Source: Candidatus Undinarchaeales archaeon
Lineage (GTDB): Archaea; SpSt-1190; JASMDC01
Length of the DNA: 64,000 nt
Reading direction: 5' to 3'
NCBI GenBank assembly: GCA_030753015.1
Contig: JASMDC010000007.1
Span: 62,001 to 126,000, forward strand
A program made the position numbers and the translations under genes. Below, piece after piece: positions 1 through 64,000 of the stretch; the first letter of the stretch is position 1, and each line of letters starts with the position of its first letter. The notes beneath the pieces are model-generated. The model had not been told where the DNA came from. It did not search any database and was given only the letters and a program-made list of their open reading frames with translations.

Positions 1-905
1 AGTTCGCTCCGTTCCAGGTCTTCTACGGGGTATCTGCCTTCCAGACGATCGGTGCGATCCTGCTGGTGGTCATCTGTATCCTGCTCTCCAAGGCGCTGTC
101 GGAGATCCGCGATATGGCGGAGGCCGCATCGGGACTGCTAACGGTGGTGACAGCTGACGAGGAGTTCGAGCGCAAGCTGCGCAACTACAACTTCTATCTG
201 CGCACACTGTGCCTCTTGACGTTCCTGGCGATCTTCACGTTCTTCATCCTGACCCTCGGCCAGGGTGAGGGAGAGGAGCTCGGCCTGTTCTCCGGGCTCG
301 CCCTTGTGTTCCTGGTGATCATCATCCTGGTGCACACCTTCGTTCCCGCCGATACCATCAACAAGATCGGTGGCGTCGTCTACGGGCCCATGGACACATT
401 CAGTCAGCAGCAACAGATCATCGCGGTCGTCGCGTTCGTCGGCCTGGCGCTGGTGGTCGTGGGGATGTTCTACTCCTTCGCCGCCAACGTGGTCACGGAC
501 AAGGACTGTGTACCCGGTATCACGACGGATATCTCGAAGCTCGCCCCGGAAGACGTGGACAAAGCGTGCGGTGTCGATGAGTTCTGCTACGCCAAGGACC
601 GCAAGTGCCGTAGGAAGGTGTCCGGCGAGCGCCTGGTGTTCTCGACATTCGGGTTCTCGCTGTTCATGCTGCTGGCAGCATTGTTCGTGGACCGCATCGT
701 CACCAATCTGGCCGACGAGATCAGCCGGCACACCGAGATCCCCGACGTCCTCCAGGAAGAGGAGGAGGGGAGTGGTGGCACTGACGAGATCGCAGACTAC
801 ATCTCTAAGTGCAAGGCCCAGGGGATGCCCATGGACAAGATCCGGTCGTCCCTCCTGGAAGCGGGCTTCACCGAGGCCAACGTCGCCAAGTACTTCCCGA
901 AGTAG
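1..905 (+). CDS. Multi-pass membrane protein with C-terminal helical tail, 5' end outside the window
   Basis: The reading frame is open to the left edge of the window (first full codon at base 3), so the true start lies upstream and the GTG at 66 is internal. The visible part has about five hydrophobic segments, separated near the middle by a small extracytoplasmic Cys-containing loop (four Cys within about 25 residues). An acidic linker follows, then a soluble tail of about 40 residues that reads like a short helical repeat of the 'I..yI..c.aqG...d.Ir..Ll.aGf' type. I do not recognise a catalytic motif. It is probably a membrane-embedded envelope protein. It ends at a clear hairpin terminator and converges on the DegT gene. 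Confidence 0.75.
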   Translation, partial: FAPFQVFYGVSAFQTIGAILLVVICILLSKALSEIRDMAEAASGLLTVVTADEEFERKLRNYNFYLRTLCLLTFLAIFTFFILTLGQGEGEELGLFSGLALVFLVIIILVHTFVPADTINKIGGVVYGPMDTFSQQQQIIAVVAFVGLALVVVGMFYSFAANVVTDKDCVPGITTDISKLAPEDVDKACGVDEFCYAKDRKCRRKVSGERLVFSTFGFSLFMLLAALFVDRIVTNLADEISRHTEIPDVLQEEEEGSGGTDEIADYISKCKAQGMPMDKIRSSLLEAGFTEANVAKYFPK

Positions 906-916
906 GCATATGGAAC

Positions 917-952
917 GCGGCCCTCGTCATGGGGGCCGCTTCTAACTTTTTT
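917..952 (+). terminator. Hairpin plus T-tract between convergent genes
   Basis: Arms GCGGCCC (917-923) and GGGCCGC (933-939) form a 7-bp stem, followed by a run of six T at 947-952. It sits just after the stop at 905 and before the end of the opposing gene at 980. Confidence 0.7.
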
Positions 953-979
953 CTGAGCAGTCTCAGTTCCAGGCAGCGC

Positions 980-2065
980 TCAGGCATCCTTCACGAACGT
1001 CAGGACCTCGGCGCACACGCGCTCGATCTCCTTTGCAGTATGGACGGCCGACATGGGGAGCGAGAGAATTTCCTTCGCGAACCCCTCGGTCACGGGGAAG
1101 GAGCCCGGGACCTCCAGGCAGGGCTGGCGGTGGAGTGGGACGGGATAGTGGATGCCGCAGGAGATGCCGCGCCCCTCGAGGTGTGCCCGCAGGGCGTCAC
1201 GGTCGGGATGCCTGATAACATATAGGTGGTAAACGTGAGTGCCCCAGTGCACCCGGGGTGTCACCACTGCATCGCCGAGCAGCTTGTCGTAGAGCGCGGC
1301 GTTCTTCCGGCGGGCATCGTTGAAACCGTCCAGCATCCGTAGCTGGACGCGGGCTATGGCGGCGTACATCTCGCACAGCTTGGCGTTGTATCCCAGGACC
1401 TCAGCGGTCCCCGTACCCGCGTTGGCACCGTACGCACGGAGCAGGCGCACCTTCTCGGCGAGCCCATCGTCGTCGGTGACGAACATGCCGCCCTCGCCGG
1501 CGACCGTCATGTTCTTGGAGGGATAGAACGAGAAGCAGCCCGCGTCAGCGAGCGAGCCGGTGCGAGCGCCCTTGTAGGTGGCGCCGTGCGACTGGCAGGC
1601 GTCCTCGAGCAGGAACAGCCCGTGCCGCTCGGCGACCTCGCGGACGGGGTTCATGTCGCAGGTGTGGCCGTAGAGGTGGACCGGGATGATCGCCTGGGTC
1701 CGGGGAGTGATGGCCGCCTCCAACTTGGAGGGATCCATGGTATAGCTCCTGTCCACGTCCACGAGACGGATCGACGCACCACAGTACGAGATGGCCAGGG
1801 CCGTGGAGATGAATGTGTTGGGGACGGTGATGACCTCGTCACCCGGGCCGATACCCGCGGCCTTGAGGGCCAGGTGGAGCGCGTCGGTGCCCGAGGAGAT
1901 GCCGACGGCGTTATCGACGCCCATGTAGGCGGCGAACTCCTTCTCGAGCGCGGCGAGCTCGTCACCCAGCACGAACCGTCCACTGTCCAGCACGCGGCAT
2001 ACCGCGTCCTTCATCTCCTGGGTGATGACCGGGCGCGAGAGCGGGATGGGGGCGGGCGACGCCAT
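980..2065 (-). CDS. DegT/DnrJ/EryC1/StrS-family PLP sugar aminotransferase
   Basis: Predicted pyridoxal-phosphate aminotransferase acting on keto-sugar nucleotides, as in synthesis of amino sugars for surface glycans. The N-terminus (IPLSRPVI), the GTDAL phosphate-binding segment, the VHLYG strand and the 'FSFYPSKNM' block with the Schiff-base lysine at about K184 are all hallmarks of the DegT family, and the length (361 aa) is normal. I chose the ATG at 2065. It begins right at the family N-terminus and lies 27-28 bp from a palindromic TATA box, whereas the longer frame would run back across that promoter. The divergent neighbour is a DUF362 ferredoxin protein, followed by a carbamoyltransferase and a glycosyltransferase, so a glycan-decoration role fits. 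Confidence 0.9.
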   Translation of the reverse strand: MASPAPIPLSRPVITQEMKDAVCRVLDSGRFVLGDELAALEKEFAAYMGVDNAVGISSGTDALHLALKAAGIGPGDEVITVPNTFISTALAISYCGASIRLVDVDRSYTMDPSKLEAAITPRTQAIIPVHLYGHTCDMNPVREVAERHGLFLLEDACQSHGATYKGARTGSLADAGCFSFYPSKNMTVAGEGGMFVTDDDGLAEKVRLLRAYGANAGTGTAEVLGYNAKLCEMYAAIARVQLRMLDGFNDARRKNAALYDKLLGDAVVTPRVHWGTHVYHLYVIRHPDRDALRAHLEGRGISCGIHYPVPLHRQPCLEVPGSFPVTEGFAKEILSLPMSAVHTAKEIERVCAEVLTFVKDA

Positions 2066-2088
2066 GTGGCGGAACTGCACCGGGGAAC

Positions 2089-2096
2089 ATTTAAAT
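2089..2096. promoter_or_regulatory. Single palindromic TATA box serving two divergent leaderless genes
   Basis: ATTTAAAT is its own reverse complement, centred at 2092.5. The minus-strand start (2065) and the plus-strand start (2121) lie almost equally far on each side, about 27.5 and 28.5 bp. That is the expected distance from an archaeal TATA box to a leaderless start. Confidence 0.7.
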
Positions 2097-2120
2097 CCTT
2101 GGGACAGGATGGTTGGTCTG

Positions 2121-3236
2121 ATGCCCCCTTCCGAGGTCGCCGTGGTCCGGTGCAAGGACTACGCTGACGCCGATGCCGCGGTGCGCAAGGCACTTTCCCT
2201 CCTGGGCGGGCTCGATATCGCTAAGGACGACAAGGTGCTCATCAAGCCCAACCTACTCATCGGCCGACGGCCCGACGATGCCGTCACCACCCATCCTGCC
2301 GTGGTAGAGCCGGTGGTGGGGGAGGTCAAGCGCCTGGGCGGGCAGCTCACTGTGGGCGACTCCCCCGGTACCTGGGCCAACAAGCGGCTCAAGGACTTCC
2401 TCAAGGTCACGGGATTCAAGGAGATCAGCGAGCGGCAGGACTTCCACCTCATGCGGTTCGGAGAAGAGCCGCCGGTCCCCTTTGTCATGGAGTTCGGCGG
2501 GAAGGAGCGAACGGTGTTCCTGGAGAAGACGGCCGTGGACGCCGACTACATCATCAACATGCCCAAGGCCAAGACCCACATGGTCACCATCCTCACCGGG
2601 GCCCTCAAGAACATGTACGGCCTCATCCCTGGCAACGAGAAGCAGCTCATCCATAAGTGGGCCAACACCATCCAACCCTTCGCCGAGGCGGTGGCAGCGA
2701 TCAACAAGGCGTGTCCTGCGGACATGGTGGTGGCCGATGCCGTGGTCGGGCTGGAGGGGAACGGGCCCAACTACCTTGGCAAGAGCATCCGTCTGGGCTA
2801 CATCGTGGCCGGCCGAGACCCGGTGGCCGTGGACACGGTGCTGGCTCGTATCATGGGCATCCCCCTGGACAAGCTCGTGACCGTGCAGGTGGCCAAGGAG
2901 CTGGGGCTGGGCACTACCGATTACACTCTCCTCGGCGATGAGCCCGAGACCACCAAGGTCCGGCTGCCCTCACAGTTCATCTACCGGCTCTGGCCCGTGT
3001 TCCAGGCCGGGTTCCTCATCCCGTTCACCGTGCCCAAGCCCATGTGCGACGACGCCGCGTGCGTGCGGTGCGGTACGTGCGAGACCAACTGTCCTGTAAA
3101 GGCCATCACGGTCAGTGACCGGGTGCGGTTCGATTACGACAAGTGCATCCGGTGCCTGTGCTGTGTGGAGCTGTGCCCCAATGCGTGCATCAGCCCGCGG
3201 TTCCCGTGGTTGTTGACCCAGTGGCTGAAACATTAG
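2121..3236 (+). CDS. DUF362 protein with C-terminal 2x[4Fe-4S] ferredoxin domain
   Basis: The N-terminal ~300 residues are a DUF362 domain: VLIKPNLL near residues 39-46, then THPAVVEPV, GDSPGTW and 'NMPKAKTH'. The last ~70 residues carry two Cys clusters of ferredoxin type (C..C..C...CP, starting near residue 313), predicted to bind two [4Fe-4S] clusters. The role of DUF362 proteins is not settled; a redox function coupled to a small-molecule modification is an inference. The ATG at 2121 is preferred over the in-frame ATG at 2109 because it sits at leaderless distance from the TATA box at 2089-2096. The carbamoyltransferase gene follows after 21 bp, so the two are probably cotranscribed. Confidence 0.85.
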   Translation: MPPSEVAVVRCKDYADADAAVRKALSLLGGLDIAKDDKVLIKPNLLIGRRPDDAVTTHPAVVEPVVGEVKRLGGQLTVGDSPGTWANKRLKDFLKVTGFKEISERQDFHLMRFGEEPPVPFVMEFGGKERTVFLEKTAVDADYIINMPKAKTHMVTILTGALKNMYGLIPGNEKQLIHKWANTIQPFAEAVAAINKACPADMVVADAVVGLEGNGPNYLGKSIRLGYIVAGRDPVAVDTVLARIMGIPLDKLVTVQVAKELGLGTTDYTLLGDEPETTKVRLPSQFIYRLWPVFQAGFLIPFTVPKPMCDDAACVRCGTCETNCPVKAITVSDRVRFDYDKCIRCLCCVELCPNACISPRFPWLLTQWLKH

Positions 3237-3257
3237 AGACGTGAAAGTGAGACTACC

Positions 3258-4916
3258 ATGCGCATCCTGGCCATAAACGACTGCAGCGACTCGAGCGCGG
3301 CCCTCGTGGAGGACGGTCGCATCATCGCCGCGGTCGAGGAGGAGCGGTTCACCTACCGCCGCCACATCGACATATTCCCATTCAACGCCATCGAGCACGT
3401 CACTGGCGGCGACTTCTCGGACATCGACCGCGTCGTGTACACCATGGAGTACAACGACTTCCGGGTGCCCCGGTTCGACCGGTACCAGGTGTTCCCCGCC
3501 ACCATGCTCCACCCGCCAGCTGCCTGGCTCAGCGCCGTTGACCGGCTTCCTCAGCCGCTCATCAAGGCGGTCGGGAACGCCGCGTACTGGACCACGTTCA
3601 ACGCCCTCATAAACCGCCGGAAGCTCGAACGCAAGTACATGCAAAAGCGCATGGGGCTCGATTTCGAGATCGTGCGACATCACCTGGCGCATGCGTCCTC
3701 CGCCTACCGCGCGTCCGGGTTCGGGAAGGCGAACATCCTGGTCATGGACGGCTCCGGGGAGAAGTACTCCACCTCACTGTTCGTAGGCGACGGGGAGATC
3801 GAGCCCGTCAAGGACATCGCCGAGAGCAACTCCATGGGCATCCTCTACACGTTCATATCCCTCATCCTCGGGCTGGGACGGTTCGGTCAGGGAAAGACCA
3901 TGGGGCTGGCGCCCTACGGGACGCCGAGGCCCGAGTACGTCAAGATGGTCGAGGTGCTGCACCACGACTATAATATCCGCATGGACCGTGTGCGCGAGCT
4001 GGCCCGGCACATCCGGTACGGGGGCGAGCCCACCAAGGAGCATCAGGACATCGCTGCAAGCCTCCAGGAGGCATTGGAGCGCGTGGCCATCGAGATGGTC
4101 GACTGTCTGCACGAGACCAGCGGATACAAGGACCTCTGCTTGGCCGGTGGAGTGGTCCTTAATTGCTCCATGAACGGTGTGCTCCTGCGCACGCCCATGG
4201 TGGACCGTATGTTCGTCCAGCCCGCCGCCAGCGACGCTGGCACGGCACTGGGCGCCGCCTTCCAGCTCTGCTATGAGGAGGGTGTCCAGGCCGAGACCAT
4301 GATCTCCGCGGCCCTGGGCCCGTCCTACGACGACGTCGCCATCGCCCGGGCGCTGGCCGACGAGGGGCTCACCGGAGAACCCGTCGACGATCCCGCCAGC
4401 ACCGCAGCGGTGCTCATCGCCGAGGGCAAGGTCATCGGATGGTTCCAGGGGCGGCTGGAGTTCGGGCCCCGGGCCCTTGGCCAGAGATCGATCATCGCGG
4501 ATCCCACGGACCCGGAGATGCACGACCGCGTCAACCGTATCAAGAACCGGGAGATGTGGCGACCGCTGGCACCGTCGGTGCTCATCGAGCACCTGCCCGA
4601 GTACTTCGAGGGCGGCCATCCATCGCCGTTCATGATCCTTACCTATCCTGTACGGGAGGAGAAGCGGGACGAGATCCCGGCCGTGACCCACGTGGACGGC
4701 TCGGCACGGCTCCAGACCGTGGACGGGCGGGCGACGCCCCTCTACCACAAGCTCATCTCGCGGTTCGCCAAGGAGGGCAAACCGCCCGTGGTGCTCAATA
4801 CATCGTTCAACTCCCGTGGCCAACCCATCGTGCGCACACCGTACGATGCCATCCGCACGTTCAAGCGCATCGGGCTGGATGCCATGGTGATCGGCGGGTA
4901 CCTGGTCACGGCCTGA
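3258..4916 (+). CDS. NodU/CmcH-family carbamoyltransferase
   Basis: Predicted to transfer a carbamoyl group from carbamoyl phosphate, via carbamoyl-AMP, to a hydroxyl of a sugar or other small molecule. The N-terminal Kae1-like ATPase fold shows AINDCSDSSAALV, the metal-binding H141-H142-x-x-H145 block and VMDGSGE. The C-terminal domain has the family signature at residues 400-411 (LEFGPRALGQRS) followed by the 'NTSFN' motif. The length of 552 aa is typical. A GTGA-rich purine stretch about 10 bp upstream of the ATG may act as a ribosome-binding site. It lies between DUF362 and a family 2 glycosyltransferase, which suggests decoration of an extracellular glycan or lipid-linked sugar. Confidence 0.9.
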   Translation: MRILAINDCSDSSAALVEDGRIIAAVEEERFTYRRHIDIFPFNAIEHVTGGDFSDIDRVVYTMEYNDFRVPRFDRYQVFPATMLHPPAAWLSAVDRLPQPLIKAVGNAAYWTTFNALINRRKLERKYMQKRMGLDFEIVRHHLAHASSAYRASGFGKANILVMDGSGEKYSTSLFVGDGEIEPVKDIAESNSMGILYTFISLILGLGRFGQGKTMGLAPYGTPRPEYVKMVEVLHHDYNIRMDRVRELARHIRYGGEPTKEHQDIAASLQEALERVAIEMVDCLHETSGYKDLCLAGGVVLNCSMNGVLLRTPMVDRMFVQPAASDAGTALGAAFQLCYEEGVQAETMISAALGPSYDDVAIARALADEGLTGEPVDDPASTAAVLIAEGKVIGWFQGRLEFGPRALGQRSIIADPTDPEMHDRVNRIKNREMWRPLAPSVLIEHLPEYFEGGHPSPFMILTYPVREEKRDEIPAVTHVDGSARLQTVDGRATPLYHKLISRFAKEGKPPVVLNTSFNSRGQPIVRTPYDAIRTFKRIGLDAMVIGGYLVTA

Positions 4917-4974
4917 GGCCGCGCGGGCCCTGAGAGGCAGGCATATAAAGCTGTAGCCCGACGGTGCCCCTCCC

Positions 4975-6153
4975 GTGACCCTCACGACCCTCCTTGTAGT
5001 CGCTGGCACCTATTACGCCATCCTGCTAATCTCGGAGGTGGTCTCCCACCTGTCGGGCGGACCAAAGCAGCAGCCGGAACCGGAGACATGGCCTTCGGTC
5101 ACCGTCGTGCTACCCGTGTGCGACGAGGAGGCGGTGATCGCCGAGACACTGGAGGCGCTCGCACGGCTCGACTACCCTGGCGAACACGACGTGCTTGTGA
5201 TCGTCGGGGACGGCAAGGACCGCACCATGGAGATCGCCCGGTCGTTCGCCGAGGAACACGACCATATCACGACGGTGCCCGAGGCCGAGGACGGGTCGTG
5301 TAAAGCGCACGCCCTCAACCAGGCCATGGAGGACGCGACCGGGGACGTGCTCGTGGTCTACGACGCTGACAACGTGCCCGAGCGCGGTGCCATGCGCTCG
5401 CTGGTGGCACCCCTCGCCCGGGGCGAATCGGCCGTGGCCGTGGGGTGCATCCTCTCGGCGAAGCACACCGATACCTGGGTCACCCGGCTGGTGTCCCTCG
5501 AGTACGCCTGGTACTACGGCGGGCTCTACGCCCACCGGGCCCGTCATAAGCTCTTCGTGCCCGTGCCCGGACGCAACTTCGCCATCCAACGGGAGCTGTT
5601 GAAGGAGCTGGGCGGATTCGACGAGACGGTGCTCGCCGAGGACCTCTACATCACGCGCCGGCTCTACGAGGAACCGGGGCGTCGTGTGGCGTACGTCCGC
5701 AGCGCCATCGCCACCGAGGAGGTGCCCGACGACCTCGACACCCTTCTTCGCCAACGCAAGCGATGGGGCGGCGGTGCGATCAAGGAGTACCTCAGCGCGT
5801 TCAGCGAGGCGCGCGGGAACCCCTATTACCTGGGACGCATCGTCGATGTGGTGCTCATGGGACTGGACATAGTCATGCCCCTGGTGGCTCTGTTGGCGCT
5901 CGTGGCCATGCTCCTGGGACAGGGGCAACCCTATCCGGCCCTCCTGCTCGTGACCGTGCTCCTATACCTGGTCTACATGCGGATCTATGGGTACAAGCAG
6001 GGCCTGATACTCTACCTCCCGCTCACTGCGCTCCTGGACTTCTACATGTCCATCCTCGTCCCTATTGGATTCATCGCCAACCGCCTTGCGGGCGGCGAGG
6101 ATCCTGCATGGGAGCGGACGGTGAAGAAGGGGCGGCCCCGGGGTGACGGCTGA
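4975..6153 (+). CDS. Membrane-bound family 2 glycosyltransferase
   Basis: A processive-type GT2 enzyme. It has one N-terminal membrane helix, a GT-A catalytic domain (TVVLPVCDEE nucleotide-binding start, DAD metal site near residue 130, the ED of VLAEDLY, and the Q-x-x-R-W signature at about residue 260) and two or three C-terminal helices. It would use a nucleotide sugar on the cytoplasmic face and may extrude or attach the product at the membrane. It starts with GTG at 4975, about 28 bp after a TATA-like box (ATATAAAG, about 4943-4950), so it probably has its own leaderless transcript. The acceptor cannot be told from the sequence. Confidence 0.88.
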   Translation: MTLTTLLVVAGTYYAILLISEVVSHLSGGPKQQPEPETWPSVTVVLPVCDEEAVIAETLEALARLDYPGEHDVLVIVGDGKDRTMEIARSFAEEHDHITTVPEAEDGSCKAHALNQAMEDATGDVLVVYDADNVPERGAMRSLVAPLARGESAVAVGCILSAKHTDTWVTRLVSLEYAWYYGGLYAHRARHKLFVPVPGRNFAIQRELLKELGGFDETVLAEDLYITRRLYEEPGRRVAYVRSAIATEEVPDDLDTLLRQRKRWGGGAIKEYLSAFSEARGNPYYLGRIVDVVLMGLDIVMPLVALLALVAMLLGQGQPYPALLLVTVLLYLVYMRIYGYKQGLILYLPLTALLDFYMSILVPIGFIANRLAGGEDPAWERTVKKGRPRGDG

Positions 6154-6216
6154 GGCCGCTGACACCTATGCTTATATGGATGAGCCCCCTTACTAGTAAT
6201 CCGGGGTGAACGCACC

Positions 6217-6546
6217 GTGGTTTCGGGAATCTGGAAGGAGTTGCCGGTTGCGACCCGGTTCCTCCTCGCTGTGGTTATCGATATCCTCAACACGTTCAAC
6301 CTCGAGTTCATACCATTTCTATACATTCTGGACCCGTTTCTGGCACTGGTCCAGTTCGATCTCGTGACCGACCTTGCTCCTACGAGGGCCCAGAAGGTCC
6401 TGCTGGGGCTCGGGTGCGGCGAAGCCCTGCTCGGTCACCCGAGAGACATCCTCCCCCTGTGCAGCCTCGTCGTGCTGGTCACCGGCGGGGACGAGGTCCC
6501 TGACGACCTGGATGACACGGGACGACCGACCCCCTTCGGCATGTGA
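6217..6546 (+). CDS. Small predicted membrane protein, function unknown
   Basis: A 109-residue protein with two hydrophobic stretches (about residues 14-48 and 78-90) and an acidic C-terminus. I know no family for it. The GTG start is supported by a Shine-Dalgarno-like GGGGTGA at 6203-6209 and by a TATA-like box near 6171-6178, giving a short leader. The gene stands alone between a glycosyltransferase and a toxin-antitoxin pair. Confidence 0.5.
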   Translation: MVSGIWKELPVATRFLLAVVIDILNTFNLEFIPFLYILDPFLALVQFDLVTDLAPTRAQKVLLGLGCGEALLGHPRDILPLCSLVVLVTGGDEVPDDLDDTGRPTPFGM

Positions 6547-6612
6547 GGTCTGACCCGGAGGATGCGCAAGTACATTCATAACTGTCCTTAGTGGCCAGCT
6601 GGAAAGTCACAC

Positions 6613-6655
6613 GTTTACGAAATGTATATATACTTGTAAACATATAGTAAACATA
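6613..6655. promoter_or_regulatory. Candidate operator of the RHH/PIN toxin-antitoxin operon
   Basis: Upstream of the antitoxin start there are two direct copies of GTAAACATA (6636-6644 and 6647-6655) and an inverted GTTTAC (6614-6619), wrapped around TATATATA-like sequence. Such sites fit autorepression by a ribbon-helix-helix antitoxin. The assignment is inferred from position. Confidence 0.5.
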
Positions 6656-6665
6656 GGATTTCACG

Positions 6666-6881
6666 ATGAGCGTCACTATCTCGGTCCGGGTCGAGGATCA
6701 TATCAAGCGCGAGATCGAGGACCTGGGATATGCCCCTGGCGAGTACCTCAAGCTCGTGCTTGAGAGGGAACTTAGGCGGGAACGGTCTCGCAAGGCACTC
6801 GTATGGATCAAGAAGCATCGCGTACCGTCGAAGGGGGAACTCGCTGAGCAGCTCGTCCGGAAGGCCCGTGATATGCGATGA
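6666..6881 (+). CDS. Ribbon-helix-helix antitoxin (VapB/CopG-like)
   Basis: A 71-residue protein with an N-terminal strand 'MSVTISVRVED' followed by two basic helices, the size and layout of an RHH DNA-binding antitoxin. Its C-terminus is charged, as expected for the segment that wraps the toxin. Its stop overlaps the start of the PIN gene by 4 bp (ATGA), so the two are translationally coupled. It should neutralise the downstream nuclease and repress the operon through the repeats just upstream. Confidence 0.8.
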   Translation: MSVTISVRVEDHIKREIEDLGYAPGEYLKLVLERELRRERSRKALVWIKKHRVPSKGELAEQLVRKARDMR

Positions 6882-7315
6882 AGCTGGTGCTGGACTCGTC
6901 GGTACTAGCGAAGCTCTTCATCGAGGAGAGCGGTACGGAGGATGCGCTCGCCCTCATCGGGCTCGCCCACATGCTCGACCTTGAGCTCTTAGCGGCGCAG
7001 CTAGCGGTGAGCGAGGTGGGGAACGTCCTCTGGAAGCACCTGCGTGACACCGACGACGATGGGAGCGAGCACATGAGGCAGCTCTTCCTCCTCGACATCA
7101 CGTTCGTACCGCTGGACAGTGTCCGTTCTAGCAGGGCGAGCAGTCTTGCAACCGGACACGACATCTCCTTTTATGATGCAGTCCATGTCGCACTTGCGGA
7201 GGAGCATCTGTGCGATCTCGTGACCGAGGACAATGAGCTCCAGAAGAAGGTGGATCAAGCCATAGGTCTCAGGAAAGCGCGTGAACTCGTGGAATCCCCG
7301 GCTTTCGCTCCCTAG
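6878..7315 (+). CDS. PIN-domain ribonuclease toxin (VapC-like)
   Basis: A PIN-domain protein of normal VapC length (145 aa). The acidic Mg-binding residues are visible: D6 (VLDSSVLAK), E46 (VSEVGN), D100 (SFYDAVHVALA) and D118 (VTEDNEL). Toxins of this family cleave RNA, often tRNA, when freed from their antitoxin; the target here is unknown. The overlap with the RHH gene supports a type II toxin-antitoxin operon. The gene's stop also overlaps the 3' end of the convergent gene at 7312. Confidence 0.88.
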   Translation: MKLVLDSSVLAKLFIEESGTEDALALIGLAHMLDLELLAAQLAVSEVGNVLWKHLRDTDDDGSEHMRQLFLLDITFVPLDSVRSSRASSLATGHDISFYDAVHVALAEEHLCDLVTEDNELQKKVDQAIGLRKARELVESPAFAP

Positions 7316-7665
7316 ACCTCGCGCTCGATGCCGTGAAAGGAGTACCAGTTGTCATTGAAGTGCTCGGGCAGTGCCGCGACGACGCTGGTGTCGTAGACGG
7401 CGTACGGCGACACACCGAGGTCGTTCAGTGCGCGCTCGTGAGCCGTATCGTAGTCCATCCCCTGCTCGTCCATGTAGCATCGCTCAACAAGCTCGTGGTC
7501 GAGGAAGTTCTGGTCGTACTCGGTGCGGACACCCTGGTCGGCCAGCCGCTCGAGCATCATCTCGTTCTCGGGGAAGCTGCCGAACCTATCGAGATGGTCG
7601 CGCACGTACCCCAGATTCTCCGGCGTGGGGAGATATTGCCCGTCCATCTTGGCAAAAACTGTCAT
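7312..7665 (-). CDS. Conserved-looking small acidic protein, unknown function
   Basis: A 117-residue acidic, soluble protein with no membrane segment and no motif I recognise. The ATG at 7665 is preferred to the TTG at 7713 that opens the longest frame, because the extra residues would cross an AT-rich promoter-like stretch (ATTTAAC, about 7676-7683). It shares the Asp/Glu/Tyr-rich style of other orphan proteins in this window, such as those at 46-48 kb. Confidence 0.5.
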   Translation of the reverse strand: MTVFAKMDGQYLPTPENLGYVRDHLDRFGSFPENEMMLERLADQGVRTEYDQNFLDHELVERCYMDEQGMDYDTAHERALNDLGVSPYAVYDTSVVAALPEHFNDNWYSFHGIEREV

Positions 7666-7752
7666 GGTAACCCCGTTAAATAGCCTCCCTTGGTGTGCCG
7701 ACGGCTTTATCAAGGTGAACCGTTATAGTGTGTCAGGAACGGACGTGGTACC

Positions 7753-7992
7753 ATGGCCATCATCGTGAAGGAGAAGGAGACAGGAGCGCGGTTCGTGCTT
7801 TTAGGCACGGGGTTCGGCGCCTTCAAGGCCGCGCGGCCGGGGATGTTGCTGGGGAACCTTTCTCCCACCGAGGACAAGGGTGAGTTCACAGTGCTCGCCG
7901 TGAGCGATGAGAAGGGCGAGGTGCACTGGATCGACTCGGACGCCGTCGTCGTGGTAGAGGTCGACGGGAAGCACCCGTCCCAGTACCTGTAG
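7753..7992 (+). CDS. Small beta-rich protein, unknown function
   Basis: A 79-residue protein predicted to be mostly beta strand, with a tandem 'GTGFGAFKA' glycine motif in the middle. No family is recognised. The ATG lies about 27 bp after a TATA-like GTTATAGT (about 7720-7728), so a leaderless transcript is likely. The GIY-YIG gene follows after 35 bp. Confidence 0.6.
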   Translation: MAIIVKEKETGARFVLLGTGFGAFKAARPGMLLGNLSPTEDKGEFTVLAVSDEKGEVHWIDSDAVVVVEVDGKHPSQYL

Positions 7993-8027
7993 GGAGCTGA
8001 TCGGCCCTGACCGCTCACGAGCATAAA

Positions 8028-8258
8028 GTGTACATCCTCGAGTGCGCTGACGGTACCTACTACACGGGCTACACCACCGACCTGGAACGCCGGGTGAGCG
8101 TCCACAACAAGGGGAAGGGAGCCCGATACACCCGTGGTCGGCTCCCGGTCGCCATCGTGTTCTCCGAGGCGTACGCCACCAAGAGCGAGGCCCTGCGCAG
8201 GGAGGCCGAGATCAAGCGCATGACCCGGCGGGAGAAGCGCGAGCTGGTGGAGCTCTAG
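8028..8258 (+). CDS. GIY-YIG superfamily nuclease-like protein (UPF0213/YhbQ type)
   Basis: A 76-residue single-domain GIY-YIG protein. The opening '[15 protein letters not shown]' is the GIY...YIG pair, followed by the Arg of 'DLERRV', the HN of '[11 protein letters not shown]', and the Glu of '[11 protein letters not shown]' that would bind the metal. Members of this compact family are DNA-nicking or repair-associated proteins with poorly known substrates. The GTG at 8028 supplies the Val that normally precedes 'YILEC', so this is the shortest start that keeps the fold. An in-frame stop lies only 30 bp upstream. Confidence 0.88.
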
Positions 8259-8631
8259 CCGTCCCGGACGCCCGTGACGGGCTCCTCAGGCACCTGATCA
8301 CCCTTTTCCTCGCCGTCGTCCTTGGACCTCGGCATCGATATATCTATAGGACGTGCGTGGTTATACTCTTCGACGTTGTACGGGATCGGTCCGTCCGTCG
8401 GATCGCCATCCGTCAAACAGGCTCCTGACCTAAATGCACCCTCCTTACTGCCTTTGTTGTCACTGCGAGTGCCCTCCAAGAGGTCATCGGGATATGCAGA
8501 CTGCCAGAGTACTGGCACGCCGCCCCCTATGACTATATACCAATAAATCACCTTCAGTCTATTAAGACGGGGGACTGGAAACGCACAATCCGAGCGTTTG
8601 TTAGTACGTCTCTTAAAGAGAGTGAACGAGG
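8259..8631. other. Intergenic region before tnpB, probable left flank of the insertion
   Basis: No convincing gene. A 129-codon minus-strand frame crosses it but has no family resemblance, no good start and runs into tnpB. The last 26 codons of that frame (8258-8335) start with ATG about 30 bp from a TATA-like GTATAACC and could be a tiny gene; I do not call it. The 3' half contains the stem-loop described as the possible IS left end. Confidence 0.4.
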
Positions 8632-9795
8632 ATGAGAAGGGCATACAAGTTCAGGCTGTATCCGAACAGGGAGCAGACTGGCCGTCTGGAGCGGACGCTG
8701 GAAACGTGCCGTATCCTCTACAACGAACTCCTTGCAGAGAGAAAGGTGACTTACGAGGTGACGGGGGGTGGGATTAGTTACTTCGAGCAAAAACGCAATC
8801 TAGTCAAGATGAAGAAGGTGAACGATCATCTGGCACAGGTTAACGCACAGGTGTTGCAGGACGTCACCCGTCGTATCAAGAGATCGTTCGACGCATTCTT
8901 CCGCAGGATCAGGGACGGGAAAAAACCGGGGTATCCGAGGTTCAAAGGGAGGGGGCGGTACAAGTCCTTCACCTACCCCCAGCATGTGAAGAGTTTCAAG
9001 ATCAAGAGCGGGCGGCTTTCCCTCTCGAAGATAGGCGAGGTGCGTATGTTCCAGCATCGTCCCATCGAGGGAGTCATCAAGATGTGCACGCTTAAGCGGG
9101 ACGACATCGGCGACTGGTCAGTCATCATCGTATCAGAGCTGAAGGACACTCCGAAGATAGCCATCGAAGAGACGATCGGCGTTGACGTCGGGCTGAAGAA
9201 CCTGGCTGTCGCTTCTGACGGATTGATCCTCGAGCCTCCCACATGCCTCCGTGGCTCGGAGAAGAAGCTCGCGAAGCTCCAACGGCGGCTGAGCCGGAAG
9301 ACGAAGGGAAGCAAGAACCGAGAGAAGGCACGGGCCAAAGTGGCTAGACACCATCGGAAGATCGCAAGACAGAGACGAGACCATCTGCACAAGGCCTCAC
9401 GCTGCCTTGTCGATTCTGCTGATCGCATTGTCTTTGAGAACCTTAATATCAACGGGATGCTCACAAACCATCATCTTTCCAAGTCGATAGCAGACGCGTC
9501 CTGGGGGACGCTCATCCAGTTTACGATGTGCAAGGCTGAGAGTGCCGGCAAGTCGGTCGAACTGGTACCCCCCAGGAACACGTCACAGCTATGTTCACAA
9601 TGCGGCGCGTTCGTAAGGAAGTCCCTGTCCATGAGGACGCACAGATGTCCCGAGTGCGGGCTCGTGATGGACAGGGATCTGAATGCCGCCATCAATATAC
9701 GGGACAAGTTCACCCTCGGGCAGAGGGGTAGGGCCTGTGGAGCCGTCTCCGTTGGGAGGGGCGATGAAGCAGGAAGCTCACCGAATTATCGGTGA
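8632..9795 (+). CDS. tnpB: TnpB, RNA-guided nuclease of an IS200/IS605 element
   Basis: A full-length TnpB (387 aa). It opens with the usual 'YKFRLYPNREQ' N-terminus and has a basic helical domain. The split RuvC nuclease is intact: D185 in GVDVGLKNL, E269 in FENLNI, and the third Asp in the MDRDLNAAIN motif (D347/D349). A C-x-x-C...C-x-x-C zinc ribbon (CSQCG, CPECG) sits between the last two. TnpB proteins are programmable DNA endonucleases guided by an RNA from the element's right end and help retain the IS. The reading frame closes inside the right-end hairpin, which is typical. No TnpA transposase gene is present in the window. Confidence 0.93.
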   Translation: MRRAYKFRLYPNREQTGRLERTLETCRILYNELLAERKVTYEVTGGGISYFEQKRNLVKMKKVNDHLAQVNAQVLQDVTRRIKRSFDAFFRRIRDGKKPGYPRFKGRGRYKSFTYPQHVKSFKIKSGRLSLSKIGEVRMFQHRPIEGVIKMCTLKRDDIGDWSVIIVSELKDTPKIAIEETIGVDVGLKNLAVASDGLILEPPTCLRGSEKKLAKLQRRLSRKTKGSKNREKARAKVARHHRKIARQRRDHLHKASRCLVDSADRIVFENLNINGMLTNHHLSKSIADASWGTLIQFTMCKAESAGKSVELVPPRNTSQLCSQCGAFVRKSLSMRTHRCPECGLVMDRDLNAAINIRDKFTLGQRGRACGAVSVGRGDEAGSSPNYR

Positions 9796-9807
9796 GAGGA
9801 TGTCACG
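9777..9807 (+). repeat. Right-end hairpin and cleavage-site sequence of the IS element
   Basis: The inverted arms CTCACCG and CGGTGAG surround AATTAT; GGATGTCAC follows. The last bases of the element supply the TCA that is read, on the other strand, as the TGA stop (9803-9805) of the giant surface-protein gene. Confidence 0.75.
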
Positions 9808-12800
9808 TAACGACCCGCAACGAGTAGGTGATGGGGCTGGTGGCCGTCATGTCGAAGGTGATGACACCGCTCTCCTCCTCGCGGTCGGCATTCCAGAGGC
9901 CGTTCTGCCACTCGACGGTCAGGCCATGGACCTCCACATGGGCCCTGTAGCGTCGCGCCGGAGCGATGGCCCGCTTGAGCTCGTCAGGCGTGGTCTCCAG
10001 GGTTGCCTGGCCGTACCCGAGGGACGCGGTCTTCTCACGGGCTTCGATGGTGATGGTGTCCTTGTACCCCAGGGGCGTTGCGAGCACCGCTTCGCCGTTG
10101 TCGAAGGACACGCCGCTCGTAGCGATCGTGGTCCTCGAGCCCAGGTCGAAGGGCAGCCGCTCCACGGACTTCCGACCGATGTTCTGGTAGGTGATCGTCC
10201 AGGTGCGGGTCCGCTTCAGGTCGCGCTTCAGGATGTCCTTGATGGCGACGTCCGTGATGGTGACCGGCCTCGCCCGCAGGGTGGCGGTGATGCCTACCAT
10301 GTCGCTAAAGCACTGGTCGTCGTTGAGCGTCTCCTCACCCTCGCCGTACGCGCAGGTCTCGCTCCACTGGGCCCAGTCAGGGTTCCACTCGTTCTCCCGT
10401 GTACTTGCGGTGGCGAAGCTCGTCCGGTTGAGGGACATGCCGTTGGCCAGGGTGAGCTGGACGTTGTAGGAGCGGAAGAACTCCGGTGTGGAGAAGCCCG
10501 TCTTGATGGTCGTCTCGAGATCGGTTAGCTGGGTCTCGCCCTTCAGCTCGACGTACACGGAACGCTCCTCGCCGATGAACACCGGTGTCTTGAACGACAC
10601 GGTGATGATGGAGCCACCGTTGGGGGCTGAATAGGTGCTCTCGGTGTAGTCCTCACGATTCTGGGGGATGAGGGTCAGCCCGGACTGGTCGATGACAAAG
10701 GACATGGCCTCCACGGGTGTCTCCTGACGGTTGACCATGGACAGGTCCATGGTGTACGTCAGGGCGACGGTCTCGTCCTCGGGCGCGCCCACATTGATGG
10801 AGAGGCTGGGCCTGACGAAGAGCTCACGCTCCGTGATGTCCACATGCGTCATCGCGGTGGCGGGCGCGTCGGGTAGAACGGCCGCGAGCACCAGGCCCGC
10901 GACAAGGCACACCAGTATCATGGCGTTCAGTCCGGCACCGCCGCCGCCCTTGCCGCTGCGGAACATCGACATGGCGAAGAGGGCAGCGATGACGAATGCG
11001 ACGGCCAGCAGTGTCTTGAGCTGGGGTATGCCGTCCGGGCCCGGCGGGACGCCGGACGCCTCGTCGAGCATGCCGTTGATCTCCTGGATGAGCGACTTCG
11101 CCTTGTCGTGGTCGCCGGCCTTCACAGCAGCATCGAGCATCCTGCTCAGGTCCGAGATACGGGAGCGGACCTCGGAATCCTCGATGCTCGCGGCCTCGCT
11201 GTCGATGGTGGCCATGGCGTTCCGGTAGTAGGCCTCCCGGGCAGCGGGGTTCTCGGGGATGTCCACTGTCGGCCGCGGTGTGGCGGCAGCGGTGGGCTTC
11301 GGTGTGGCATCGGTCGTCGGACCGGGCGTGGTCACGGGCCTGGCCGTCGGCTGCGGATCCTCGACGACGACGCCTTCTGCGTAGGGCAGCTCCACAACGT
11401 GCACAGGTTCCGGCTCGGGGGCATCCTGGCCGATGGATAGCACGACCTCGTCAGCGAAGCCCTCGTTCTCGGGCGTGAACTGCGGATAGGCACGTGTTCC
11501 GGCGGCCTGTACACGGCCCTCGGAAGTGGCGGCCAGCTCGTACCACAGGCCCACGTCGCTGGTGTGGTCGAGGAACCATACGATCTTGTCGGCCTTGACT
11601 ATGACCTTGCGCACCGACCCGCCCTCGTCGGCGTACCCGGTCACGGTGAAACCGGGCGGGATTGGCTCCTCCACTACAACGAAGTGCTGGTGGACGCCCG
11701 AGGTGACGGTGATGGATACATTGACGTTGTCCCCGGGATCAGGGACGGTGGTGTCGTAGGTGCGGAGCACGACGATGTCCTCGCCGCGGACCAGCACGAC
11801 ACCCACCGGTTCGGACGACACCATACCATCATCAGTGAACGCGACGGCGGCGTCGAGCTTGTACTTCCCGGGCTCGCCGTAGAGCTCGTAGGTGACCGAG
11901 GTGCTGCCCCGGGCAGCGAGGTCCACGGGCCAGTGCAGCGCGAGGTCGGGATCCTTGTCCTCTGATCCGGCCGCGGTCAGTCCTGCGGGCACGAAGTCGT
12001 AGAGGTCGCCTGTCACGGGATCGTTCCCGGTATTGTGGACCACGAGGGTCACGTGCACCCGGTCCCTGCCGGCGGTGGCGAAGGAGGCGCTCTTGGATAC
12101 GGTGAGCGCCGGGCCCGTACCGGCTGGCTGGGTGTCGGTGAGCACCGGGAGCTCCCAACTCTCGAACTGTTTTCCGCCGACCTTGGTACCGCGGGCCAGG
12201 CCGTACTCGGCCTTGGCCGTCCCCAGCTCCAGCCGGTCGACGGCGCGGTCGGTGACGTAGTAGAGCTCGAAGGTCCGCGGCTCGGGAAGGCTGTCAACGT
12301 AGAGCCGGCGCGTGGGCCGCACCTCGACGCCGTCGGGCACGGGCAGCTCGATGCTGATGCGCGCGGGCACCGCCACGTCGGCGTGGGGGGTGAGGGTCAT
12401 CTTAACAGGGTACACACCCGGTGAGGCGGGCTCGCCCACCTCGAACGCAGCGGTCACGTTTCCGCCCAGAGTGGCCGTGGACCACACGTCGTAGAACAGC
12501 TTACCCTTCCCGCGACGCACGATACGGATGGTGTTCTCGCCATGGCGCAGGTAGTCAGTGAGGCGCAGCTCGCCCGACATGCCCCAGATACCCTCGAGAT
12601 GGACCGAGTCGATCCGCTCGCCGTTCACGTACAGCTCGACGTTCATATCGGGGATGACCGGGGGTTCGATCTCCAGCAGCCGCAGGTGAGCGGCCAGGGA
12701 GGCGATCTGGTCGGCAGTGGTGGTGAACTCCCAGGGATTGCGCTCGCGCAGCCACTTCAGCGCGGCCTTCGCGGTGTCGCGGTAGGCGGGCTGCTCCAGA

Positions 12801-15800
12801 AGCGCCATCGCTGCCTGCGCTGTGGTCTCGTCGGGCCCGCCCAGCGAATACCCGCGGCTCCAAAAGATATAGGGATCGTCCTCCTTGAGCAGGGAGAGCA
12901 GCTTGTTCACAACAGCCCGCTCGTCGCCCTGGGCGTCGCGTGTGTGCGAGAGCAGTCGGGCGTACAGAGCGATTGTGTAGGGATCTGTGATCTCGCCAGC
13001 GATCCACTTCTGGTGCAGGAAGTTCATACCCTCGCCGGGGACGGACTGGCCCGCCTCGGCCAGGGAGATGAGCACATAGGCCGTCATCCCGGCATCGTTG
13101 CCGGTGAGCCACTGGGTGCCATTGTAGGAGCCGTCGCCGTTGGCGTGGTTGGTCAGCCAGTTCACGGCGCCGTAGACCATCGAATCGTCCACGAGCACGT
13201 GGCGCTTGGCAGTGGAGAGCGCCCGGAGGGCGTAGGCGGTCATGTACGTGGTCGAAGGGCCCTTCTTCCACCAGCCCCAGCCGCCGTCGGCGTGGCGCAT
13301 GAACACAAGCTCAAGGGCAAGGCCACGGACCCGCTCCTTGAACCAGCGGTCGCTGGTGATGAGCTTGAGCTTGGCGCGGTACTCGTGGGAGAGTACCGTG
13401 GGGATGATCTTGGATGCGGTGACCTCGGTGGTCGGATAGGAGTACCCGTCCACCCGGGCCGAGCCGGTATAGATGGACAGCGACTCGGAGCCGAACCGGG
13501 CGTACCCGCGCACGGAGATGTCGTAGGCCTCCTTGGGCACGTTGATGGTGAACGTCACCTCCTTCTTGTCGGTGTCACCGGACACGGTCTCCTCCCAGGG
13601 CACACCGTTGGGTCGGACCCAGATGCGGTTCTGGACACCATCGGTGAGCTCGGTCCCGTCGGAAGTGGAGGCAGTGGCGAAGAAGGTGAGGTTCTGGTAG
13701 AAGGGCGTGCGGGCCCGCAGGCGCCAGGAGACGGACTGCGGGATGTCCTTGTGGAGGGTGAATGTGGCGGCGTTGGGAGTGAACAGGTCGAACCACTCCT
13801 CCTCCTTGAGACCGGCGAGCGCGTCGAGGTCGCCATCCAGGTAGCTGTGCACGGTCATCTGCATGGTCGTATTGTCGCCCTGTGTGAGCGAGGCGGGGAA
13901 GTAGGGCTTGATGAAGAACTCCTTTTGCGAGACGAAATCAGTGGCGTTCTCCGCGTACCGCGCGTCCATGGTGGACGCGTACACGGCCGCCTTCCAGGTG
14001 GTGAGCGAGTCGGGGACCATCACGGTGGTGGTGAATGTGCCGTCCTCACCGGTGAGGGCGAACGGCTCCCACAGGAATGTCTCGGGGAACATGGTGCGCA
14101 TCTGCACCGTCGCCAGCACATCCGCGGTCTCGCCGGCGCTCAGGGACATGGCCTTGGACTCCTTTGCCATCATCATGCCCTCGTCCGCCATGTCGGCGCT
14201 GGCGAAGCCCGCCTCCATCTCCATGGCGGGGGCGGCCCTCGGTGCCCCGGGCAGGGCCATACTGCCGCCTGCCAGCGCGCGTCCCTTGTTGCGCTGCATG
14301 TAATCGCCGCGGTCCCAGTTGACGCGGGCGGGATTGGCGCTGCTCGACTCCAGCTTTGTGGGGTCGTTGACGGGTGTACCGTACATCCGTCGCATGTTCA
14401 TGTTGCTCTGGAAGTTGGCGTTCGAGGTGATGGACCAGGAGCGGGAGAGTGGCCGCGACACGACGTCACCGCGCTCGGACGCATCGATGACCGACTGGTC
14501 GACGACCTTCACGCCCACGGCAGCGTTCGGTACGGGCCGGCCCTCCTTGTCGGTGACCGTTACTGTGAGGGTGAGCTCGTCGCGGGGCTCGTACACCTCG
14601 CGGTCGACGCTGATGGTGGTCCTCAGCCCCTTGAGCTTGAGTCGGGCCTGGCCACCTAACGGGTACGTGATCCCGTTGGTGCCGACAGCGAACACGGCCA
14701 GTCCCACTCCACCGAGGTCGTCCTCGGTCGTTGGGATGCTCACCGTGAAGTTACCGCCGTCGCCCACATTGCGAACCACGGTCCGCAGGGGGATATTGCG
14801 CATGTAGTGGCGCTCTATGATGACGGCATCGGGAGCGAATCCCTCGAACTGATGGACGAACCGCGCCTCGTCACCCGGCTCCACCTCTTGGGTGAGGGTC
14901 CACAGCCGTGCGGTACGGATGGTGCCGAGCACTACCGGGCGCTGGACGGTCAGGGTGAGCCCCCGGTCGTACCCTGTCTCCTCGTTGAAGCCGATGGTGG
15001 CCGTGGCGGATATCGCGTAGAGGCCCTCGGGATGATGGGGGACGGGGACGCCGATGGTCTCGGTCCCGTCGGAGGACGTTTGTATATGGATGCCGACCGA
15101 CTGCCCTGCCATGGGGCCGTTGAACGACCAGCGCATGTCATCGTCCTTGACCGGCTCACCGGTGAGGGCGTCGGTGAGCGTGAGCTCGGCAACGACCTTC
15201 TCCCCCTCAAGCCGTGGTGTAAGGGTGAGCTCGTACTTGCCCGAGACGGCCTGGCCGAACGCGCCCCAGGCGCGCCCGTACCGGTCCACGACTCCCAGCT
15301 CGCCCTCAAGGTACATGTACTTCAGGGCGACATCACGGGACACTGTGAAGTCCTGCTCGACCTTCGAACCGGTGGTGGGATCGAGTGTGAGGTCGGTGAT
15401 CTCCTCGGGCTTACCGTCAGGGGGGACGCCCGTGAGATCCATCGTCATTGATCGGAGGTTCGACGCGTCAGTGCCCTTGCTCGTAGCCGTCAGATGGAGC
15501 GTCTCGTTCCCCGGGTAGTAGGTCATGGCGACGCTCACGGTCACCTCGGGAGCGAGCTTGGCGCTCTTGGAGAGGTCCACGGTACGGCCCGCGGGATCGG
15601 TGATATGGGCCTCGACCACGATGTGGGTGCCTTTCAGCTCCTCCAGCGGTACCTCGAAGGAGCCCACGCCGTCGGTGTCGGTGGTGAGGTTGATGCGCTT
15701 GTAGACCTGGAGCTTGACAAGGTCCGGGCCGCCGCCCCGGGGCGACACCATCCCGGGGTAGGCCATCTCCTTGGCCATCATGGGCTCGTAGTAGTCCATC

Positions 15801-17299
15801 TCCCCCCCGTAGTACATGGGCTCGTCGTAGTACACGCGCCCTCCGTAGTAGCCGCTTCCCGGCTCGCGAGCGGCCCACCATACGGTGAGCTCCACGTCGC
15901 TGTTGGAGGCCGGTTTGCCGAAGTAGTAGCGCAGGGAGACATTGCCCTTGACCACGTCGCCATGATCGTAGCCCTCGTTCTCCTTGTCCAGCTCCATCTC
16001 GCTGATCAGCTGCTTCTTCTCGAAGAACTTCACCTCGATCTGCTGTCCTCTGCCCCCGTCCACATTGAACCAGTAGGTCTCCTCGTCGATGTTCATGGGG
16101 AGGGTGACCTGGCCGTCGTAGATGCCGTACTCGTTGCTGGTCAGGGTCTCTTCGAGGATGGTGAACCCCCGGTTGCTGCGGAGCGTGACCTTGATCTTCT
16201 GGGAGACGGGGAGCACGCGCTCGCCCGTCCACTTCCAGGAGTAGCCCCGGAAGAACACTGTCTGGCCCGGATTGTAGATGGGCCGGTCGGTGGCGAAAGC
16301 GATGTCGGTCCAGGACGAGGATGAACAGGATGAGTAGGTGCCCAACTTGTAGCTCCCGTTCCTACCGTCGGGAAGCGTATAGATGATGGTGGTCTGGTCG
16401 GAGGAGACCGAGCCCTTGGGGAAGAGCACGTGTCCGGCCGTGTTGGTCGTGAGCGTGACGCCGTTGACGGTGACAGAGGCGCCCTGGACCGGTTTCATGG
16501 TGGCCGGGTCAAGTAGCACCACAACGAACACATTGCACCGGTCGGGTGTGGGGACGAGCACGATCGCGGGAGCAACGGTGAGGCTCGTGGCCTGGGTGCG
16601 CCTGCCCTCGCCAGGGAATATGTCAGCGACGACGTGATAAGAGCCGGGGGAGAGGTTCACTGACGGTACGTAGGTCCCTTCCTCCACCCAGGTGAACTCC
16701 TCGAACACCTTTTCGGTGTCGGTGTACACGCGCACGATCATCACACCACGGTAGGCGCCGAAACGGTGGACGGCGGTGACCGGGAGCGGTGTGTCGATGC
16801 CGGACGGGAGCACGGACGAGCGGGGAGAGATGATGATGGCCGCATCGTTGGCGTAGGGATGCTGGGATATGTACGCTTCCTTCTCGTACAGACCGCGGTT
16901 GTATCGGCGGCCGACCTGGCGTCGCACATCAAAGGAGACCGCCTTCATATAATCGCCCATCAGGGCCGTCATGGTCCAGCTGCCGAACCACGGGTCCTCG
17001 TAGTTGGGCGGGGTTCCCATGGGTATCTCGTAGGTGTAGGAAGCAGTGGGTCCCGAGGGCGTGATGGTCCGCTTGTCCATCACCTGGCCTCGCGGGTCAG
17101 TGAGCTGGATGATGGTTGACTCACCGGTCACGAGCCCGGAATCATCGAAGTAGGCGAGCTTGACCTCCATGGTCTCGCCAGGCTCATAATAGCGCTGGAC
17201 AACCAGGGGCAGCACCTTGGTGCCGGCGCCCTGGGCCAGAGCGAGCGCGATGATGGCGGTTACGAGCAGTACGATCGATAGTCTTCCTCGAACTCCCAT
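9803..17299 (-). CDS. Giant alpha-2-macroglobulin-like surface protein lacking the thioester
   Basis: A 2,498-residue secreted protein with a signal peptide (about 1-24). MG beta-sandwich domains follow, including the MG2 hallmark 'TDRPIYNPGQTVFFRG' near residue 335. Tyr/Met-rich (about 480-520) and Met-rich (about 1030-1060) stretches could serve as bait regions. The A2M domain ('VPDSLTTWKAAVYA') is near 1100 and an alpha-toroid TED-like domain spans about 1290-1600. DUF11-like domains follow, then a Pro/Thr linker, two membrane helices (about 2097-2145) and a final beta-rich domain. Where thioester proteins have Cys-Val-Glu-Gln, this one reads 'YSYPTTEVTASK', so Cys and Gln are absent. It probably traps or binds proteins non-covalently at the cell surface. 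The ATG at 17299 is 27 bp from the TATA box TATTTAATA; the longer TTG frame is unlikely. The 3' end abuts an IS element, so C-terminal truncation is possible. Confidence 0.85.
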   Translation of the reverse strand: MGVRGRLSIVLLVTAIIALALAQGAGTKVLPLVVQRYYEPGETMEVKLAYFDDSGLVTGESTIIQLTDPRGQVMDKRTITPSGPTASYTYEIPMGTPPNYEDPWFGSWTMTALMGDYMKAVSFDVRRQVGRRYNRGLYEKEAYISQHPYANDAAIIISPRSSVLPSGIDTPLPVTAVHRFGAYRGVMIVRVYTDTEKVFEEFTWVEEGTYVPSVNLSPGSYHVVADIFPGEGRRTQATSLTVAPAIVLVPTPDRCNVFVVVLLDPATMKPVQGASVTVNGVTLTTNTAGHVLFPKGSVSSDQTTIIYTLPDGRNGSYKLGTYSSCSSSSWTDIAFATDRPIYNPGQTVFFRGYSWKWTGERVLPVSQKIKVTLRSNRGFTILEETLTSNEYGIYDGQVTLPMNIDEETYWFNVDGGRGQQIEVKFFEKKQLISEMELDKENEGYDHGDVVKGNVSLRYYFGKPASNSDVELTVWWAAREPGSGYYGGRVYYDEPMYYGGEMDYYEPMMAKEMAYPGMVSPRGGGPDLVKLQVYKRINLTTDTDGVGSFEVPLEELKGTHIVVEAHITDPAGRTVDLSKSAKLAPEVTVSVAMTYYPGNETLHLTATSKGTDASNLRSMTMDLTGVPPDGKPEEITDLTLDPTTGSKVEQDFTVSRDVALKYMYLEGELGVVDRYGRAWGAFGQAVSGKYELTLTPRLEGEKVVAELTLTDALTGEPVKDDDMRWSFNGPMAGQSVGIHIQTSSDGTETIGVPVPHHPEGLYAISATATIGFNEETGYDRGLTLTVQRPVVLGTIRTARLWTLTQEVEPGDEARFVHQFEGFAPDAVIIERHYMRNIPLRTVVRNVGDGGNFTVSIPTTEDDLGGVGLAVFAVGTNGITYPLGGQARLKLKGLRTTISVDREVYEPRDELTLTVTVTDKEGRPVPNAAVGVKVVDQSVIDASERGDVVSRPLSRSWSITSNANFQSNMNMRRMYGTPVNDPTKLESSSANPARVNWDRGDYMQRNKGRALAGGSMALPGAPRAAPAMEMEAGFASADMADEGMMMAKESKAMSLSAGETADVLATVQMRTMFPETFLWEPFALTGEDGTFTTTVMVPDSLTTWKAAVYASTMDARYAENATDFVSQKEFFIKPYFPASLTQGDNTTMQMTVHSYLDGDLDALAGLKEEEWFDLFTPNAATFTLHKDIPQSVSWRLRARTPFYQNLTFFATASTSDGTELTDGVQNRIWVRPNGVPWEETVSGDTDKKEVTFTINVPKEAYDISVRGYARFGSESLSIYTGSARVDGYSYPTTEVTASKIIPTVLSHEYRAKLKLITSDRWFKERVRGLALELVFMRHADGGWGWWKKGPSTTYMTAYALRALSTAKRHVLVDDSMVYGAVNWLTNHANGDGSYNGTQWLTGNDAGMTAYVLISLAEAGQSVPGEGMNFLHQKWIAGEITDPYTIALYARLLSHTRDAQGDERAVVNKLLSLLKEDDPYIFWSRGYSLGGPDETTAQAAMALLEQPAYRDTAKAALKWLRERNPWEFTTTADQIASLAAHLRLLEIEPPVIPDMNVELYVNGERIDSVHLEGIWGMSGELRLTDYLRHGENTIRIVRRGKGKLFYDVWSTATLGGNVTAAFEVGEPASPGVYPVKMTLTPHADVAVPARISIELPVPDGVEVRPTRRLYVDSLPEPRTFELYYVTDRAVDRLELGTAKAEYGLARGTKVGGKQFESWELPVLTDTQPAGTGPALTVSKSASFATAGRDRVHVTLVVHNTGNDPVTGDLYDFVPAGLTAAGSEDKDPDLALHWPVDLAARGSTSVTYELYGEPGKYKLDAAVAFTDDGMVSSEPVGVVLVRGEDIVVLRTYDTTVPDPGDNVNVSITVTSGVHQHFVVVEEPIPPGFTVTGYADEGGSVRKVIVKADKIVWFLDHTSDVGLWYELAATSEGRVQAAGTRAYPQFTPENEGFADEVVLSIGQDAPEPEPVHVVELPYAEGVVVEDPQPTARPVTTPGPTTDATPKPTAAATPRPTVDIPENPAAREAYYRNAMATIDSEAASIEDSEVRSRISDLSRMLDAAVKAGDHDKAKSLIQEINGMLDEASGVPPGPDGIPQLKTLLAVAFVIAALFAMSMFRSGKGGGGAGLNAMILVCLVAGLVLAAVLPDAPATAMTHVDITERELFVRPSLSINVGAPEDETVALTYTMDLSMVNRQETPVEAMSFVIDQSGLTLIPQNREDYTESTYSAPNGGSIITVSFKTPVFIGEERSVYVELKGETQLTDLETTIKTGFSTPEFFRSYNVQLTLANGMSLNRTSFATASTRENEWNPDWAQWSETCAYGEGEETLNDDQCFSDMVGITATLRARPVTITDVAIKDILKRDLKRTRTWTITYQNIGRKSVERLPFDLGSRTTIATSGVSFDNGEAVLATPLGYKDTITIEAREKTASLGYGQATLETTPDELKRAIAPARRYRAHVEVHGLTVEWQNGLWNADREEESGVITFDMTATSPITYSLRVVT

Positions 17300-17318
17300 A
17301 CTCAAGGATGAGTCAAGC

Positions 17319-17330
17319 AGTTATTAAATA
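17319..17330 (-). promoter_or_regulatory. TATA box of the macroglobulin-like gene
   Basis: Read on the minus strand the sequence is ATATTTAATAAC, centred about 27 bp before the ATG at 17299. It supports a leaderless transcript and fixes the start codon. Confidence 0.6.
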
Positions 17331-17421
17331 TCTCGACGTTTTTTTAGGGTGTTTTCCCAACGGTCCCGCGGGCGTGGTGCCACGGTTATTCTTTTATTAG
17401 TACGGCATCTATTCCCGTCCC

Positions 17422-18651
17422 ATGAGAGGCAAGGTCGCTGTCATCGGTGCAGGACAGGGCGGCATCACGTTCTCCCTCCTCTGGATCCTCAACAAGGTCG
17501 TACCGACCAAGAATCTCACACTCTTCGAGTCCCCTGCCGGTGGGCTCAAGAAGCGCCTCGATGTATTGCAGCAGGCAGAATCGTGGACATTCAAGATCGC
17601 GAACCCGAAGGACGCTGCCAAGATCAAGAGCACCCATGAGATCACAACGCTGCCCAAGGTCACCAACGACATCGCTGAGGCGGTCACCGATGCAGATTAC
17701 ATCCACATACTCACGCCCGCCCATCACCACCGGAGTCTGGTCAGTAGCCTTGCGCCCCACATCGATCGGGAAGGGGCTTACCTCATCATCCACTCGGACG
17801 GCGTGGGCGGCACACTCTGCGCACGGAAGATCCTGCACGAGGACACCGGCTCGAAGCGCCAGCAGAAGGTCCGCAGGTCAGTGCAGATCCTGGGCACTGA
17901 GACGCTGGGTATCACTTGCAAAGCATTCGTGAACATCGAGGAGGGAACGGTCACCTCCCTGCTCAAACGCCAGAAGAACAACCTGCTCGCGACCGGGGTC
18001 CCAATTAGGCCCATGGAGAAGAACATGGCGAAAGTGCAGCCGTTCTTCCTGCCGACGAAGCTGCAGCCCTGCAACGATCCTCTGGAGGAGGGTGTTCACG
18101 ACTCGCCCGCTTTCCATGCTCTGGGCATGCTCGGCAACGTGAGCAAGATCATGGCCGTCGCCAGGGGCGATCGGAACCCATTCAACTTCTACCTCAGTTT
18201 CACCAAGAAGATGACGGAACGGATGGAGCGCTTCGACAAGGAAAGGGCCCGGATCTCGGTCAACCTGGGCATGGAGCCTGCAAAGTCGTGCCGCACCTTC
18301 CTTAACGGGGCGTACGACATCGCCCTCACCGACAAGAAGGGCAGACGCCGTTCGCTCCACGAGATGCTCAATGATCGTAAGACCCCGTACTACGGGGGTC
18401 CCGAGGTGTCGCCTGCGCCCAGTATCCTGACCCACCGGTACCTCACCGAGGAGCTCCCCACCAGGGTCGTTCCCATGTGGTCGCTGGGCAAGGCGCTTGA
18501 TATGGACGTGCCCGTCCACCAGAGCGTCATCGACGAGGTGATCGCCCTCGGTATGGAGCGCATCGTCAAGGAAGGCAGGACGCTCGCTGCCATGGGGATA
18601 TCGCGATCCGGGGTGCGGAAGTGGAAGGAAACGGTCAAGCAGTTCTACTAG
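17422..18651 (+). CDS. NAD/NADP octopine/nopaline (opine) dehydrogenase-family protein
   Basis: The N-terminus has a Rossmann signature (VAVIGAGQGG, G9-x-G11-x-x-G14) and 'DADYIHILTPAHHH' as in opine and related 2-hydroxyacid/ketopantoate reductase folds. The C-terminal half is the helical octopine-dehydrogenase domain with the conserved 'MLGN' and 'APSILTHRYLTEELP' regions. The reaction class would be reductive condensation of an amino acid with a keto acid, or its reverse; the substrate is unknown. The ATG is about 30 bp after a TATA-like TTTTATTA (about 17391-17398). The amidohydrolase frame starts 31 bp before this gene's stop, so they form an operon. Confidence 0.8.
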   Translation: MRGKVAVIGAGQGGITFSLLWILNKVVPTKNLTLFESPAGGLKKRLDVLQQAESWTFKIANPKDAAKIKSTHEITTLPKVTNDIAEAVTDADYIHILTPAHHHRSLVSSLAPHIDREGAYLIIHSDGVGGTLCARKILHEDTGSKRQQKVRRSVQILGTETLGITCKAFVNIEEGTVTSLLKRQKNNLLATGVPIRPMEKNMAKVQPFFLPTKLQPCNDPLEEGVHDSPAFHALGMLGNVSKIMAVARGDRNPFNFYLSFTKKMTERMERFDKERARISVNLGMEPAKSCRTFLNGAYDIALTDKKGRRRSLHEMLNDRKTPYYGGPEVSPAPSILTHRYLTEELPTRVVPMWSLGKALDMDVPVHQSVIDEVIALGMERIVKEGRTLAAMGISRSGVRKWKETVKQFY

Positions 18652-20057
18652 AGAGCGAGGGTCCCGGTCCACGTGTCTGGACGCTGAACAATGTCCTCCT
18701 TCTTGACGGTACGGGGGAGAATCCTCCGAGAGCCTCGAGCATCACGTTCGCTCCCGACGGGACCATCACCTCGATAACACCAGGGGCAGAAGGTGAGTGC
18801 GAGCTCATGGCCGAGCCCGCTGTAGTCAACATCCACGCCCACGGGATCATCCCCGGCACGCCGCTCTTCTCCAGCGCTTCGGAGCCCCCGGTGCCCGAGC
18901 AGACCCTGGAGAACCTCCGGATACACCTCCGGCAGGGGACCGGGACGATCATATCGGCGGACAACTTCTGTGATCCCGTCGCAGTGCGTACTGTACGCCG
19001 GGCCTTCCCCTATCTCTCCATCTACACACTCTCCAACGTGAATCCCCACGCCCTGGCCGCGGCGAGGTGCGTGGACGGACGCGGGCTCTCCGAGGCTAGG
19101 TTCCTGGACACAGAGACCCAGATCAGGCGCCATCCCGACGTTGTGATCGGTGTGGGAGAGGTAGGCTCGGGCGCCACATTCCTCGGTGGTGTTGCCGCCT
19201 ACCGTATCATCCCCGACATCGTCCGCGCGCGGTGCGGCGTCGTATTGGGGGAGCGTGGCGGGGAGCGACTGAAGAAAGCACTGTACGATCTGCGTACGCT
19301 CATACCCCGGGAAAGCCCTGAGGAGCTCAAGAAGTACCGGGAGGCGGCAGCCGACCTTGGCATACCGGTCGGGTCAATGGATGGTATTCGGCGCGACATC
19401 GTCGAACGGCTGGGACCTGCGGTCAAGGAGGAGATGGAGAGCACGCGCTATGCTGCTCAGGTGGCTAAGATGACCGGCGCTCCCATGCTCGTCCACACGG
19501 GGCTACCCTCCCTGGGTGTCATCGAAAGGATCGCCGACCTGCCCCGAGTGCTCGTGCTGGGCCATACCAACCACCCCGCCATCCCGCCCGACGAGGCGAT
19601 GGCCTGGGTCCGTTCGATCAAGGAGCGGCGTAAGTACCCCACGTACGCCGGCGCCTCGACGTTCAACTCGGCCCGGGAGGGCTTCACTGACGAGCTGGAG
19701 ACCTTCGTCAGGTTCATCGATGAGGGCGCTGCCGACATAATATCCACCGACTACGGCGCCGGTCACCACGACCCCATCAGGGGCCGCGTACTGGCCGCCT
19801 GCAAGGAGACCGGTAAGGAGTACTGGCGGGTGCTGCCGGCCTTCACAAGCACGCCAGCGGACGTCTTCGGGTTCGACTCAGGGGTGCTCGCTGAGGGCCG
19901 GCCAGCTGACGTGGTGCTCGCCAACATCGATGACCCGCGAACACCGCTCGCGGTCGTCCACCGGGGACGGCTCGCGTACCGGGCCGAAGGTGCCGAGGAT
20001 GCTCTGTCAGGGTGTCTCGAGCTCGAGGGACCGTCAACTGTCAAGGGAGATGAGTAG
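18621..20057 (+). CDS. Amidohydrolase-superfamily enzyme (enamidase/adenine-deaminase-like)
   Basis: A metal-dependent TIM-barrel hydrolase. The first metal site H72-A-H74 lies in 'NIHAHG' after a small beta domain. Later candidates are 'GEVGSG' (Glu), 'MLVHTG' (His), 'VLGHTNHP' (His) and the catalytic Asp in 'ISTDYGAGHHD'. The C-terminus returns to the beta domain ('VLAEGRPADVVLA'). The order resembles enamidase and adenine-deaminase-like subfamilies, so a cyclic amide or amidine is the likely substrate. The GTG at 18621 overlaps the upstream dehydrogenase by 31 bp. No later in-frame ATG comes before the metal site region, so this start or a nearby alternative codon must be used. The downstream gene overlaps by 8 bp. 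Confidence 0.85.
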   Translation: MEGNGQAVLLESEGPGPRVWTLNNVLLLDGTGENPPRASSITFAPDGTITSITPGAEGECELMAEPAVVNIHAHGIIPGTPLFSSASEPPVPEQTLENLRIHLRQGTGTIISADNFCDPVAVRTVRRAFPYLSIYTLSNVNPHALAAARCVDGRGLSEARFLDTETQIRRHPDVVIGVGEVGSGATFLGGVAAYRIIPDIVRARCGVVLGERGGERLKKALYDLRTLIPRESPEELKKYREAAADLGIPVGSMDGIRRDIVERLGPAVKEEMESTRYAAQVAKMTGAPMLVHTGLPSLGVIERIADLPRVLVLGHTNHPAIPPDEAMAWVRSIKERRKYPTYAGASTFNSAREGFTDELETFVRFIDEGAADIISTDYGAGHHDPIRGRVLAACKETGKEYWRVLPAFTSTPADVFGFDSGVLAEGRPADVVLANIDDPRTPLAVVHRGRLAYRAEGAEDALSGCLELEGPSTVKGDE

Positions 20058-21321
20058 CGTAATGCCGGACGACGGCCCTGCAGCGCAGGTGACCGGGAAC
20101 CAGAACCTCGTCAACCTGCTAATCATCGGCGTTATCGTGGTGGTTCTGTGGTTCGCGCTCGTGAACATCATCCCGCCCCTGCCCTCAACGGACGGGCTCG
20201 TCGACCTGCTAGAGGAAGGACAAGGGGGAAACGGCGCGCTCCGGTGCGCGTTCACCTTCGGCGGCAGCTGGAACATCTATGAGGATCCCAAGTACTGCGT
20301 TCCGCCCGACCATGCGGACACGGACGATCCCGCTGACGCCACCGAGTGCATCTGGTACGTCCAGAACGGGTGCACGCCCGGGAGCGACCCCGGGTGCACG
20401 GCCCCGCCCAGGGACCGCATCCCACGCCAGGATCTGTGCGCGCTCCATCCGTGTCGGGCACGGGACATGTTCGTTGCTGCCAGTGACGCCAAGTACGGCT
20501 GGCCCTACTTCGAGGTGTGCATCCCCGCCGCTCTGCTGGAGGACGATGCCGTAGAAGCGATCCCGATAAAACGCCGCGGTGCCAGCAAGGCCCCACCGAC
20601 ACCGCTTCCCCGGGAGCTGCTCGAGCCGTACACCGACATCTGGACGGCCCTCGATCCCGTGTGCTCCGGACGTCCCGCCCCGCAGGGGGAGTGTCCCGAG
20701 GGGATGGTGTTCATCGGCTCGTGCGGCGGTTTCTGCATCGACCTGTACGAAGCGTCGCGCGGTCCCCGCGGAGGGGCCCAGTCGAAGCCTAGACGGAGGC
20801 CGTGGACCGATATCACCTGGAACGGCGCCCAGCGTGCCTGCATGATGGCCGGCAAGCGCCTGTGCAAGGACTTCGAGTGGGTGGCGGCATGCAACCTGGA
20901 CGGCGATCGCTACGGCCTCACCGAGGAGGAGGACGATGAGCAGTACGGGTGCGCCACGCGACCGGTCGCGAACGACACCGGCCTCCTCACCGGCAGCCGA
21001 TCCAAATGTCGGAGCGATGCGGGCGTCCACGACATGATCGGTAACGTCTGGGAGTGGACGGACGCACGGGTGCCGGACGACTCGTGGACCGGGAAGGGCG
21101 GATCCATAGGGGAGCTCATGGGCACGAATCCCACCAGGTACGGCCACGATGCGCTCTATAGGAATTCTGTCGCCAGGGGGAACACCTTCCTTCGGGGCGG
21201 CGGCCGGTACGGGGGCACCGGCGAGTCGGAGGAACGCGGATGTTTCAACCTTGCCCTGGGCGCCGAGCCCGGGTACAGCCTTCCGGGTATCGGGTTCAGG
21301 TGCTGCGCGGACCCGGAGTGA
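20050..21321 (+). CDS. Membrane-anchored formylglycine-generating-enzyme-fold protein
   Basis: A single membrane helix (about residues 20-40) anchors a Cys-rich extracytoplasmic region. The last ~210 residues form an FGE/SUMF1-type domain: 'PEGMVFIGSCGGFCIDLYEAS' region near 215-235, then 'RACMMAGKRLCKDFEWVAAC', 'HDMIGNVWEWTD' near 327 and the terminal 'GIGFRCC'. The paired active-site Cys of true formylglycine-generating enzymes are not evident in the usual place before 'FLRGGG', so it may be a binding or non-FGly member of this fold. The ATG at 20050 (8-bp overlap with the amidohydrolase) and the ATG at 20062 are both plausible; the much longer frame from 19930 is not. Confidence 0.82.
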   Translation: MSSVMPDDGPAAQVTGNQNLVNLLIIGVIVVVLWFALVNIIPPLPSTDGLVDLLEEGQGGNGALRCAFTFGGSWNIYEDPKYCVPPDHADTDDPADATECIWYVQNGCTPGSDPGCTAPPRDRIPRQDLCALHPCRARDMFVAASDAKYGWPYFEVCIPAALLEDDAVEAIPIKRRGASKAPPTPLPRELLEPYTDIWTALDPVCSGRPAPQGECPEGMVFIGSCGGFCIDLYEASRGPRGGAQSKPRRRPWTDITWNGAQRACMMAGKRLCKDFEWVAACNLDGDRYGLTEEEDDEQYGCATRPVANDTGLLTGSRSKCRSDAGVHDMIGNVWEWTDARVPDDSWTGKGGSIGELMGTNPTRYGHDALYRNSVARGNTFLRGGGRYGGTGESEERGCFNLALGAEPGYSLPGIGFRCCADPE

Positions 21322-21328
21322 GGGGCGC

Positions 21329-21952
21329 TCAGGGTAGCCATACCTCTCTGACGTTGTACCTGACGCCCTCACCGTTCAGGAAACCAGTCATCCCTCCTAA
21401 GGAACGCAGGGGGACGAGGAGCACGCCCCGTCCAAGCCTCGTGCCGCCCAGCATCTCTACCTTGCCCTTTGACGTGTATGTCTTCTCACCCACCTTCTGC
21501 GAGTAACCGTAGAGGGCACGCCATAGCTTCACCTTCCTTGCACGTTCCAAATCGGCGAGGTCGAGCTCGAACAATCCTTGCCCCTCCATGTTCTTCGGGA
21601 CGACACTGGACGGTCCATAGAGGGTGACTGCCGACTCCGCGAGGGCCGACTGCAGGGACTCCCAGGTCTCCAACCTACCCACTCGGAGCGAGATTGGATT
21701 CCTTATACCCTCGAGATGGTGCTTCCTTGCATCCTCTGACGCCTCGAAGAGGTCGAGCCGGCCACGTATCCTCTTCTCGTATCCATCGTCCTCGATATCG
21801 ATGAACACGTCGATGTCGCTCTCCTCGTCGAAGTCGCCGCGTGCCACAGAACCGAACACGAGCACTCGCTGGACGGCGGTGCCGATAGCCGGATCCTTGA
21901 TGAGGAACGACACAAAGCTCGATGCATAGGAAAGAAGGTCATACCTGTTCAT
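21329..21952 (-). CDS. Minimal nucleotidyltransferase (MNT-type) protein
   Basis: The N-terminal half is a polymerase-beta-type nucleotidyltransferase domain: the G34-S35 motif in 'VFGSVARGDFDEESDIDVF' with the two catalytic Asp at D46 and D48. A C-terminal extension of about 120 residues has no motif I recognise. MNT proteins paired with HEPN proteins act as antitoxins that AMPylate the HEPN toxin. The start at 21952 ('MNRYDLL') overlaps the HEPN-like gene by 14 bp; the upstream ATG at 21976 is less likely. The two genes form one operon. Confidence 0.82.
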   Translation of the reverse strand: MNRYDLLSYASSFVSFLIKDPAIGTAVQRVLVFGSVARGDFDEESDIDVFIDIEDDGYEKRIRGRLDLFEASEDARKHHLEGIRNPISLRVGRLETWESLQSALAESAVTLYGPSSVVPKNMEGQGLFELDLADLERARKVKLWRALYGYSQKVGEKTYTSKGKVEMLGGTRLGRGVLLVPLRSLGGMTGFLNGEGVRYNVREVWLP

Positions 21953-22349
21953 CCGACCACCCTCCGTCAAGGCCAAGTATCCTGGACTCTATGTTAGTGA
22001 AGAGCTCGAGAACCCTCTCGATATCTCCTTGCTCCTTGGGAGCACCGTACGCGAGATTCTCGCTCTGATCCTCCAACTCCACCATGAGGTCCACGACAGC
22101 CTCCCTGTCGGGGAATGTCGGGAGCCGCTCAAGAACAGTCTTAGATTTGAACCAGCGATGGTTGATCTGGGCCCCTGAAGTGATCAGGTTCTTCAAGTGA
22201 AGGTCTGCTGAGAGCAGTTCGACGACGCTCCGTGAAGCATGCAGCCCGACGATCCTCTGGGCATTCACCAGTCCCCGGACCCTCAAAGCCCATTCGAAGA
22301 TGGCCAGCCTGTGCTCCCGATAGGCATTAAGATGGTCCTCGTACCGCAT
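21939..22349 (-). CDS. HEPN-like partner of the nucleotidyltransferase
   Basis: A 136-residue all-helical protein. It has an R-x4-H sequence in 'AQRIVGLHASRS', followed by 'VELLSADLHLKNLI' and 'NHRWFKSKTV', a pattern I associate with archaeal proteins paired with MNT nucleotidyltransferases. The R-x4-H is nearer the N-terminus than in classic HEPN RNases, so assignment to the toxic HEPN class is tentative. The ATG at 22349 is about 26 bp from the TATA core of the first operator copy. Expected role: RNase toxin controlled by the downstream nucleotidyltransferase. Confidence 0.65.
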   Translation of the reverse strand: MRYEDHLNAYREHRLAIFEWALRVRGLVNAQRIVGLHASRSVVELLSADLHLKNLITSGAQINHRWFKSKTVLERLPTFPDREAVVDLMVELEDQSENLAYGAPKEQGDIERVLELFTNIESRILGLDGGWSDEQV

Positions 22350-22360
22350 AGGTATATTAT

Positions 22361-22436
22361 ATGTGACTTAGTATATAAAAATTATGTTACTAAGGCGCAT
22401 ATGTCACCTAGTATATAAAATTTATGCGACTAAGTA
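22361..22436. promoter_or_regulatory. Duplicated 34-bp operator containing TATA boxes
   Basis: Two direct copies, 22361-22394 and 22401-22434, lie 40 bp apart and differ at about five bases. Each has the inverted pair CTTAGT or CCTAGT ... ACTAAG around a central TATATAAAA. The copy nearer the HEPN gene has its TATA core (read on the minus strand) about 26 bp from the ATG at 22349. The arrangement fits a repressor that covers the promoter in tandem. The stretch from 22437 to 22544 shows nothing further. Confidence 0.65.
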
Positions 22437-22544
22437 ACATAAACCCTGACATGATGGCACCCCTTCATCGCCAGACACGGCCACACCACCATCCGCGAGA
22501 AGTCCTTCTCGATTCGCGTGCGGATTAGGCTGACTATGGACGGG

Positions 22545-24002
22545 CTATTTGTCCTTCAGGATGTCTTTAGCAGAGAATACTGCGACCATGTTCGTCTGTG
22601 AGGGACGGTCCAGCATGTTTGCGGCGATGATGAGCGTTTCGTCATGTTCGATGAGGTCCTTCTCGAAACAGGCCTTGACGGACCTTCGAATCAGGGTCAG
22701 GCTATCCTCGGATCCCTCGAGTCCCGGTATCAGGAGTGGTTCGATACCCCATACAAGCCTCATCTCCCTCGCGGTCCGAGTATGGGACGTGATCCCGAGG
22801 ATGGGCAACGAGGGCCTGTATTTCGATACCATCCGCCCGGTGTAGCCGTTATGGGTGAGGCAGATGATCATACCGTTCTTGCACTGCATGTCGCTCAGTT
22901 TCTTGCATGCGGAGTACACCAAGTGACCGATCATCTCGGATGTGGTCTCGTGCTCCGAGTCGTAGTTGTCAGGATCCCTCTGGGGGATCAGTGCCTCGGA
23001 CACACGTATCACCCGCTCCATCATTTCCACGGCCTCACCGGGGAATTCGCCCGATGCTGTCTCGGCGCTCAGCATGACCGCGTCGGCGCCGTCCTCGATC
23101 GCGTTGAACACGTCGGAGATCTCCGCTCTTGTGGGCATGGGGGACTTCACCATGGACTCGAGCATCTGGGTGGCCACGATGATCGGCTTTCCCGCGATGT
23201 TGCACTTCCTGATCATCTCCTTCTGGTAGGGGAGCACCTCTTCCGGGGGGATCTCGACGCCCAGGTCGCCTCGTGCCACCATGATGCCGTCGGAGACCTC
23301 AAGGATGGTGTCGAACGTTGCTAGCGCGATGGGTCGGTCGATCTTCGTGATCAGCTTGATCCCGTCATTGCCGCGCTCGATCAGGATCTTCTTGACAGCG
23401 AGCACGTCGCTCTCGGTGTCCACGTAGGACACAGCCACGAACTCCGGATCGAGATCGGCGATGACCCAGAGGTCCTGTATGTCCTGCCCTGTCGGGACCG
23501 TGAACGGGAAGACGAGCGACGGCGTGTTCACGCCCATCCTGCTGGAGATGAACCCACCGGATAGGATCGTGCACTCCATCTCCTCCTCCGAGATGGTCTC
23601 TATCCTCAGGCACACGATACCGTCATTGATGTAGAACAGGTCGCCCTGCTTCAGATCCTCGTAGAGGTCCTTGTTTGTGATTGAGATCTTCTCGCTTGTA
23701 CCGGTGACGTCCTTGTTCGTGATTGTTATGCTGTTCCCCGCATGGAGGACTGCCCCGCCCTTCTGCATCTTGCCGATCCTGATCTTGGGTCCCTGGAGCT
23801 CGCAAATGATCGGTATGCTATCGTCCGCCTTCCTGACGTTCTTGAACAATGAGAGCTTCTCGTTGATCGTCCCGCACGAGAAATCGATGCGTGCACAGTC
23901 CATCCCGAGCTCTGTCAGCTTCCGTATCTGCTCGGGTGTTGATGTCGCGGGTCCCAGGGTGCAGATGATCTTGGATTTCGTGAGCGACTTCTGGTTGTCC
24001 AT
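22545..24002 (-). CDS. pyk: Pyruvate kinase
   Basis: Converts phosphoenolpyruvate and ADP to pyruvate and ATP, the last step of glycolysis. Family hallmarks run through the protein: 'SKIICTLGPAT' at the N-terminus, the B-domain around residues 70-170, 'LITKIDRP' with the catalytic Lys, 'MVARGDLGVEIP', 'KPIIVATQMLESM', 'PTRAEISDVFNA' and 'AVMLSAETASG'. It is followed by a normal C-terminal allosteric domain. The length of 485 aa is standard. I prefer the ATG at 24002 (MDNQKSL) over the GTG at 24026, because a TATA-like TTTATAG near 24041-24047 would put the transcript start between the two. The gene lies downstream of mutL in the same orientation but has its own promoter. Confidence 0.95.
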   Translation of the reverse strand: MDNQKSLTKSKIICTLGPATSTPEQIRKLTELGMDCARIDFSCGTINEKLSLFKNVRKADDSIPIICELQGPKIRIGKMQKGGAVLHAGNSITITNKDVTGTSEKISITNKDLYEDLKQGDLFYINDGIVCLRIETISEEEMECTILSGGFISSRMGVNTPSLVFPFTVPTGQDIQDLWVIADLDPEFVAVSYVDTESDVLAVKKILIERGNDGIKLITKIDRPIALATFDTILEVSDGIMVARGDLGVEIPPEEVLPYQKEMIRKCNIAGKPIIVATQMLESMVKSPMPTRAEISDVFNAIEDGADAVMLSAETASGEFPGEAVEMMERVIRVSEALIPQRDPDNYDSEHETTSEMIGHLVYSACKKLSDMQCKNGMIICLTHNGYTGRMVSKYRPSLPILGITSHTRTAREMRLVWGIEPLLIPGLEGSEDSLTLIRRSVKACFEKDLIEHDETLIIAANMLDRPSQTNMVAVFSAKDILKDK

Positions 24003-24082
24003 GGGCCAGCCCCCCTTCCAGGGCACATGTCCCTACATATCTATAAATCAATGGGAATCCGCAGGGGGCTGCGGTCCGCTAC

Positions 24083-25933
24083 CTATCCCACGATCCGGCT
24101 GAAGTCCTTTTCGATGCGGGTGCGGGTGAGGCCGACGATGGTGGGCCTGCCGTGGGGGCAGTTCCATGGATGCTCGCAGCGCAGGAGCTTGCGTAGCAGG
24201 TCCTCCGCCTGGCCGGGCGTGAGGCGCTCGCCCGCCTTGATGGAACCGCGACAGGCCATGATCTTGAGGATGGCGTCCACCTGCGACTCCCGATGCTTGG
24301 GTTTCCCGAGCCGGAGGATGTCGTCGATGAGCGCACGCACCTGATCGGGACCGGTGGTCCTGCCGAGCACCACGGGCACGCGGCTCACCTGGAAGCTGTT
24401 CTTGCCGAAGGGCTCGATGGCCAGGCCGAGCCCGGCAAGCTCGTCCAGTCGGTCCTGCAGCAGCACCGCCTCCCGCGGTCCCAGCTCGAGCACCTGGGGT
24501 GACACCAGCTCCTGACCTCCAACGTCGCCATCGGCGTGCGACCGGACGAGCTCCTCGTACTTGGTGCGCTCGGCGGCCGCGTGGAGGTCGACCATCAGCA
24601 GCTCGTCCCGTCCCTGAAAGAGCAGGTAGGTATCGAACAGCTCTCCGATGTAGATGAGGCCTGCGAACCGTCCATCGAACCGCTCCTGCTGGGGCAGGTC
24701 CTCCACGGGCGTGTCGGTCCGGCCCGACGGAGCTGTCTCCCGAGGCTTTGCCAACACCGCCTGGACCTGGCCGGGCCGCGTCCCGATATCGGTACCGACC
24801 GGAGCGCTCCTCGCAGCGGGCCTTGCTACTGGACGTGAGATGCCACGGGCCGCCCTGTCAGCGCCTACTGTCCCCGGTAATGGCTCCTGCTGTGTCGAGG
24901 GGGCCAGGGGGATCCCCGCTCCGGCAGCACGGAACACCGGCGCCCGCGCTGCGAGCGCGTCGGCCACGACGGCGGCTACGGCGTCGGACACCCTGGACGG
25001 ATGGACGAACCGCACCTCCCGCTTGGAAGGATGGACGTTCACGTCCACCTCGGCGGGGTCCACCTCGATGAAGAGCACGCCGGGCGGTACGTTCCTGCCC
25101 GGCGGAAGGGTGCCCCTGTATCCCTCGGACAGCGCACGGCGCAGGAGGGGCATGCGCACCGGCCGGCCGTTGACGAAAACGAAGGGGGGACGTGCGGGTG
25201 GTGCGGGGGCATCGGGGGGCACGATGAGGCCGTACGCACGCACCCCGTCCCGCTCATCGTCAACGGTCACCATGTGCCGGGCGACGTCCTTGCCCAGGAC
25301 CGCCATGGCGGCGGCCTCGAGCTCGCCGGACCCCGGCGTGAGCAGGAGGGTATGCCCTCCGTGCTCCAGGCTGAAGGATACGTCGGCGTTGGCCAGGGCG
25401 GCGGCGTTCACCACCTCGGTCACGTGACCCAGCTCGGTCGCCGTTGCGCGAAGGTGCTTTCGCCGGGCGGGCGTGTTGAAGAACAGTTCCCGCACCTCGA
25501 CCTCGGTGCCCGTGGGGGCGGCTGTGGGCTGGACCGATACCGTCCGGCCCCCCTCCACACGTACCTCTGTCGCTCCCGCCAGCGGATCGCGGCAGGTGAC
25601 CAGCCGCACGAGGGCGACCGAGGCGATGGAGGGCAGCGCCTCGCCCCTGAATCCCAGGGTGCCCAGTCCGCGCAGGTCGTCGATGGCGACGAGCTTGGAC
25701 GTAGCGTGGCGTTCGAAGCACAGCTCGGCGTCCTCGGCGGTCATGGCGCGGCCGTCGTCGCGTACGGCCACCAGCTCCTTACCTCCGTCGGAGACGCGCA
25801 CCTCGATCCGGGTCGACCCGGCGTCCAGGGCGTTCTCCACCAGCTCCTTCACCACCGACGCTGGCCGCTCGACCACCTCGCCCGCAGCGATCTGGTTCGC
25901 CACGACGTCAGAGAGCACTTGGATCTCAGTCAT
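24083..25933 (-). CDS. mutL: DNA mismatch repair protein MutL
   Basis: The N-terminal GHKL ATPase is complete: 'NQIAAGEVVERPASVVKELVENALDAG' region, 'DDGRAM', 'RHATSK' and 'GTLGFRGEALPSI'. A Pro/Ala-rich linker follows, then the C-terminal dimerisation domain. The endonuclease site reads 'DLHAAAERTKYE' near residue 447, that is D-L-H-A-x2-E-x4-E with Leu where Gln is usual. The C-terminal 'CPHGRP' metal-site motif is present, so latent nicking activity is likely. It would act with MutS to direct strand removal. The ATG at 25933 overlaps the end of mutS by 8 bp. The N-terminal six residues of the longest frame (start 25948) lie inside mutS and are not needed. Confidence 0.95.
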   Translation of the reverse strand: MTEIQVLSDVVANQIAAGEVVERPASVVKELVENALDAGSTRIEVRVSDGGKELVAVRDDGRAMTAEDAELCFERHATSKLVAIDDLRGLGTLGFRGEALPSIASVALVRLVTCRDPLAGATEVRVEGGRTVSVQPTAAPTGTEVEVRELFFNTPARRKHLRATATELGHVTEVVNAAALANADVSFSLEHGGHTLLLTPGSGELEAAAMAVLGKDVARHMVTVDDERDGVRAYGLIVPPDAPAPPARPPFVFVNGRPVRMPLLRRALSEGYRGTLPPGRNVPPGVLFIEVDPAEVDVNVHPSKREVRFVHPSRVSDAVAAVVADALAARAPVFRAAGAGIPLAPSTQQEPLPGTVGADRAARGISRPVARPAARSAPVGTDIGTRPGQVQAVLAKPRETAPSGRTDTPVEDLPQQERFDGRFAGLIYIGELFDTYLLFQGRDELLMVDLHAAAERTKYEELVRSHADGDVGGQELVSPQVLELGPREAVLLQDRLDELAGLGLAIEPFGKNSFQVSRVPVVLGRTTGPDQVRALIDDILRLGKPKHRESQVDAILKIMACRGSIKAGERLTPGQAEDLLRKLLRCEHPWNCPHGRPTIVGLTRTRIEKDFSRIVG

Positions 25934-28613
25934 CGCCGCCACCACCATGTGCCCGACGCTTGAGCTCCTCGAGCTTGTTAAGCGCCTGGACGGGCGTTAT
26001 CTCGTTGAGGTTGAGGTCGGACAGCTCGTCCAGGACCGTGGCGCCCCCGGTGAACTCAACAAGGGACGCCTGCTTGGGCCTGGGCTCCGGTTCCCCTACC
26101 GGCTCCGGCGGTGCACGGGGCGGGGGTCGCGCCAGCGGTCCGATGGCCAGGGCCTGACTTCCGGGGTGGTCCGGATCCTCCAGCGTTCCCAGCACCTCCC
26201 GGGCGCGGTCCAGCACATCGTCGGGGAACCCGGCCAGCTGGGCCACCTCGATACCGTAGGAGCGGTCCGCCGGTCCGTCGACGACCTTGCGCAGGAACAC
26301 AAGCCGGCCCCCGTCGTCCTTGATGGCGATCGAGAGGTTGCGCAGCCCCGCCAGCTCGTCCTCGAGCACGGTCAGTTGGTGGTAGTGAGTGGCGAACAGG
26401 GTCTTGCACCCCTTCTCCGGGTGGGAGTGGAGGTACTCGGTCACCGCCCACGCGATGGCCAGGCCGTCGAACGTGCTCGTCCCGCGGCCGATCTCGTCCA
26501 AGAGCACCAGGCTGCGCGACGAGGCGTTGTGAAGGATGTTGCTCGTCTCGTTCATCTCCACCATGAAAGTCGATTGGCCCGAGGCGAGGTCGTCGTGGGC
26601 CCCCACGCGCGTGAAGATGCGGTCCACTACGCCGATGACGGCCTCCAGTGCCGGGACGAACGAACCCATCTGGGCCATGAGCACGACGAGCGCCACCTGA
26701 CGAAGGTAGGTGGACTTACCGGCCATGTTGGGGCCGGTGATGAGCAGGAACCGGTTCTCGCCGCAGTCAAGGAGGGTGTCGTTGGGGATGAACCCGCCCC
26801 GACCGATGGTGCGCTCCACCACCGGGTGTCTACCTGCGAGGACGCGGACACGGTCGCCGTCGTTCACCTGCGGTCGCTTGTAGCCGCGGTCGTGGGCGAC
26901 CTGGGCGAGGCATGCAAGCACGTCGATACGGGCCAGCACCTGGGCGGCGTCCTGGATGTCGGCCGCTCGCTCAGCGACCTGTGAGCGTACCCGACAGAAC
27001 AGCTCGTACTCCAGGGCCACGGACCGCTCTTCAGCGGTGAGCACCTTGGCCTCGTACTCCTTGAGCTCTTCCGTGATGAACCGCTCGGCGTTGGCCAGCG
27101 TCTGTTTGCGGATGTAGTTGTCGGGGACGAGCTCGAGGTTCGGACGGGTGACCTCTATGTAATAGCCGAACACCTTGTTGAATCCCACACGCATCGATCT
27201 GATGCCCGTGCGCTTGCGCTCCGTCTCCTGCATGGTGGCGATCCAGTCCTTGCCCGAGCGTGACAGCGACCGCAGTTCGTCCAGGTCGGAGTCGAACCCC
27301 TCGCGGATGATACCCCCGTCCCTCACGGCGTTGGGAGGCGCGTCCACGATAGCGCGTGCGACAAGGTCTGCTATGTCGTCCAGATCGGGCAGTGCCTCTC
27401 CTGCCTCGACGAGGAGGGCGGCGTTCCTTCCGGCCAGCTGCTCCCTGATACTCGGGAGCGTCAGCAGCGAATCGCGCAGCGAGACGAGGTCCCGTGCGTT
27501 GGCGGTGCCGGACACGATGCGGGTGGCCAGACGCTCCAGGTCCGCCACTCCGCGGAACAGGTCGCGCAGGTCGTCGCGGACCAGCTGCTGCTCCACTAGC
27601 TCGCCCACGGCGTCAAGACGACCTCCGATGGTGGCCACGTCGGTGAGCGGCCGCAGGAGCCACCGGCGCAGGAGCCGGCCGCCCATGGGCGTGGTGGTGT
27701 GGTCCAGCACCTCGAGGAGGGTGTTGGTGGTGTCGTTGGTGCGGATGCTGCGTACCAGTTCCAGGTTGCGGGAGGAGACGGCGTCGATGACCAGCACGTC
27801 GTCGGTCGAGTAGGGGTGGAGTGTGCGGATGTGCTCGCCGGTGCCCTTGAACGTCTCGCGGATGTACACCAGCGCAGCACCTGCCGAGGACACGGCCAGG
27901 CGCCTGTCCTCCAGCCCGAACCCGTCGAGGGTGAGCGTGCCGAAGTGATCGCGCACGATATCGTACGCTCGCTCGAACGCGAAGTGAGCGTCAGGGAACT
28001 CCGAGAGGCGCATCACCGACTGCACCCGGACCAGTCGGACGAACGCCTCGTCCTGCCGCAGCCACTCGGGGACCAGCACTTCGGCGGGCCCCAGGCGGAC
28101 GAGCTCGGCGTTGAGCTCTACTGCCGCGTCGTCGCCATCGAACTGGGTGGCCATAAACTCGCCGGTGGAGATGTCGATGACCGCAAGACCGTAGGAACCG
28201 CCACCGGCGGACACGGAGGCCAGGAAGTTGTTCTCCTTCTCGTCGAGGAGGAAGCCCTCCATCAGCGTGCCGGGGGTGTAGACGCGGATAACACCGCGCT
28301 TGACCAGGCCCTTGGCCTTCTTGGGATCCTCCAGCTGCTCGCACACCGCCACCTTGTGCCCGGCCTTGAGCATCCGGCCGATGTAGTTGTCCAGCGCATG
28401 GTGGGGGAACCCGGCGAGCTTGGTCTCCTGTGGAGAGCCGCGGTTGCGGGAGGTGAGCACGATGTCGAGCGCCTTGCTGGTCTTGACGGCGTCCTCGCCG
28501 AAGGTCTCGAAGAAGTCACCCATCCGGAAGAAGAGCACGGCGTCAGGGTACTGCCGCTTCATTTCCCGGTACTGCCGGGTCATGGGCGTCTCCTTCTGCT
28601 TCGGTTTAGCCAG
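25926..28613 (-). CDS. mutS: DNA mismatch recognition protein MutS, probably starting at CTG
   Basis: A full MutS1. The mismatch-binding F-x-E motif is in 'RMGDFFETF'. The connector, lever (with 'TMGGRLLRRWLLRPL' type helix) and clamp domains follow, then the Walker A 'TGPNMAGKSTYLRQ', 'DEIGRGTSTFDG' Walker B and 'FATHYH'. The C-terminus has a short linker and a helix for dimerisation. The first ATG (28583) would cut off the conserved opening: in frame upstream the codons read A-K-P-K-Q-K-E-T-P just before the Met. A CTG at 28611-28613 sits a few bases after a strong purine-rich ribosome-binding site (28616-28630), so I place the start there. A TATA-like CATAAAAG is at about 28650-28657. It forms an operon with mutL. 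Confidence 0.93.
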   Translation of the reverse strand: MAKPKQKETPMTRQYREMKRQYPDAVLFFRMGDFFETFGEDAVKTSKALDIVLTSRNRGSPQETKLAGFPHHALDNYIGRMLKAGHKVAVCEQLEDPKKAKGLVKRGVIRVYTPGTLMEGFLLDEKENNFLASVSAGGGSYGLAVIDISTGEFMATQFDGDDAAVELNAELVRLGPAEVLVPEWLRQDEAFVRLVRVQSVMRLSEFPDAHFAFERAYDIVRDHFGTLTLDGFGLEDRRLAVSSAGAALVYIRETFKGTGEHIRTLHPYSTDDVLVIDAVSSRNLELVRSIRTNDTTNTLLEVLDHTTTPMGGRLLRRWLLRPLTDVATIGGRLDAVGELVEQQLVRDDLRDLFRGVADLERLATRIVSGTANARDLVSLRDSLLTLPSIREQLAGRNAALLVEAGEALPDLDDIADLVARAIVDAPPNAVRDGGIIREGFDSDLDELRSLSRSGKDWIATMQETERKRTGIRSMRVGFNKVFGYYIEVTRPNLELVPDNYIRKQTLANAERFITEELKEYEAKVLTAEERSVALEYELFCRVRSQVAERAADIQDAAQVLARIDVLACLAQVAHDRGYKRPQVNDGDRVRVLAGRHPVVERTIGRGGFIPNDTLLDCGENRFLLITGPNMAGKSTYLRQVALVVLMAQMGSFVPALEAVIGVVDRIFTRVGAHDDLASGQSTFMVEMNETSNILHNASSRSLVLLDEIGRGTSTFDGLAIAWAVTEYLHSHPEKGCKTLFATHYHQLTVLEDELAGLRNLSIAIKDDGGRLVFLRKVVDGPADRSYGIEVAQLAGFPDDVLDRAREVLGTLEDPDHPGSQALAIGPLARPPPRAPPEPVGEPEPRPKQASLVEFTGGATVLDELSDLNLNEITPVQALNKLEELKRRAHGGGGDD

Positions 28614-28615
28614 CC

Positions 28616-28630
28616 GTCACCCTCCTCCCG
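28616..28630 (-). promoter_or_regulatory. Strong Shine-Dalgarno that decides the mutS start
   Basis: Read on the minus strand the sequence is CGGGAGGAGGGTGAC, containing GGAGG and GGTGA, which match the 3' end of archaeal 16S rRNA. It ends 3 bases before the CTG at 28613 but is 33 bases from the first ATG at 28583. Confidence 0.6.
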
Positions 28631-28673
28631 TCAGGAAGGAAGGTAGACTTTTATGTGCTGTGGATGGGGGCGG

Positions 28674-30647
28674 TCAGGCAGCGGCGGAGAGGTCGCAGCC
28701 CTCTGGCGGCACCACCCACAGCTCGGCGGTCATGGCATCGTAGTCGACACGGGTGTCGTTCCGGGCGATGAAGGTCACCCCGCCGATCTCCTTGCGAACC
28801 TCCATGGTGCCATTGGCGACCGACTCGTAGTCCACGCGGAAGAGGTGGGCGATGCCGTCGTTCGTCGTCGCCCGGAAGAAGGGGCAGCAGGGGTGGAAGG
28901 GCTCCGAGTCCCAGAGAAGGGTGAGGTTGCAGATGTTGAGTTTGGAGTCGAATGGGACAGCGATCTTTATAGCAGAGTCGGGTAGTGGTGAAGTGATGTT
29001 CTGTGGAATGTCGCAATCAGGTGGGATGATGATACGAAATCTATTTCTTTCTCCAGTGGATGCCGTGAAGTTGTCTGTGAAGACCCCTATTTCACCGACC
29101 TTTCTACCCGAGAAAAGCCAAGAGGGCACGTATGGATATATTCTTTCTTCATACGGCTGCGCTTGAGCCAATCGTTTATCAGGATGGAATATGTGAATGT
29201 AATCACTCATTGAAGCAGGTCCTCGGCTGATGAAATAATCGCACACATCGATTCCTTTGTCTTCATCGAGCATAAGTTCACTTATGTATGTTCCTGTCAT
29301 CCTCCTGTCTAGGTCTTTTGATACTATGAAGAAGCACAAGTCTTTCTGCAGCCTGTCAGAGAGTTCGCTGCATCTCGTTCTGATATCGCGGATTTTCTGT
29401 GGGCCGGAGGAGGTATTCAGAAATTGAATAAGTTTATCGTTGATAAGGTCCAGACAATAATCCTGTTTTGTGAACTTCTTATCACAAAAAAGAACATCCT
29501 CTTTTTCTAGGGCAAACTCGATATAGCAGGATTCCCGTTTTGAATTATCAGAAAAGTGGATACAGAACTCATGCCCGTCAATCTTTGAAATAAATTCTAT
29601 ACAATCATCAAATGATTTATTAGGCCTGATATACGAGGCCCTTGAGCAGTGCTCATATCCTGGAATAGAGCTGATGGCCTTCGTATAACACTCATGTTTT
29701 CTGATCAAGTCTACAACGGACTTACAGTTAGTGTAATCGTAGGTATTAATAGAATTCTTAATTATGCAAGAGTCCCTGTAACTGTCCATCCCATATAAAT
29801 CATGGACATATTCCAATGATTGGATATTGAGACAGATCGAAGGATCATCGAAAAAATGTTCATTAGAGATCGAAAAAATGCATTTATTACGAACATATAT
29901 ATCATTAATATCCATACAGTCATTCCAATCAAGTCTTCTTGTCACATAGAAGAAAAGGCACCAGTCTCGAATGCCTGAATCAGCTATTTCATTGCATGTT
30001 TGCAGCACTGTGAATCCTTCGTTTGCAGCCAAGGAGAACGTTCTTTGATCATCACTATACTCAATCCAATTCTTACGTTTTTCAATGGAAGCTCGACTAT
30101 CCATTAAATAAATATCAATTAATGCATGATAACAGAGCCGTCTAGCAAAGACATCTTGGGCAGAACGGCAGAGAGATGGATCGGGCCTGTTACGGAGGGC
30201 ACAGAAAATGCAGGGGTATCCTCTGTGAAGGTCCCATTTATTCCTGATACCCAATCGGCATTGATCGATATCCCTTGTCTTCATGATGCGCATCCATGTT
30301 TCATCGTCATGTGGCCGCATCTGTTTTAATTCAATACATGGCCAAAAGTTAGTGTTGTTTTCCCGTTTCTCAAGAGCTTCACGACAATAATTACTCAGTT
30401 CTTTGAGACAACCCATTTGTGCACCCTTGAGTGACATGTCTCCAGTTGTGGTCTTATTATTATGACGATCGGTGGTATCATTCTGAATAATAGTGATTGT
30501 CTCATTCTCTACTGTGTTGTTCCCTTTCGATTCATTTTGATCTGGCGTGGTACAATTCAAGAAGAGAAACAGAAGTAATAGAACAGATAATCTTTTTACT
30601 TTTGAATTACTGCTGCTATTTCCTACAGACACTTTTTGAGTTACCAT
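28674..30647 (-). CDS. Low-GC secreted lipoprotein with Cys-pair repeats
   Basis: A 657-residue protein with an N-terminal hydrophobic helix ending in 'FLFLNC', a plausible lipobox. A Ser/Asn/Thr-rich spacer follows, then at least six loose repeats in which 'C..I' and 'rd.C' Cys pairs recur about every 35-40 residues (examples: 'DSGIRDWCLFF', 'MDSYRDSCIIK', 'NSKRESCYIE'). The last ~80 residues are beta-rich with another Cys cluster. The repeats look like helical hairpins stitched by disulphides, on the outer side of the membrane. Base composition is strikingly AT-rich from about 28,930 to 30,647 but GC-rich, like the genome, in the final ~230 bp of the gene. This suggests acquisition and fusion. 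Function unknown. Confidence 0.7.
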   Translation of the reverse strand: MVTQKVSVGNSSSNSKVKRLSVLLLLFLFLNCTTPDQNESKGNNTVENETITIIQNDTTDRHNNKTTTGDMSLKGAQMGCLKELSNYCREALEKRENNTNFWPCIELKQMRPHDDETWMRIMKTRDIDQCRLGIRNKWDLHRGYPCIFCALRNRPDPSLCRSAQDVFARRLCYHALIDIYLMDSRASIEKRKNWIEYSDDQRTFSLAANEGFTVLQTCNEIADSGIRDWCLFFYVTRRLDWNDCMDINDIYVRNKCIFSISNEHFFDDPSICLNIQSLEYVHDLYGMDSYRDSCIIKNSINTYDYTNCKSVVDLIRKHECYTKAISSIPGYEHCSRASYIRPNKSFDDCIEFISKIDGHEFCIHFSDNSKRESCYIEFALEKEDVLFCDKKFTKQDYCLDLINDKLIQFLNTSSGPQKIRDIRTRCSELSDRLQKDLCFFIVSKDLDRRMTGTYISELMLDEDKGIDVCDYFISRGPASMSDYIHIFHPDKRLAQAQPYEERIYPYVPSWLFSGRKVGEIGVFTDNFTASTGERNRFRIIIPPDCDIPQNITSPLPDSAIKIAVPFDSKLNICNLTLLWDSEPFHPCCPFFRATTNDGIAHLFRVDYESVANGTMEVRKEIGGVTFIARNDTRVDYDAMTAELWVVPPEGCDLSAAA

Positions 30648-30685
30648 TTTCCTCTATGATTATTCTATTGGAGCTTGAACGTAAT

Positions 30686-32186
30686 CTATGTTACGGAAAT
30701 CGTCTCGTTATCCATCGCCGCCTTCCTCCCTGCATCGTCCAGCAGCAGGTGCAGGTCGAGGTTGTACCCGCTGACCTGCGTGCAGTTAGGCAACTCGACG
30801 AAGAACTCGAACGTACCGTTGTCCACCTCGGTGAGCTTGTCCTCCACTGTGCAGTTCCACGATTCGTTGGTCTCGTTGTTGGTGACGCATGTGCGATCGC
30901 CATAGAGCCACTTGTTGCAGGTTTCGTTGTCGTCGTCGCGCCGCAGTAGGAGCCGGACGAAGGTGGAGCTTGTAGCATTTGTGAGCGTGCCGTTTACGGT
31001 GTAGTTGAAGGGCACTGTGACGTTCATGGTGGAGTTGGGGATAGTGCTGTCGGTGATGTTCAGTTCCGCCGTGGTGTTCAGAGCGTCCGTCACGTTGAAT
31101 TGGACATCGGTCTGGTAGCTGGTCGAGCTGTAGCTGGCGTTCACCCTGAGGAGGTAGGTCTTCGACTCGTTCATCGGTGTTGTGAAGTTCTCCTCGTCGC
31201 GGAAGAACCGGTCGTCGAAGTAGTGTAGGTCGTAGCCAGCAGTGGTGTTGTACCTCGTACCCGTAGTCGTGAAGTTGTAGTTTATGGAGCAGTCGGTGCC
31301 GTTCGAGTTGTTGCACTCGTAGACGCGCACATGGTCGACAGTGGTCTGGTTCCAGTAGATGTAGCCTCCCTGACTGTCCGCGAAGTAGAACGACCATGCC
31401 AGAGTGTCGTTGGCATCGGCAGAGTAGAGACCCCCCGAGATCGGATAGACGTGGCTGAATGTGTCATTGACACCGTACCCGAAGTGATCGATGTAGATGC
31501 CGGGCTTGAGGACCAGCGTCATGCTGAAGGTGTTCGTGGCGAGTTCAGTCACGTCCAGGAGCAGCTGGATCGTCACGTTGTACGTTCCTGTAGAGAAGTC
31601 TGTGGTGTCCCACTCGATGGATGAGTTGTAGGTCTGGTTCGCGTGTACGGTGACGTCAGTGGCGTTCAGGACGGTGCTGTTGTCATCCCCCGTGATGGTG
31701 ACGTTGTGGACCAGGTTGGCGTAGGAGAAGTAGCCGTTCAGGCTCATCGTCGTGACGTTTATCACCGCATTGTGGTTCGCGTACTGCGGCGGATCGTATG
31801 TGGCCGACACGTTGAGCTGTGTGAGGGACATGCGACGCTCGAATCCGAGCTCCGAGGTCCCGTTCGCGGTCAGGTTCACCCATATAGTCCCGGAGCCATA
31901 GGATGTCGCGGTGACGTTCCACGTCTGATTATAGGACGTGGTTGTCGGATCCAATGTGAAATTCAGGTCCGTTGCGTCCGTCGTGTTCAGGTCGTCGGAA
32001 AGCGTGAGGTTGCCGAGGAATGTGAGAGTCGTGTTCGCGGTGTTGTTGATGAAGAACGTCACGTTGAACGGATCGTTGACAACTCCTAAGGAGGGTGCCG
32101 TCAGGTTCACATCCACCGGGATGATGCTGAGCTGTACACTCTCTTTCAGCGTCGGATCGTTCTCCGAGTATGCCGTGATGTCGATC
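30686..32186 (-). pseudogene. Decayed N-glycosylation-rich surface protein, 5' end missing and frameshifted
   Basis: The open part (30686-32116, 476 codons from a GTG) encodes a Thr/Asn-rich string of beta-sandwich domains with dozens of N-x-S/T sites, as in archaeal S-layer or adhesin proteins. It has no signal peptide and no proper start. Just upstream the protein-like continuation lies in another frame: 'DITAYSE' up to 32161 joins 'NDPTLKESVQLS' only if one A is removed from a run of three A near 32161-32163. A TAG stands right before that remnant (32187-32189). So the gene has lost its N-terminal part and carries a +1 frameshift. It also lacks any C-terminal membrane anchor. Confidence 0.65.
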
Positions 32187-32287
32187 TACCATGTTCAGAT
32201 ATCGTGAAGATGTGTCGGAGAACGCATGACTGAACTCCATAAACCTTATATACTATTATTGCGTAAATAATCTAATCGGTTATTTAC

Positions 32288-33076
32288 TTGAAACAAAATA
32301 TTTCGCTTGGATCGAAGGAGGTCGAGCTCCTCTCGACACTGGAGCGTGAGCGACGGGACGTCTTCACTGTCGACGACGCGCGGTCGGTCCTCGCGGACAC
32401 CTCGCACCAGGTTGTCAGGAACCTGCTGTCGGGGCTCGCTGCCAAGGGCCGCGTCCAGAGGATCAAGCGGGGTGTCTACCTGCTCGTTCCCTTCAGGCAT
32501 CGTGACTGGGCCGTGCACGAGCTCTCGCTCGTACCGGTCCTCGCCCGTGACGCGTACGTCTCGTTCGGTTCAGCGCTGCGCTTCTGGGGGATGACCGCCC
32601 GCATCGGCACTGTCGTCACCGCGGCCGTCAGGAGACCTGTCCGGGAACGCGCGTTCCAGGGGACCTGGTACCGGTTCGTGGCACTGGCGGACAGGTTCTT
32701 CTTCGGGCACCGTGCCGTCATGCTCTCGGGAAGGTCCGTACGAGTGGCGACGAGGGAGAAGGCCGTGCTCGACTCACTGCTCCACCCCGAGCACTGCGGG
32801 GGCATCGGCGAGGTAGCACGTGTGGTGAGGGACCATGCAGGTGAGCTGGACTGGGCGCGGGTGGGGCGACACCTGCACAGGATGGACAGCAGCGCCGTAG
32901 AGAGGCGGCTCGCGTACATCCTCCACCACCTCGGACTGGGAGAGTTACTACCCGGAGTAGTCAAGAAAGGATATGATGGATACCGTCCACTCGATCCCCG
33001 GGGCCCGGCCGAAGGGCCGTACGACGGGAAGTTCGGTCTTCGGATCAACGTCGGGCTGGACGAGGTCATGTCATGA
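32288..33076 (+). CDS. AbiEi-type antitoxin/transcriptional regulator
   Basis: The N-terminal ~80 residues are a winged-helix domain ('VFTVDDARSVL...HQVVRNLLSGLAAKGRVQRIKRGVYLL'), typical of AbiEi-like antitoxins. The remainder resembles the AbiEi C-terminal domain, with 'YVSFGSALRFWGM' and 'ATREKAVLDSLLHPEHCGG'. In type IV AbiE systems this protein counters the nucleotidyltransferase toxin and represses the operon. The start is TTG at 32288; it is about 27 bp from the TATA-like CTTATATAC (32255-32263), as expected for a leaderless message. The stop overlaps the next start by 4 bp. Confidence 0.8.
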   Translation: MKQNISLGSKEVELLSTLERERRDVFTVDDARSVLADTSHQVVRNLLSGLAAKGRVQRIKRGVYLLVPFRHRDWAVHELSLVPVLARDAYVSFGSALRFWGMTARIGTVVTAAVRRPVRERAFQGTWYRFVALADRFFFGHRAVMLSGRSVRVATREKAVLDSLLHPEHCGGIGEVARVVRDHAGELDWARVGRHLHRMDSSAVERRLAYILHHLGLGELLPGVVKKGYDGYRPLDPRGPAEGPYDGKFGLRINVGLDEVMS

Positions 33077-33867
33077 GCATCGGGAGCAGGGAGTCGCTTG
33101 TCGAGGCGGCGCGGCGGTATGGGATGAACCTCGGGAACGCCGAGAAGGATTACGTCCTGTCGGTCGCGCTCATCGGGCTCTCACGACTCCGTGAGGCCCG
33201 CGCCCTCGTCTTCAAGGGGGGTACATGCCTGAGGAAGGCGTACTTCGACGGCTACCGCTTCTCGTCGGACCTTGACTTTTCAGGAGAGATCGGTGACATC
33301 GAGGGGCTGAGGGGTGCGATCCATCGCGCGTTCGACGGCATAACACTGGAAAAGGTGCGGTTCACGAAGGTCAAGGACATGACCATGACGGGAAAGCAGG
33401 GGATGACGCTGTCCCTCAAGTACCGGAGCCTCATCACTGACAGACCGCACACTAACAGCATACGGCTTGACATGAGCTTCGACAATCCACCGCTGATGCC
33501 GCCGGTCCGGAAATGGCTCACGCCCCCCGTCGAGTACGGCCTCGAGCTGTTGATGACCCGTGTCATGCCCCTCGCAGAGATACTCGCGGAGAAGGTCCAT
33601 GCCATCTTCAAACGCTCGAAACCGAGAGACCTCTACGATATGTGGTTCCTGCTCTCGGGCGGGACCGGATTCGATCGGGAGCTGGTGGATAGGAAGCTCT
33701 TGGCACTGGGAATCGTCTTCGAGAGGGGGGCGTTCGAGGATAGGCTAGTACTGCTTGGGACGGGGTGGGAGCGAGATATGCGGGATCTCATGGCGTCCTA
33801 CCCTTCCTTCGAGGAAGTCAGGAACCAGACGCTCCGGATGCTGGCGGGGGAGGGATATTCCTCCTGA
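33073..33867 (+). CDS. AbiEii/AbiGii-family nucleotidyltransferase toxin
   Basis: A 264-residue nucleotidyltransferase. The family core is visible as 'LVFKGGTCLRKAYF' (G49-G50-T51) followed by 'RFSSDLDFS' with catalytic D66 and D68, and then 'LAEKVHAIFKRSKPRDLYDMWFL', the conserved Lys and RDLYD block. AbiEii proteins transfer nucleotides to a cellular target, proposed to be tRNA, and give bacteriostasis and abortive phage defence. The 4-bp overlap with AbiEi supports coupling. The RNA repeat array begins about 120 bp downstream with its own TATA box. Confidence 0.87.
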   Translation: MSIGSRESLVEAARRYGMNLGNAEKDYVLSVALIGLSRLREARALVFKGGTCLRKAYFDGYRFSSDLDFSGEIGDIEGLRGAIHRAFDGITLEKVRFTKVKDMTMTGKQGMTLSLKYRSLITDRPHTNSIRLDMSFDNPPLMPPVRKWLTPPVEYGLELLMTRVMPLAEILAEKVHAIFKRSKPRDLYDMWFLLSGGTGFDRELVDRKLLALGIVFERGAFEDRLVLLGTGWERDMRDLMASYPSFEEVRNQTLRMLAGEGYSS

Positions 33868-33956
33868 TGGCGTCCAGCAAGACCTGTACGTGCGCCCCCC
33901 CCGCCGATACATCCTCGATAGAACCATGCAGTGAGGCCGCGCACTTAATCCAGAAG

Positions 33957-33966
33957 GTTTAAAATT
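33957..33966 (+). promoter_or_regulatory. TATA box for the RNA repeat array
   Basis: GTTTAAAATT with a purine-rich stretch before it (AGAAG) resembles an archaeal BRE/TATA pair. A start about 26 bp downstream would fall near 33986-33989, at the beginning of the structured region and not at any start codon of a plausible protein. Confidence 0.55.
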
Positions 33967-33999
33967 CAATCCACTATAGCGGTGAGTCCGGCCTTTCGC

Positions 34000-35050
34000 T
34001 AGGCGCCCTTCGGGGCGAACCGGCGAGGAGTCGCGGGTCGTCCGGCGTGTGTTTCGATGTGTGCTGGGCGGCGCGGCAGAGGGGCCCTGATGCGCAAGCT
34101 GACGGGCGCTGATGTCGCTGCAAGGGATGCCTGAAAGGGTGCCGGCAACGGCGCTTGGGATGGTATGTCTGGCACCGACCCCGGGCCGCTTGGCGGCGCT
34201 TCGGCGCTGGCGGGTGGTGCGGCCGACAACCGCTGTGGCGCAAGCCGCGGAGGTGCGACGGTCGCGGCGAGGGGTGCTTGAATGGGTGCCGGTGACGGTG
34301 CCCGTGAAGGCGGTCCTGGTCCCGCGGGCCGCCCGGTGGCGCTTCGGCGCTGGTGGGCGGGTTGGCCTGAAAAGAACCGGGGCGCAAGTCTCGGGGAACG
34401 GATGGCCGCGGCAGTGGACGCCCGTGTGGCGCTGGCAACGGCGTTGCGTACGGTGGTGCTGCTCTCGGGATCCGACGGGTCGTCCGGTGGCGCTTCGGCG
34501 CTGTGGGGCGGCGTGATCGGCGGTGAACCGCGGCGCGAGCCGTGGGGAACGGTCGGTCGCTGCGAGGGATGCCCGCAAGGGCGGCTGGCAACGGTCGTTC
34601 GGAGGACGTTTCTGGTACCGGCTCCGGTCCGGCCGGTCGGCGCTTCGGCGTCGGTTGGGAGGTGCGGCCCGTTGCTCCGTGGCGCAAGTCGCGGGGAAGG
34701 GTGGGCCGTGGCGGGGCGTGTCCGAAGGGGTGCCGGCAACGGTGCTCGGGAGGACGTGTCGCGTATCGGGGACCCGGTGGGTTGTTGGATCAGCGTGGAA
34801 GCGAAGGTACAGCGACGCGGCCTGAAAAGAACCGGGGCGTACGTTCCGGGGAACGGGAGGTCGCGGCGAGGATGCCCGAAGGGTGCCGGAAACGGTGTCT
34901 GGGTGTGCATCCCCGCTCCCGAGGCCCGGCAGGGCTGTCCGGCGGCGTTTCGGCGTCGCGGGGCGGAGCGGTCAAGAACCGAACGCGGCTCCGGTCGCGG
35001 ACGGGGAAGGGCCGTTGCAGGGACGCCTGAAGAGGTGCCGGCAACGGTGC
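34000..35050 (+). repeat. Tandem repeat array, period 143-155 bp, about 7.3 copies
   Basis: Sequence identity between units is moderate. Best conserved are 'GGTGCCGGCAACGGTG' (hairpin I), 'GGCGCTTCGGCGCTG' (hairpin II) and 'GGCGCAAGTCGCGGGGAA' (hairpin III). Distances between equal loops are 147, 143, 151, 150, 153 and 152 nt for hairpin II. The copies are therefore old duplications kept by structure rather than recent slippage products. Confidence 0.85.
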
Positions 35051-35084
35051 CACAGAAGGCGCCCCTGTGTCCCAACCTTTCTTT
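35051..35084 (+). terminator. Terminator-like hairpin ending the RNA array
   Basis: Arms CACAG (35051-35055) and CTGTG (35065-35069) close a GC-rich loop, and a T-rich tract (TTTCTTT, 35078-35084) follows. It directly trails the last hairpin I. Confidence 0.55.
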
Positions 35085-35161
35085 CCGATGCTACTTACGA
35101 CTGAGGGGGCTGTAATTCGCTGCCGAAACCCTCATAAACCTCTCTTGTCCATACATCGACG

Positions 35162-35497
35162 ATGCCCTTCCGCCCCAAGCTCCTGAAGGCCGGCATCTGC
35201 CCTGACTGCGGCGGCGACCTGCTGCTCGTGGGATTCGGCGACGTCAGGAAATTGCGCTGCGAGAAGTGCGGGAAGGATGTGGAAGAGCGCACGGTCCCCG
35301 ACGACCGGGATAAGGAGATCGCCGTCATCGACGTGGAGGAGATGGCAAAGAAGATGGGCACGCTCAAGATACGCTGCCGCAACTGCGGTCGTGTCGGTGT
35401 GATGACCTGGCAGCTCCAGACCCGGCGCCCCGACGAGCCGCCGACACAGTTCTACAAGTGCCTGCGTTGCGGACGTGCATGGAAAGAGTCGCGTTAG
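35162..35497 (+). CDS. Transcription factor S (TFS/RPB9-TFIIS-like zinc-ribbon protein)
   Basis: Two zinc ribbons: 'CPDCGGDL...LRCEKCG' (about residues 13-39) and 'IRCRNCG...YKCLRCG' (about 71-107). The C-terminal ribbon carries the 'TRRPDEPPTQFYKC' hairpin with the Asp-Glu pair that enters the RNA polymerase active site and stimulates transcript cleavage. At 111 aa it is the usual TFS size. It would rescue backtracked RNA polymerase. The ATG lies about 27 bp after a TATA-like CATAAAC near 35132-35138. Confidence 0.9.
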   Translation: MPFRPKLLKAGICPDCGGDLLLVGFGDVRKLRCEKCGKDVEERTVPDDRDKEIAVIDVEEMAKKMGTLKIRCRNCGRVGVMTWQLQTRRPDEPPTQFYKCLRCGRAWKESR

Positions 35498-35520
35498 CTT
35501 CCAGCGGCCTTCATCATGCC

Positions 35521-36111
35521 TTAGGGATGGAATTTATGCTTCTTCCAATGCCCGTGGCGGAACTTGTGCTTCTTCCAATGCCTGTGATGCCGCCGGCGCT
35601 TTCTGCCACAGGGATTTCGCCCCTTGAAAGTGGGCTTGGCGGACGGAGCGGCATCGATCCCTGCTTTGGGCGGGCTCACGATGACCGTGCGCTTCACACC
35701 GTCCACGCCCAAGAGCTCATAGATCGTGGACGGGCCCATCCTGGATGACGAAAGGACGATACCGGGTAGCCCTGGATTTACCGGTGCCGGAGCGTCGAAG
35801 ACGTGATCGGTCTCCGGTCCATCGTCGGAATCCGTGTCAGCGGACTGCACCGGTGGGGGGTCATCGGTGATGACCATCGCGGCGGGCTCGCCCGCATTCT
35901 CCTCCTTAGGCTTCTCGACGAGCACCAGCAGTGGTCTATCGGTGACGGCCTCTTCCTCTACGGCAGTCTCCTCCACGATGAAGAGACTCAGACCGTTGCC
36001 CTGGCCCGAACCCCAGTCCTCCGTCCAGAATGCCTGGCCGGACGCAAGGACGACCCCCAAGACCGTTAGTAAGACTGTAGCTAATATGATATAACTTGAC
36101 CTCAATCTCAC
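35521..36111 (-). CDS. Secreted or membrane-anchored protein with His/Lys-rich tail
   Basis: Starting at GTG 36111 the protein opens 'VRLRSSYIILATVLLTVLG', a signal peptide or anchor, then has an acidic, Pro-rich middle. It ends in a strongly basic, His-rich tail with two direct copies of 'HWKKHKF'. The tail could bind metals or nucleic acid or polyanions outside the cell. The longest frame would start at 36255, but it reads through a promoter and a perfect palindrome, so the GTG is better. No family is recognised. Confidence 0.6.
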   Translation of the reverse strand: MRLRSSYIILATVLLTVLGVVLASGQAFWTEDWGSGQGNGLSLFIVEETAVEEEAVTDRPLLVLVEKPKEENAGEPAAMVITDDPPPVQSADTDSDDGPETDHVFDAPAPVNPGLPGIVLSSSRMGPSTIYELLGVDGVKRTVIVSPPKAGIDAAPSAKPTFKGRNPCGRKRRRHHRHWKKHKFRHGHWKKHKFHP

Positions 36112-36156
36112 GCACCTCGTTACTCTCGCTCCTACTAGAATACTAGGCGTCCCAGG

Positions 36157-36186
36157 TATATAACGATTGTTATCACAATCGTTATG
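36157..36186. promoter_or_regulatory. Perfect 11-bp inverted repeat (operator) over the promoter of the His-rich protein
   Basis: Arms ATAACGATTGT (36160-36170) and ACAATCGTTAT (36175-36185) flank TATC. The left arm overlaps the minus-strand TATA-like GTTATATAC (36157-36165). The site is AT-rich in a GC-rich genome, and long perfect dyads like this are typical of dimeric repressors such as metal sensors. Confidence 0.65.
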
Positions 36187-36241
36187 GGACCCGGATAGGA
36201 TCAACTCTCGCGTACGCTCGTCGGTGGACCCGCGACCGTGC

Positions 36242-36577
36242 TCACAGCATAGCAAGGGCTATGAAAATGACTAGCAGCGGCAGCCAGAGCGGCAGGAGGG
36301 CGAGCCCTAGAACGACCGAGGACTCCAGAAAGAGGAAGGGGAACACCAGCTTCGTCCCGCTGAACATCCGCGTGGGCTTGTGGAGCTGCATCCCCAAGAA
36401 GTAGACGATGATGTAGTAGTTGAGCACGAACCCGGGCACGGTGAACGAGTCGGAGGCCGGCAGCCCCGGCATCTGGGTGTACTCCTCAACGGAGCGGAAC
36501 CCGTCGTACTCGGGCTGGTGGAGCTCGTACGTCCCGCCCTGCTCGCCCTGTGTGTACAGCACCATGTCCTTGTTCAC
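36242..36577 (-). CDS. Small membrane protein downstream of the AIM24 cluster
   Basis: A 111-residue protein with a polar, Gln/Tyr-rich N-terminus and two or three hydrophobic segments (about 48-65 and 78-110). The GTG start at 36577 overlaps the stop of the upstream AIM24 gene by 4 bp, so it is the last gene of that operon. Function unknown; the coupling suggests it acts with the AIM24 proteins at the membrane. Confidence 0.6.
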   Translation of the reverse strand: MNKDMVLYTQGEQGGTYELHQPEYDGFRSVEEYTQMPGLPASDSFTVPGFVLNYYIIVYFLGMQLHKPTRMFSGTKLVFPFLFLESSVVLGLALLPLWLPLLVIFIALAML

Positions 36578-37206
36578 CCCTTCATCGACTGGATGCCCAC
36601 GTACCCCGGCCCCGTGACCTGGAGCAGGAAGAGCCCCTCGCCACCGATGATGATGTTCTCGAGGCCGTGGACTCTGACCAGCTCCAGCTCGACGCTGTGG
36701 TCCTTGAACACCAGGTACCCCTGGTCGATCATCATGGTCTGGCCCTGCTCGAGGCGCGTGATGACGTAGTCACCGTGGACGTGCATGAACACCTTCCCCG
36801 GTCCCGTGAGGTTCTGGAAGATGAGGTTGTCGCGGGCGAAGCTGGCCATGCCGATGAGCCTGATAAGGCTGTGGGACGCCAGGGAGATGGAGAACTGCAC
36901 TGTAGGTTCCATGGCCAGGAAGCCCGAGTGGGCGATGTCGATGGCCTGGCCGGGCTGGAGGTCGAGCTCCTTGATCATCCCTGGCTTGCCGGCGGCGATG
37001 GCGACGGTGCCCGGACCTTCGTACTTGTCCAGTGCCGCTGACTCGCCGGTGAACAGACGTGAGAAGAACCCCATCCCCAGAACGGCGTCGGAGTGGATGT
37101 CGGGCGTTTCGTACAGCATGGCTCCGCGCTCGCACACGATGGTCTCGCCCTGGTAGAGGTCGACCTCCATGACGGGTGCGAAATGGCCTATGATACGTGT
37201 CTCCAT
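36574..37206 (-). CDS. AIM24-family protein, third of three paralogues
   Basis: A 210-residue beta-rich protein of the AIM24/TIGR00266 family. Family features are 'QGETIVCERGAMLY' near the N-terminus, repeated 'GPG.v.i' turns, 'LQPGQAIDI', and 'IIIGGEGLFLLQVTGPGYVGIQS' at the C-terminus (cited in two overlapping parts: IIIGGEGLFLL and VTGPGYVGIQS). The ATG at 37206 comes 5 bp after the previous gene's stop, so this is a tight operon. The family's biochemical role is unclear; the yeast homologue supports inner-membrane organisation. The longest frame (to 37404) only overlaps its neighbour. Confidence 0.85.
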   Translation of the reverse strand: METRIIGHFAPVMEVDLYQGETIVCERGAMLYETPDIHSDAVLGMGFFSRLFTGESAALDKYEGPGTVAIAAGKPGMIKELDLQPGQAIDIAHSGFLAMEPTVQFSISLASHSLIRLIGMASFARDNLIFQNLTGPGKVFMHVHGDYVITRLEQGQTMMIDQGYLVFKDHSVELELVRVHGLENIIIGGEGLFLLQVTGPGYVGIQSMKG

Positions 37207-37210
37207 CCCA

Positions 37211-37843
37211 TCACCACCCCGTGCTCTGGACGCCCACCTTGCCGGGGCCCGTGGCGGTGAGGAGGAAGAGCCCCTCGCCCCCGATGAACACCTTGCGCAG
37301 CCCCTTGATCCTGGTGAGGTCCACATCGACCGATGGGTCCTTGTAGGCCATGTAGCCCTGGTCGAGGTCCATCTTCTGTCCTTGTGCCAGGGTGACCTCG
37401 ACAAGGTCCCCCTTCACCACGACGAACACCCTTCCGGGTCCGGTGAGCTTCTGATAGAAGAATCCCTGGCCACCGAAGAGGAACCTCCAGGGGAGGATGC
37501 CCTTCCACACCCGCTCGATGCCGTACGAGAGGGTGATGTCGCCGGCCATGAACGCGCCTTTGCACACGTCGACGGACTGCCCCGGGCCCAGGTCGAGCTC
37601 CCTTATCATCCCGGGAGAGGAGGCCGAGAGGCCGATGACGCCCGGACCGGTGTACTTGTTCACGGCGATGGTCTCGCCCGTCAGCCACTTCTTGATAGCG
37701 GCGAACAGGCCGCCCACCATGCTCTCCATATGTGTGGAGGAGGATGCGTAGATCATGGCCCCTGCCTCGCACATGATGGTCTCGCCCTCGTTGAGCTGGA
37801 CCTCGAGGATGGGCGTGTATCCGCCGATCTTGCGGATGTTCAA
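37211..37843 (-). CDS. AIM24-family protein, second of three paralogues
   Basis: A 210-residue AIM24-family protein ('NEGETIMCEAGAMIYA', 'LGPGQSVDV', 'FIGGEGLFLLTATGPG'). It starts at TTG 37843, which overlaps the stop of the preceding paralogue (TTGA). It is clearly homologous to both neighbours but diverged enough to be an old duplication. The three proteins may form a mixed ring or barrel assembly, since the fold is a trimeric beta structure in related proteins (inference). Confidence 0.85.
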   Translation of the reverse strand: MNIRKIGGYTPILEVQLNEGETIMCEAGAMIYASSSTHMESMVGGLFAAIKKWLTGETIAVNKYTGPGVIGLSASSPGMIRELDLGPGQSVDVCKGAFMAGDITLSYGIERVWKGILPWRFLFGGQGFFYQKLTGPGRVFVVVKGDLVEVTLAQGQKMDLDQGYMAYKDPSVDVDLTRIKGLRKVFIGGEGLFLLTATGPGKVGVQSTGW

Positions 37844-38550
37844 ATCAGCCTCAACCTCCTGGCCCGTGAATAGGGGATGGACCGTCCCATGATGAACATG
37901 CTCTTGATGGAGTGGATGCCCACGTAGCCGGGCCCCTCCAGCTCGAAGAGGAAGAATCCCTCACCGCCGAGCAGGCCCTTCTTCAGGGTGTCGAATATCC
38001 CCTCACCCACCTTGCGCAGGGTGACGGCAACGGTGCTGTCCTTGAACAGGAAATGCTTCTCGTCCATCACGAGCTTCTCACCGGGCTGGAGGTACTTGAT
38101 AACGCAGTCGCCGGGGACGTGGATGAACACCGTTCCAGGGCCCTGGATCTTCTCCAGCACCAGTCCGACACCCGACAGTCCGACCAGGATCTTGTTGACG
38201 ATCCCGCCGCCCAGGAGCTCAGTGACCCATTCGATCGAGAGGTTGACGGTGTTCTCCGCCGCGAGGAACGCGGCTTTGCTCACGTCCAGTTTCTGGCCGC
38301 CCTCGAGCGTGACGTAACGCACATCGCCGGGCGAGGACTTGGACATGCCCAGGGTACCGGGTCCCGTGTAGAGGTTGAGGGCCACGGTCTCGCCCGAGGC
38401 GGCGCGGCCGAACAGGCCCTTCACGCTGGCCTCGAACTCCATGTCGTGGTCCTTGTAGATCATGGCCCCGCCCTCGCAGTAGACGGATTCCCCTACTTCG
38501 AGCGTTGCCTCAAGTATGGGGATGAACCCTCCCATGACCTTGAAGTTCAC
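37840..38550 (-). CDS. AIM24-family protein, first of three paralogues
   Basis: A 236-residue AIM24-family protein ('EVGESVYCEGGAMIYKD', 'LEGGQKLDVSK', 'GGEGFFLFELEGPGYVGIHS'). It has a basic C-terminal extension not shared with the other two. I place the start at GTG 38550, which has GGAGGG about 8 bases upstream; the longer frame to 38895 runs into trkH on the other strand. A TATA element at 38590-38598 is shared with divergent trkH, leaving a leader of about 15-20 nt here. Confidence 0.85.
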   Translation of the reverse strand: MNFKVMGGFIPILEATLEVGESVYCEGGAMIYKDHDMEFEASVKGLFGRAASGETVALNLYTGPGTLGMSKSSPGDVRYVTLEGGQKLDVSKAAFLAAENTVNLSIEWVTELLGGGIVNKILVGLSGVGLVLEKIQGPGTVFIHVPGDCVIKYLQPGEKLVMDEKHFLFKDSTVAVTLRKVGEGIFDTLKKGLLGGEGFFLFELEGPGYVGIHSIKSMFIMGRSIPYSRARRLRLI

Positions 38551-38589
38551 TGAAACCCTCCCCGTTGTGCTCTCTAATGGCTGGCAATT

Positions 38590-38598
38590 GATATAAAG
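38590..38598. promoter_or_regulatory. TATA element between the AIM24 operon and trkHA
   Basis: GATATAAAG reads as a TATA box on the plus strand, centred 26 bp before the trkH ATG (leaderless). On the minus strand it reads CTTTATATC, about 44 bp before the AIM24 GTG, which instead has a Shine-Dalgarno. One element may therefore drive both directions. Confidence 0.5.
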
Positions 38599-38619
38599 GA
38601 AACGCTCAAGGATGGTGCC

Positions 38620-40056
38620 ATGCGCGTGCGGGTCATCGCGGCCTACCTGGGGGCCGTGCTGCGCATCGTCGGTGCCACGCTCCTCGTCCCCGCCCTGATG
38701 GGGGCGGCGGCGGGCGAGCCATGGTACACCGTCTCGGCACATATCGTAGCTGCGGTCCTGGCCCTGCTGTGCTGGACCGTGTCCCGGCACCTCGTGATCG
38801 AGGCCCCCACGGTCCAGGAGGCTATGGCCGTGTGCACCCTCTCGTGGGTGGTGGTCTCGGGCGTGGGGGCCATCCCGTTCTACCTGGTCGGGCACATGAC
38901 CCCTCTAGACGCGTACTTCGAGGCCGTCTCGGGATTCACGACCACGGGCATAACCATGGTGGCCGATCCCGCCGCCCTTCCTGCAAGCCTCCTGCTGTGG
39001 CGTGCGCTCACCCAGTGGCTGGGGGGGCTTGGGATCCTCACCTTCTTCCTGGCGGTGGTGGTCCCCGGCTCGTCGGCGGCGTTCCAGCTCTTTGCCGCAG
39101 AGACACACAAGGTGGATGCCGGGCGCCTGCGCCCCGGGCTGATCTCGTCGATCCAGGGGCTGTGGTGGGTGTACGTGGGGCTCACCGTGGCCGCGGCGGT
39201 CACGTTCGCTGCGCTCGGGATGGATCCCTTCGACGCACTGGCCCACGCGCTGACATGCCTCTCCACAGGCGGCTACTCGACCCGGGCAGCAAGCATCGCC
39301 GCGTACCCCGCCGCCGTGGTGCCGGCCATCATCCTCTTCATGGCCCTAGGCGGAGTGAACTTCGCCATAATTCACCTGGCGCTCACCAAGGACCTGCGCC
39401 GGGCCCTGGGCAACTACGAGCTGAAGGCCTACGTCCTCATCATCGTGCTCACCACGCTCCTGGTGTGGAGCGACCTGCGCTGGCATACCGCACCCACCGG
39501 CACCGAGGGCTCGGAGGCCGCCTTCCAGGTGGTGTCCGTACTCACGTCAACGGGCTTCGCCACCCGGGACATCGGGACGTTCCCGGCGGTGTCGCGCGTG
39601 GTGTTCCTCGTGCTCATGGTCATTGGCGGGTGCGTGGGCTCCACTGGCGGCGGGCTCAAGGTGGCCCGGTTCGTGCTCCTGCTCAAGCTCGCCCGACGCG
39701 AGCTGTACCGCCTGCGCATCCCCCGACGGGCGGTGGCGCCCGTGGTGGTAGCAGAGAAACCCGTGCCCGAGTCCGCACTCACCCGCATCGCCGGTATGTT
39801 CGTGCTCTACCTGGCACTGCTGCTGGTCGGTACCCTGGTAACCCTGGCGTTCCACGGGGACATGGGGCCCTTCGAGGCGGCCAGCGGGATGTTCTCGGCG
39901 CTGGGCAACATCGGGCCCTGGTACGTGCCTGCGGGCACGCAGCTCCACGCCGCCGTCAAGCTAACCTATATATTTGGTATGCTCGCAGGTAGGCTTGAGA
40001 TCCTGCCGCTCCTGGTCCTGGCCGATCCCAAGACCTGGAAAGGCTTCCCAAGGTGA
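38620..40056 (+). CDS. trkH: TrkH-family potassium uptake membrane subunit
   Basis: Potassium-translocating subunit with four pore repeats. The four filter-loop segments are visible: 'SGFTTTGITM', 'LSTGGYST', 'TSTGFATRD' and 'ALGNIGP'. Around ten or more membrane helices cover 478 residues, the usual length. The ATG at 38620 is leaderless relative to the TATA box at 38590-38598. The gating subunit TrkA is encoded 8 bp downstream, so the two form one operon for regulated K+ uptake. A 'GGCVGSTGGG' segment precedes the fourth repeat, as in other TrkH proteins. Confidence 0.94.
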   Translation: MRVRVIAAYLGAVLRIVGATLLVPALMGAAAGEPWYTVSAHIVAAVLALLCWTVSRHLVIEAPTVQEAMAVCTLSWVVVSGVGAIPFYLVGHMTPLDAYFEAVSGFTTTGITMVADPAALPASLLLWRALTQWLGGLGILTFFLAVVVPGSSAAFQLFAAETHKVDAGRLRPGLISSIQGLWWVYVGLTVAAAVTFAALGMDPFDALAHALTCLSTGGYSTRAASIAAYPAAVVPAIILFMALGGVNFAIIHLALTKDLRRALGNYELKAYVLIIVLTTLLVWSDLRWHTAPTGTEGSEAAFQVVSVLTSTGFATRDIGTFPAVSRVVFLVLMVIGGCVGSTGGGLKVARFVLLLKLARRELYRLRIPRRAVAPVVVAEKPVPESALTRIAGMFVLYLALLLVGTLVTLAFHGDMGPFEAASGMFSALGNIGPWYVPAGTQLHAAVKLTYIFGMLAGRLEILPLLVLADPKTWKGFPR

Positions 40057-40064
40057 ACTGAACC

Positions 40065-40727
40065 ATGCACGTCATCATCGTCGGGGCGGGGCTGCTGGGC
40101 CGTAAGCTGGCCAAAGGGCTCGCCGAGAACGGCCACGACGTCGTCGTGGTCGAGGAGGATCACCAGCAGTGCGAGGACGTGCGCGCCGAGTCGGGCGCCC
40201 TGGTCATCAACGGCTCGCCCGAGCGGCCTGCCGTGCTGGAGGAAGCGGGTATCGACCGTGCCGATACCCTCGTTGCCGTCCTGCCCAAGGACCTGGAGAA
40301 CGTGGCCGTGTGCGTCATCGGCAAACGCTACAAGGTCCCCAAGATAGTCGCCAAGATCGTGGATCCCGATTATGACGAGGTGTTCCGGCTGGCGGGCGCC
40401 CACCACGTCGAGGGATGGGCCGACATCCTCTACAACGAGATGATGCTTGAGATCGAGGAGCCCACCGTCCGCAGGGTGGCGAGCCTGGCCAGAGGTGAGG
40501 CCGAGCTCCTGATAGTCAAGGTGCCCGAGGGCTCGTCCATCACTGGGAAGAGCGTGTCCGAGCTGGCCGCCCAGGACGACTTCCCCGAGGGCTTCCTGTT
40601 CGTAGCGGTCATCCGCGAGGGGAAGGTCATCATCACACACGGCAAGACGAAGATCCAGGCAGGCGACGACGTTGTCGTGGTCGCCACGGCGGAGGACGTA
40701 CCGCGGATCGGGAAGCTGGTGGGGTAG
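40065..40727 (+). CDS. trkA: TrkA potassium uptake regulatory subunit
   Basis: The N-terminal RCK/KTN domain has a Rossmann signature 'IVGAGLLGRKLA' and the acidic residue at the end of strand 2 in 'VVVEEDH', typical of NAD(H)/nucleotide binding. The C-terminal TrkA_C domain (about residues 140-220) has 'VPEGSSITGKSVSEL' and 'GDDVVVVATAEDVPRI'. At 220 aa it is a single-unit TrkA that would assemble as a ring under TrkH. It follows trkH after 8 bp. Confidence 0.93.
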   Translation: MHVIIVGAGLLGRKLAKGLAENGHDVVVVEEDHQQCEDVRAESGALVINGSPERPAVLEEAGIDRADTLVAVLPKDLENVAVCVIGKRYKVPKIVAKIVDPDYDEVFRLAGAHHVEGWADILYNEMMLEIEEPTVRRVASLARGEAELLIVKVPEGSSITGKSVSELAAQDDFPEGFLFVAVIREGKVIITHGKTKIQAGDDVVVVATAEDVPRIGKLVG

Positions 40728-40748
40728 AGGGTCGGCGAAGAAATACTC

Positions 40749-40793
40749 CCACTCCTATGAGTTCTCGGAGTGGCGTTCGGCGTGCGGTTTTTT
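40749..40793 (+). terminator. Hairpin and T6 tract after trkA
   Basis: Arms CCACTCC (40749-40755) and GGAGTGG (40767-40773) form a 7-bp stem. A run of six T at 40788-40793 follows about 14 bases later, just before the end of the opposing gene at 40800. Confidence 0.5.
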
Positions 40794-40799
40794 GTTCAG

Positions 40800-41063
40800 T
40801 TACTTGTTCGCTTCAGCGTTCCAGACACGTGAGAGTATCTCCAACAGCTCCTCCCTGAGCTCGTCGGGGATAAAGACACGGTCCTCGGGTCGCCATCTGC
40901 CGCCTTCCCGGGTATAGTAGATGAGCTGGACTCCGGTCTTGAGCCGCTTGATCACGTACTCGGACTCACCGCTCTGGGTCTGGATCCGTTCGCTCACCTG
41001 CTTCCGGTAGGTTCTCTCCAATGCTTTCTGCTTTTCCCACTGGTTCAGGCCCTCATAGACCAT
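40800..41063 (-). CDS. Small basic protein, unknown function
   Basis: An 87-residue protein with two predicted helices at the ends and a basic beta hairpin between them ('EYVIKRLKTGVQLIYYTR'). This would suit nucleic-acid binding, but no family is recognised. The ATG at 41063 lies about 22-25 bp from a minus-strand TATA-like TTATATCT (about 41082-41089), supporting a real leaderless gene. Confidence 0.55.
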   Translation of the reverse strand: MVYEGLNQWEKQKALERTYRKQVSERIQTQSGESEYVIKRLKTGVQLIYYTREGGRWRPEDRVFIPDELREELLEILSRVWNAEANK

Positions 41064-41146
41064 TAAGGAAGGGGGGAACCATAGATATAAGAACCTTCCC
41101 TCGGGGGCGACGAAGGTTTAAATCGCCGTAGATATCGATCTTAATT

Positions 41147-41389
41147 GTGGCGCAGGTGCACGAATTCGTATCGAAGAAACTGAGGCTCGACGCAGCGGCC
41201 AATGGTCCGGTGGCCGCACGACCGTACGCCCTCGATCGACCTCTTGATGCTTTGCGATCACTTGTCTATTATCCACGTCAAACCCGGGTAGAGGGCGCCG
41301 ATAAAGCCCACGGCCATCCCGATCCCAAGTTCGAGCTCATGCTCAGCCCGCAGGTTGTCGGCGACCTTGTGGACCACATCATCAGGTAG
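41147..41389 (+). CDS. Doubtful 80-codon leaderless frame overlapping a convergent gene
   Basis: The GTG at 41147 is exactly 27 bp from the centre of TTTAAAT (41117-41123), as for a leaderless gene. The first ~37 codons look protein-like ('VHEFVSKKLRLDAAANGP'). The rest is antisense to the 3' end of the gene at 41258-41659 and has no independent look of a protein. It may be a truncated gene whose downstream part was replaced. No function can be offered. Confidence 0.3.
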   Translation: MAQVHEFVSKKLRLDAAANGPVAARPYALDRPLDALRSLVYYPRQTRVEGADKAHGHPDPKFELMLSPQVVGDLVDHIIR

Positions 41390-41659
41390 GTGAACGTACT
41401 CGCCGCCCTCGTTCTTGTTGAAGTAGTCCGTGCCCGATAGTCCCTTGTCATCGGTGTACACACGGTTACCCCGATCGTCCTCCCAGTGCGACTCCGCGTC
41501 GAGATACCCAGCAAGGCATGCGGCACCGAACATACTGTAGCCTATCGCCGTGAGCCCGGCCTTGTCTACCCTGCTCAGATCCTCCGTCTGGGAATAGGCT
41601 CTAGTGTCCAGTGGACCCGTGGCCGCGTATCTGTCCGATTCAAGGTCGATCCCGTACAT
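41258..41659 (-). CDS. Acidic protein with C-terminal membrane helix, unknown function
   Basis: A 133-residue protein with a polar acidic body, a short hydrophobic stretch around 'GYSMFGAACLAGY', and a C-terminal membrane segment ('IGMAVGFIGALYPGLTWII'). The ATG at 41659 is preceded by AAGGAGG about 9 bases upstream, a strong ribosome-binding site. No known family. The orientation and style match other orphan proteins in this part of the window. Confidence 0.6.
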   Translation of the reverse strand: MYGIDLESDRYAATGPLDTRAYSQTEDLSRVDKAGLTAIGYSMFGAACLAGYLDAESHWEDDRGNRVYTDDKGLSGTDYFNKNEGGEYVHLPDDVVHKVADNLRAEHELELGIGMAVGFIGALYPGLTWIIDK

Positions 41660-41739
41660 CTTGGTGAGCCTCCTTTTCGGTCGTTACTACCGGCGGTCGT
41701 AATAGAAGCGGTTATACTATGTCGTACACTACATTTTCA

Positions 41740-42033
41740 ATGGTCACCGGAAAGCTGGTGATATACGAGCTCAACCACCTCCCACTAAAGGAACGCAACC
41801 GGTTCTGTCGGAGGTTCTACGGGTGGAACGACCGGGCCAACGGTGGCAAGTACACCTACAGCCGGGCGGGATTCCTCGAGGACGTTCCTTTCGTCAGGCC
41901 CGAGAAGTCAGTCCTCATCATCCGAAACGAGGACGTGGGCCGGGTGCTCGCCTTCCTTCACGAGTACGACGCACAGAGCCATATCCGCGATGTAACCCTC
42001 ACCGAGGATGATCTGCAGGAGCTCGGGATGTGA
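41740..42033 (+). CDS. Small protein, unknown function (97 aa)
   Basis: An alpha/beta soluble protein with a basic N-terminal half ('LKERNRFCRRFYGWNDRANGG' region in two parts: LKERNRFCRRFYGW and NDRANGG) and an acidic C-terminal half. I start it at ATG 41740, which is 26 bp from the TATA-like GTTATAC (41711-41717), instead of the first ATG at 41719, which is too close to that box. No family recognised with confidence. Confidence 0.6.
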   Translation: MVTGKLVIYELNHLPLKERNRFCRRFYGWNDRANGGKYTYSRAGFLEDVPFVRPEKSVLIIRNEDVGRVLAFLHEYDAQSHIRDVTLTEDDLQELGM

Positions 42034-42048
42034 ATCTCGGCGACATAC

Positions 42049-42849
42049 CTACGCGCCGATCTCGAGCTCGTAGATGTGCAGCTGGCCGCGGACCTCCACC
42101 GGCTCGACCCGGTGGGTGGTGAGGAGACCGTCGTCATCGGGAGCATAGCGGTAGACCTGCACCATGGGCACGTACCCATCGCAGAGGACAGCATACCCGC
42201 CCTCGCGCACCGCCAGTGCCTGGTCATGGATTGTAATGCCACTGGAGACCACGAGCTGGAGGTCGAGGCCCTCGTCATCGACCTCGGCCTGAAGGCACCC
42301 AGGATTGCGGACCGCGCCCCATGCATGCTCCTGGTAGTGGTCGGCGCATATCTCCACGCCCATATCGAGGCCCTTGTAGGTGAACGCACCGTCCTCGCTC
42401 CCGCTCGCAAACTCCCTGCCGTAAGCAAGAGCTATGTCGGCCTCACCACCGTCGAACATCTTCCCGTAGTCGCGGACGACCTTCCCGTCATGAATGATAG
42501 GCAGCGTGTTATGGACGTGCTCCTTGTCCTGCCAGACATAGGTACCGGGGAGGAGCAGGAGGTCCTTGCCCTTGGTCCGTGCGGCCATCCCGCTCACCAG
42601 CTCGTCCTTCTCCTTGGGGGAGAGGGGCCGGCCCGGAAGGAAGAAGTACTCCGGCGCCACCAGGACGTCGACGTCGGCGTCGAGAGCACGCTCGATGATG
42701 CCCTCGTAAACGGACACACCGTGGGTGTCGTAGGGCCCCTTCTCCGGGAGCCCGAAATCCTTGCTCGATGTCTCTTTTTGGATGAGGCCGACGCGGATCG
42801 TGCGTGGCCGCTCCTCGGGACCACCTATGTCAAGGTCGTACGCGGACAT
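42049..42849 (-). CDS. Nitrilase-superfamily amidohydrolase, copy A
   Basis: A carbon-nitrogen hydrolase with the complete triad: E67 in 'VAPEYFF', K130 in 'DYGKMFDGGE' and C168 in 'GVEICADH'. These enzymes hydrolyse amides or nitriles through a Cys thioester. The 266-residue length is normal for a stand-alone domain. It has no signal peptide, so it should be cytosolic. A close paralogue follows at 42934-43734, 84 bp upstream in the direction of transcription. The substrate is unknown; neighbours are other C-N hydrolases. Confidence 0.87.
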   Translation of the reverse strand: MSAYDLDIGGPEERPRTIRVGLIQKETSSKDFGLPEKGPYDTHGVSVYEGIIERALDADVDVLVAPEYFFLPGRPLSPKEKDELVSGMAARTKGKDLLLLPGTYVWQDKEHVHNTLPIIHDGKVVRDYGKMFDGGEADIALAYGREFASGSEDGAFTYKGLDMGVEICADHYQEHAWGAVRNPGCLQAEVDDEGLDLQLVVSSGITIHDQALAVREGGYAVLCDGYVPMVQVYRYAPDDDGLLTTHRVEPVEVRGQLHIYELEIGA

Positions 42850-42933
42850 GGATGAGACGCCGTGCCTTGCGGTCGGCTTATAAAGATTCTGTTCCCCCTG
42901 GCAGGGTTGCGCACGCTCGATAATGGGTACGGC

Positions 42934-43734
42934 TCACTTGTTGAGTGACAGCTCATAGATGTGCAGGTCGTCGTGGACCTCTGTGGGATCGATAAGCTGC
43001 GTATGGTGCTCGCCGTCCGTATCGGGCATCCGCATCACAACCTCCACGGACGGCCATGAACGCCCCCATTCCTTCCCGTCACAGATGAGCGCGTACCCGT
43101 TCTCCCGCACAGCAAGCGACCGTTCATGAATCGACATCCCGCAGGAGACGATGAGCTGGAGGTCCAGGGAGTCGGGGCCCGCCTCGGTGAGAAGTTGGCC
43201 GGGATTCGACACCCCCCCGCGCCCGTTGCTCTTGAAATGGTCGGCGCAGACCTCGACGCCCAGCTCCAGGTCCTTGTAGGGGATCACGCCGCTCTCCGTC
43301 CCAGGCACGAAATCCCGCCAGTAACGGTCGGCGATCTTCTGGTCGCCACCGTCCACTTTCTTGTCGTACGCCCGGATGACCTCGCCGCCGTATATGACCG
43401 GCAGCGTGTTGTGGAGGCCCTGGTCGTCGCACCAGACGTAGGAGCCCGGCAGGAGCAACAGGTCCCGGTCCTTGGTACGCTCGGCCATGGACGATATCAG
43501 CTCGTCCTTCTCCTCGACGGTGAGGGGGCGACCGGCGAAGAACGTGTACTCCGGGGCCACCAGGACGTCGATGTCCTCGTCGAGGTACTTGTCGATGAGC
43601 GAGATGTAGTGCTCCACCCGCCCCTGGTCGTAGGGTTCGGTCGCAAGCATGAAGTACTGATCGGACGAGGTCTCGGTCCGGATGAGGCCCACACGGATAG
43701 TGGCCGGTCGCTCCTCGTCGATGAGGTCGTACAT
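42934..43734 (-). CDS. Nitrilase-superfamily amidohydrolase, copy B
   Basis: Paralogue of copy A, with E62 ('VAPEYTFF'), K125 ('RAYDKKVDGG') and C163 ('GVEVCADHF') in the same order. It is the same length (266 aa) and clearly a duplication, but only about half identical by eye. It presumably acts on a related amide. Upstream there is an AT-rich stretch ('AATAAACTTTA', about 43765-43775), which could hold its promoter. Confidence 0.87.
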   Translation of the reverse strand: MYDLIDEERPATIRVGLIRTETSSDQYFMLATEPYDQGRVEHYISLIDKYLDEDIDVLVAPEYTFFAGRPLTVEEKDELISSMAERTKDRDLLLLPGSYVWCDDQGLHNTLPVIYGGEVIRAYDKKVDGGDQKIADRYWRDFVPGTESGVIPYKDLELGVEVCADHFKSNGRGGVSNPGQLLTEAGPDSLDLQLIVSCGMSIHERSLAVRENGYALICDGKEWGRSWPSVEVVMRMPDTDGEHHTQLIDPTEVHDDLHIYELSLNK

Positions 43735-43814
43735 GGATGCACCGCACTGACTCTTGGCCGCATAATAAACTTTACCTTGGGTTCAGTGTAGGTGAACCTA
43801 AAACAGATGGTGGG

Positions 43815-44189
43815 TCACTCGGTAGGTATCCCGTACTGCCAGCGCTGTATCTTCTTGACGATGCCCGTCCCGGCCAGGATGGGAGCGCCCACCACGCACA
43901 GGGGGCAGGCCACGCCGATGAGGGCGAACTCGCCCACCGCCAGCACTCCCAAACCCGCGCCCATCCTCAGATCGCCCGAACCGTCGTCGGGGAACAGCTC
44001 CCCCACGACCTCCGCGACGTCCTCCCCGGTCCAGGACTCCTCACCTTGCTGGTCTCCTGTCGCAGTCACCTCGGGCACGGTATCGCCGGTCTGGGGTTCC
44101 TCGTACTCCCGGGCCGCGTCCGCCGCTCCGGCGTGATCTTCCTCCGCCTCGGCCTCCCGCGCTTCGTCCACGGGCTCCTCGTCGTGCAT
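43815..44189 (-). CDS. Acidic-tailed small membrane protein
   Basis: A 124-residue protein. The N-terminal ~75 residues are extremely acidic (Glu/Asp/Ala rich) and probably disordered. The C-terminal third is a hydrophobic hairpin ('VGEFALIGVACPLCVVGAPILAG'; longest cited part VGEFALIGVACPLCVV) containing a C-P-L-C pair. Topology and function are unknown. Confidence 0.6.
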   Translation of the reverse strand: MHDEEPVDEAREAEAEEDHAGAADAAREYEEPQTGDTVPEVTATGDQQGEESWTGEDVAEVVGELFPDDGSGDLRMGAGLGVLAVGEFALIGVACPLCVVGAPILAGTGIVKKIQRWQYGIPTE

Positions 44190-44253
44190 CCTAGTAATTG
44201 ATAAGGCTGAAGACCCTTAACTGCCTTTCGGAGGTGTGCACTGAGAGCGGTGT

Positions 44254-45141
44254 TCAGCGCACGTCCGTGACGAGCCCCTCGACCGTGCCCAGCACGATAT
44301 CCAGGGTGCGGTCCAGGTATGCGGCGTTCAGGGACGTACCAATGTCCTTACGTGAGTGTACGACGCTCGCGAAGTCGGGATCGACCTCATCCTCGTCGAG
44401 CATCACGGCTGATCCGATCGTGGCAGCCGCCAGCCCCTCCTCGCAGAAGGGGCCGTGGTCGGCGTAGAACGTCGAGAACCGGGCCGTGACCGGCTCATAC
44501 CCGCCTTTCTGGGCTGCATCGACCAGGCGGGCGTGGAGATCAGCGTCCACATCGACGGAGCCCTCACCGCGGACGATGTCGTAGGTGGCCCGGGGGATGA
44601 CAAGGTCGGGTCCCGCGCCCACGCAGTCCAGGTTGATGACAGCGAGCACATCCTCCCGCTCCTCCCGTGACAGCGTCCGCGCGTAGTGCCGCGAGCCGCC
44701 AGCGTCCACCTCCTCACAGTCGAAAACGGCGAGCTTTACGGTGAAGGGCAGGTCGCGACCGCGCAGCCGGTCGACGGCGGCCAGTGCAACGGCGATGCCG
44801 GAGGCGTTGTCCTCGGCACCCGTGCCGGCGATGTAGTCCGAGTGGGCGTTGATGTAGACCGTTCCCGCGTCCCCGCCAGGGAGCGTGGCAACGATGTTTG
44901 ACGCGGGCCCGCACGTGGCGTGGTAGAACTGCTCCACATCGTACGTGAGCCCATGGGCGTCGAGCATGTCCTTTACGGCCTCCTGCCGCTGATTGCGCAC
45001 GTGCTCGTAGGCTCCAAGCGCATCGGCCTGACCTTCCCGGACGTCCCCGGTGATGGCATCGCCCAGGTCCGTGGCACCGTCGAGGAGCGGAGTGAGGTAG
45101 GAGTCCCAGTCCGTACGCTCCAGATCGAGATAGGACATCAT
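44254..45141 (-). CDS. M28-family zinc aminopeptidase-like hydrolase
   Basis: The M28 zinc ligands are all visible: H100 ('NAHSDY'), bridging D111 ('EDNASG'), catalytic E143 and metal-binding E144 ('FDCEEVDAGG'), D172 ('NLDCVG') and H262 ('VVHSRKD'). It is predicted to be a co-catalytic dizinc peptidase or amide hydrolase. Unlike most M28 enzymes it has no signal peptide, so it should be cytosolic. The start at 45141 overlaps the ureohydrolase stop by 4 bp, and the two are therefore coupled in an operon with that enzyme first. Confidence 0.87.
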   Translation of the reverse strand: MMSYLDLERTDWDSYLTPLLDGATDLGDAITGDVREGQADALGAYEHVRNQRQEAVKDMLDAHGLTYDVEQFYHATCGPASNIVATLPGGDAGTVYINAHSDYIAGTGAEDNASGIAVALAAVDRLRGRDLPFTVKLAVFDCEEVDAGGSRHYARTLSREEREDVLAVINLDCVGAGPDLVIPRATYDIVRGEGSVDVDADLHARLVDAAQKGGYEPVTARFSTFYADHGPFCEEGLAAATIGSAVMLDEDEVDPDFASVVHSRKDIGTSLNAAYLDRTLDIVLGTVEGLVTDVR

Positions 45142-46124
45142 GGCAGTATCCCCAGTGTGCGCAGGATCCCGCGCTCAGTCTTGATGTTGTCCTTGAAGAA
45201 CTCGCGGTCGTGCGGACCGTCGGTGACCTCATTGACGATGGCCGCGATGGAGTAGTAGGTGTGGCAGCAGGATTCCTCAAGGCTCCGGTCGGTACCGGTG
45301 ATGTCGATGCCCAGCACCTGCTTCTCCTCGCGGATGAGCTTGATGGCGTCCAGCAGCTCGTCAAGCGACATCTTGCCGTTGGACCAGTCGGTGGACGCGT
45401 ACTCGGGGCTGAGGACGTCGAGATCGACGGTGATGTACACAGCATCCGTCTCGGTCCGGTCGAGGGCGCGGTTGACGATGGTGTCGATGCCCTCCTTTTC
45501 CACCGTGTGCCACTTCACGTCCACCCAGTGCTTGTCCGCGTCGTACTGCTTCGAGACGCAGTCCACGTCGGGCTCGTGGTCCATCTTGGTGAATCGGGCC
45601 TCCGCTGCCGAGTAGGGGTAGATACCAGCGCCCTTGTCGAGCACCTCGGTGTCCATCCACTTGCCGTTGTCGACCATGGAGTCGGCGCCGATGACCACCT
45701 GCTTGGTGGCGTATGGGGAGTCCTTGGTGAGCTTGGAAAGATAATTCCCGCAGTCGATCGATCCTGCGCTTGGGCGCGAGTCACCATGCTTGTCGAAGTG
45801 GAACATGGTGTACGGCACCTCATGCTTATCGATGGCCCCACGGCACATTCCGTAGGTGAGGTGGTGGTAGGTGCCTGAGCCGTTGAGCATGATCACCGGT
45901 CCATCGTTGAAGACGACGTCGTCATATAGGGCCATGAGGTCCTCGGGATCAGTGGCAGTGAGCTCGTTCGCTTCCGCGGTCGAGGGATTGATGGTATGGA
46001 CGGAGTCCTGGTCGGTCACCAGCTCGAGCTTGTGCAGCAGCTCCATGTACTGGGGGACGGTGTGATCGATGTTGGAGACAACGTATTCCGTCACGGTGGG
46101 CGCACGGCCCCCAGCCCGGTTCAT
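45138..46124 (-). CDS. Arginase/agmatinase-superfamily ureohydrolase-like protein
   Basis: A ureohydrolase fold with the Mn-binding block D111-K-H113-G-D115 in 'HFDKHGDSR' and the 'TVDLDVLSPE' motif with two more Asp. The first metal His would be in 'GTYHHLT'. The third Asp of the classic 'DVDxLDP' motif is Ser, so activity may differ from arginase or agmatinase. It would hydrolyse a guanidino or related C-N bond. The start is uncertain: ATG 46124 with a GAAGG-type ribosome site, or GTG 46094. The frame extending to 46214 is not likely. Confidence 0.8.
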   Translation of the reverse strand: MNRAGGRAPTVTEYVVSNIDHTVPQYMELLHKLELVTDQDSVHTINPSTAEANELTATDPEDLMALYDDVVFNDGPVIMLNGSGTYHHLTYGMCRGAIDKHEVPYTMFHFDKHGDSRPSAGSIDCGNYLSKLTKDSPYATKQVVIGADSMVDNGKWMDTEVLDKGAGIYPYSAAEARFTKMDHEPDVDCVSKQYDADKHWVDVKWHTVEKEGIDTIVNRALDRTETDAVYITVDLDVLSPEYASTDWSNGKMSLDELLDAIKLIREEKQVLGIDITGTDRSLEESCCHTYYSIAAIVNEVTDGPHDREFFKDNIKTERGILRTLGILP

Positions 46125-46229
46125 AAACCTTCCCTTTACCTGTCCCTGCGGAGTGGTGACACCTTGGATCGAAGCGTACACATTTAACCAAGCCCCCCTG
46201 CCCGATGCCCTCATCCAGGTGAACCCCCC

Positions 46230-46868
46230 ATGGAGATCGAGATTTACGACGGTGAAGATCTGTACGATTCACGGTCACTTTCAAGCGACGAGTGCGCTGC
46301 AATATCCTACAAGACCCATCCATTGGTCTCCTTCGGCCCGGTCACTTCGATCCCTCTGGGCGGGGATGGCGTCGGCGAGCCTGTCGAGCACGAGGTGGAG
46401 GAGCCGGCGTACAGCACCCTCACGATGCCCTTGGGCGATCTGGGCGGGATGCTCGGCGAGGGCACCACCACCCACCGGATCTACGGCGCCGACCTTTTGG
46501 AGGACGGCGACGGGTATGTCATGGACGCGCCGGTGTGCATCGAGAGCGAATTCCAGAAGGGCTGGAACATCCCGAACTGGACCGGCTACACGTTCAAGGA
46601 CATGGACGGCGACGACACCATCACCGTGGAGCTCAAGTTCGAGAGCGAAGACGTGTCCGCTGTCTACGTCCCCCTCATCGAGGAGGCCCTGAAGTCAAGG
46701 GACGACGCAGGGATGGAGGCCATCATGGAGTCGCTCGTCCTGGACCCGGACGCCTACGTGGAGTCGGCGAGGATGACGATGTATGTCAACAGCGACGACG
46801 TGGTCGATGACCGCGTCGAGGTGTCCTTCCGGCGAATCGAGGAGTTCGAGATCGGCGCTCAGGTCTGA
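46230..46868 (+). CDS. Acidic orphan protein, 212 aa
   Basis: A strongly acidic soluble protein with beta-rich halves and no motif I recognise. The ATG is preceded by AGGTGA nine bases upstream, and a TATA-like TTTAAC is at 46183-46188, shared with the divergent ureohydrolase. It may work with that operon, but nothing in the sequence shows how. Confidence 0.6.
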   Translation: MEIEIYDGEDLYDSRSLSSDECAAISYKTHPLVSFGPVTSIPLGGDGVGEPVEHEVEEPAYSTLTMPLGDLGGMLGEGTTTHRIYGADLLEDGDGYVMDAPVCIESEFQKGWNIPNWTGYTFKDMDGDDTITVELKFESEDVSAVYVPLIEEALKSRDDAGMEAIMESLVLDPDAYVESARMTMYVNSDDVVDDRVEVSFRRIEEFEIGAQV

Positions 46869-46887
46869 CAGTAGGGATCACGTACTA

Positions 46888-47343
46888 CTATCCCTTCATC
46901 CTCTTGCACTTGGGGGCGACGCCGGTGCGGCAGTACTCCTTGAAGTTCTGGACCCACCTCGGCTCCTCGGGCAGGCACTCCATGAACCGTACGAAGTTGC
47001 GGAACTGCTCGACCGTGGCAGGGTCGAGGTTATGCTCGATCTCGCAGGCGTCCTTGCGTGCGATCTCGTCCGGGACGAGGAGGATGCGGAGCATCTTGGC
47101 GATGGTGTCATGGCGTGTCTTCATATCACGGGCGATCTTCTCGCCCCGGGGGGTGAGCGTGACCATTCCGTAGCGCTCGTAGACGGCCAGCCCCTCATCG
47201 GTCAGGCGCTTGACCATGTCCGTCACGCTGGGGGAGGTGACGCTGAGGTGTGCAGCGATGTCCTTGGGCCGCGCGTACCCCTTCTCCTGGATGAGTAGGT
47301 AGATCGCCTCGAGGTAGTCCTCGCTGCTCCGCGTCAGCCGCAT
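46888..47343 (-). CDS. DtxR/MntR-family metal-dependent repressor
   Basis: A 151-residue regulator. The N-terminal winged helix contains 'SSEDYLEAIYLL' and 'TSPSVTDMVKRL', and is followed by the dimerisation and metal-binding domain. Metal ligands fit 'TRHDTIAKML' (His) and 'ACEIEH' (Cys, Glu, Glu, His). The Cys at this place is more like iron-type DtxR than Mn-type MntR. There is no SH3-like third domain. It ends in a Cys/Lys-rich tail. I start it at ATG 47343, about 27 bp from the minus-strand TATA-like CATAAAAAA (about 47367-47375). Its targets may include a nearby palindromic operator, which is untested. Confidence 0.9.
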   Translation of the reverse strand: MRLTRSSEDYLEAIYLLIQEKGYARPKDIAAHLSVTSPSVTDMVKRLTDEGLAVYERYGMVTLTPRGEKIARDMKTRHDTIAKMLRILLVPDEIARKDACEIEHNLDPATVEQFRNFVRFMECLPEEPRWVQNFKEYCRTGVAPKCKRMKG

Positions 47344-47497
47344 TGTCATACACATAAGCCATGAGCTTTTTTATGTGCGACGGTCGGCGACCGTGAATTC
47401 TCTGGTCTGGCCCCGACTCTGTGTCCCGGCGTTCGCCATCTCGCAGGAGCGCCCCGGGGAAAGGTATAAATAGCGCCCCCCGGGCCCATCGCCGTCA

Positions 47498-47908
47498 ATG
47501 GAGCCATACGCGCTCGACGCCCCCGGCGTTCATGTTTATACACTCGCTGAACTGCAGCCCATGTCCTTCATCGAGCTGCAGGACGTCTACCGCGACCTGC
47601 CGGTACGTGACGAGGGGCCCCATGCTCCCACCAGCGACTTTTCCAACGGGGATCTTATCTACTCGATCGTCCGGTTGGAGGCCGATGCCTTCGCCCAGGG
47701 CTTCTACGACGACGTGCCCGGTGTGGAGCGGTACACTCGTGAGGACCTCACGGGGATGGAGCGCACCGAACAGGCCAAGCTCTTCGACGAGCTGGGATGC
47801 GTCTCCGGACCGAGCGCGGATCCCGACCTGCTGCCCGAGTACATCCTCATGGGACAGCGGACGGCTTTCCAGCGCAAGCTGCTCACCGAGGACAGCATCG
47901 GCGTATGA
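47498..47908 (+). CDS. Orphan acidic protein, first of a paralogous pair
   Basis: A 136-residue protein. Together with the next gene it shares the opening 'YALDAP', the motif 'LYDDIPGVERYT' (here 'FYDDVPGVERYT') and 'YILMGQ' near the C-terminus, so the two are tandem duplicates. No known domain, no signal peptide. A TATA-like TATAAATA lies at about 47463-47470. Confidence 0.6.
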   Translation: MEPYALDAPGVHVYTLAELQPMSFIELQDVYRDLPVRDEGPHAPTSDFSNGDLIYSIVRLEADAFAQGFYDDVPGVERYTREDLTGMERTEQAKLFDELGCVSGPSADPDLLPEYILMGQRTAFQRKLLTEDSIGV

Positions 47909-47993
47909 AGTAGGATCCCTGCGATCCCCCTGGAAAAAGGGCGCTATCCCCCAAGTCAAGGTTTAATAACCGTCGGCAGGCCGCACGTTATCC

Positions 47994-48416
47994 ATGGACG
48001 CGTACGCCCTCGACGCACCGGCAACGATCTACACCCTCGCACAGCTGGAGGACATGTCCCCCGGCGAGCTCCAGCAGGTATATCGTGAGTTCCCCATGTC
48101 CCTCAAGATGGAGGGGCAGATACCCACTCACCGGATGGAGGACTGGGTCCTTCCCGCCACCCTCGTACGGCTCGAGGGCAGCGCCTACGCCGAAGGGCTC
48201 TACGACGACATCCCCGGGGTCGAGCGATACACCAGCTCCGAGCTCACCTCCATGGACCGGTCAGAGCAGGAGCGCATCTTTGCGGAGCTCGAGCACCTTA
48301 CCGCCCCCATGGAGGATCCAGATTACATCGTCGGGTACATCCTCATGGGCCAGACCGCGGACTTCATGCAAAAGGTCCGCACCGAGGACGAGTTCCAGCC
48401 CATGAAGCGGCGCTAG
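47994..48416 (+). CDS. Orphan acidic protein, second of a paralogous pair
   Basis: A 140-residue paralogue of the gene before it, sharing 'YALDAP', 'PGVERYT', 'YILMGQ' and a terminal 'TED' helix. It has its own TATA-like GGTTTAATAA (about 47959-47968), about 30 bp before the ATG. The conserved Asp/Glu/Tyr blocks suggest a shared binding surface. No function can be assigned. Confidence 0.6.
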   Translation: MDAYALDAPATIYTLAQLEDMSPGELQQVYREFPMSLKMEGQIPTHRMEDWVLPATLVRLEGSAYAEGLYDDIPGVERYTSSELTSMDRSEQERIFAELEHLTAPMEDPDYIVGYILMGQTADFMQKVRTEDEFQPMKRR

Positions 48417-48431
48417 GGCCGCGCCCTTTGC

Positions 48432-49328
48432 TCAGGCTTCTTCCTCGGGCGGGTTCAGGGCCTCATCGAGCTCCTTTGCTGTCGGCGAACCACGGGTCTC
48501 GGCCCGGGACGCATTGATGGCCCCGGCGAGGTTGGCCCGGGCAAGGGACTCATTGACATCGAGACCACTGGCAATAGATGCCGCGAAAGCTCCCAGGAAC
48601 GCGTCGCCGCACCCCACGGTGTTCACCACCTCCAGCTCGAGTGCGGCCAGGTCGACACCCGGGGCCTCGATGGTTCCCTCTGAGCCTGTGAAGCGACAGC
48701 CTGCCTTTCCCAGCTTCTCGATTATGGCGGTCTGCTGGACGACCTCGGGGCTCAGGCCCTTCGCCTCGACCTCGTTGAGCACGAGATAGTCCATCCGCTT
48801 CAGGAGCGAGGATCCTGCCTCGGCCACCCTGACGCCTGGGTCCCACACGAGGACAGCGTCACCTGCTAGCTCGACGATGGTCGGTATCGACTCCAAGGGT
48901 GGATCGGTGATGACCACGACCTTTGCCTCCCACAGGAGCCGTTCAATGGCAGGTATGTGCAGGTTCTCGGGGGTGACAAGCGCATTGGCCCCCATGACGG
49001 TGACGATGGTGTTCTCGCCCTTCGCATCGATGGTGATGTGGGCCTGCCCTGACTCCGCGTCGAGGGTGAGGATGCCTTCGGTGTCGATGCCCTCCGTTGC
49101 CATGAGGGTCCGCTGGCTTTGTGCGATATCGTCACGGCCCAGGCCGCCGAGCATGGCGACCTCGCCCGTTGCCATCAGCCGGGCAGCGGCGGTGGCGACA
49201 TTGGCCCCGGTGCCGCCGGGGCATGTGTCCTTCCGTTCCACGAGCACTTCCTCGCCCGGTGCGGGCAGGTGGTCCACGAAGTAGTTGATATCCCAGTTGA
49301 TCGCGCCGATGACACATACCTTGACCAT
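48432..49328 (-). CDS. PfkB/ribokinase-family carbohydrate or nucleoside kinase
   Basis: The N-terminal glycine-rich signature is in 'PGGTGANVATAAARL'. The C-terminal signature 'NTVGCGDAFLGAF' holds the catalytic Asp, with Cys replacing the Ala of the usual GAGD anion hole. The length of 298 aa is normal. It should phosphorylate a sugar, nucleoside or similar alcohol with ATP; the substrate cannot be read. The ATG at 49328 (MVKVCVIGAINWD) is the family start; a TATA-like GTTTAAAAG is about 36 bp upstream. The frame extending to 49400 is not needed. Confidence 0.88.
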   Translation of the reverse strand: MVKVCVIGAINWDINYFVDHLPAPGEEVLVERKDTCPGGTGANVATAAARLMATGEVAMLGGLGRDDIAQSQRTLMATEGIDTEGILTLDAESGQAHITIDAKGENTIVTVMGANALVTPENLHIPAIERLLWEAKVVVITDPPLESIPTIVELAGDAVLVWDPGVRVAEAGSSLLKRMDYLVLNEVEAKGLSPEVVQQTAIIEKLGKAGCRFTGSEGTIEAPGVDLAALELEVVNTVGCGDAFLGAFAASIASGLDVNESLARANLAGAINASRAETRGSPTAKELDEALNPPEEEA

Positions 49329-49413
49329 TGTGCTCAGCGGAGTGTAGGATAACGAGCAGACTTTTAAACCGAGCGGAGAGGCGCTTGAGAGATCGCACAA
49401 CCACTGAGGTGCG

Positions 49414-51198
49414 TCATATACTTTCCTTGCTTTGAACCTTTTTTAGCGCGTCCTCGGCCGTGACCCGGACCCTCTCGTCCTCGTCACTCGATGCCTCTTC
49501 CAGGGCATCAACGGCACGAGCGTCCTGGATGTTACCGAGCACCAAGGCCGAGAGCATCCGTACCTTTGGATCCTCATCTCGCAGGGAAGAGATCAAGGGT
49601 TCTACAGCCGGAGGCCCGATCTTCTCGACTACCTTTGTCATGCCAGCCTTTATCAGTGGTAGTGTAGCCCTTGGATCCTTGATCACACCAAGCGCCGAGG
49701 CCACATTATTCGGGCAGGACGATCGTCCTTCCTCCAATGAGGCTATCAAGGGTTCCACGGCCCGGGTATCATTGAATGCGCCCAGCACATCGGCGGCCGT
49801 ACATCGTACATCGTAATGCCTGTCCTTCAGAGCCTTAATGGCGGGTTCGATTGCGCGTGAGTCTCCAATGCTACTTAATGCATCCAATGCAGTTACCTTG
49901 AAACTTTCGCCTCTATCCAAATATAGAGTAAGGTTGCCGTTCTCATGTCTATAGTCCAGCAACCGGTTTCCTCCGTTCGGAAACTCTAGGATCGCAGTAC
50001 CGTGCTCCTTACGAATCGAGATCTGTATCCTTTTATCCCCAGAGATGATAACTAGGACCTCGTTGTTCTCGTTCTTCTCAATATGAGCGGTCTCCACCCA
50101 TCCGATATCTAGAGTCTCATTCACTGTTCTTCTGATCCGCTGCTCACCGAGCCCTGGGACTTCGTCCCAATGAAACAAATAGACACCCTTAAGCGCAGAG
50201 ATCAATGGCTCAACCGCTCTAGTATCCTCGCTTATTCCTAATGCATATGCCGCGATCCTTTGGACATCCTTATCCCTATCGCCCAGTGCTATGATGAAGG
50301 GTTCGACGGCACGAGTATCGTTCATACGAGTGAGCGCCTTTGCCGATTCCCGACGGGTTGTTGCTGTTGTAGAATTCAATGCCAATATCAAGGCATCGAC
50401 GGCAGGGGGACCGATGCTTTCTAGGGCCTTGATAATGCCATCCTCGACAAGACCGTCCACTTTAGGCAATGCTGCGCTCAATGGTTCAATGGCACGGAAA
50501 TCTTTGAGTATGCCTAGGGAATTTATCACCACTTCTTGGACCACTGGCTCCTTGTCCATTATCGCACCTATCAATGGTTCAACGGCCCGGGTATCATTGA
50601 TCTTACCCAGTGCCCGTGCGATATCCCTCCGGACAATGTAATCCTCATCCCCTATCGAGGAAATCAAAGGTTCGAATGCACGGGTGTCGTTTATCTCATT
50701 CAAGATGGATACTGCTGACCGCCTAACGTATGGACTGTCGTGGTTTAATGCACCTATCAAGGCTTCGACCGCTGGTGTCCCTATCTTGAGCAATGCTGAC
50801 TCGCGTTCAATTCTGACGAACACATTATCGTCGTTCAATCCATCGATTAATGGTTCGATGGCACGGGGGTCACCAATCACTCCAAGCGACCTCGCTGCTC
50901 CCTCTCTAACAGAATAATCCTGATCATGCAGGGCTCGTATCAACGGTTCGACCGCACGCACGTCACCTCTGTCGCCCAGCTTCTGTGCGGCAATCCTTCG
51001 CGCCTCGGTCTCTTCACTGTCCAGGTAGGGGATAAGGGTCTTTACGTCTGCTGAAAAGAGAGAGGCCAGATGGAGGATATAGAGAACTATGATCACGAGG
51101 GCGATCACAAGTTCAATTACAGCGATCTTTCCATACGTCAAGACGGATTGACGTTTCACATGATCACGTCCAATCGACCAAGCCACCCTTCCCCGCAT
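49414..51198 (-). CDS. Membrane-anchored HEAT-repeat protein
   Basis: One membrane helix near residues 23-46 is followed by about fifteen PBS-lyase-type HEAT repeats ('D.RAVEPLI.AL.D.d..VR..AA.ALG.I' consensus). Between repeats, at about residues 337-435, there is a beta-rich insertion with no HEAT pattern. The repeats form a solenoid that would act as a scaffold, probably in the cytoplasm. Base composition is clearly lower in GC than the neighbours, hinting at recent acquisition or relaxed codon use. I start it at ATG 51198, 24 bp from a minus-strand CATTTAAG. It shares that promoter region with the divergent GlpM-like gene. Confidence 0.8.
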   Translation of the reverse strand: MRGRVAWSIGRDHVKRQSVLTYGKIAVIELVIALVIIVLYILHLASLFSADVKTLIPYLDSEETEARRIAAQKLGDRGDVRAVEPLIRALHDQDYSVREGAARSLGVIGDPRAIEPLIDGLNDDNVFVRIERESALLKIGTPAVEALIGALNHDSPYVRRSAVSILNEINDTRAFEPLISSIGDEDYIVRRDIARALGKINDTRAVEPLIGAIMDKEPVVQEVVINSLGILKDFRAIEPLSAALPKVDGLVEDGIIKALESIGPPAVDALILALNSTTATTRRESAKALTRMNDTRAVEPFIIALGDRDKDVQRIAAYALGISEDTRAVEPLISALKGVYLFHWDEVPGLGEQRIRRTVNETLDIGWVETAHIEKNENNEVLVIISGDKRIQISIRKEHGTAILEFPNGGNRLLDYRHENGNLTLYLDRGESFKVTALDALSSIGDSRAIEPAIKALKDRHYDVRCTAADVLGAFNDTRAVEPLIASLEEGRSSCPNNVASALGVIKDPRATLPLIKAGMTKVVEKIGPPAVEPLISSLRDEDPKVRMLSALVLGNIQDARAVDALEEASSDEDERVRVTAEDALKKVQSKESI

Positions 51199-51216
51199 GG
51201 GTTGGACCACACCAAT

Positions 51217-51225
51217 CCTTAAATG
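51217..51225. promoter_or_regulatory. Shared TATA element between the HEAT-repeat and GlpM-like genes
   Basis: CCTTAAATG lies 30 bp before the plus-strand ATG (51251) and about 23 bp before the minus-strand ATG (51198). It is the only AT-rich block in the 52-bp gap, so both genes probably use it. Confidence 0.45.
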
Positions 51226-51250
51226 TCCGGCGTCCTTCCACTCCTCCGCC

Positions 51251-51583
51251 ATGATCGACCTCCTCGTCCGCGGCATCATCGGTGGTGGCTTCGTGGTGGT
51301 GATCACCCTCCTCGCCCGGACCGAGCACTACTACCTTGCCGGCCTCCTCCCCCTATTCCCCACGTTCGGCCTCATGAGCCACTACATCGTGGGCACCTCG
51401 AACACTCCCGACGAGTTCCGCGACGTCATCGTGTTCGGGATGTGGTCGCTGGCACCCTACTTCGCCTACCTTGCCACAGTATACCATCTGCACACACGGA
51501 CCACCATCAACCAGACGCTGGCCGGTGGTGTGGCGGTGTGGGCAGCGGTCGCGTCGATACTGGTTTACATCTGGAAAAGGTAG
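51251..51583 (+). CDS. GlpM-like small membrane protein
   Basis: A 110-residue protein with about four membrane helices. The start 'MIDLLVRGIIGG', the 'LARTEHYYLAGLLPLFPTF' segment and 'HYIVG' are characteristic of the GlpM family. Family members in proteobacteria have been linked to alginate and glycerol metabolism, but the molecular role is unknown. The longer frame from 51197 only reads across the promoter. Confidence 0.8.
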   Translation: MIDLLVRGIIGGGFVVVITLLARTEHYYLAGLLPLFPTFGLMSHYIVGTSNTPDEFRDVIVFGMWSLAPYFAYLATVYHLHTRTTINQTLAGGVAVWAAVASILVYIWKR

Positions 51584-51589
51584 GTGCCC

Positions 51590-52549
51590 TTACTCCTTCC
51601 CGAGGTAGTGCTCGAACAGCGCGTCCAGGAACAGCAGCTGCTGCTCCACCCTCTCTGCCATGGACCTGTGCCGCGTACCGTCGAAGGGCGAGCCCTCGGT
51701 GGTGTAGGCGTCGATTTCCAGTGTGTTGCAGAATCCGGTGAACGTGCAATCGTCGTCGTGGAGGAGGGAGGCCTGTGTCGGGTACTTCTCGCCCACGCGC
51801 TTGGCCGCGTCCTCGGCCACCAGCACCAGCTCAGGCTCGTACACGATGGTGGTGTAGGTGAAGTCCTCTCGGGGCGTCTCGTGGAGGTCGGCGGCGAAGA
51901 GCACGTTCTCGCGAGTGGCCTTCTTCTCCTCGACCAGCCGCGCCACAGCGAAGGCCTCTCTGGTCATGAGGGGGAACGTCCTGCGCCAGGCCATCCCGTT
52001 CGGGTCGAGCTCGGGATCCTCGAATAGCTGCTCGTAGTAGTTGAGCTCGCACTGGTACGTCGGGGTCGCAGGATCGAACCGGTAGGTGTCATGACAGTCG
52101 TTCCGGTCGGCGTCGAACTGGGCGAAGTCCTCCTTGTCGAGGTAGACTCCGGTTTCCGGTATGTACATGGCCGGCCGCTGCTCCGGCTGGAGCCCGTACG
52201 CGTCCACGTGGACGGCGGGTACGATGGTGATCTCGCCGTGCTCGAGGTATTCGCGCATCCCGGGCGACGCGAGCACCTTATCGATGAGCTCGACTGCCGC
52301 CTCAGCGCCACCGTACTCGGGCGAGTGGCGGCCTGCGGTGATGATGATGGTGCTATCGGGATCGTCGGTGAGCGAGAGGTCCACGAAGGCGATGGGGGAG
52401 CCCCAACCGCTCACAAGCGCAGGATCCTTTAGATACCCGTCCATGGTGCGGACGTGGACCGCTGCGTCCGTGTACCCGTGGAGCCGTTCCAGCATCTGGC
52501 CGTAGGTGTGGTGCTCGAGCATCGGGTCGACGGACGTTTCGATGACCAT
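51590..52549 (-). CDS. M14-like zinc carboxypeptidase/deacylase, paralogue 1
   Basis: A 319-residue zinc hydrolase with H75-x-x-E78 ('AGRHSPEYGG'), third ligand H223 in 'ADLHET' and catalytic E285 in 'YTTEGSP'. This order fits the M14 carboxypeptidase/AstE-aspartoacylase fold. There is no signal peptide, so it should be cytosolic. Four paralogues lie within 5.2 kb; all open with 'ETxxDxxLxHxTYxxML' and a 'VHVRTIDGYL'-type strand. This copy begins 4 bp after paralogue 2 ends and is coupled to it. The substrate is unknown; the surrounding amidohydrolases suggest peptide or N-acyl amino acid breakdown. Confidence 0.8.
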   Translation of the reverse strand: MVIETSVDPMLEHHTYGQMLERLHGYTDAAVHVRTMDGYLKDPALVSGWGSPIAFVDLSLTDDPDSTIIITAGRHSPEYGGAEAAVELIDKVLASPGMREYLEHGEITIVPAVHVDAYGLQPEQRPAMYIPETGVYLDKEDFAQFDADRNDCHDTYRFDPATPTYQCELNYYEQLFEDPELDPNGMAWRRTFPLMTREAFAVARLVEEKKATRENVLFAADLHETPREDFTYTTIVYEPELVLVAEDAAKRVGEKYPTQASLLHDDDCTFTGFCNTLEIDAYTTEGSPFDGTRHRSMAERVEQQLLFLDALFEHYLGKE

Positions 52550-52552
52550 GTA

Positions 52553-53512
52553 TCACGACGCCTCCGTTCCCGTGTCGATGTAGTGGTCTAGCAGGGCGTC
52601 CAGGGCCAATAACTGCTGCTCCACGCGCTCGCTCAGCGGTCGCGGCCCGTCGCCGTCGAAGGATGAGCCCTCGAGGGTGTAGGTGTCGATACCGTGAGCT
52701 GTACAGAACGCGGAGAACGTGCCCTTGCTGCCCTCCATCAGCGCTGTCTCCTTTACCGGGTAGGTCTCGCCCACCCGTGCCGTCGCGGCCTCACCGGTCT
52801 TCTGCAGTCCCTCGTCGAACACCAGAGTGGCGTAGCTGAAACCGGGCTTGCAGGTCTCGTGGAGGTCGGCTGTGAAGAGCACCTTTCCGTTCGCGACCTT
52901 CTCCTCGAGTAACCTGGCCACCGCATAGGTCTCCCGTGTGATGAACTTCGATGGCAGCTCCCGGAGACATCCCGGCTCGCTCATGGCCACCACGGCGCTC
53001 TGGTCGAAGTAGTCCAGCTGCCCCTCGTAGGAGGGGGCCTTGCCATCGGCCAGGTAGGTGTCATGGCCGGTGTTCCGGTCGGCGTCGCACTTCCACCGCC
53101 GGATGATCCCGTTGCCCTGGGGATCCCAAACGGGTTTGCGCTCGTCCACCGGTACCGTGTACTGGTCCACGTTGACGGCTGGCACGATGGTGACCTCGCC
53201 GTGTTTGAGGTACTCCTGCATCCCGGGTGATGCGAGGATATGGCCGACGAGCTCGACTGCTGCCTCTGCACCTCCGTACTCGGGCGAGTGGCGTCCGGCA
53301 GTGATGACTATCGTGCTGTCAGGATTCTCTGCATAGGTGAGGTCGACGTACGAGATGGACCCGTCGAGGTCGCTCACCAGGGTGTCGTCACCGAGGTGGC
53401 CGTCGATTGTACGGACGTGGACGGCAGGGTCATCGTAGCCGTTGAGCCGGTCGAGCATGTCGGCATAGGTGCCGTGCTCCAGGTCCCGGTCGACGGCGGT
53501 CTCTATGACCAT
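52553..53512 (-). CDS. M14-like zinc carboxypeptidase/deacylase, paralogue 2
   Basis: It carries the same catalytic layout as its relatives: 'AGRHSPEYGG', 'VPAVNVDQY', 'ADLHET' and 'YTLEGSSF'. It is first in a two-gene operon with paralogue 1. The ATG at 53512 is about 28 bp from a minus-strand TATA-like CCTATATACG (about 53535-53544), so it is leaderless. In the middle region it lacks the His/Asp-rich insert that differs from copy to copy, which may set substrate choice. Confidence 0.8.
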   Translation of the reverse strand: MVIETAVDRDLEHGTYADMLDRLNGYDDPAVHVRTIDGHLGDDTLVSDLDGSISYVDLTYAENPDSTIVITAGRHSPEYGGAEAAVELVGHILASPGMQEYLKHGEVTIVPAVNVDQYTVPVDERKPVWDPQGNGIIRRWKCDADRNTGHDTYLADGKAPSYEGQLDYFDQSAVVAMSEPGCLRELPSKFITRETYAVARLLEEKVANGKVLFTADLHETCKPGFSYATLVFDEGLQKTGEAATARVGETYPVKETALMEGSKGTFSAFCTAHGIDTYTLEGSSFDGDGPRPLSERVEQQLLALDALLDHYIDTGTEAS

Positions 53513-53646
53513 GGTGGTCCGCGGCCGGCCCGGCCGTATATAGGTCTTTCCCTTGCCTCAACGGTCCTGGGAGCTGGATCGGAGATAATCCATGAGGCCG
53601 GCTGCAAACCAAGGGCTTCTTTAAGGTTATTTTTTACTCGACAGAT

Positions 53647-54168
53647 ATGAAGAGAAAGATCATCCTTTACATTGCCATAAGCCTCGATGGGTTTATAGCA
53701 CGAAAGGATGGGTCCGTTGATTGGCTTTCGCCGTATGAGAACACGGAGGAGGATTACGGCTACAAGGAGTTCTATGATTCAGTTGGAACGGTCGTGATGG
53801 GAAACACCACGTACAAGGGATTCGGGGAATATTATCGCGATAAACCCTGTTTCGTCTTTTCCAGAGTCAGAAAGGGCAACGATGGGAACGCAACGTTCGT
53901 CAATGGGGACATGGAAGAGAGTATGAAAAAGATCAACTCGACCGGGACCAAGAACATATGGCTCGTTGGCGGGGGAGAAGTCATTGATGCTTTCTTGAGA
54001 CATGACTTGATCGACGAGCTCATCATCTCGATCATACCGACAATACTTGGAGAAGGGATCCCTTTGTTCAAGGGGGGTAGCGATGAGAACCAGCTGGACC
54101 TTCGATCAGTAAAAAGGTACGATTCCGGTCTGGTGCAAGCTCACTACGAGATCAAGCATCAGAAATAG
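53647..54168 (+). CDS. RibD C-terminal/dihydrofolate-reductase-like protein
   Basis: A 173-residue single-domain reductase-like protein: 'IILYIAISLDGFIARKDG' opening, 'VVMGNTTYKGF', 'IWLVGGGEVIDAFL' and 'LIDELIISIIPTILGEGIPLF'. This is the YyaP/YwjB type of RibD_C proteins, which bind NADPH; substrates are mostly unknown. Codon use is AT-rich compared with the flanking genes, and the gene interrupts a run of M14-like paralogues, which suggests recent horizontal entry. The ATG follows an AT-rich stretch (TTATTTTTTA, about 53626-53635). Confidence 0.88.
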   Translation: MKRKIILYIAISLDGFIARKDGSVDWLSPYENTEEDYGYKEFYDSVGTVVMGNTTYKGFGEYYRDKPCFVFSRVRKGNDGNATFVNGDMEESMKKINSTGTKNIWLVGGGEVIDAFLRHDLIDELIISIIPTILGEGIPLFKGGSDENQLDLRSVKRYDSGLVQAHYEIKHQK

Positions 54169-54542
54169 GACCTTTCCCCGATCCCAATCCCTTTGACGAG
54201 ATGCCTGCAGGTGCTCGTCCGGATATAGGTCAGTCGGTATCGTATCAGTGGGTTATGCGGCGTCGCTCTTTCCTCCAGATGACAGTAAGAGGCACATAAC
54301 AGTTATCGCTCCTACTGCCTGAGATGACCTCCCTTTCTCGATCCGAATTAACCTGATCGGCCCACACCGCAATAATGCATATTATGCGGCGTCATTTCGG
54401 CTATCGAGGTTGTTGAGTAATTCAAAATGATAAAGTAATCAGTTAAAATTCTGCAAAAAATGCTCCTAACTGATTACCGTATCATAATCGGACACAAGCT
54501 AATAACTCCGGAAACAATTATCGACTCCCCGGAGTAGAATGA
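54169..54542. other. AT-rich intergenic region, no gene found
   Basis: There is no open frame of note and no RNA gene that I can recognise. Two copies of TTATGCGGCGTC occur at 54253-54264 and 54382-54393. A perfect inverted repeat lies at 54435-54477. The composition matches the RibD-like gene, so this is probably part of the same acquired segment. Confidence 0.5.
54435..54477. repeat. Perfect 11-bp inverted repeat with 21-base loop
   Basis: Arms GTAATCAGTTA (54435-54445) and TAACTGATTAC (54467-54477). It could be a transcription stop for the gene at 54543 (minus strand) or an end of the foreign segment. No long T-tract follows on either strand. Confidence 0.5.
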
Positions 54543-55493
54543 TCAGCAATAGTGGTCGAACAGAGCGTCCAGTGCCAGCAGCTGCTGCTCGACGCGTTCG
54601 GCCAGCGGTCGTTGCCGCCACTCGTCCCGGGGTGAGCCCTCAGTGGTGTAGGCATCGATCCCGTACGCGTTGCAGAGGCCGGAGAACGTGTTGAGACCGC
54701 TCTTGACCTGGGTGCCTTGTGTGGGATAGCCCTCCTTCACGCGGGCATCCATGGCGTCAGCGGTCCCCTTCAGTTCCTCGTCGAACACGAGGGTGCAGTA
54801 CTCGAATCCGTCGGCGTCGGTCTCGTGGAGGTCGGCGGCGAAGAGCACCTTCCCCTGCTCCTTCTTCTCCTCGAGGAGTCGTGCTACGGCGTACGTCTCC
54901 TTGGGGATGGCGGTGTGCTCGCGGTACGGTGGTCCGCCCCAACCGCCCTTGTCGGCCTCAGCGTCGAAGATCTGGTCATAGTGGGTGAACTCGCCTTCGT
55001 ACGAGGGAGGTTTCGGATCAATAAAGTGCCCCTCATGGCCCGAGTTATGGCACGCGTCGTACCGCTTGTACGAATCGGGGGACGGTATGTGGTATCCCAC
55101 CATCTTGAAGCCGGGCATCCGCTCATCGGCGGGCTTGCTGTACTCATCGACATGGACCACGGGCACGATGGTGACCTCGCCGTGCTGCAAATAGGCCTGC
55201 ATCTCGGGAGAGGCGAGGACACGGTCCACCAGCTCCATGGCGGCCTCGGCACCGCCGTACTCGGGCGAGTGGCGTCCTGCGGTGATGACGATCGTGCTGT
55301 CGGGCGAGTCCGTGTACGAGAGGTTCACAAAGGAGATGGGCTTCCCCTGGTCGCTGACCAGAGAGGGATCGTCGAGGTAGCCGTCGATGGTCTGGACGTG
55401 GACGGCGGGGTCGTCGTATCCATGAAGGCGGTCGAGCATGTCGGCGTAGGTCGTATGCGCAAGCTCGCCGTCCATCCCCGTCTCGATGGCCAC
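54543..55493 (-). CDS. M14-like zinc carboxypeptidase/deacylase, paralogue 3
   Basis: A 316-residue paralogue with 'AGRHSPEYGG', 'VPVVHVDEY', 'ADLHETDADGFEY' and 'YTTEGSPRD'. The start is GTG 55493, about 28 bp from a minus-strand TATA-like CATATTAACC (about 55516-55525), so it is a single leaderless unit. It differs from the others in the loop between the second and third zinc ligands (Tyr/Pro/His-rich). Confidence 0.8.
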   Translation of the reverse strand: MAIETGMDGELAHTTYADMLDRLHGYDDPAVHVQTIDGYLDDPSLVSDQGKPISFVNLSYTDSPDSTIVITAGRHSPEYGGAEAAMELVDRVLASPEMQAYLQHGEVTIVPVVHVDEYSKPADERMPGFKMVGYHIPSPDSYKRYDACHNSGHEGHFIDPKPPSYEGEFTHYDQIFDAEADKGGWGGPPYREHTAIPKETYAVARLLEEKKEQGKVLFAADLHETDADGFEYCTLVFDEELKGTADAMDARVKEGYPTQGTQVKSGLNTFSGLCNAYGIDAYTTEGSPRDEWRQRPLAERVEQQLLALDALFDHYC

Positions 55494-55819
55494 GGTGCTG
55501 GGTGGCGGGGTGGTCGGTTAATATGGTTTGCCCTTGGGGGATGGAAGAGCACCACTGTGGTGGTGCTATTTTCCTTTATACTTGGAACACCATATTACTA
55601 CTGCATGGTGGTGAAAAAGTCGAAGATACTCGTTCTCGATCACCACGGGCACCCATATCCCCTATACCCCACCCATACTTAACCGACCAAACACCTACAC
55701 CTGAGGAGGGAGGCGTCCGGCAGCCCTCCTCACTAATTCCTTTTTCATGGATCAATGAGGGTGAACGGATAACCTTGAACCGACATCTGATAGCGGCCAT
55801 CCGATTCGGTAGAATAGCC
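55494..55819. other. Intergenic region between M14-like paralogues 3 and 4
   Basis: It holds the promoter of paralogue 3 (near 55516-55525) and a perfect 8-bp inverted repeat, AGCACCAC (55548-55555) and GTGGTGCT (55560-55567). The repeat is followed on the plus strand by ATTTTCC. The rest shows no gene or repeat that I can support. Confidence 0.45.
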
Positions 55820-56785
55820 TCATTCCTTAAGGACGTAGTTCTCGAAGAGTTCGTCCAGGGCGATGAGCTGCTGCTCGACGCGCTCGGCCATCGAGTGGCG
55901 TCGATGGAACTTGAACGGTGCTCCTTCGGTCGTGTAGGCGTCGATGCCAAGAGCATGGGCGAAACCTGAGAACGTGCCTGCATCGTCTTTGAGCACGTCA
56001 TCATGGGTCCAGTGGAATCGCTTCTTAACTCGCTCGTTGATGGTGCGGACGACATCAGCGTTCTCCTCATCGAAGTAGATGGTGCAGAAGTTGAAGTTCT
56101 TCCGGTCCGTCTCATGGAGATCGGCGGTGAACAGGATCTCGTCCCGAGAGGCCTTCTTCTCCTCCAAGAGGCGCGAGACAGCGTAGGCCTCCTTCGAGAT
56201 CATTTCGTCATCAAGTCGAACGTACCCATGTTCGGCCTCGTCATCGAGGACGAAGCGCTGGTCGAAGGTGGAGAACTTGCCCTCGTAGTCGGGCAACACA
56301 CCCTTCTCGCGATAGGAATCATGACCGGTGTTACGGCACCCGTCGCAACCCCTTAGGCTCAAGGGGGGGATCGGTACCGCGTAGGCACCGAAAAGATCGA
56401 GCTTGTACGTGCGGTCCTTCGCCGGCCTGGCGTACTCGTCCACGTGGACGGCGGGGACGATGGTTATCTCGCCATGTCTAAGGTACTCCTGCATCCCGGG
56501 GGATGCGAGGATGCGCCCCACGAGCTCGACTGCGGCCTCGGGGCCACCGTGCTCGTCCGAGTGACGACCAGCGGTTATGACGATGCTACTGTCAGGATCC
56601 TCTGCATAGGTGAGGTCGACGAACGAGATGGGATTCCCGGCGCTGCTCACCAGGGAGCGGTCATCGATGTACCCGTCGATGGTGCGTACGTGGACTGCTG
56701 CGTCGTCGTACCCGTCGATACGGTCGAGCATGTCCTGATAGGTGCCATGCTCAAGGCCCGGGTCCACAGCAGTCTCGATGACCAC
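55820..56785 (-). CDS. M14-like zinc carboxypeptidase/deacylase, paralogue 4
   Basis: A 321-residue paralogue with 'AGRHSDEHGG' (so Asp-Glu where the others have Pro-Glu; the H-x-x-E spacing is kept), 'VPAVHVDEY', 'ADLHETDRKNF' and 'YTTEGAPF'. The start is GTG 56785, exactly 27 bp from the minus-strand TATA-like CCTATATACG (56807-56816). The longer frame to 56935 crosses that box. All four copies keep the catalytic residues, so the family was expanded and not decayed. Confidence 0.8.
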   Translation of the reverse strand: MVIETAVDPGLEHGTYQDMLDRIDGYDDAAVHVRTIDGYIDDRSLVSSAGNPISFVDLTYAEDPDSSIVITAGRHSDEHGGPEAAVELVGRILASPGMQEYLRHGEITIVPAVHVDEYARPAKDRTYKLDLFGAYAVPIPPLSLRGCDGCRNTGHDSYREKGVLPDYEGKFSTFDQRFVLDDEAEHGYVRLDDEMISKEAYAVSRLLEEKKASRDEILFTADLHETDRKNFNFCTIYFDEENADVVRTINERVKKRFHWTHDDVLKDDAGTFSGFAHALGIDAYTTEGAPFKFHRRHSMAERVEQQLIALDELFENYVLKE

Positions 56786-56898
56786 GGTCCTCCGGGCCGA
56801 GGTCCGGCGTATATAGGCTTTTCCCTTGGGGAAAGGGATCCCCGCACCCCGACATGTCCGCTTGGGACGTATCTTTTTATAGACCGGCAGGCATCCAG

Positions 56899-57846
56899 AT
56901 GGTGCCGATGAGGATAGAGAGGGAGCACCTGTCACCGGAGTTCGTCAGAAGGTACGGCCTGTTCTTCACCGAGCCCCGCTATGTCCATGACAACAGCCTG
57001 AACGAGTTCATCGCGGTCACCCACGGGCTCAAGCCCTGCGCACGCGTCCAGGGGCCCTTCAGGTTGCTCGGACAGATACAGGAGCTTGCTGGCACGATGG
57101 GCTGTGTGGTCCATCATTCGAGGTTCGCCCGGGTCCGCAATCCCGACAATCCATTCGACTACGCGGTCAGCCCCCTTCGAAGGCATCCCCAGGAAGAGGT
57201 ATACTTCTACGTTTCCCGGGACGAGGATATCGCCAGGAGGACCCGGGACATCGATCACGAGGTCCATGCACCCATGATGAACAGGTTCGGGGGAGGATTG
57301 GATAAAGAGCGGTGTGTCGACTTCGGCAGGGCACTGGGGTACCCGTCGTGCTGCATCGAATCGTTCCAGAAGGCGCGCAGGGACGCTCAATGCGATTATG
57401 CTCGTGTCGCATATGGCAACACACCGGGCAAGCCCTCCTTCCTAACCCACTACCTGGACCTATCGATGCCGGTCCCCTTCGCCTTGATCTCTCACTATCC
57501 CTGCTCGTTCAGCTGCGCCCGGTCCGTGGCGTTCGCCGACAGGCTTCTTGCCATCATCAGGGAAGAGGAGGAGGGATACGCACGTGCCATCGAGGAGAAC
57601 CTCCGGGTCCCGGTGCTGTACTTCGGCGTCGGGAAGGGGATACGTCTTCACGGCAACGTGCAGGGGGGTGAGGTCCTCTACGAGCGGTGCGAGGTGCTCT
57701 CTCCCCAGAAGGAGCACAAGCTCTTCACCCGGGGCAACAGGGTCACCGTGGACGACCGTCGGGTCCGGGTGTTCGATCGTGACCAGCTTTTAGGAACCCT
57801 GACCAAGGCCGATCGGTACAACGGCGTGATCATCGATTTCACCTAG
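56899..57846 (+). CDS. Cys-motif protein resembling DUF483
   Basis: A 315-residue soluble protein. Two Cys pairs stand out: C151-C152 in 'LGYPSCCIESF' and C202/C206 in 'HYPCSFSCARS'. This combination resembles archaeal DUF483 proteins, which are uncharacterised; the four Cys could bind a metal or an Fe-S cluster. A C-terminal beta segment (about 260-315) looks like a separate small domain. The ATG at 56899 is about 24 bp from TTTTTATAG (56872-56880) and is preferred over the ATG at 56854, which lies before that box. Confidence 0.65.
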   Translation: MVPMRIEREHLSPEFVRRYGLFFTEPRYVHDNSLNEFIAVTHGLKPCARVQGPFRLLGQIQELAGTMGCVVHHSRFARVRNPDNPFDYAVSPLRRHPQEEVYFYVSRDEDIARRTRDIDHEVHAPMMNRFGGGLDKERCVDFGRALGYPSCCIESFQKARRDAQCDYARVAYGNTPGKPSFLTHYLDLSMPVPFALISHYPCSFSCARSVAFADRLLAIIREEEEGYARAIEENLRVPVLYFGVGKGIRLHGNVQGGEVLYERCEVLSPQKEHKLFTRGNRVTVDDRRVRVFDRDQLLGTLTKADRYNGVIIDFT

Positions 57847-57931
57847 CACGGATACCCCGACCGTCCATTGGCCACGATATTCACTACCCCCCAATGACAA
57901 CATTAATAAGTGACCGGGGGGGCCGATAGGC

Positions 57932-58702
57932 ATGATGGACGGGTATGATGTGTTCCTGAACTTCAGGGAGGACCTCCCTGAGGGACAAGAGCGTGCAGCC
58001 CTTACCACGGCCTACGACCAGGCCTGGACCCTGGCAGAGGAAGCTCTCGGATACAAGGGCGAGCAGGTCGACCTGTCCCTCGACACACAGACCGATCACA
58101 CGGTATACCAGAAGTCCCATTACGAGGACGGCGAGGACTGCTCGCACCTCAACATCGCGCGCACCGACCTTGCGCTCTACAAGGCGGATTCTCGGTTCCG
58201 CGGCCGGCAGTACTGCATCATGGACTCGCCCGGTCACCTGCGGGCCGACGAGCTAATCATCCACGAGTCCATCCACGCGCTCCATGACCAACTGCACTCC
58301 GACCTCTCATCCGCGAACGAGGCGATGGTCGAGGGAGTGGCGGAAGTGGGGGCCTACCAAGCGCTCCTCAAAGCCCAGCCCGACCAGGAGACGTTCGAAT
58401 ACGTCAGCAACTGGGTGTCCCACCATCTTGTGGCCGCCAACCTCACTGGCAAGCTCTCCACCTACTCACTGGACGAGATCTCGCTCCCCTTCGACCTCCC
58501 TGACCACAACCGGGAGTTCATCCAAAGCCAGCTCGACTGGGCACAGCAGTTCAAGTCGGTGATCGGCGAGCGCAACCGCGAAGTGCTCTCCAAGCAGGGC
58601 TACTACTCCGAGGGCTTCGTGGACGTCTGCCGCGAGCTCGCTGACAAGGGCCGAACCCTTCGCGACGTGGCCGAGAACGGTCTCGGGGGTGAGGCCCAGT
58701 GA
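57932..58702 (+). CDS. Predicted HExxH zinc metalloprotein
   Basis: A 256-residue soluble protein with a zinc-binding H111-E112-S-I-H115 in 'IIHESIHALHD' and a downstream 'NEAMVEGVAEVGAY' helix, whose Glu (E134 or E137) would be the third ligand, as in gluzincins. It is therefore probably a peptidase, without signal peptide. A TATA-like ATTAATAAG lies at about 57901-57909. Its stop overlaps the start of the next gene (GTGA), so an orphan partner is made together with it. Family unknown. Confidence 0.7.
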   Translation: MMDGYDVFLNFREDLPEGQERAALTTAYDQAWTLAEEALGYKGEQVDLSLDTQTDHTVYQKSHYEDGEDCSHLNIARTDLALYKADSRFRGRQYCIMDSPGHLRADELIIHESIHALHDQLHSDLSSANEAMVEGVAEVGAYQALLKAQPDQETFEYVSNWVSHHLVAANLTGKLSTYSLDEISLPFDLPDHNREFIQSQLDWAQQFKSVIGERNREVLSKQGYYSEGFVDVCRELADKGRTLRDVAENGLGGEAQ

Positions 58703-59772
58703 CATACACGATCGACCTTCCCGTGGACGGCATCCTCACCGAGGGCAGCTACACCGGGCTGACCCGCGAGCTCAAGCTCGCTTACGGGTCCGAACCGCAG
58801 GCGTTCACCGAGACGCCCTCAGGGCTCATCCTCCCCACCGGGTACGAGACCGACCTCGATACCCTCGCCCAGAAGGCCAAGGAGCGCGCCTCCACGGGCT
58901 ACCTCCTCGACCTGCCTGAACAGTCCGCCGGGGACCCGAAGACCGGGACCACCGACGGGGGCATCCTCACCTATGACGGCGACCTCGACGCCTACCTCAA
59001 GGACATCGTGAAGGAGAGCGGGGTGAGCACGAACCTCCAGGACTACGGCGACATCAATCCGCTCCTCGCCGACCAGTGGACCAAGGAGGGCAACGGCGAC
59101 TACGTCCAGGAGCGCAGGGAGGCCGCCAGGTCCCGGATGCTCGCTGCCGCCATGGAGAAGGTCGACCGCAAGGCGACCGCCGCCACCGAGGTGAACATCT
59201 GGGCGAGCGCTCCCACCTACACCGGGTGGCGTGGCGATGACCTGGAGGGAAATACCGCCGGGACGACCTACGGGCCTGCCGCGGGGACGACCTCCGAAGG
59301 CGGAATCTACCTCCCCAAGGACGGTTACGACGACGTCGAGTCCCTTCTCGCAGCAGAGCTCGAGGCCCAGGGCATCACCGTCGATCCTGCTGATTACAAC
59401 ACGCTCGATCCCATGGCCGCGGCCATCCTCGCCGCAGGGGGGCACTCCGACATCGTCGAGCAGAAGGCCACGGCCGCCAAGATGTCAGCCTACAGCGACG
59501 GGTTCGTGAAGGCCGAGCAGCACGCGAAGGAGACACGGGTGGCTGAAGCGTCAGCCCTCGAGCTCGATATCAGCCAGAGCTACCTCCTCGACGCCCAGGG
59601 CCGGATGGCCAGCCTCACAATGGGCTTTTCGACCGACAGCTGGGAAGCGGGCGTGTCCGTCAAGAACGGCACCATGAGCATCACAGTCGACGGGCTCGAC
59701 GACACGGAAGCGGCCGAGGTCGCCCGGAACGTCCACCAGCTCTACCAGGATGCTATCGGCGTCCGGTCTTAA
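58699..59772 (+). CDS. Orphan protein coupled to the HExxH protein
   Basis: A 357-residue soluble protein with Ala/Glu-rich helices in the middle, Gly/Thr-rich loops, and two internally similar 'Y..dL..L/v..LLa.e....gi.....dY...nPla' segments near residues 93-128 and 207-245. The GTG start overlaps the upstream stop by 4 bp. It may be the substrate, inhibitor or partner of the HExxH protein. No known family. Composition is ordinary for the genome. Confidence 0.6.
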   Translation: MTYTIDLPVDGILTEGSYTGLTRELKLAYGSEPQAFTETPSGLILPTGYETDLDTLAQKAKERASTGYLLDLPEQSAGDPKTGTTDGGILTYDGDLDAYLKDIVKESGVSTNLQDYGDINPLLADQWTKEGNGDYVQERREAARSRMLAAAMEKVDRKATAATEVNIWASAPTYTGWRGDDLEGNTAGTTYGPAAGTTSEGGIYLPKDGYDDVESLLAAELEAQGITVDPADYNTLDPMAAAILAAGGHSDIVEQKATAAKMSAYSDGFVKAEQHAKETRVAEASALELDISQSYLLDAQGRMASLTMGFSTDSWEAGVSVKNGTMSITVDGLDDTEAAEVARNVHQLYQDAIGVRS

Positions 59773-59784
59773 CGGTGCCGTCAC

Positions 59785-60465
59785 ATGGCCTTGCTCCTGC
59801 CCGACAATCCTCTGGCCCTTCTCCCGGGACCTCTCGTCCTCCTGCTCCTCTACAACGTCCTTTGTGACGAGCGCGAGATGCGGACGGCCGCCTGGCTGCT
59901 ACTGTGCGGTGCCGCCATGATGCTAGCCTACCCCCTGGTGGGCGGCCTGTCGGCCGGCTACGGCACGGCTGGCTACGTCCTGGGAAAGACGCTGGTCTTC
60001 GTGCTCCTTCCCGCCGGGGCGCTGTACATCATCGAGGGCTGCAGTGTGCGTGAGCTCGCAGAGACGACCGGCGTCCGACGCGCAGGATTACCAGAGAGCC
60101 TCGTGTTCGGGTGCGTTGCTGCACTGGTCACGCTCGTGCTGGTGTACGTGACGTCGACACCCCGTCCCGCGCCCGACGCTCTGTGGCATATGCTCATGTT
60201 CCTCGAGGCGTTCACCGAGGAATTCTACTTCCGGGGTGTGCTGATGGTGTGGCTGGCCGGAAGAACCTCGTGGCGCCGTGCGTTCCTCGTGTCCACGACC
60301 TCCTTCATATTGGCCCACCCGCAGCACTTCGGCCAGCCGTTCCTTCTGGTCACCGCTGTACAGGGTGTGCTCCTTGCGCTCATCGCCCATCGGACCGGTA
60401 ACCTCTCCGGACCCTGGGTCTCCCATGGACTGAACCGGATCGTACCGGCCCTGATGGCCGGGTGA
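59785..60465 (+). CDS. CPBP-family intramembrane metalloprotease
   Basis: A 226-residue protein with about seven or eight membrane helices. The active-site motifs are E145-E146-x3-R150 ('TEEFYFRG'), H178 in 'FILAHPQHF' and the final H214-x-x-N217 in 'SHGLNR'. CPBP (CAAX-like) proteases cut substrates in the membrane plane; in prokaryotes they often serve in self-immunity or protein maturation. It lies only 12 bp after the orphan gene at 58699-59772, so it may belong to the same operon. Confidence 0.88.
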   Translation: MALLLPDNPLALLPGPLVLLLLYNVLCDEREMRTAAWLLLCGAAMMLAYPLVGGLSAGYGTAGYVLGKTLVFVLLPAGALYIIEGCSVRELAETTGVRRAGLPESLVFGCVAALVTLVLVYVTSTPRPAPDALWHMLMFLEAFTEEFYFRGVLMVWLAGRTSWRRAFLVSTTSFILAHPQHFGQPFLLVTAVQGVLLALIAHRTGNLSGPWVSHGLNRIVPALMAG

Positions 60466-60573
60466 TATGTAGGGTCCGTGACCGCCTAATCTACTGGTAT
60501 CATATCCTCCCGATATCAGGTCGCCGTAGCCCCACTGATACATTTTTATACAACGGCCGTAGAAGGTGCGACG

Positions 60574-61329
60574 ATGGTGGTCCCTCCACGTGTGACATCG
60601 GACCGTGTCGCCTACGTGGACATATCCTCGGGCGCCAGCGGGAACATGCTCCTGGGCGCACTTACCGATGCCGGGCTCGACCTCGTCGGCTGGAACGAGG
60701 GCATGGCCACCCTCGGTGTGGGTGGCTGGGGGATCACTGTAGAGCGACGGGATAGCCATGGTGTCGAGGGCACCTTCCTGGACGTGGTGGTCGAGGGACA
60801 TGACCGCCCCCACCGGGACCTTACCGACATCGAGGACATCATCACAGCGAGCGATCTACCGGTCAAGGTCAAGGCACGGAGCATCGCGGTCTTCCGGAGG
60901 CTGGCGCGTGCCGAGGCACGGGCACATGGCACGGACATCGCCGCGGTAAGGTTCCATGAGGTGGGGGCCGTCGACTCCATCGTGGACACCGTCGGGTTCG
61001 TGCTGGGGCTCGAGCTCCTCGGGGTGGAACGTCTCCATGCCTCCCAGCTCGTTGTTGGTTCCGGGACCGTCCGCTGCGCTCACGGTGTGCTTCCCGTGCC
61101 CGCTCCCGCCACCAGGAACATACTGGACGAGGCCGGAGTGCCGTACCGACGTCGTCCTGACGCCGGCACCGAGCTTCTCACACCGACTGGTGCCGCACTG
61201 CTAGCCGAGCTGGCGACCTTCTCCCGCCCGGAGCTGGCGGTAGAATCGTCGGGTGTCGGCATCGGCTCACGTGAGCTTCCCTGGCCCAACGTGGTGCGTC
61301 TCGAGCTGGGACGTCCCGCCTCCCGATAG
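60574..61329 (+). CDS. larC: LarC N-terminal-type (nickel-pincer cofactor) protein
   Basis: The opening 'AYVDISSGASGNMLLGAL', then 'HRDLTDIEDII', 'VRFHEVGAVDSIVD' and 'PVPAPATRNIL', identify the LarC family, which inserts nickel into the pincer cofactor of lactate racemase-like enzymes. Only the LarC1 half is present (251 aa); the metal-loading LarC2 half is neither fused nor encoded next door. The ATG is about 27 bp after TTTTTATAC (60543-60551), a leaderless start. No LarA, LarB or LarE is visible in the window. Confidence 0.85.
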   Translation: MVVPPRVTSDRVAYVDISSGASGNMLLGALTDAGLDLVGWNEGMATLGVGGWGITVERRDSHGVEGTFLDVVVEGHDRPHRDLTDIEDIITASDLPVKVKARSIAVFRRLARAEARAHGTDIAAVRFHEVGAVDSIVDTVGFVLGLELLGVERLHASQLVVGSGTVRCAHGVLPVPAPATRNILDEAGVPYRRRPDAGTELLTPTGAALLAELATFSRPELAVESSGVGIGSRELPWPNVVRLELGRPASR

Positions 61330-61360
61330 CCTTATACGGATTGCCGGCCATCACCCGCTC

Positions 61361-61747
61361 ATGACAGACACGCCCAACGACAATCCTGCGACAGGGATCT
61401 CGCTGGCCATGTCGACAGTTTCCTCCCGGGCACGCCCCGACCTGATCGGGTTGGTCATAGCACCACCAGGGCCTGCTGCCATCAGAGTGGAACTGGACCG
61501 GGATCTGGCGTGCGATCTGGTGACCAAGGTGCGAGCGTTCCTGGACACAGGCACCATCCAGGCCTCAATGCACACACGACCCGTGCTGGAGCTGTTCGAC
61601 GATCCCGAGCGGGGCGGACCAGTGCTGAGCTTCCACGGGGATAGGATCAAGACGTCGCTGGTGGTGGACAGGCCGTTCCTCGAGCGTCTGGCCGATTTCA
61701 TCGCTGCCCGCATCGAGGAGAAGAGCTGGGACGAGTGCTCCTTCTAA
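61361..61747 (+). CDS. Small soluble protein, unknown function (128 aa)
   Basis: The ATG at 61361 is 26 bp from the TATA-like CTTATACGG (61331-61339), and earlier in-frame codons fall inside larC. The protein is alpha/beta, ends in an acidic helix, and has no motif I recognise. It might be a KEOPS Pcc1-like small subunit by size and fold style ('LIGLVIAPPGPAAIRVEL'), but this is only a guess. Confidence 0.55.
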   Translation: MTDTPNDNPATGISLAMSTVSSRARPDLIGLVIAPPGPAAIRVELDRDLACDLVTKVRAFLDTGTIQASMHTRPVLELFDDPERGGPVLSFHGDRIKTSLVVDRPFLERLADFIAARIEEKSWDECSF

Positions 61748-61750
61748 GTG

Positions 61751-62890
61751 CTATCCGAGGCGTCCCAGGGCGTTGCTCATCCGTTCCTCGTCGTCGTGTC
61801 CGATAGCGAAAACGTCCCCCTTGACCATGCTGAAGGCGGCCTTCGCTGCTGGCGCGAGCAGGCGCAGCGGGAGACGACGAACGGCTTTATTCAGGCGCAT
61901 GGAGAAGGAGTACCGGCCGCCGTGCGCCTTGCGCCAGACACGGTCGTACTCCTCCAGCAGCCCGAGGTCCTCCGCCGACACGGCGTTCACGATGGTCCCT
62001 GCCGCCATGCGTCCGGCGTCCACGGCCTGAAGTATCCCTCCGGCGCTCACAGGATCGTTCTGGCGCGCAGCGTCGCCCACGAGCACCGTGTTCCCGCCCG
62101 TGAGACGTGGGACGAGCCCGCCGCAGGGCACGGGGAGGAAGCGTAGCTCGTCCTTGGTGCACGCTGAAAGGTCGTCCTGCGAACCGAGGAACGCGTCGAG
62201 ATAGCCCCTGAGGTCGCGGGCGTTCTCAGTATCGACTCCCACGCCAACGTTGGCACAGCGGGGGCCGCGGGCGAACGACCAGGCGTACCCGCCGGGGGCG
62301 AAGTCGCCGAGCACGATGCGCGAGTGGCCTTCGTCGACCGGTCCGTGCACCACCGTCTGGACGCATATGGCAAGGTCGCTGGGCGGTAGCGGGCCGGCGA
62401 GGCCTGCGGTACGGCCGACACGAGAGGCCACGCCGTCGGCACCGACCACGATCTTCGGCCGGACCGTGCGCGTGCTCCCCGAGGAGCTGCGGAGCGCGAT
62501 GCGGTTGATAACGCCGTCGGTGGCGGTGAATCCCCCGGCCGAGGTACCGAACTCGACCTTTGCGCCAGCAGCCTCTGCCTCGTGGGCCATATGGGCGTCG
62601 AACAGAGAGCGGTCCACCGTGTAGCCCAGGACGTCCGGGTACCTTCTATCGTACACGCAAGAGCCGTGCACGGTGACCGAGAACCGGTCAACTGCGCCCA
62701 TGACGTAGGGCGCTCCCGGCTCGAATCCCTGGGACTTGAATGTCGTGGCCAGCACGCCCTCGCCGCAAGCCTTGTGGTGGCCGCGTTGGTGCTCCTCGAC
62801 GACGGTTACACGCAGTCCCGCCTCCGCCAGCGCACGGCCGGTGGCGCATCCGCCGGGCCCTGCGCCCACCACGAGCACCTCGGGCTCCAT
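61751..62890 (-). CDS. Geranylgeranyl reductase-family FAD oxidoreductase
   Basis: A 379-residue flavoprotein with an N-terminal FAD-binding dinucleotide motif 'VLVVGAGPGGCATGRAL', the 'KACGEGVL' family block, 'VVGADGVASRVGR' and the second FAD motif 'VLVGDAARQNDPVSAGGI'. Enzymes of this family saturate isoprenoid double bonds; in archaea they make archaeol side chains, although quinone or other substrates occur. The ATG at 62890 overlaps the RNase HIII stop by one base (TGATG), so the two are cotranscribed. Confidence 0.9.
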   Translation of the reverse strand: MEPEVLVVGAGPGGCATGRALAEAGLRVTVVEEHQRGHHKACGEGVLATTFKSQGFEPGAPYVMGAVDRFSVTVHGSCVYDRRYPDVLGYTVDRSLFDAHMAHEAEAAGAKVEFGTSAGGFTATDGVINRIALRSSSGSTRTVRPKIVVGADGVASRVGRTAGLAGPLPPSDLAICVQTVVHGPVDEGHSRIVLGDFAPGGYAWSFARGPRCANVGVGVDTENARDLRGYLDAFLGSQDDLSACTKDELRFLPVPCGGLVPRLTGGNTVLVGDAARQNDPVSAGGILQAVDAGRMAAGTIVNAVSAEDLGLLEEYDRVWRKAHGGRYSFSMRLNKAVRRLPLRLLAPAAKAAFSMVKGDVFAIGHDDEERMSNALGRLG

Positions 62891-63777
62891 CAGGACCACC
62901 TTGATAATGATGCCTGGGAGGGGGCGGCGGGTGGCTTCAGGCACGCGGCCACGTTGGAGAAGTGGTGCTTGCCCACCTTGCGCACGACCTGTCGCGGGAC
63001 GTCCTTCGGGTTCGACCCGCGCAGGCTCACACCGTAGCGTTCTTCAAGCGAAGCGACCGAACGGTCGAAGGCGTCCTTTGCCAGGATGCTGGCGGCCGCT
63101 ACCGCGGGCTCCCGTGACTCTGCTCCCTCGAGCTGCGAGAGCTCTACGCGGGACCGGTCGATCCAGGACAGGGCCTGCTCCGTCTTGCGCTCGTCGAAGC
63201 GGTCAACGACGACACGCCAGCGCTCTTCGGGGGCCGTGGACAGCACTGCACGCAGCACTTTGGCATGAGACCAGGCGAGCAGGTGGTTGAGCGAACCGCC
63301 TTCGATCCGGAGCGCTGCGTACCGGTTGTTATAGTCTGTCACATCGATGGCGAGCACTTCATGAGCTGACGCCATCTCTCGCACCCGGCCGGCCAGCACC
63401 TCCCTGCGCCGGGGGTCCAGGGTCTTTGAGTCGCGCACCCCTGCGAGCCGCATCTCCTGGGCGATGTCCGGTGTAACGGCCACTGCAGCGACGAACAGGC
63501 CACCGTACCACTCGCCCTTACCGGCCTCATCGGAACCGGCCACTTTGCGCCGGTCATCGGTGTCGCGCTCGAGCACGCGGTCCAGGAGCTCGCGCGTAGC
63601 CTCGTTGTCGTTGAACACCACCTTCCCTGATGTGTAGAGGACAAGGAAGATGGCGCCGTCCTTCACCCGCAGCTCTTCGTACTGGGAGCATCCGCCCTGG
63701 GTGGCGATACCCGCCTTCTCGAGGGCGGCCCTCAGTCGGACCACCTCCTCGGGTGCGAGCGCGACGGATGACGTCAT
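62890..63777 (-). CDS. rnhC: Ribonuclease HIII
   Basis: A 295-residue RNase HIII. The N-terminal TBP-like substrate-binding domain includes 'YTSGKVVFNDNEATREL'. The catalytic domain opens with 'GSDEAGKGEWYGG' (D83, E84), followed by 'GVRDSKTL' (D116) and 'VVVDRFDERK'. It would cut RNA in RNA-DNA hybrids, removing primers and R-loops. Most archaea have RNase HII, so HIII is notable. The ATG at 63777 is 26 bp from a minus-strand TTAAG-type TATA box near 63800-63806; the frame to 63996 is not supported. Confidence 0.9.
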   Translation of the reverse strand: MTSSVALAPEEVVRLRAALEKAGIATQGGCSQYEELRVKDGAIFLVLYTSGKVVFNDNEATRELLDRVLERDTDDRRKVAGSDEAGKGEWYGGLFVAAVAVTPDIAQEMRLAGVRDSKTLDPRRREVLAGRVREMASAHEVLAIDVTDYNNRYAALRIEGGSLNHLLAWSHAKVLRAVLSTAPEERWRVVVDRFDERKTEQALSWIDRSRVELSQLEGAESREPAVAAASILAKDAFDRSVASLEERYGVSLRGSNPKDVPRQVVRKVGKHHFSNVAACLKPPAAPSQASLSRWS

Positions 63778-63896
63778 GGTCGGATGGAGCGGGTCAAGCC
63801 TTAACTCTTTTTTTGTTTCGGCGAGAATTCCCCTTCCGAGAGGGAGGGGATGAAGCCGAAAGGGAAATATGCATGGTTGTATATAATATTTAGAAC

Positions 63897-64000
63897 ATGT
63901 TCGAGCGAGAAATCCCACGTGTTTCCGACCGTTGGATGGATCGCATTCCACGGAACGTGGGTGAACACGCCGAAGAAGAACGGTCAATCCCAACATCAGT
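63897..64000 (+). CDS. Start of a gene that continues beyond the window
   Basis: An ATG at 63897 opens a frame with no stop to the end of the window ('MFEREIPRVSDRWMDRIP...'). TATA-like sequences lie upstream (AAATATGC about 63866-63873; GTATATAATA 63879-63888). Only about 34 codons are visible, too few to name a product. Confidence 0.4.
   Translation, partial: MFEREIPRVSDRWMDRIPRNVGEHAEEERSIPTS

Follow-up and report, generated by a model that had tools for sequence, protein, structure and literature searches.

A large open reading frame in the archaeal DNA window analyzed here (a stretch of 64,000 nucleotides) encodes an alpha-2-macroglobulin (A2M) whose sequence indicates that the thioester is gone and that covalent capture via the classical route is impossible. 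Alpha-2-macroglobulin is a blood protease trap, and the thioester provides its covalent bond to proteases. Losing covalent trapping does not mean losing trapping, and we favor, at about even chances, the interpretation that the protein is a membrane-anchored archaeal A2M in which the thioester was lost secondarily and which would act as a noncovalent protease trap resembling Type II A2Ms. Archaeal A2Ms with an intact CxEQ motif are already known; an archaeal A2M without the thioester appears to be new.

Domain layout and predicted fold

The A2M gene (9803-17305, minus strand) encodes 2,500 residues when counted from a TTG at 17305, and an ATG at 17299 is the more likely start codon. Its features are as follows:

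17231-17299, minus strand: signal peptide-like N-terminus, residues 3-25 (hydropathy and sequence inspection)
16025-16297, minus strand: MG2, residues 337-427 (PF01835, E 4e-20)
14486-14893, minus strand: A2M bait-region domain (MG5/MG6), residues 805-940 (PF07703, E 2e-9)
14111-14473, minus strand: putative bait-region segment, residues ~945-1065 (AlphaFold disorder; position as in A2M)
13826-14080, minus strand: MG7 (A2M family domain), residues 1076-1160 (PF00207, E 1e-15; AlphaFold)
12668-13483, minus strand: TED alpha-toroid of about 12 helices, residues ~1275-1546 (PF07678, E 3e-19; AlphaFold; PDB matches)
13412-13444, minus strand: degenerate thioester site YSYPTTEVTAS, residues 1288-1298 (alignments and codons)
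12386-12649, minus strand: beta-domain C-terminal to the TED, residues ~1553-1640 (AlphaFold; PDB alignments reach the model end)
11468-11779, minus strand: DUF11/bMG10-like domain, residues 1843-1946 (PF01345, 25.5 bits; PF17973, 24.7 bits)
11036-11353, minus strand: Pro/Thr-rich stalk and helical segment, residues ~1985-2090 (sequence)
10952-11032, minus strand: membrane helix 1, residues 2092-2118, followed by a basic/Gly loop (hydropathy)
10850-10948, minus strand: membrane helix 2, residues 2120-2152 (hydropathy)
9806-10849, minus strand: C-terminal domain of ~350 residues beyond the hairpin, residues 2153-2500 (no clear homolog)

MG domains, MG7 (PF00207), and the TED (PF07678, with its match spanning residues 1294-1503) follow one another in the order of the A2M superfamily, all above the Pfam cut-offs, and phmmer searches of the PDB returned TEP1, A2ML1, A2M, CD109, and C3/C4/C5. 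By both profile and predicted fold, the protein is thus a genuine A2M. The PF01345 (DUF11) match passed its cut-off of 24.6 bits and PF17973 just missed its own of 26.2 bits; because the DUF11 match is overlapped by this subthreshold bMG10 match, it may be an ordinary MG10-like domain.

An AlphaFold model of residues 1060-1645, built with 29 relatives, reached a mean pLDDT of 84 and contains MG7, a helical TED toroid, and then a beta-domain, in keeping with the A2M fold expected in the original prediction. The best PDB matches of this model (Z 33-37, with alignments covering 525-557 residues; a Foldseek search was also run) were native A2M (7von, Z 36.6 over 557 residues), TEP1 (35.5), and A2ML1 (34.8), with C5 among them at a Z of ~34. 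The TED fold is thus predicted to have outlasted the loss of the thioester, in a model that leans on relatives because the other alignment rows have intact thioesters. The TED core HADGGWGWWK..MTAY is strongly retained, which speaks for selection that maintains the fold. The N-terminal ring (residues 332-1085) was modeled poorly, with a mean pLDDT of 50 that was too low for a fold search. Within it, the bait position (~941-1085) had pLDDT values mostly of 24-35 and is predicted to be disordered. A bait region is therefore predicted between MG6 (VVDQSV) and MG7 (RTMFPETFLW), assigned from position and disorder only, as a segment of ~120 residues rich in Met/Ala/Gly.

The thioester site and its relatives

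At residues 1288-1298, Y-S-Y-P-T-T-E-V-T-A-S replaces the consensus Y-P-Y-G-C-x-E-Q-T-x-S. The original prediction placed a lost motif at 13390-13460, with Thr for Cys and Val for Gln, and the degenerate site lies inside that range with Thr1292 and Val1295 at these positions. Three independent alignments (phmmer to TEP1/A2ML1 and two MAFFT alignments, one with four archaeal A2Ms and one with 29 relatives) concur on this placement, ruling out misalignment. Changes from the consensus are L1285V, P1289S, G1291P, C1292T, and Q1295V. The flanking residues had also been described as retained, which holds for Tyr1290, Glu1294, Thr1296, and Ser1298 but not for the loop Gly, now Pro1291; the reported Pro-rich helix start comes down to a single conserved residue, Pro1302. 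The codons over the site read GGG TAC TCC TAT CCG ACC ACC GAG GTC ACC GCA TCC AAG, with CCG for Pro1291, ACC for Thr1292, and GTC for Val1295. Gly to Pro and Cys to Thr each require two base changes and Gln to Val (GTC) requires three; since at least seven changes would be needed within a 2,500-codon open frame, a sequencing error is ruled out.

The only cysteines of the 2,500-residue protein are at 257, 327, 2133, 2318, and 2332. We found no CxEQ, the hallmark of Type I (thioester-containing) A2Ms, anywhere in the protein, and residues 328-2132 are free of Cys, so a displaced thioester is impossible in the A2M core and the loss stands. Across the 29 relatives, 59 columns are at least 90% conserved, and the protein keeps 41 of them and has lost 18. 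The thioester loop keeps 5 of its 10 conserved columns, with exactly the Gly, Cys, and Gln among those lost, and beyond the loop the protein matches 36 of 48 near-invariant columns.

No functional element of this ancient immune-type family is more conserved than the thioester, with 136 of 138 prokaryotic sequences keeping it when the present protein is counted among the 138. The intact set, in which a few sequences may represent one species reached twice, comprises two paralogs from the source genome (contig C11, CGEQ; contig C20, CFEQ), all 16 genuine archaeal TEDs from a TED-profile search of 394 genomes, all of the best 80 relatives from an 85,000-species collection (retrieved by peptide patterns that excluded the thioester motif), all 15 further Thermoplasmatota loci, and 23 further loci in the phylum of G314 (found with a thioester-blind MG7 profile). 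These counts bear out the view that a thioester-less form is unusual among archaea, rule out a loss general to archaeal A2Ms, and mark the loss as rare and derived. The accessible part of an archaeal survey describes 27 A2M proteins of varied architectures with intact CxEQ and makes no mention of a thioester-less form (PMC8416519); compared with what is given there, the present protein is likewise archaeal and TED-bearing and differs in lacking CxEQ. Our search of the open-access literature on archaeal or thioester-less A2Ms also found no thioester-less archaeal A2M.

The only exception in the phylum of G314 is L174 (G787:C155), whose motif reads Y-P-Y-L-T-V-E-K. This 1,626-residue ORF (L178:6261-11141) has no detectable signal peptide or membrane helix and for this reason is perhaps intracellular, and its genome also encodes an intact, secreted, anchored A2M (L158; L179:2163-8021). 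Further candidates for thioester-less forms were discarded: the broken frame of L135 reads GCGEQ, and the weak PF07678 matches L029-L038 in Thermococcales-like genomes were judged, by reading rather than by a profile test, to be other repeat or toroid proteins.

Long Thermoplasmatota A2Ms carrying CTEQ/CNEQ come closest to the protein, at a best identity of 27-29%, and were nearest in every tree without Escherichia coli sequences (SH-aLRT 94; 88/68). On its long branch of 1.7-2.0 changes per site, the protein has no firmly supported exact position, and resolution is lost once E. coli sequences join. A single loss shared with L174 was rejected by an AU topology test (P = 0.005), and because of this rejection the two look like independent losses. 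As for kinship with Type II A2Ms, the protein is nearest to the CTEQ archaeal A2Ms, yet a clade with E. coli YfaS was not rejected (AU P = 0.19, with very long branches); the YfaS motif, PWGGVINTGS, has been lost differently, and the similarity to YfaS is far weaker. Nine other genomes of the source's phylum contain no A2M. These genomes measure 0.6-1.1 Mb versus 3.85 Mb for the source metagenome-assembled genome; with estimated contamination at 5%, a large-genome lineage and partial mixing are both possible.

Some archaeal A2Ms with intact CxEQ also have membrane helices between MG6 and MG7, where the bait region would lie (L008, L110, L125, L128, L130, L131, L132, L134, L136, L138, and L139). 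There are six to eight in the C20 copy of the source genome (L008:8236-13374), about five in a Woesearchaeota copy (L110), and two in many Thermoplasmatota CGEQ copies. The accessible part of the survey makes no mention of such helices (PMC8416519), and they are possibly more novel than the thioester loss. Three Thermoplasmatota genomes (G395, G401, and G413; L123/L125, L126/L138, and L129/L139) each encode two A2M types: one is long and has C[TN]EQ, and the other is shorter, has CGEQ, and contains a pair of membrane helices in mid-protein. In the source genome, the C20 A2M gene is followed downstream, after one small gene, by a gene for a 2,032-residue, cysteine-rich repetitive protein with no Pfam match (L008:1592-7690, minus strand).

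C-terminal anchor and gene neighborhood

The combination of a DUF11-like domain and a membrane anchor had been regarded as an oddity, a view that does not survive comparison with the nearest intact relatives: L073 (2,541 residues) and L041 (2,389 residues) have the same MG2-A2M-TED-bMG10/DUF11-like order and a C-terminal membrane helix, so these parts are ordinary within the lineage. More broadly, the protein resembles Thermoplasmatota L073, L041, L043, L126, L127, and L129 in domain order, length (2,400-2,540 residues), and C-terminal helix, and these differ in having a thioester (CTEQ/CNEQ), one C-terminal helix, a longer N-terminus, and no distal 350-residue domain. Of the two-helix anchor described as unusual, only the second helix is particular to the present protein, and by sequence comparison this helix, completing a hairpin, and the distal domain of ~350 residues are its only peculiarities. 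For residues 2153-2500, 297 archaeal genomes yielded weak partial matches only, none of them a convincing relative. By the positive-inside rule, we infer that the basic/Gly loop is cytoplasmic and the last domain outside. An anchor module in common with a neighbor of the C11 A2M was ruled out, as the similarity consists of low-complexity Pro/Thr sequence.

An IS605-type TnpB (OrfB) gene (8632-9795, plus strand) is convergent with the A2M gene and ends 7 bp from its stop codon; the C-terminus of the A2M may owe its shape to the TnpB insertion. Upstream and divergent lies an octopine dehydrogenase-like gene, and neither neighbor points to a function for the A2M. With these two genes as neighbors, no mag/yfa-type operon partners adjoin the A2M gene, no linked signaling gene was found beside it, and PHROGs, Rfam, and tRNA searches returned no match. 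Elsewhere in the window, MutL and MutS genes adjoin each other (24083-28583, minus strand), and an AbiEi-like antitoxin gene (32288-33076, plus strand) adjoins two large ORFs of 657 and 476 residues without Pfam matches (28651-32116, minus strand) in a low-GC stretch (51% versus ~62%).

Possible modes of action

Because the bait-position segment and the TED core are retained, a noncovalent tethered trap is our best reading of the protein. A protease would cut the disordered bait segment, and the MG/TED body would then shift shape and sterically hold or shield the protease, with the C-terminal helices keeping the trap on the cell surface; the two thioester-bearing paralogs could handle the covalent job. 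Thioester-less A2Ms do exist in bacteria, as originally stated: Pseudomonas MagD, a Type II A2M without CxEQ, holds a protease noncovalently after bait cleavage (PMC5764988) and gives protection from some T6SS effectors (PMC12663445). Like MagD of P. aeruginosa and YfaS of E. coli, the present protein has an A2M body without CxEQ, here with a putative bait; unlike them, it has no YfaP/Q/T/A or mag-type neighbors and is anchored by its own C-terminal helices. The absence of mag-operon-like partners and the poor model of the N-terminal ring count against a trap, and the long branch also fits relaxed constraint.

That same branch would also fit a protein that had abandoned trapping for a structural or adhesive role at the surface or a scaffold, in which the TED would be used for binding, as it is in thioester-less C5. 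Such a change of role is unlikely on balance, although the long multidomain ectodomain, the stalk, the hairpin anchor, and the C-terminal domain without clear homologs would suit it, as would the high rank of C5 in the structural comparison. With C5 and other animal members that lack the thioester, the protein shares a TED toroid without a thioester and high structural similarity; C5, a plasma protein of animals, carries anaphylatoxin and C345C domains and is not a membrane-anchored bait protein. Against the structural or adhesive role, the segment at the bait position, predicted to be disordered, still measures ~120 residues, and relatives with the same anchor retain the thioester.

The hairpin, unique to this copy, and the intact copies in the same genome, a situation also seen beside L174, would be consistent with a sensor or regulator that signals bait cleavage via the membrane hairpin or, as a decoy partner of the two thioester paralogs, modulates them. 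We consider this improbable given that no signaling gene is linked and that the cytoplasmic loop joining the helices is just a few residues long. Most improbable is a decaying, nonfunctional paralog drifting since thioester loss, for although the branch is long, the 18 lost columns are scattered, and the TnpB gene abuts the stop codon, 2,500 codons are open and the TED aromatic/Gly core and fold are kept.

Returning to the noncovalent trap, we tentatively propose, while rating it below an even chance, that archaea may repeatedly have evolved thioester-less noncovalent A2Ms alongside intact covalent A2Ms (once here and once, by a separate event, in G787), much as bacteria have Type I and Type II forms, and that the present protein would be a self-anchored surface trap needing no separate membrane partner like MagB. 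With the predicted fold and putative bait kept, the thioester dropped, and two intact copies alongside, the protein provides a natural experiment on whether A2M function depends on covalent attachment and whether noncovalent trapping has more than one origin.

Follow-up and report, generated by a model that had tools for sequence, protein, structure and literature searches.

Few large structured RNAs lack an assigned function, and the most familiar of them are bacterial or phage-borne. GOLLD, ROOL and OLE were described from bacteria and phages, and chains of GOLLD and of ROOL associate into homo-oligomers made of RNA alone, held together by kissing loops and A-minor contacts (PMC12286853). 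In CsrB and RsmZ each RNA carries many repeated hairpins, and the model is that of multivalent protein binding or sequestration (PMC5027483, PMC7652899). ToxI, the RNA of type III toxin-antitoxin systems, is formed by 36-nt repeats in 5.5 copies (PMC5377504).

The window considered here is a stretch of 64,000 nucleotides from a Candidatus Undinarchaeales archaeon. Its plus strand carries, at 34034–35078, seven tandem units of 148, 143, 151, 149, 150, 156 and 148 nt, which confirms the original prediction of units of about 150 nt with three hairpins each. Every unit consists of three arms and a short closing stem of the CGGG...CCCG type. Arm I is about 34 nt long and ends in a loop of the UUCG type. 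In arm II (about 46 nt) the terminal loop is of the GCAA type and the internal loop is rich in purines (GAA/GGA), whereas arm III (about 50–55 nt) combines a GNRA loop with an internal loop rich in GA. The closing stem is formed by about four pairs, one of which shows a two-sided change. Upstream of unit 1 and outside the repeat units, an additional leader hairpin with a UUCG loop is seen at 33994–34028 (plus strand), both in the sequence and in the minimum free energy (MFE) fold. To our knowledge, no described RNA family has this design.

The pairwise identity of the seven units is 54–70%, which is too low for Tandem Repeats Finder; applied to the window, it misses the array. Despite this divergence of 30–46%, the arm-to-arm spacing within units is constant to 2–3 nt. 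The distances between loops are 41, 40, 41, 41, 40, 42 and 41 nt for arms I and II, and 51, 52, 51, 53, 52, 50 and 51 nt for arms II and III, exactly as given originally, with the arm labels shifted by one (II, III and I there are I, II and III here). The spacing between units, from the arm III loop to the next arm I loop, varies more, from 51 to 61 nt.

Arms II of units 3 and 6 (34364–34412 and 34819–34867) are an atypical pair. They have GGCCTGAAAAGAACCGGGGCG in common, exactly, and are identical at 80% of positions over the arm and at 86% over 49 nt, while the whole units are 62% identical. Such likeness suggests either gene conversion or a special site common to the two arms, possibly a binding site. 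A candidate kink-turn or box C/D motif, UGAUG...CUGA in arm II of unit 1, was rejected, as by eye most other units have near-symmetric internal loops.

Seven diverged copies amount to an internal alignment, so that one genome suffices to deduce the fold with good confidence. For the region 33986–34985 the MFE z-score against dinucleotide shuffles is −3.76 on the plus strand and +2.55 on the minus strand. Single units folded separately have z-scores from −1.7 to −5.3 on the plus strand and between −0.7 and +1.3 on the minus strand. In the alignment of the seven units, standard pairs occupy 90.9% of the consensus-pair cells, and two-sided changes are observed in 17 of the 48 pairs; the paired-base stem changes quoted in the original prediction are present and hold across the array. 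None of 500 column shuffles reached the observed value on any of five measures. When the partner columns are slid by 1–3 positions, pairing falls to 39–51%, this control being somewhat self-favouring, as the structure was derived from the same alignment.

The held-out test is free of that bias. The covariance model R2, trained on units 2–5 only, recovers the three units left out of the training at 70–77 bits: unit 1 (34034–34181) at 69.7 bits (E 1.8e-11), unit 6 (34775–34930) at 69.6 bits (E 1.9e-11) and unit 7 (34931–35078) at 77.4 bits (E 6.7e-13). The next-best match in the window has 21 bits. The four remaining units, all on the plus strand and described by the R1 model, are unit 2 (34182–34324, fold z-score −5.26), unit 3 (34325–34475, also seen as repeat family D2 at 86% identity), unit 4 (34476–34624, fold z-score −3.66) and unit 5 (34625–34774, fold z-score −3.05).

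Since the units share descent, we also applied a tree-aware null model, in which the inferred substitutions were reshuffled on the neighbour-joining tree in such a way that every branch kept as many changes, and of the same types, as before. Pairing under this null is 71%, or 79% if changes are confined to paired or unpaired columns, compared with 90.6% observed; the number of pairs with two-sided changes is 4.5–6.2, compared with 16 observed. In neither case did any of 1000 replicates reach the observed value. Covariation beyond shared descent, characteristic of a large structured non-coding RNA, is therefore present, and the original expectation that it would survive such a correction holds. 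The array has a defined fold, and selection maintains it.

Arm I has UUCG in six units and GGAA in unit 6. Arm II has GCAA in units 1, 2, 3 and 5, GCGA in unit 4, GUAC in unit 6 and UCCG in unit 7. Arm III has GCAA in five units, GUGA in unit 2 and GAAA in unit 6. Thus 20 of the 21 loops are GNRA or UNCG, in agreement with the GNRA and UUCG/UCCG types initially reported, and replacements (UUCG by GGAA, GCAA by UCCG) stay inside this stable set, the sole exception being GUAC. In an unconstrained fold, 17 of 20 tetraloops belong to the set, compared with about one in six in 20 dinucleotide shuffles. No single-stranded recognition motif common to all units was seen. As the loops interchange within stable sets, a structural role suits them better than sequence-specific recognition of the loop.

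These replacements bear on the possibility that the array is a self-assembling RNA particle, in which the seven domains would pack through tetraloop or A-minor contacts to give a ring, a rod or a cage, as an intramolecular analogue of GOLLD and ROOL. The chain does have seven like domains, GNRA caps and purine-rich internal loops that could dock, and RNA-only multimers are indeed made by GOLLD and ROOL (PMC12286853). However, the change of one GNRA loop to UCCG and the GUAC loop in an arm II would break a strictly conserved contact, and we regard such packing as unlikely.

The strand of the folding molecule is indicated by the wobble pairs. G-U is observed in 86 of 331 paired cells, whereas A-C, which is G-U on the opposite strand, is observed in three; pairing is 90.9% on the plus strand and 65.9% on the minus strand. 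Hence the plus-strand RNA is the folding molecule. Alternatively, the array could be a DNA element with no role for RNA, either a tandem repeat rich in GC or a site that folds when single-stranded, as integron attC does. It would agree with the tandem arrangement and with the composition of the array stretch, 72% GC compared with about 60%. However, G-U pairs are unstable in DNA, the preservation of pairs is under selection, and the loops are RNA tetraloops. Further, attC would require core sites in each unit, whereas the array contains one GTTRRRY and zero RYYYAAC sites. The G-U pairs and tetraloops argue for a plus-strand RNA and against a hairpin site acting at the DNA level, and the DNA explanation is quite improbable.

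Coding repeats could also produce a long periodic region, and stop-free runs over the array reach 361 codons; in particular, a 358-codon minus-strand frame at 33999–35075 spans it. However, the longest stop-free run in dinucleotide shuffles is 297 ± 56 codons, and 25% of the shuffles reach 361. The unit lengths, 143–156 nt, are not multiples of three and break the reading frame, the two longest frames over the array have no match in a Pfam search, and the changes follow base pairs. The array does not look coding on either strand, as had been suggested, and we consider a protein-coding repeat extremely improbable.

The boundaries of the putative gene may be assigned from the flanking sequences. 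A TATA-like box, TTTAAAAT, with AGAAGG just before it, lies at 33958–33965 (plus strand) and may serve as the promoter. Leaderless genes in the window have TATA-like boxes about 31–35 nt upstream of the ATG, and applying the same spacing to this box places the probable start site near 33986–33989. At the other end, CCCAACCTTTCTTTCC directly follows the last arm, and the pyrimidine- and T-rich tract at 35074–35086 (plus strand), in the AACCTTTCTTTCC region, is a likely transcription terminator, although a scan for terminators of the bacterial type did not call it. These two elements suggest an independent transcript of about 1.1 kb (33986–35090, plus strand) with its own promoter, a putative non-coding RNA that the fold z-scores of 33986–34985 support. 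Downstream of the array, the gene of a TFS-like zinc-ribbon protein (35162–35497) has its own TATA motif about 31 nt before the ATG. Taken together, the TATA box, the T-rich end and the separate TATA motif of the next gene argue for a stand-alone RNA gene. The box, the T-rich end, the leader hairpin and the closing stems were not part of the original prediction.

Upstream of the array, on the same strand, are the AbiEi gene (32288–33076) and the AbiEii gene (33073–33867), the latter ending 91 nt before the TATA box. Together (32288–33867) they are a toxin-antitoxin pair of type IV, here on the chromosome of an archaeon. One could suppose that the array is a binding partner or decoy of the AbiEii nucleotidyltransferase, much as type III systems use repeated RNAs as antitoxins, given the proximity on the same strand and the fact that ToxI is also a repeated RNA (PMC3985639, PMC5377504). 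But AbiEii already has a protein antitoxin, AbiEi, and AbiE is a type IV system, whose partners do not interact (PMC3985639). Moreover, the ToxI repeats are 36 nt compared with about 150 nt here, and a promoter of its own apparently drives the RNA. The same genome has another AbiEii-like match, interrupted by an in-frame TAG, on contig C29 (61216–61722); there the RNA model finds nothing credible, and hence the AbiE neighbourhood may be a coincidence. We consider a partnership with AbiE improbable.

Other features of the window include a guided TnpB of the IS200/IS605 type (8632–9795, NCBIfam 326 bits) and, at 36574–38895 on the minus strand, adjacent AIM24-like frames, of which 37840–38895 matched Pfam AIM24 and the neighbours are similar by eye. 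A pair of genes at 21329–22349 (minus strand) encodes a small protein and an MntA/HalB-like nucleotidyltransferase. Just upstream of it, at 22359–22434, two 40-nt direct repeats with a TATA-like sequence are likely an autoregulated toxin-antitoxin promoter.

The search for relatives covered several levels. At gathering thresholds, Rfam 15 has no family matching the window, consistent with the original remark that no RNA family of this design was familiar; the best match in a lax search is ybhL, with 20.8 bits compared with the cut-off of 50 (E 1.1). GOLLD, ROOL and OLE gave no match in these scans, as far as they are included in Rfam 15. In the 3.85-Mb genome from which the window comes, the only credible matches of the R1 model are the seven units. 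It finds none in nine other genomes of the phylum, all of other families, and the wider archaeal sets likewise yielded no credible match; with overlaps included, the total came to 1038 genome searches, and those spanning more than 40 genomes were run with stricter filters. A single weak match, at 24.3 bits (E 0.039 per genome in a search of 389 genomes), is GC-rich with many broken pairs and was rejected as a chance one. A pattern scan of a collection of genome contigs was too loose, yielding at least 119 matches, with no match above 22.3 bits in the loci retrieved. Of three scans of viral contigs, two were empty and the yield was four chance matches, and distant BLAST against plasmids and phages gave nothing. 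In the open-access literature, subscription papers being outside the scope, we found no description of such an RNA design.

As the relatives searched all belong to other families and the filters were stricter in the searches of more than 40 genomes, absence elsewhere is weak evidence. The internal divergence of the units indicates that the array is old, and orthologs are to be expected in unsampled close relatives. The genome has 3.85 Mb, compared with only 0.6–1.1 Mb in the nine relatives from the phylum; the estimated contamination of the assembly is 5%, and no 16S rRNA was found in it. We regard the array as a new RNA family, with the caution due to a single locus and a predicted transcript. 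The original interpretation as a structured tandem-repeat RNA is supported; the status of a "new system" is unproven, since one species is involved and the function is predicted.

The following scheme is consistent with these observations. A domain of about 148 nt could have been duplicated in tandem long ago, yielding a seven-unit gene for a structured non-coding RNA of about 1.1 kb. Each unit would then be one rigid binding module, with its closing stem of about four pairs, three stiff arms and very stable GNRA or UNCG caps. Seven modules in a chain would make a multivalent platform that either holds several copies of a protein, as a scaffold, or titrates the protein, as a sponge. Stiff capped arms, constant spacing and seven copies would suit a platform presenting the same module repeatedly. 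We propose such a protein scaffold or sponge tentatively, at somewhat less than even confidence.

An alternative reading of the same layout is a precursor: the 1.1-kb transcript would be cleaved in each linker that separates an arm III from the arm I after it, releasing seven RNAs of about 150 nt, or 21 shorter ones, that act in trans. The larger variation of the spacing between units agrees with this, as does the ability of each unit to fold alone (z-scores from −1.7 to −5.3). However, the closing stem joins the ends of the unit, so the linker is not open; neither a conserved motif for cleavage nor a guide sequence was seen; and the arms are almost wholly paired, leaving little sequence for pairing with targets. 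Processing of this kind seems rather unlikely.

Considered more broadly, the array is somewhat more probably than otherwise a new archaeal class of large RNAs, built of seven four-way-junction modules, serving as a scaffold or a self-assembling particle, and unlike the described families in design. The module is small enough to be made and its structure solved, and the partners of seven tethered modules are a directly testable question. Further, looking inside one genome for RNA repeats that have diverged can reveal RNA classes missed by comparative search when a second species has yet to be sequenced.

Known systems resemble the array in different respects. The L17 downstream element and the psaA motif are small bacterial motifs that, like the array, have GNRA or UNCG loops, but they are short, do not form a tandem array and show no Rfam similarity to it. 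For the former, the strand was also inferred from G-U pairs and GNRA loops (PMC2864571). ToxI shares with the array the tandem repetition of a structured RNA and the position next to a toxin gene. However, the units of 143–156 nt do not correspond to a repeat of about 36 nt, and the array has no endoribonuclease of the ToxN/AbiQ type beside it, its neighbours being AbiEi/AbiEii and the TFS-like zinc ribbon. The hairpins of CsrB and RsmZ have a common GGA binding motif, whereas GGA is present in only one of the 21 array loops (GGAA in arm I of unit 6), unlike in a sponge of that kind; the repeat here is a three-arm domain of about 148 nt with interchangeable stable tetraloops. GOLLD, ROOL and OLE are, like the array, long, heavily structured, stand-alone prokaryotic RNAs with no settled function, and GOLLD and ROOL are the nearest to it in kind. 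These two, however, are single complex folds, several chains of which assemble, whereas the array is seven copies of a simple domain in one chain.
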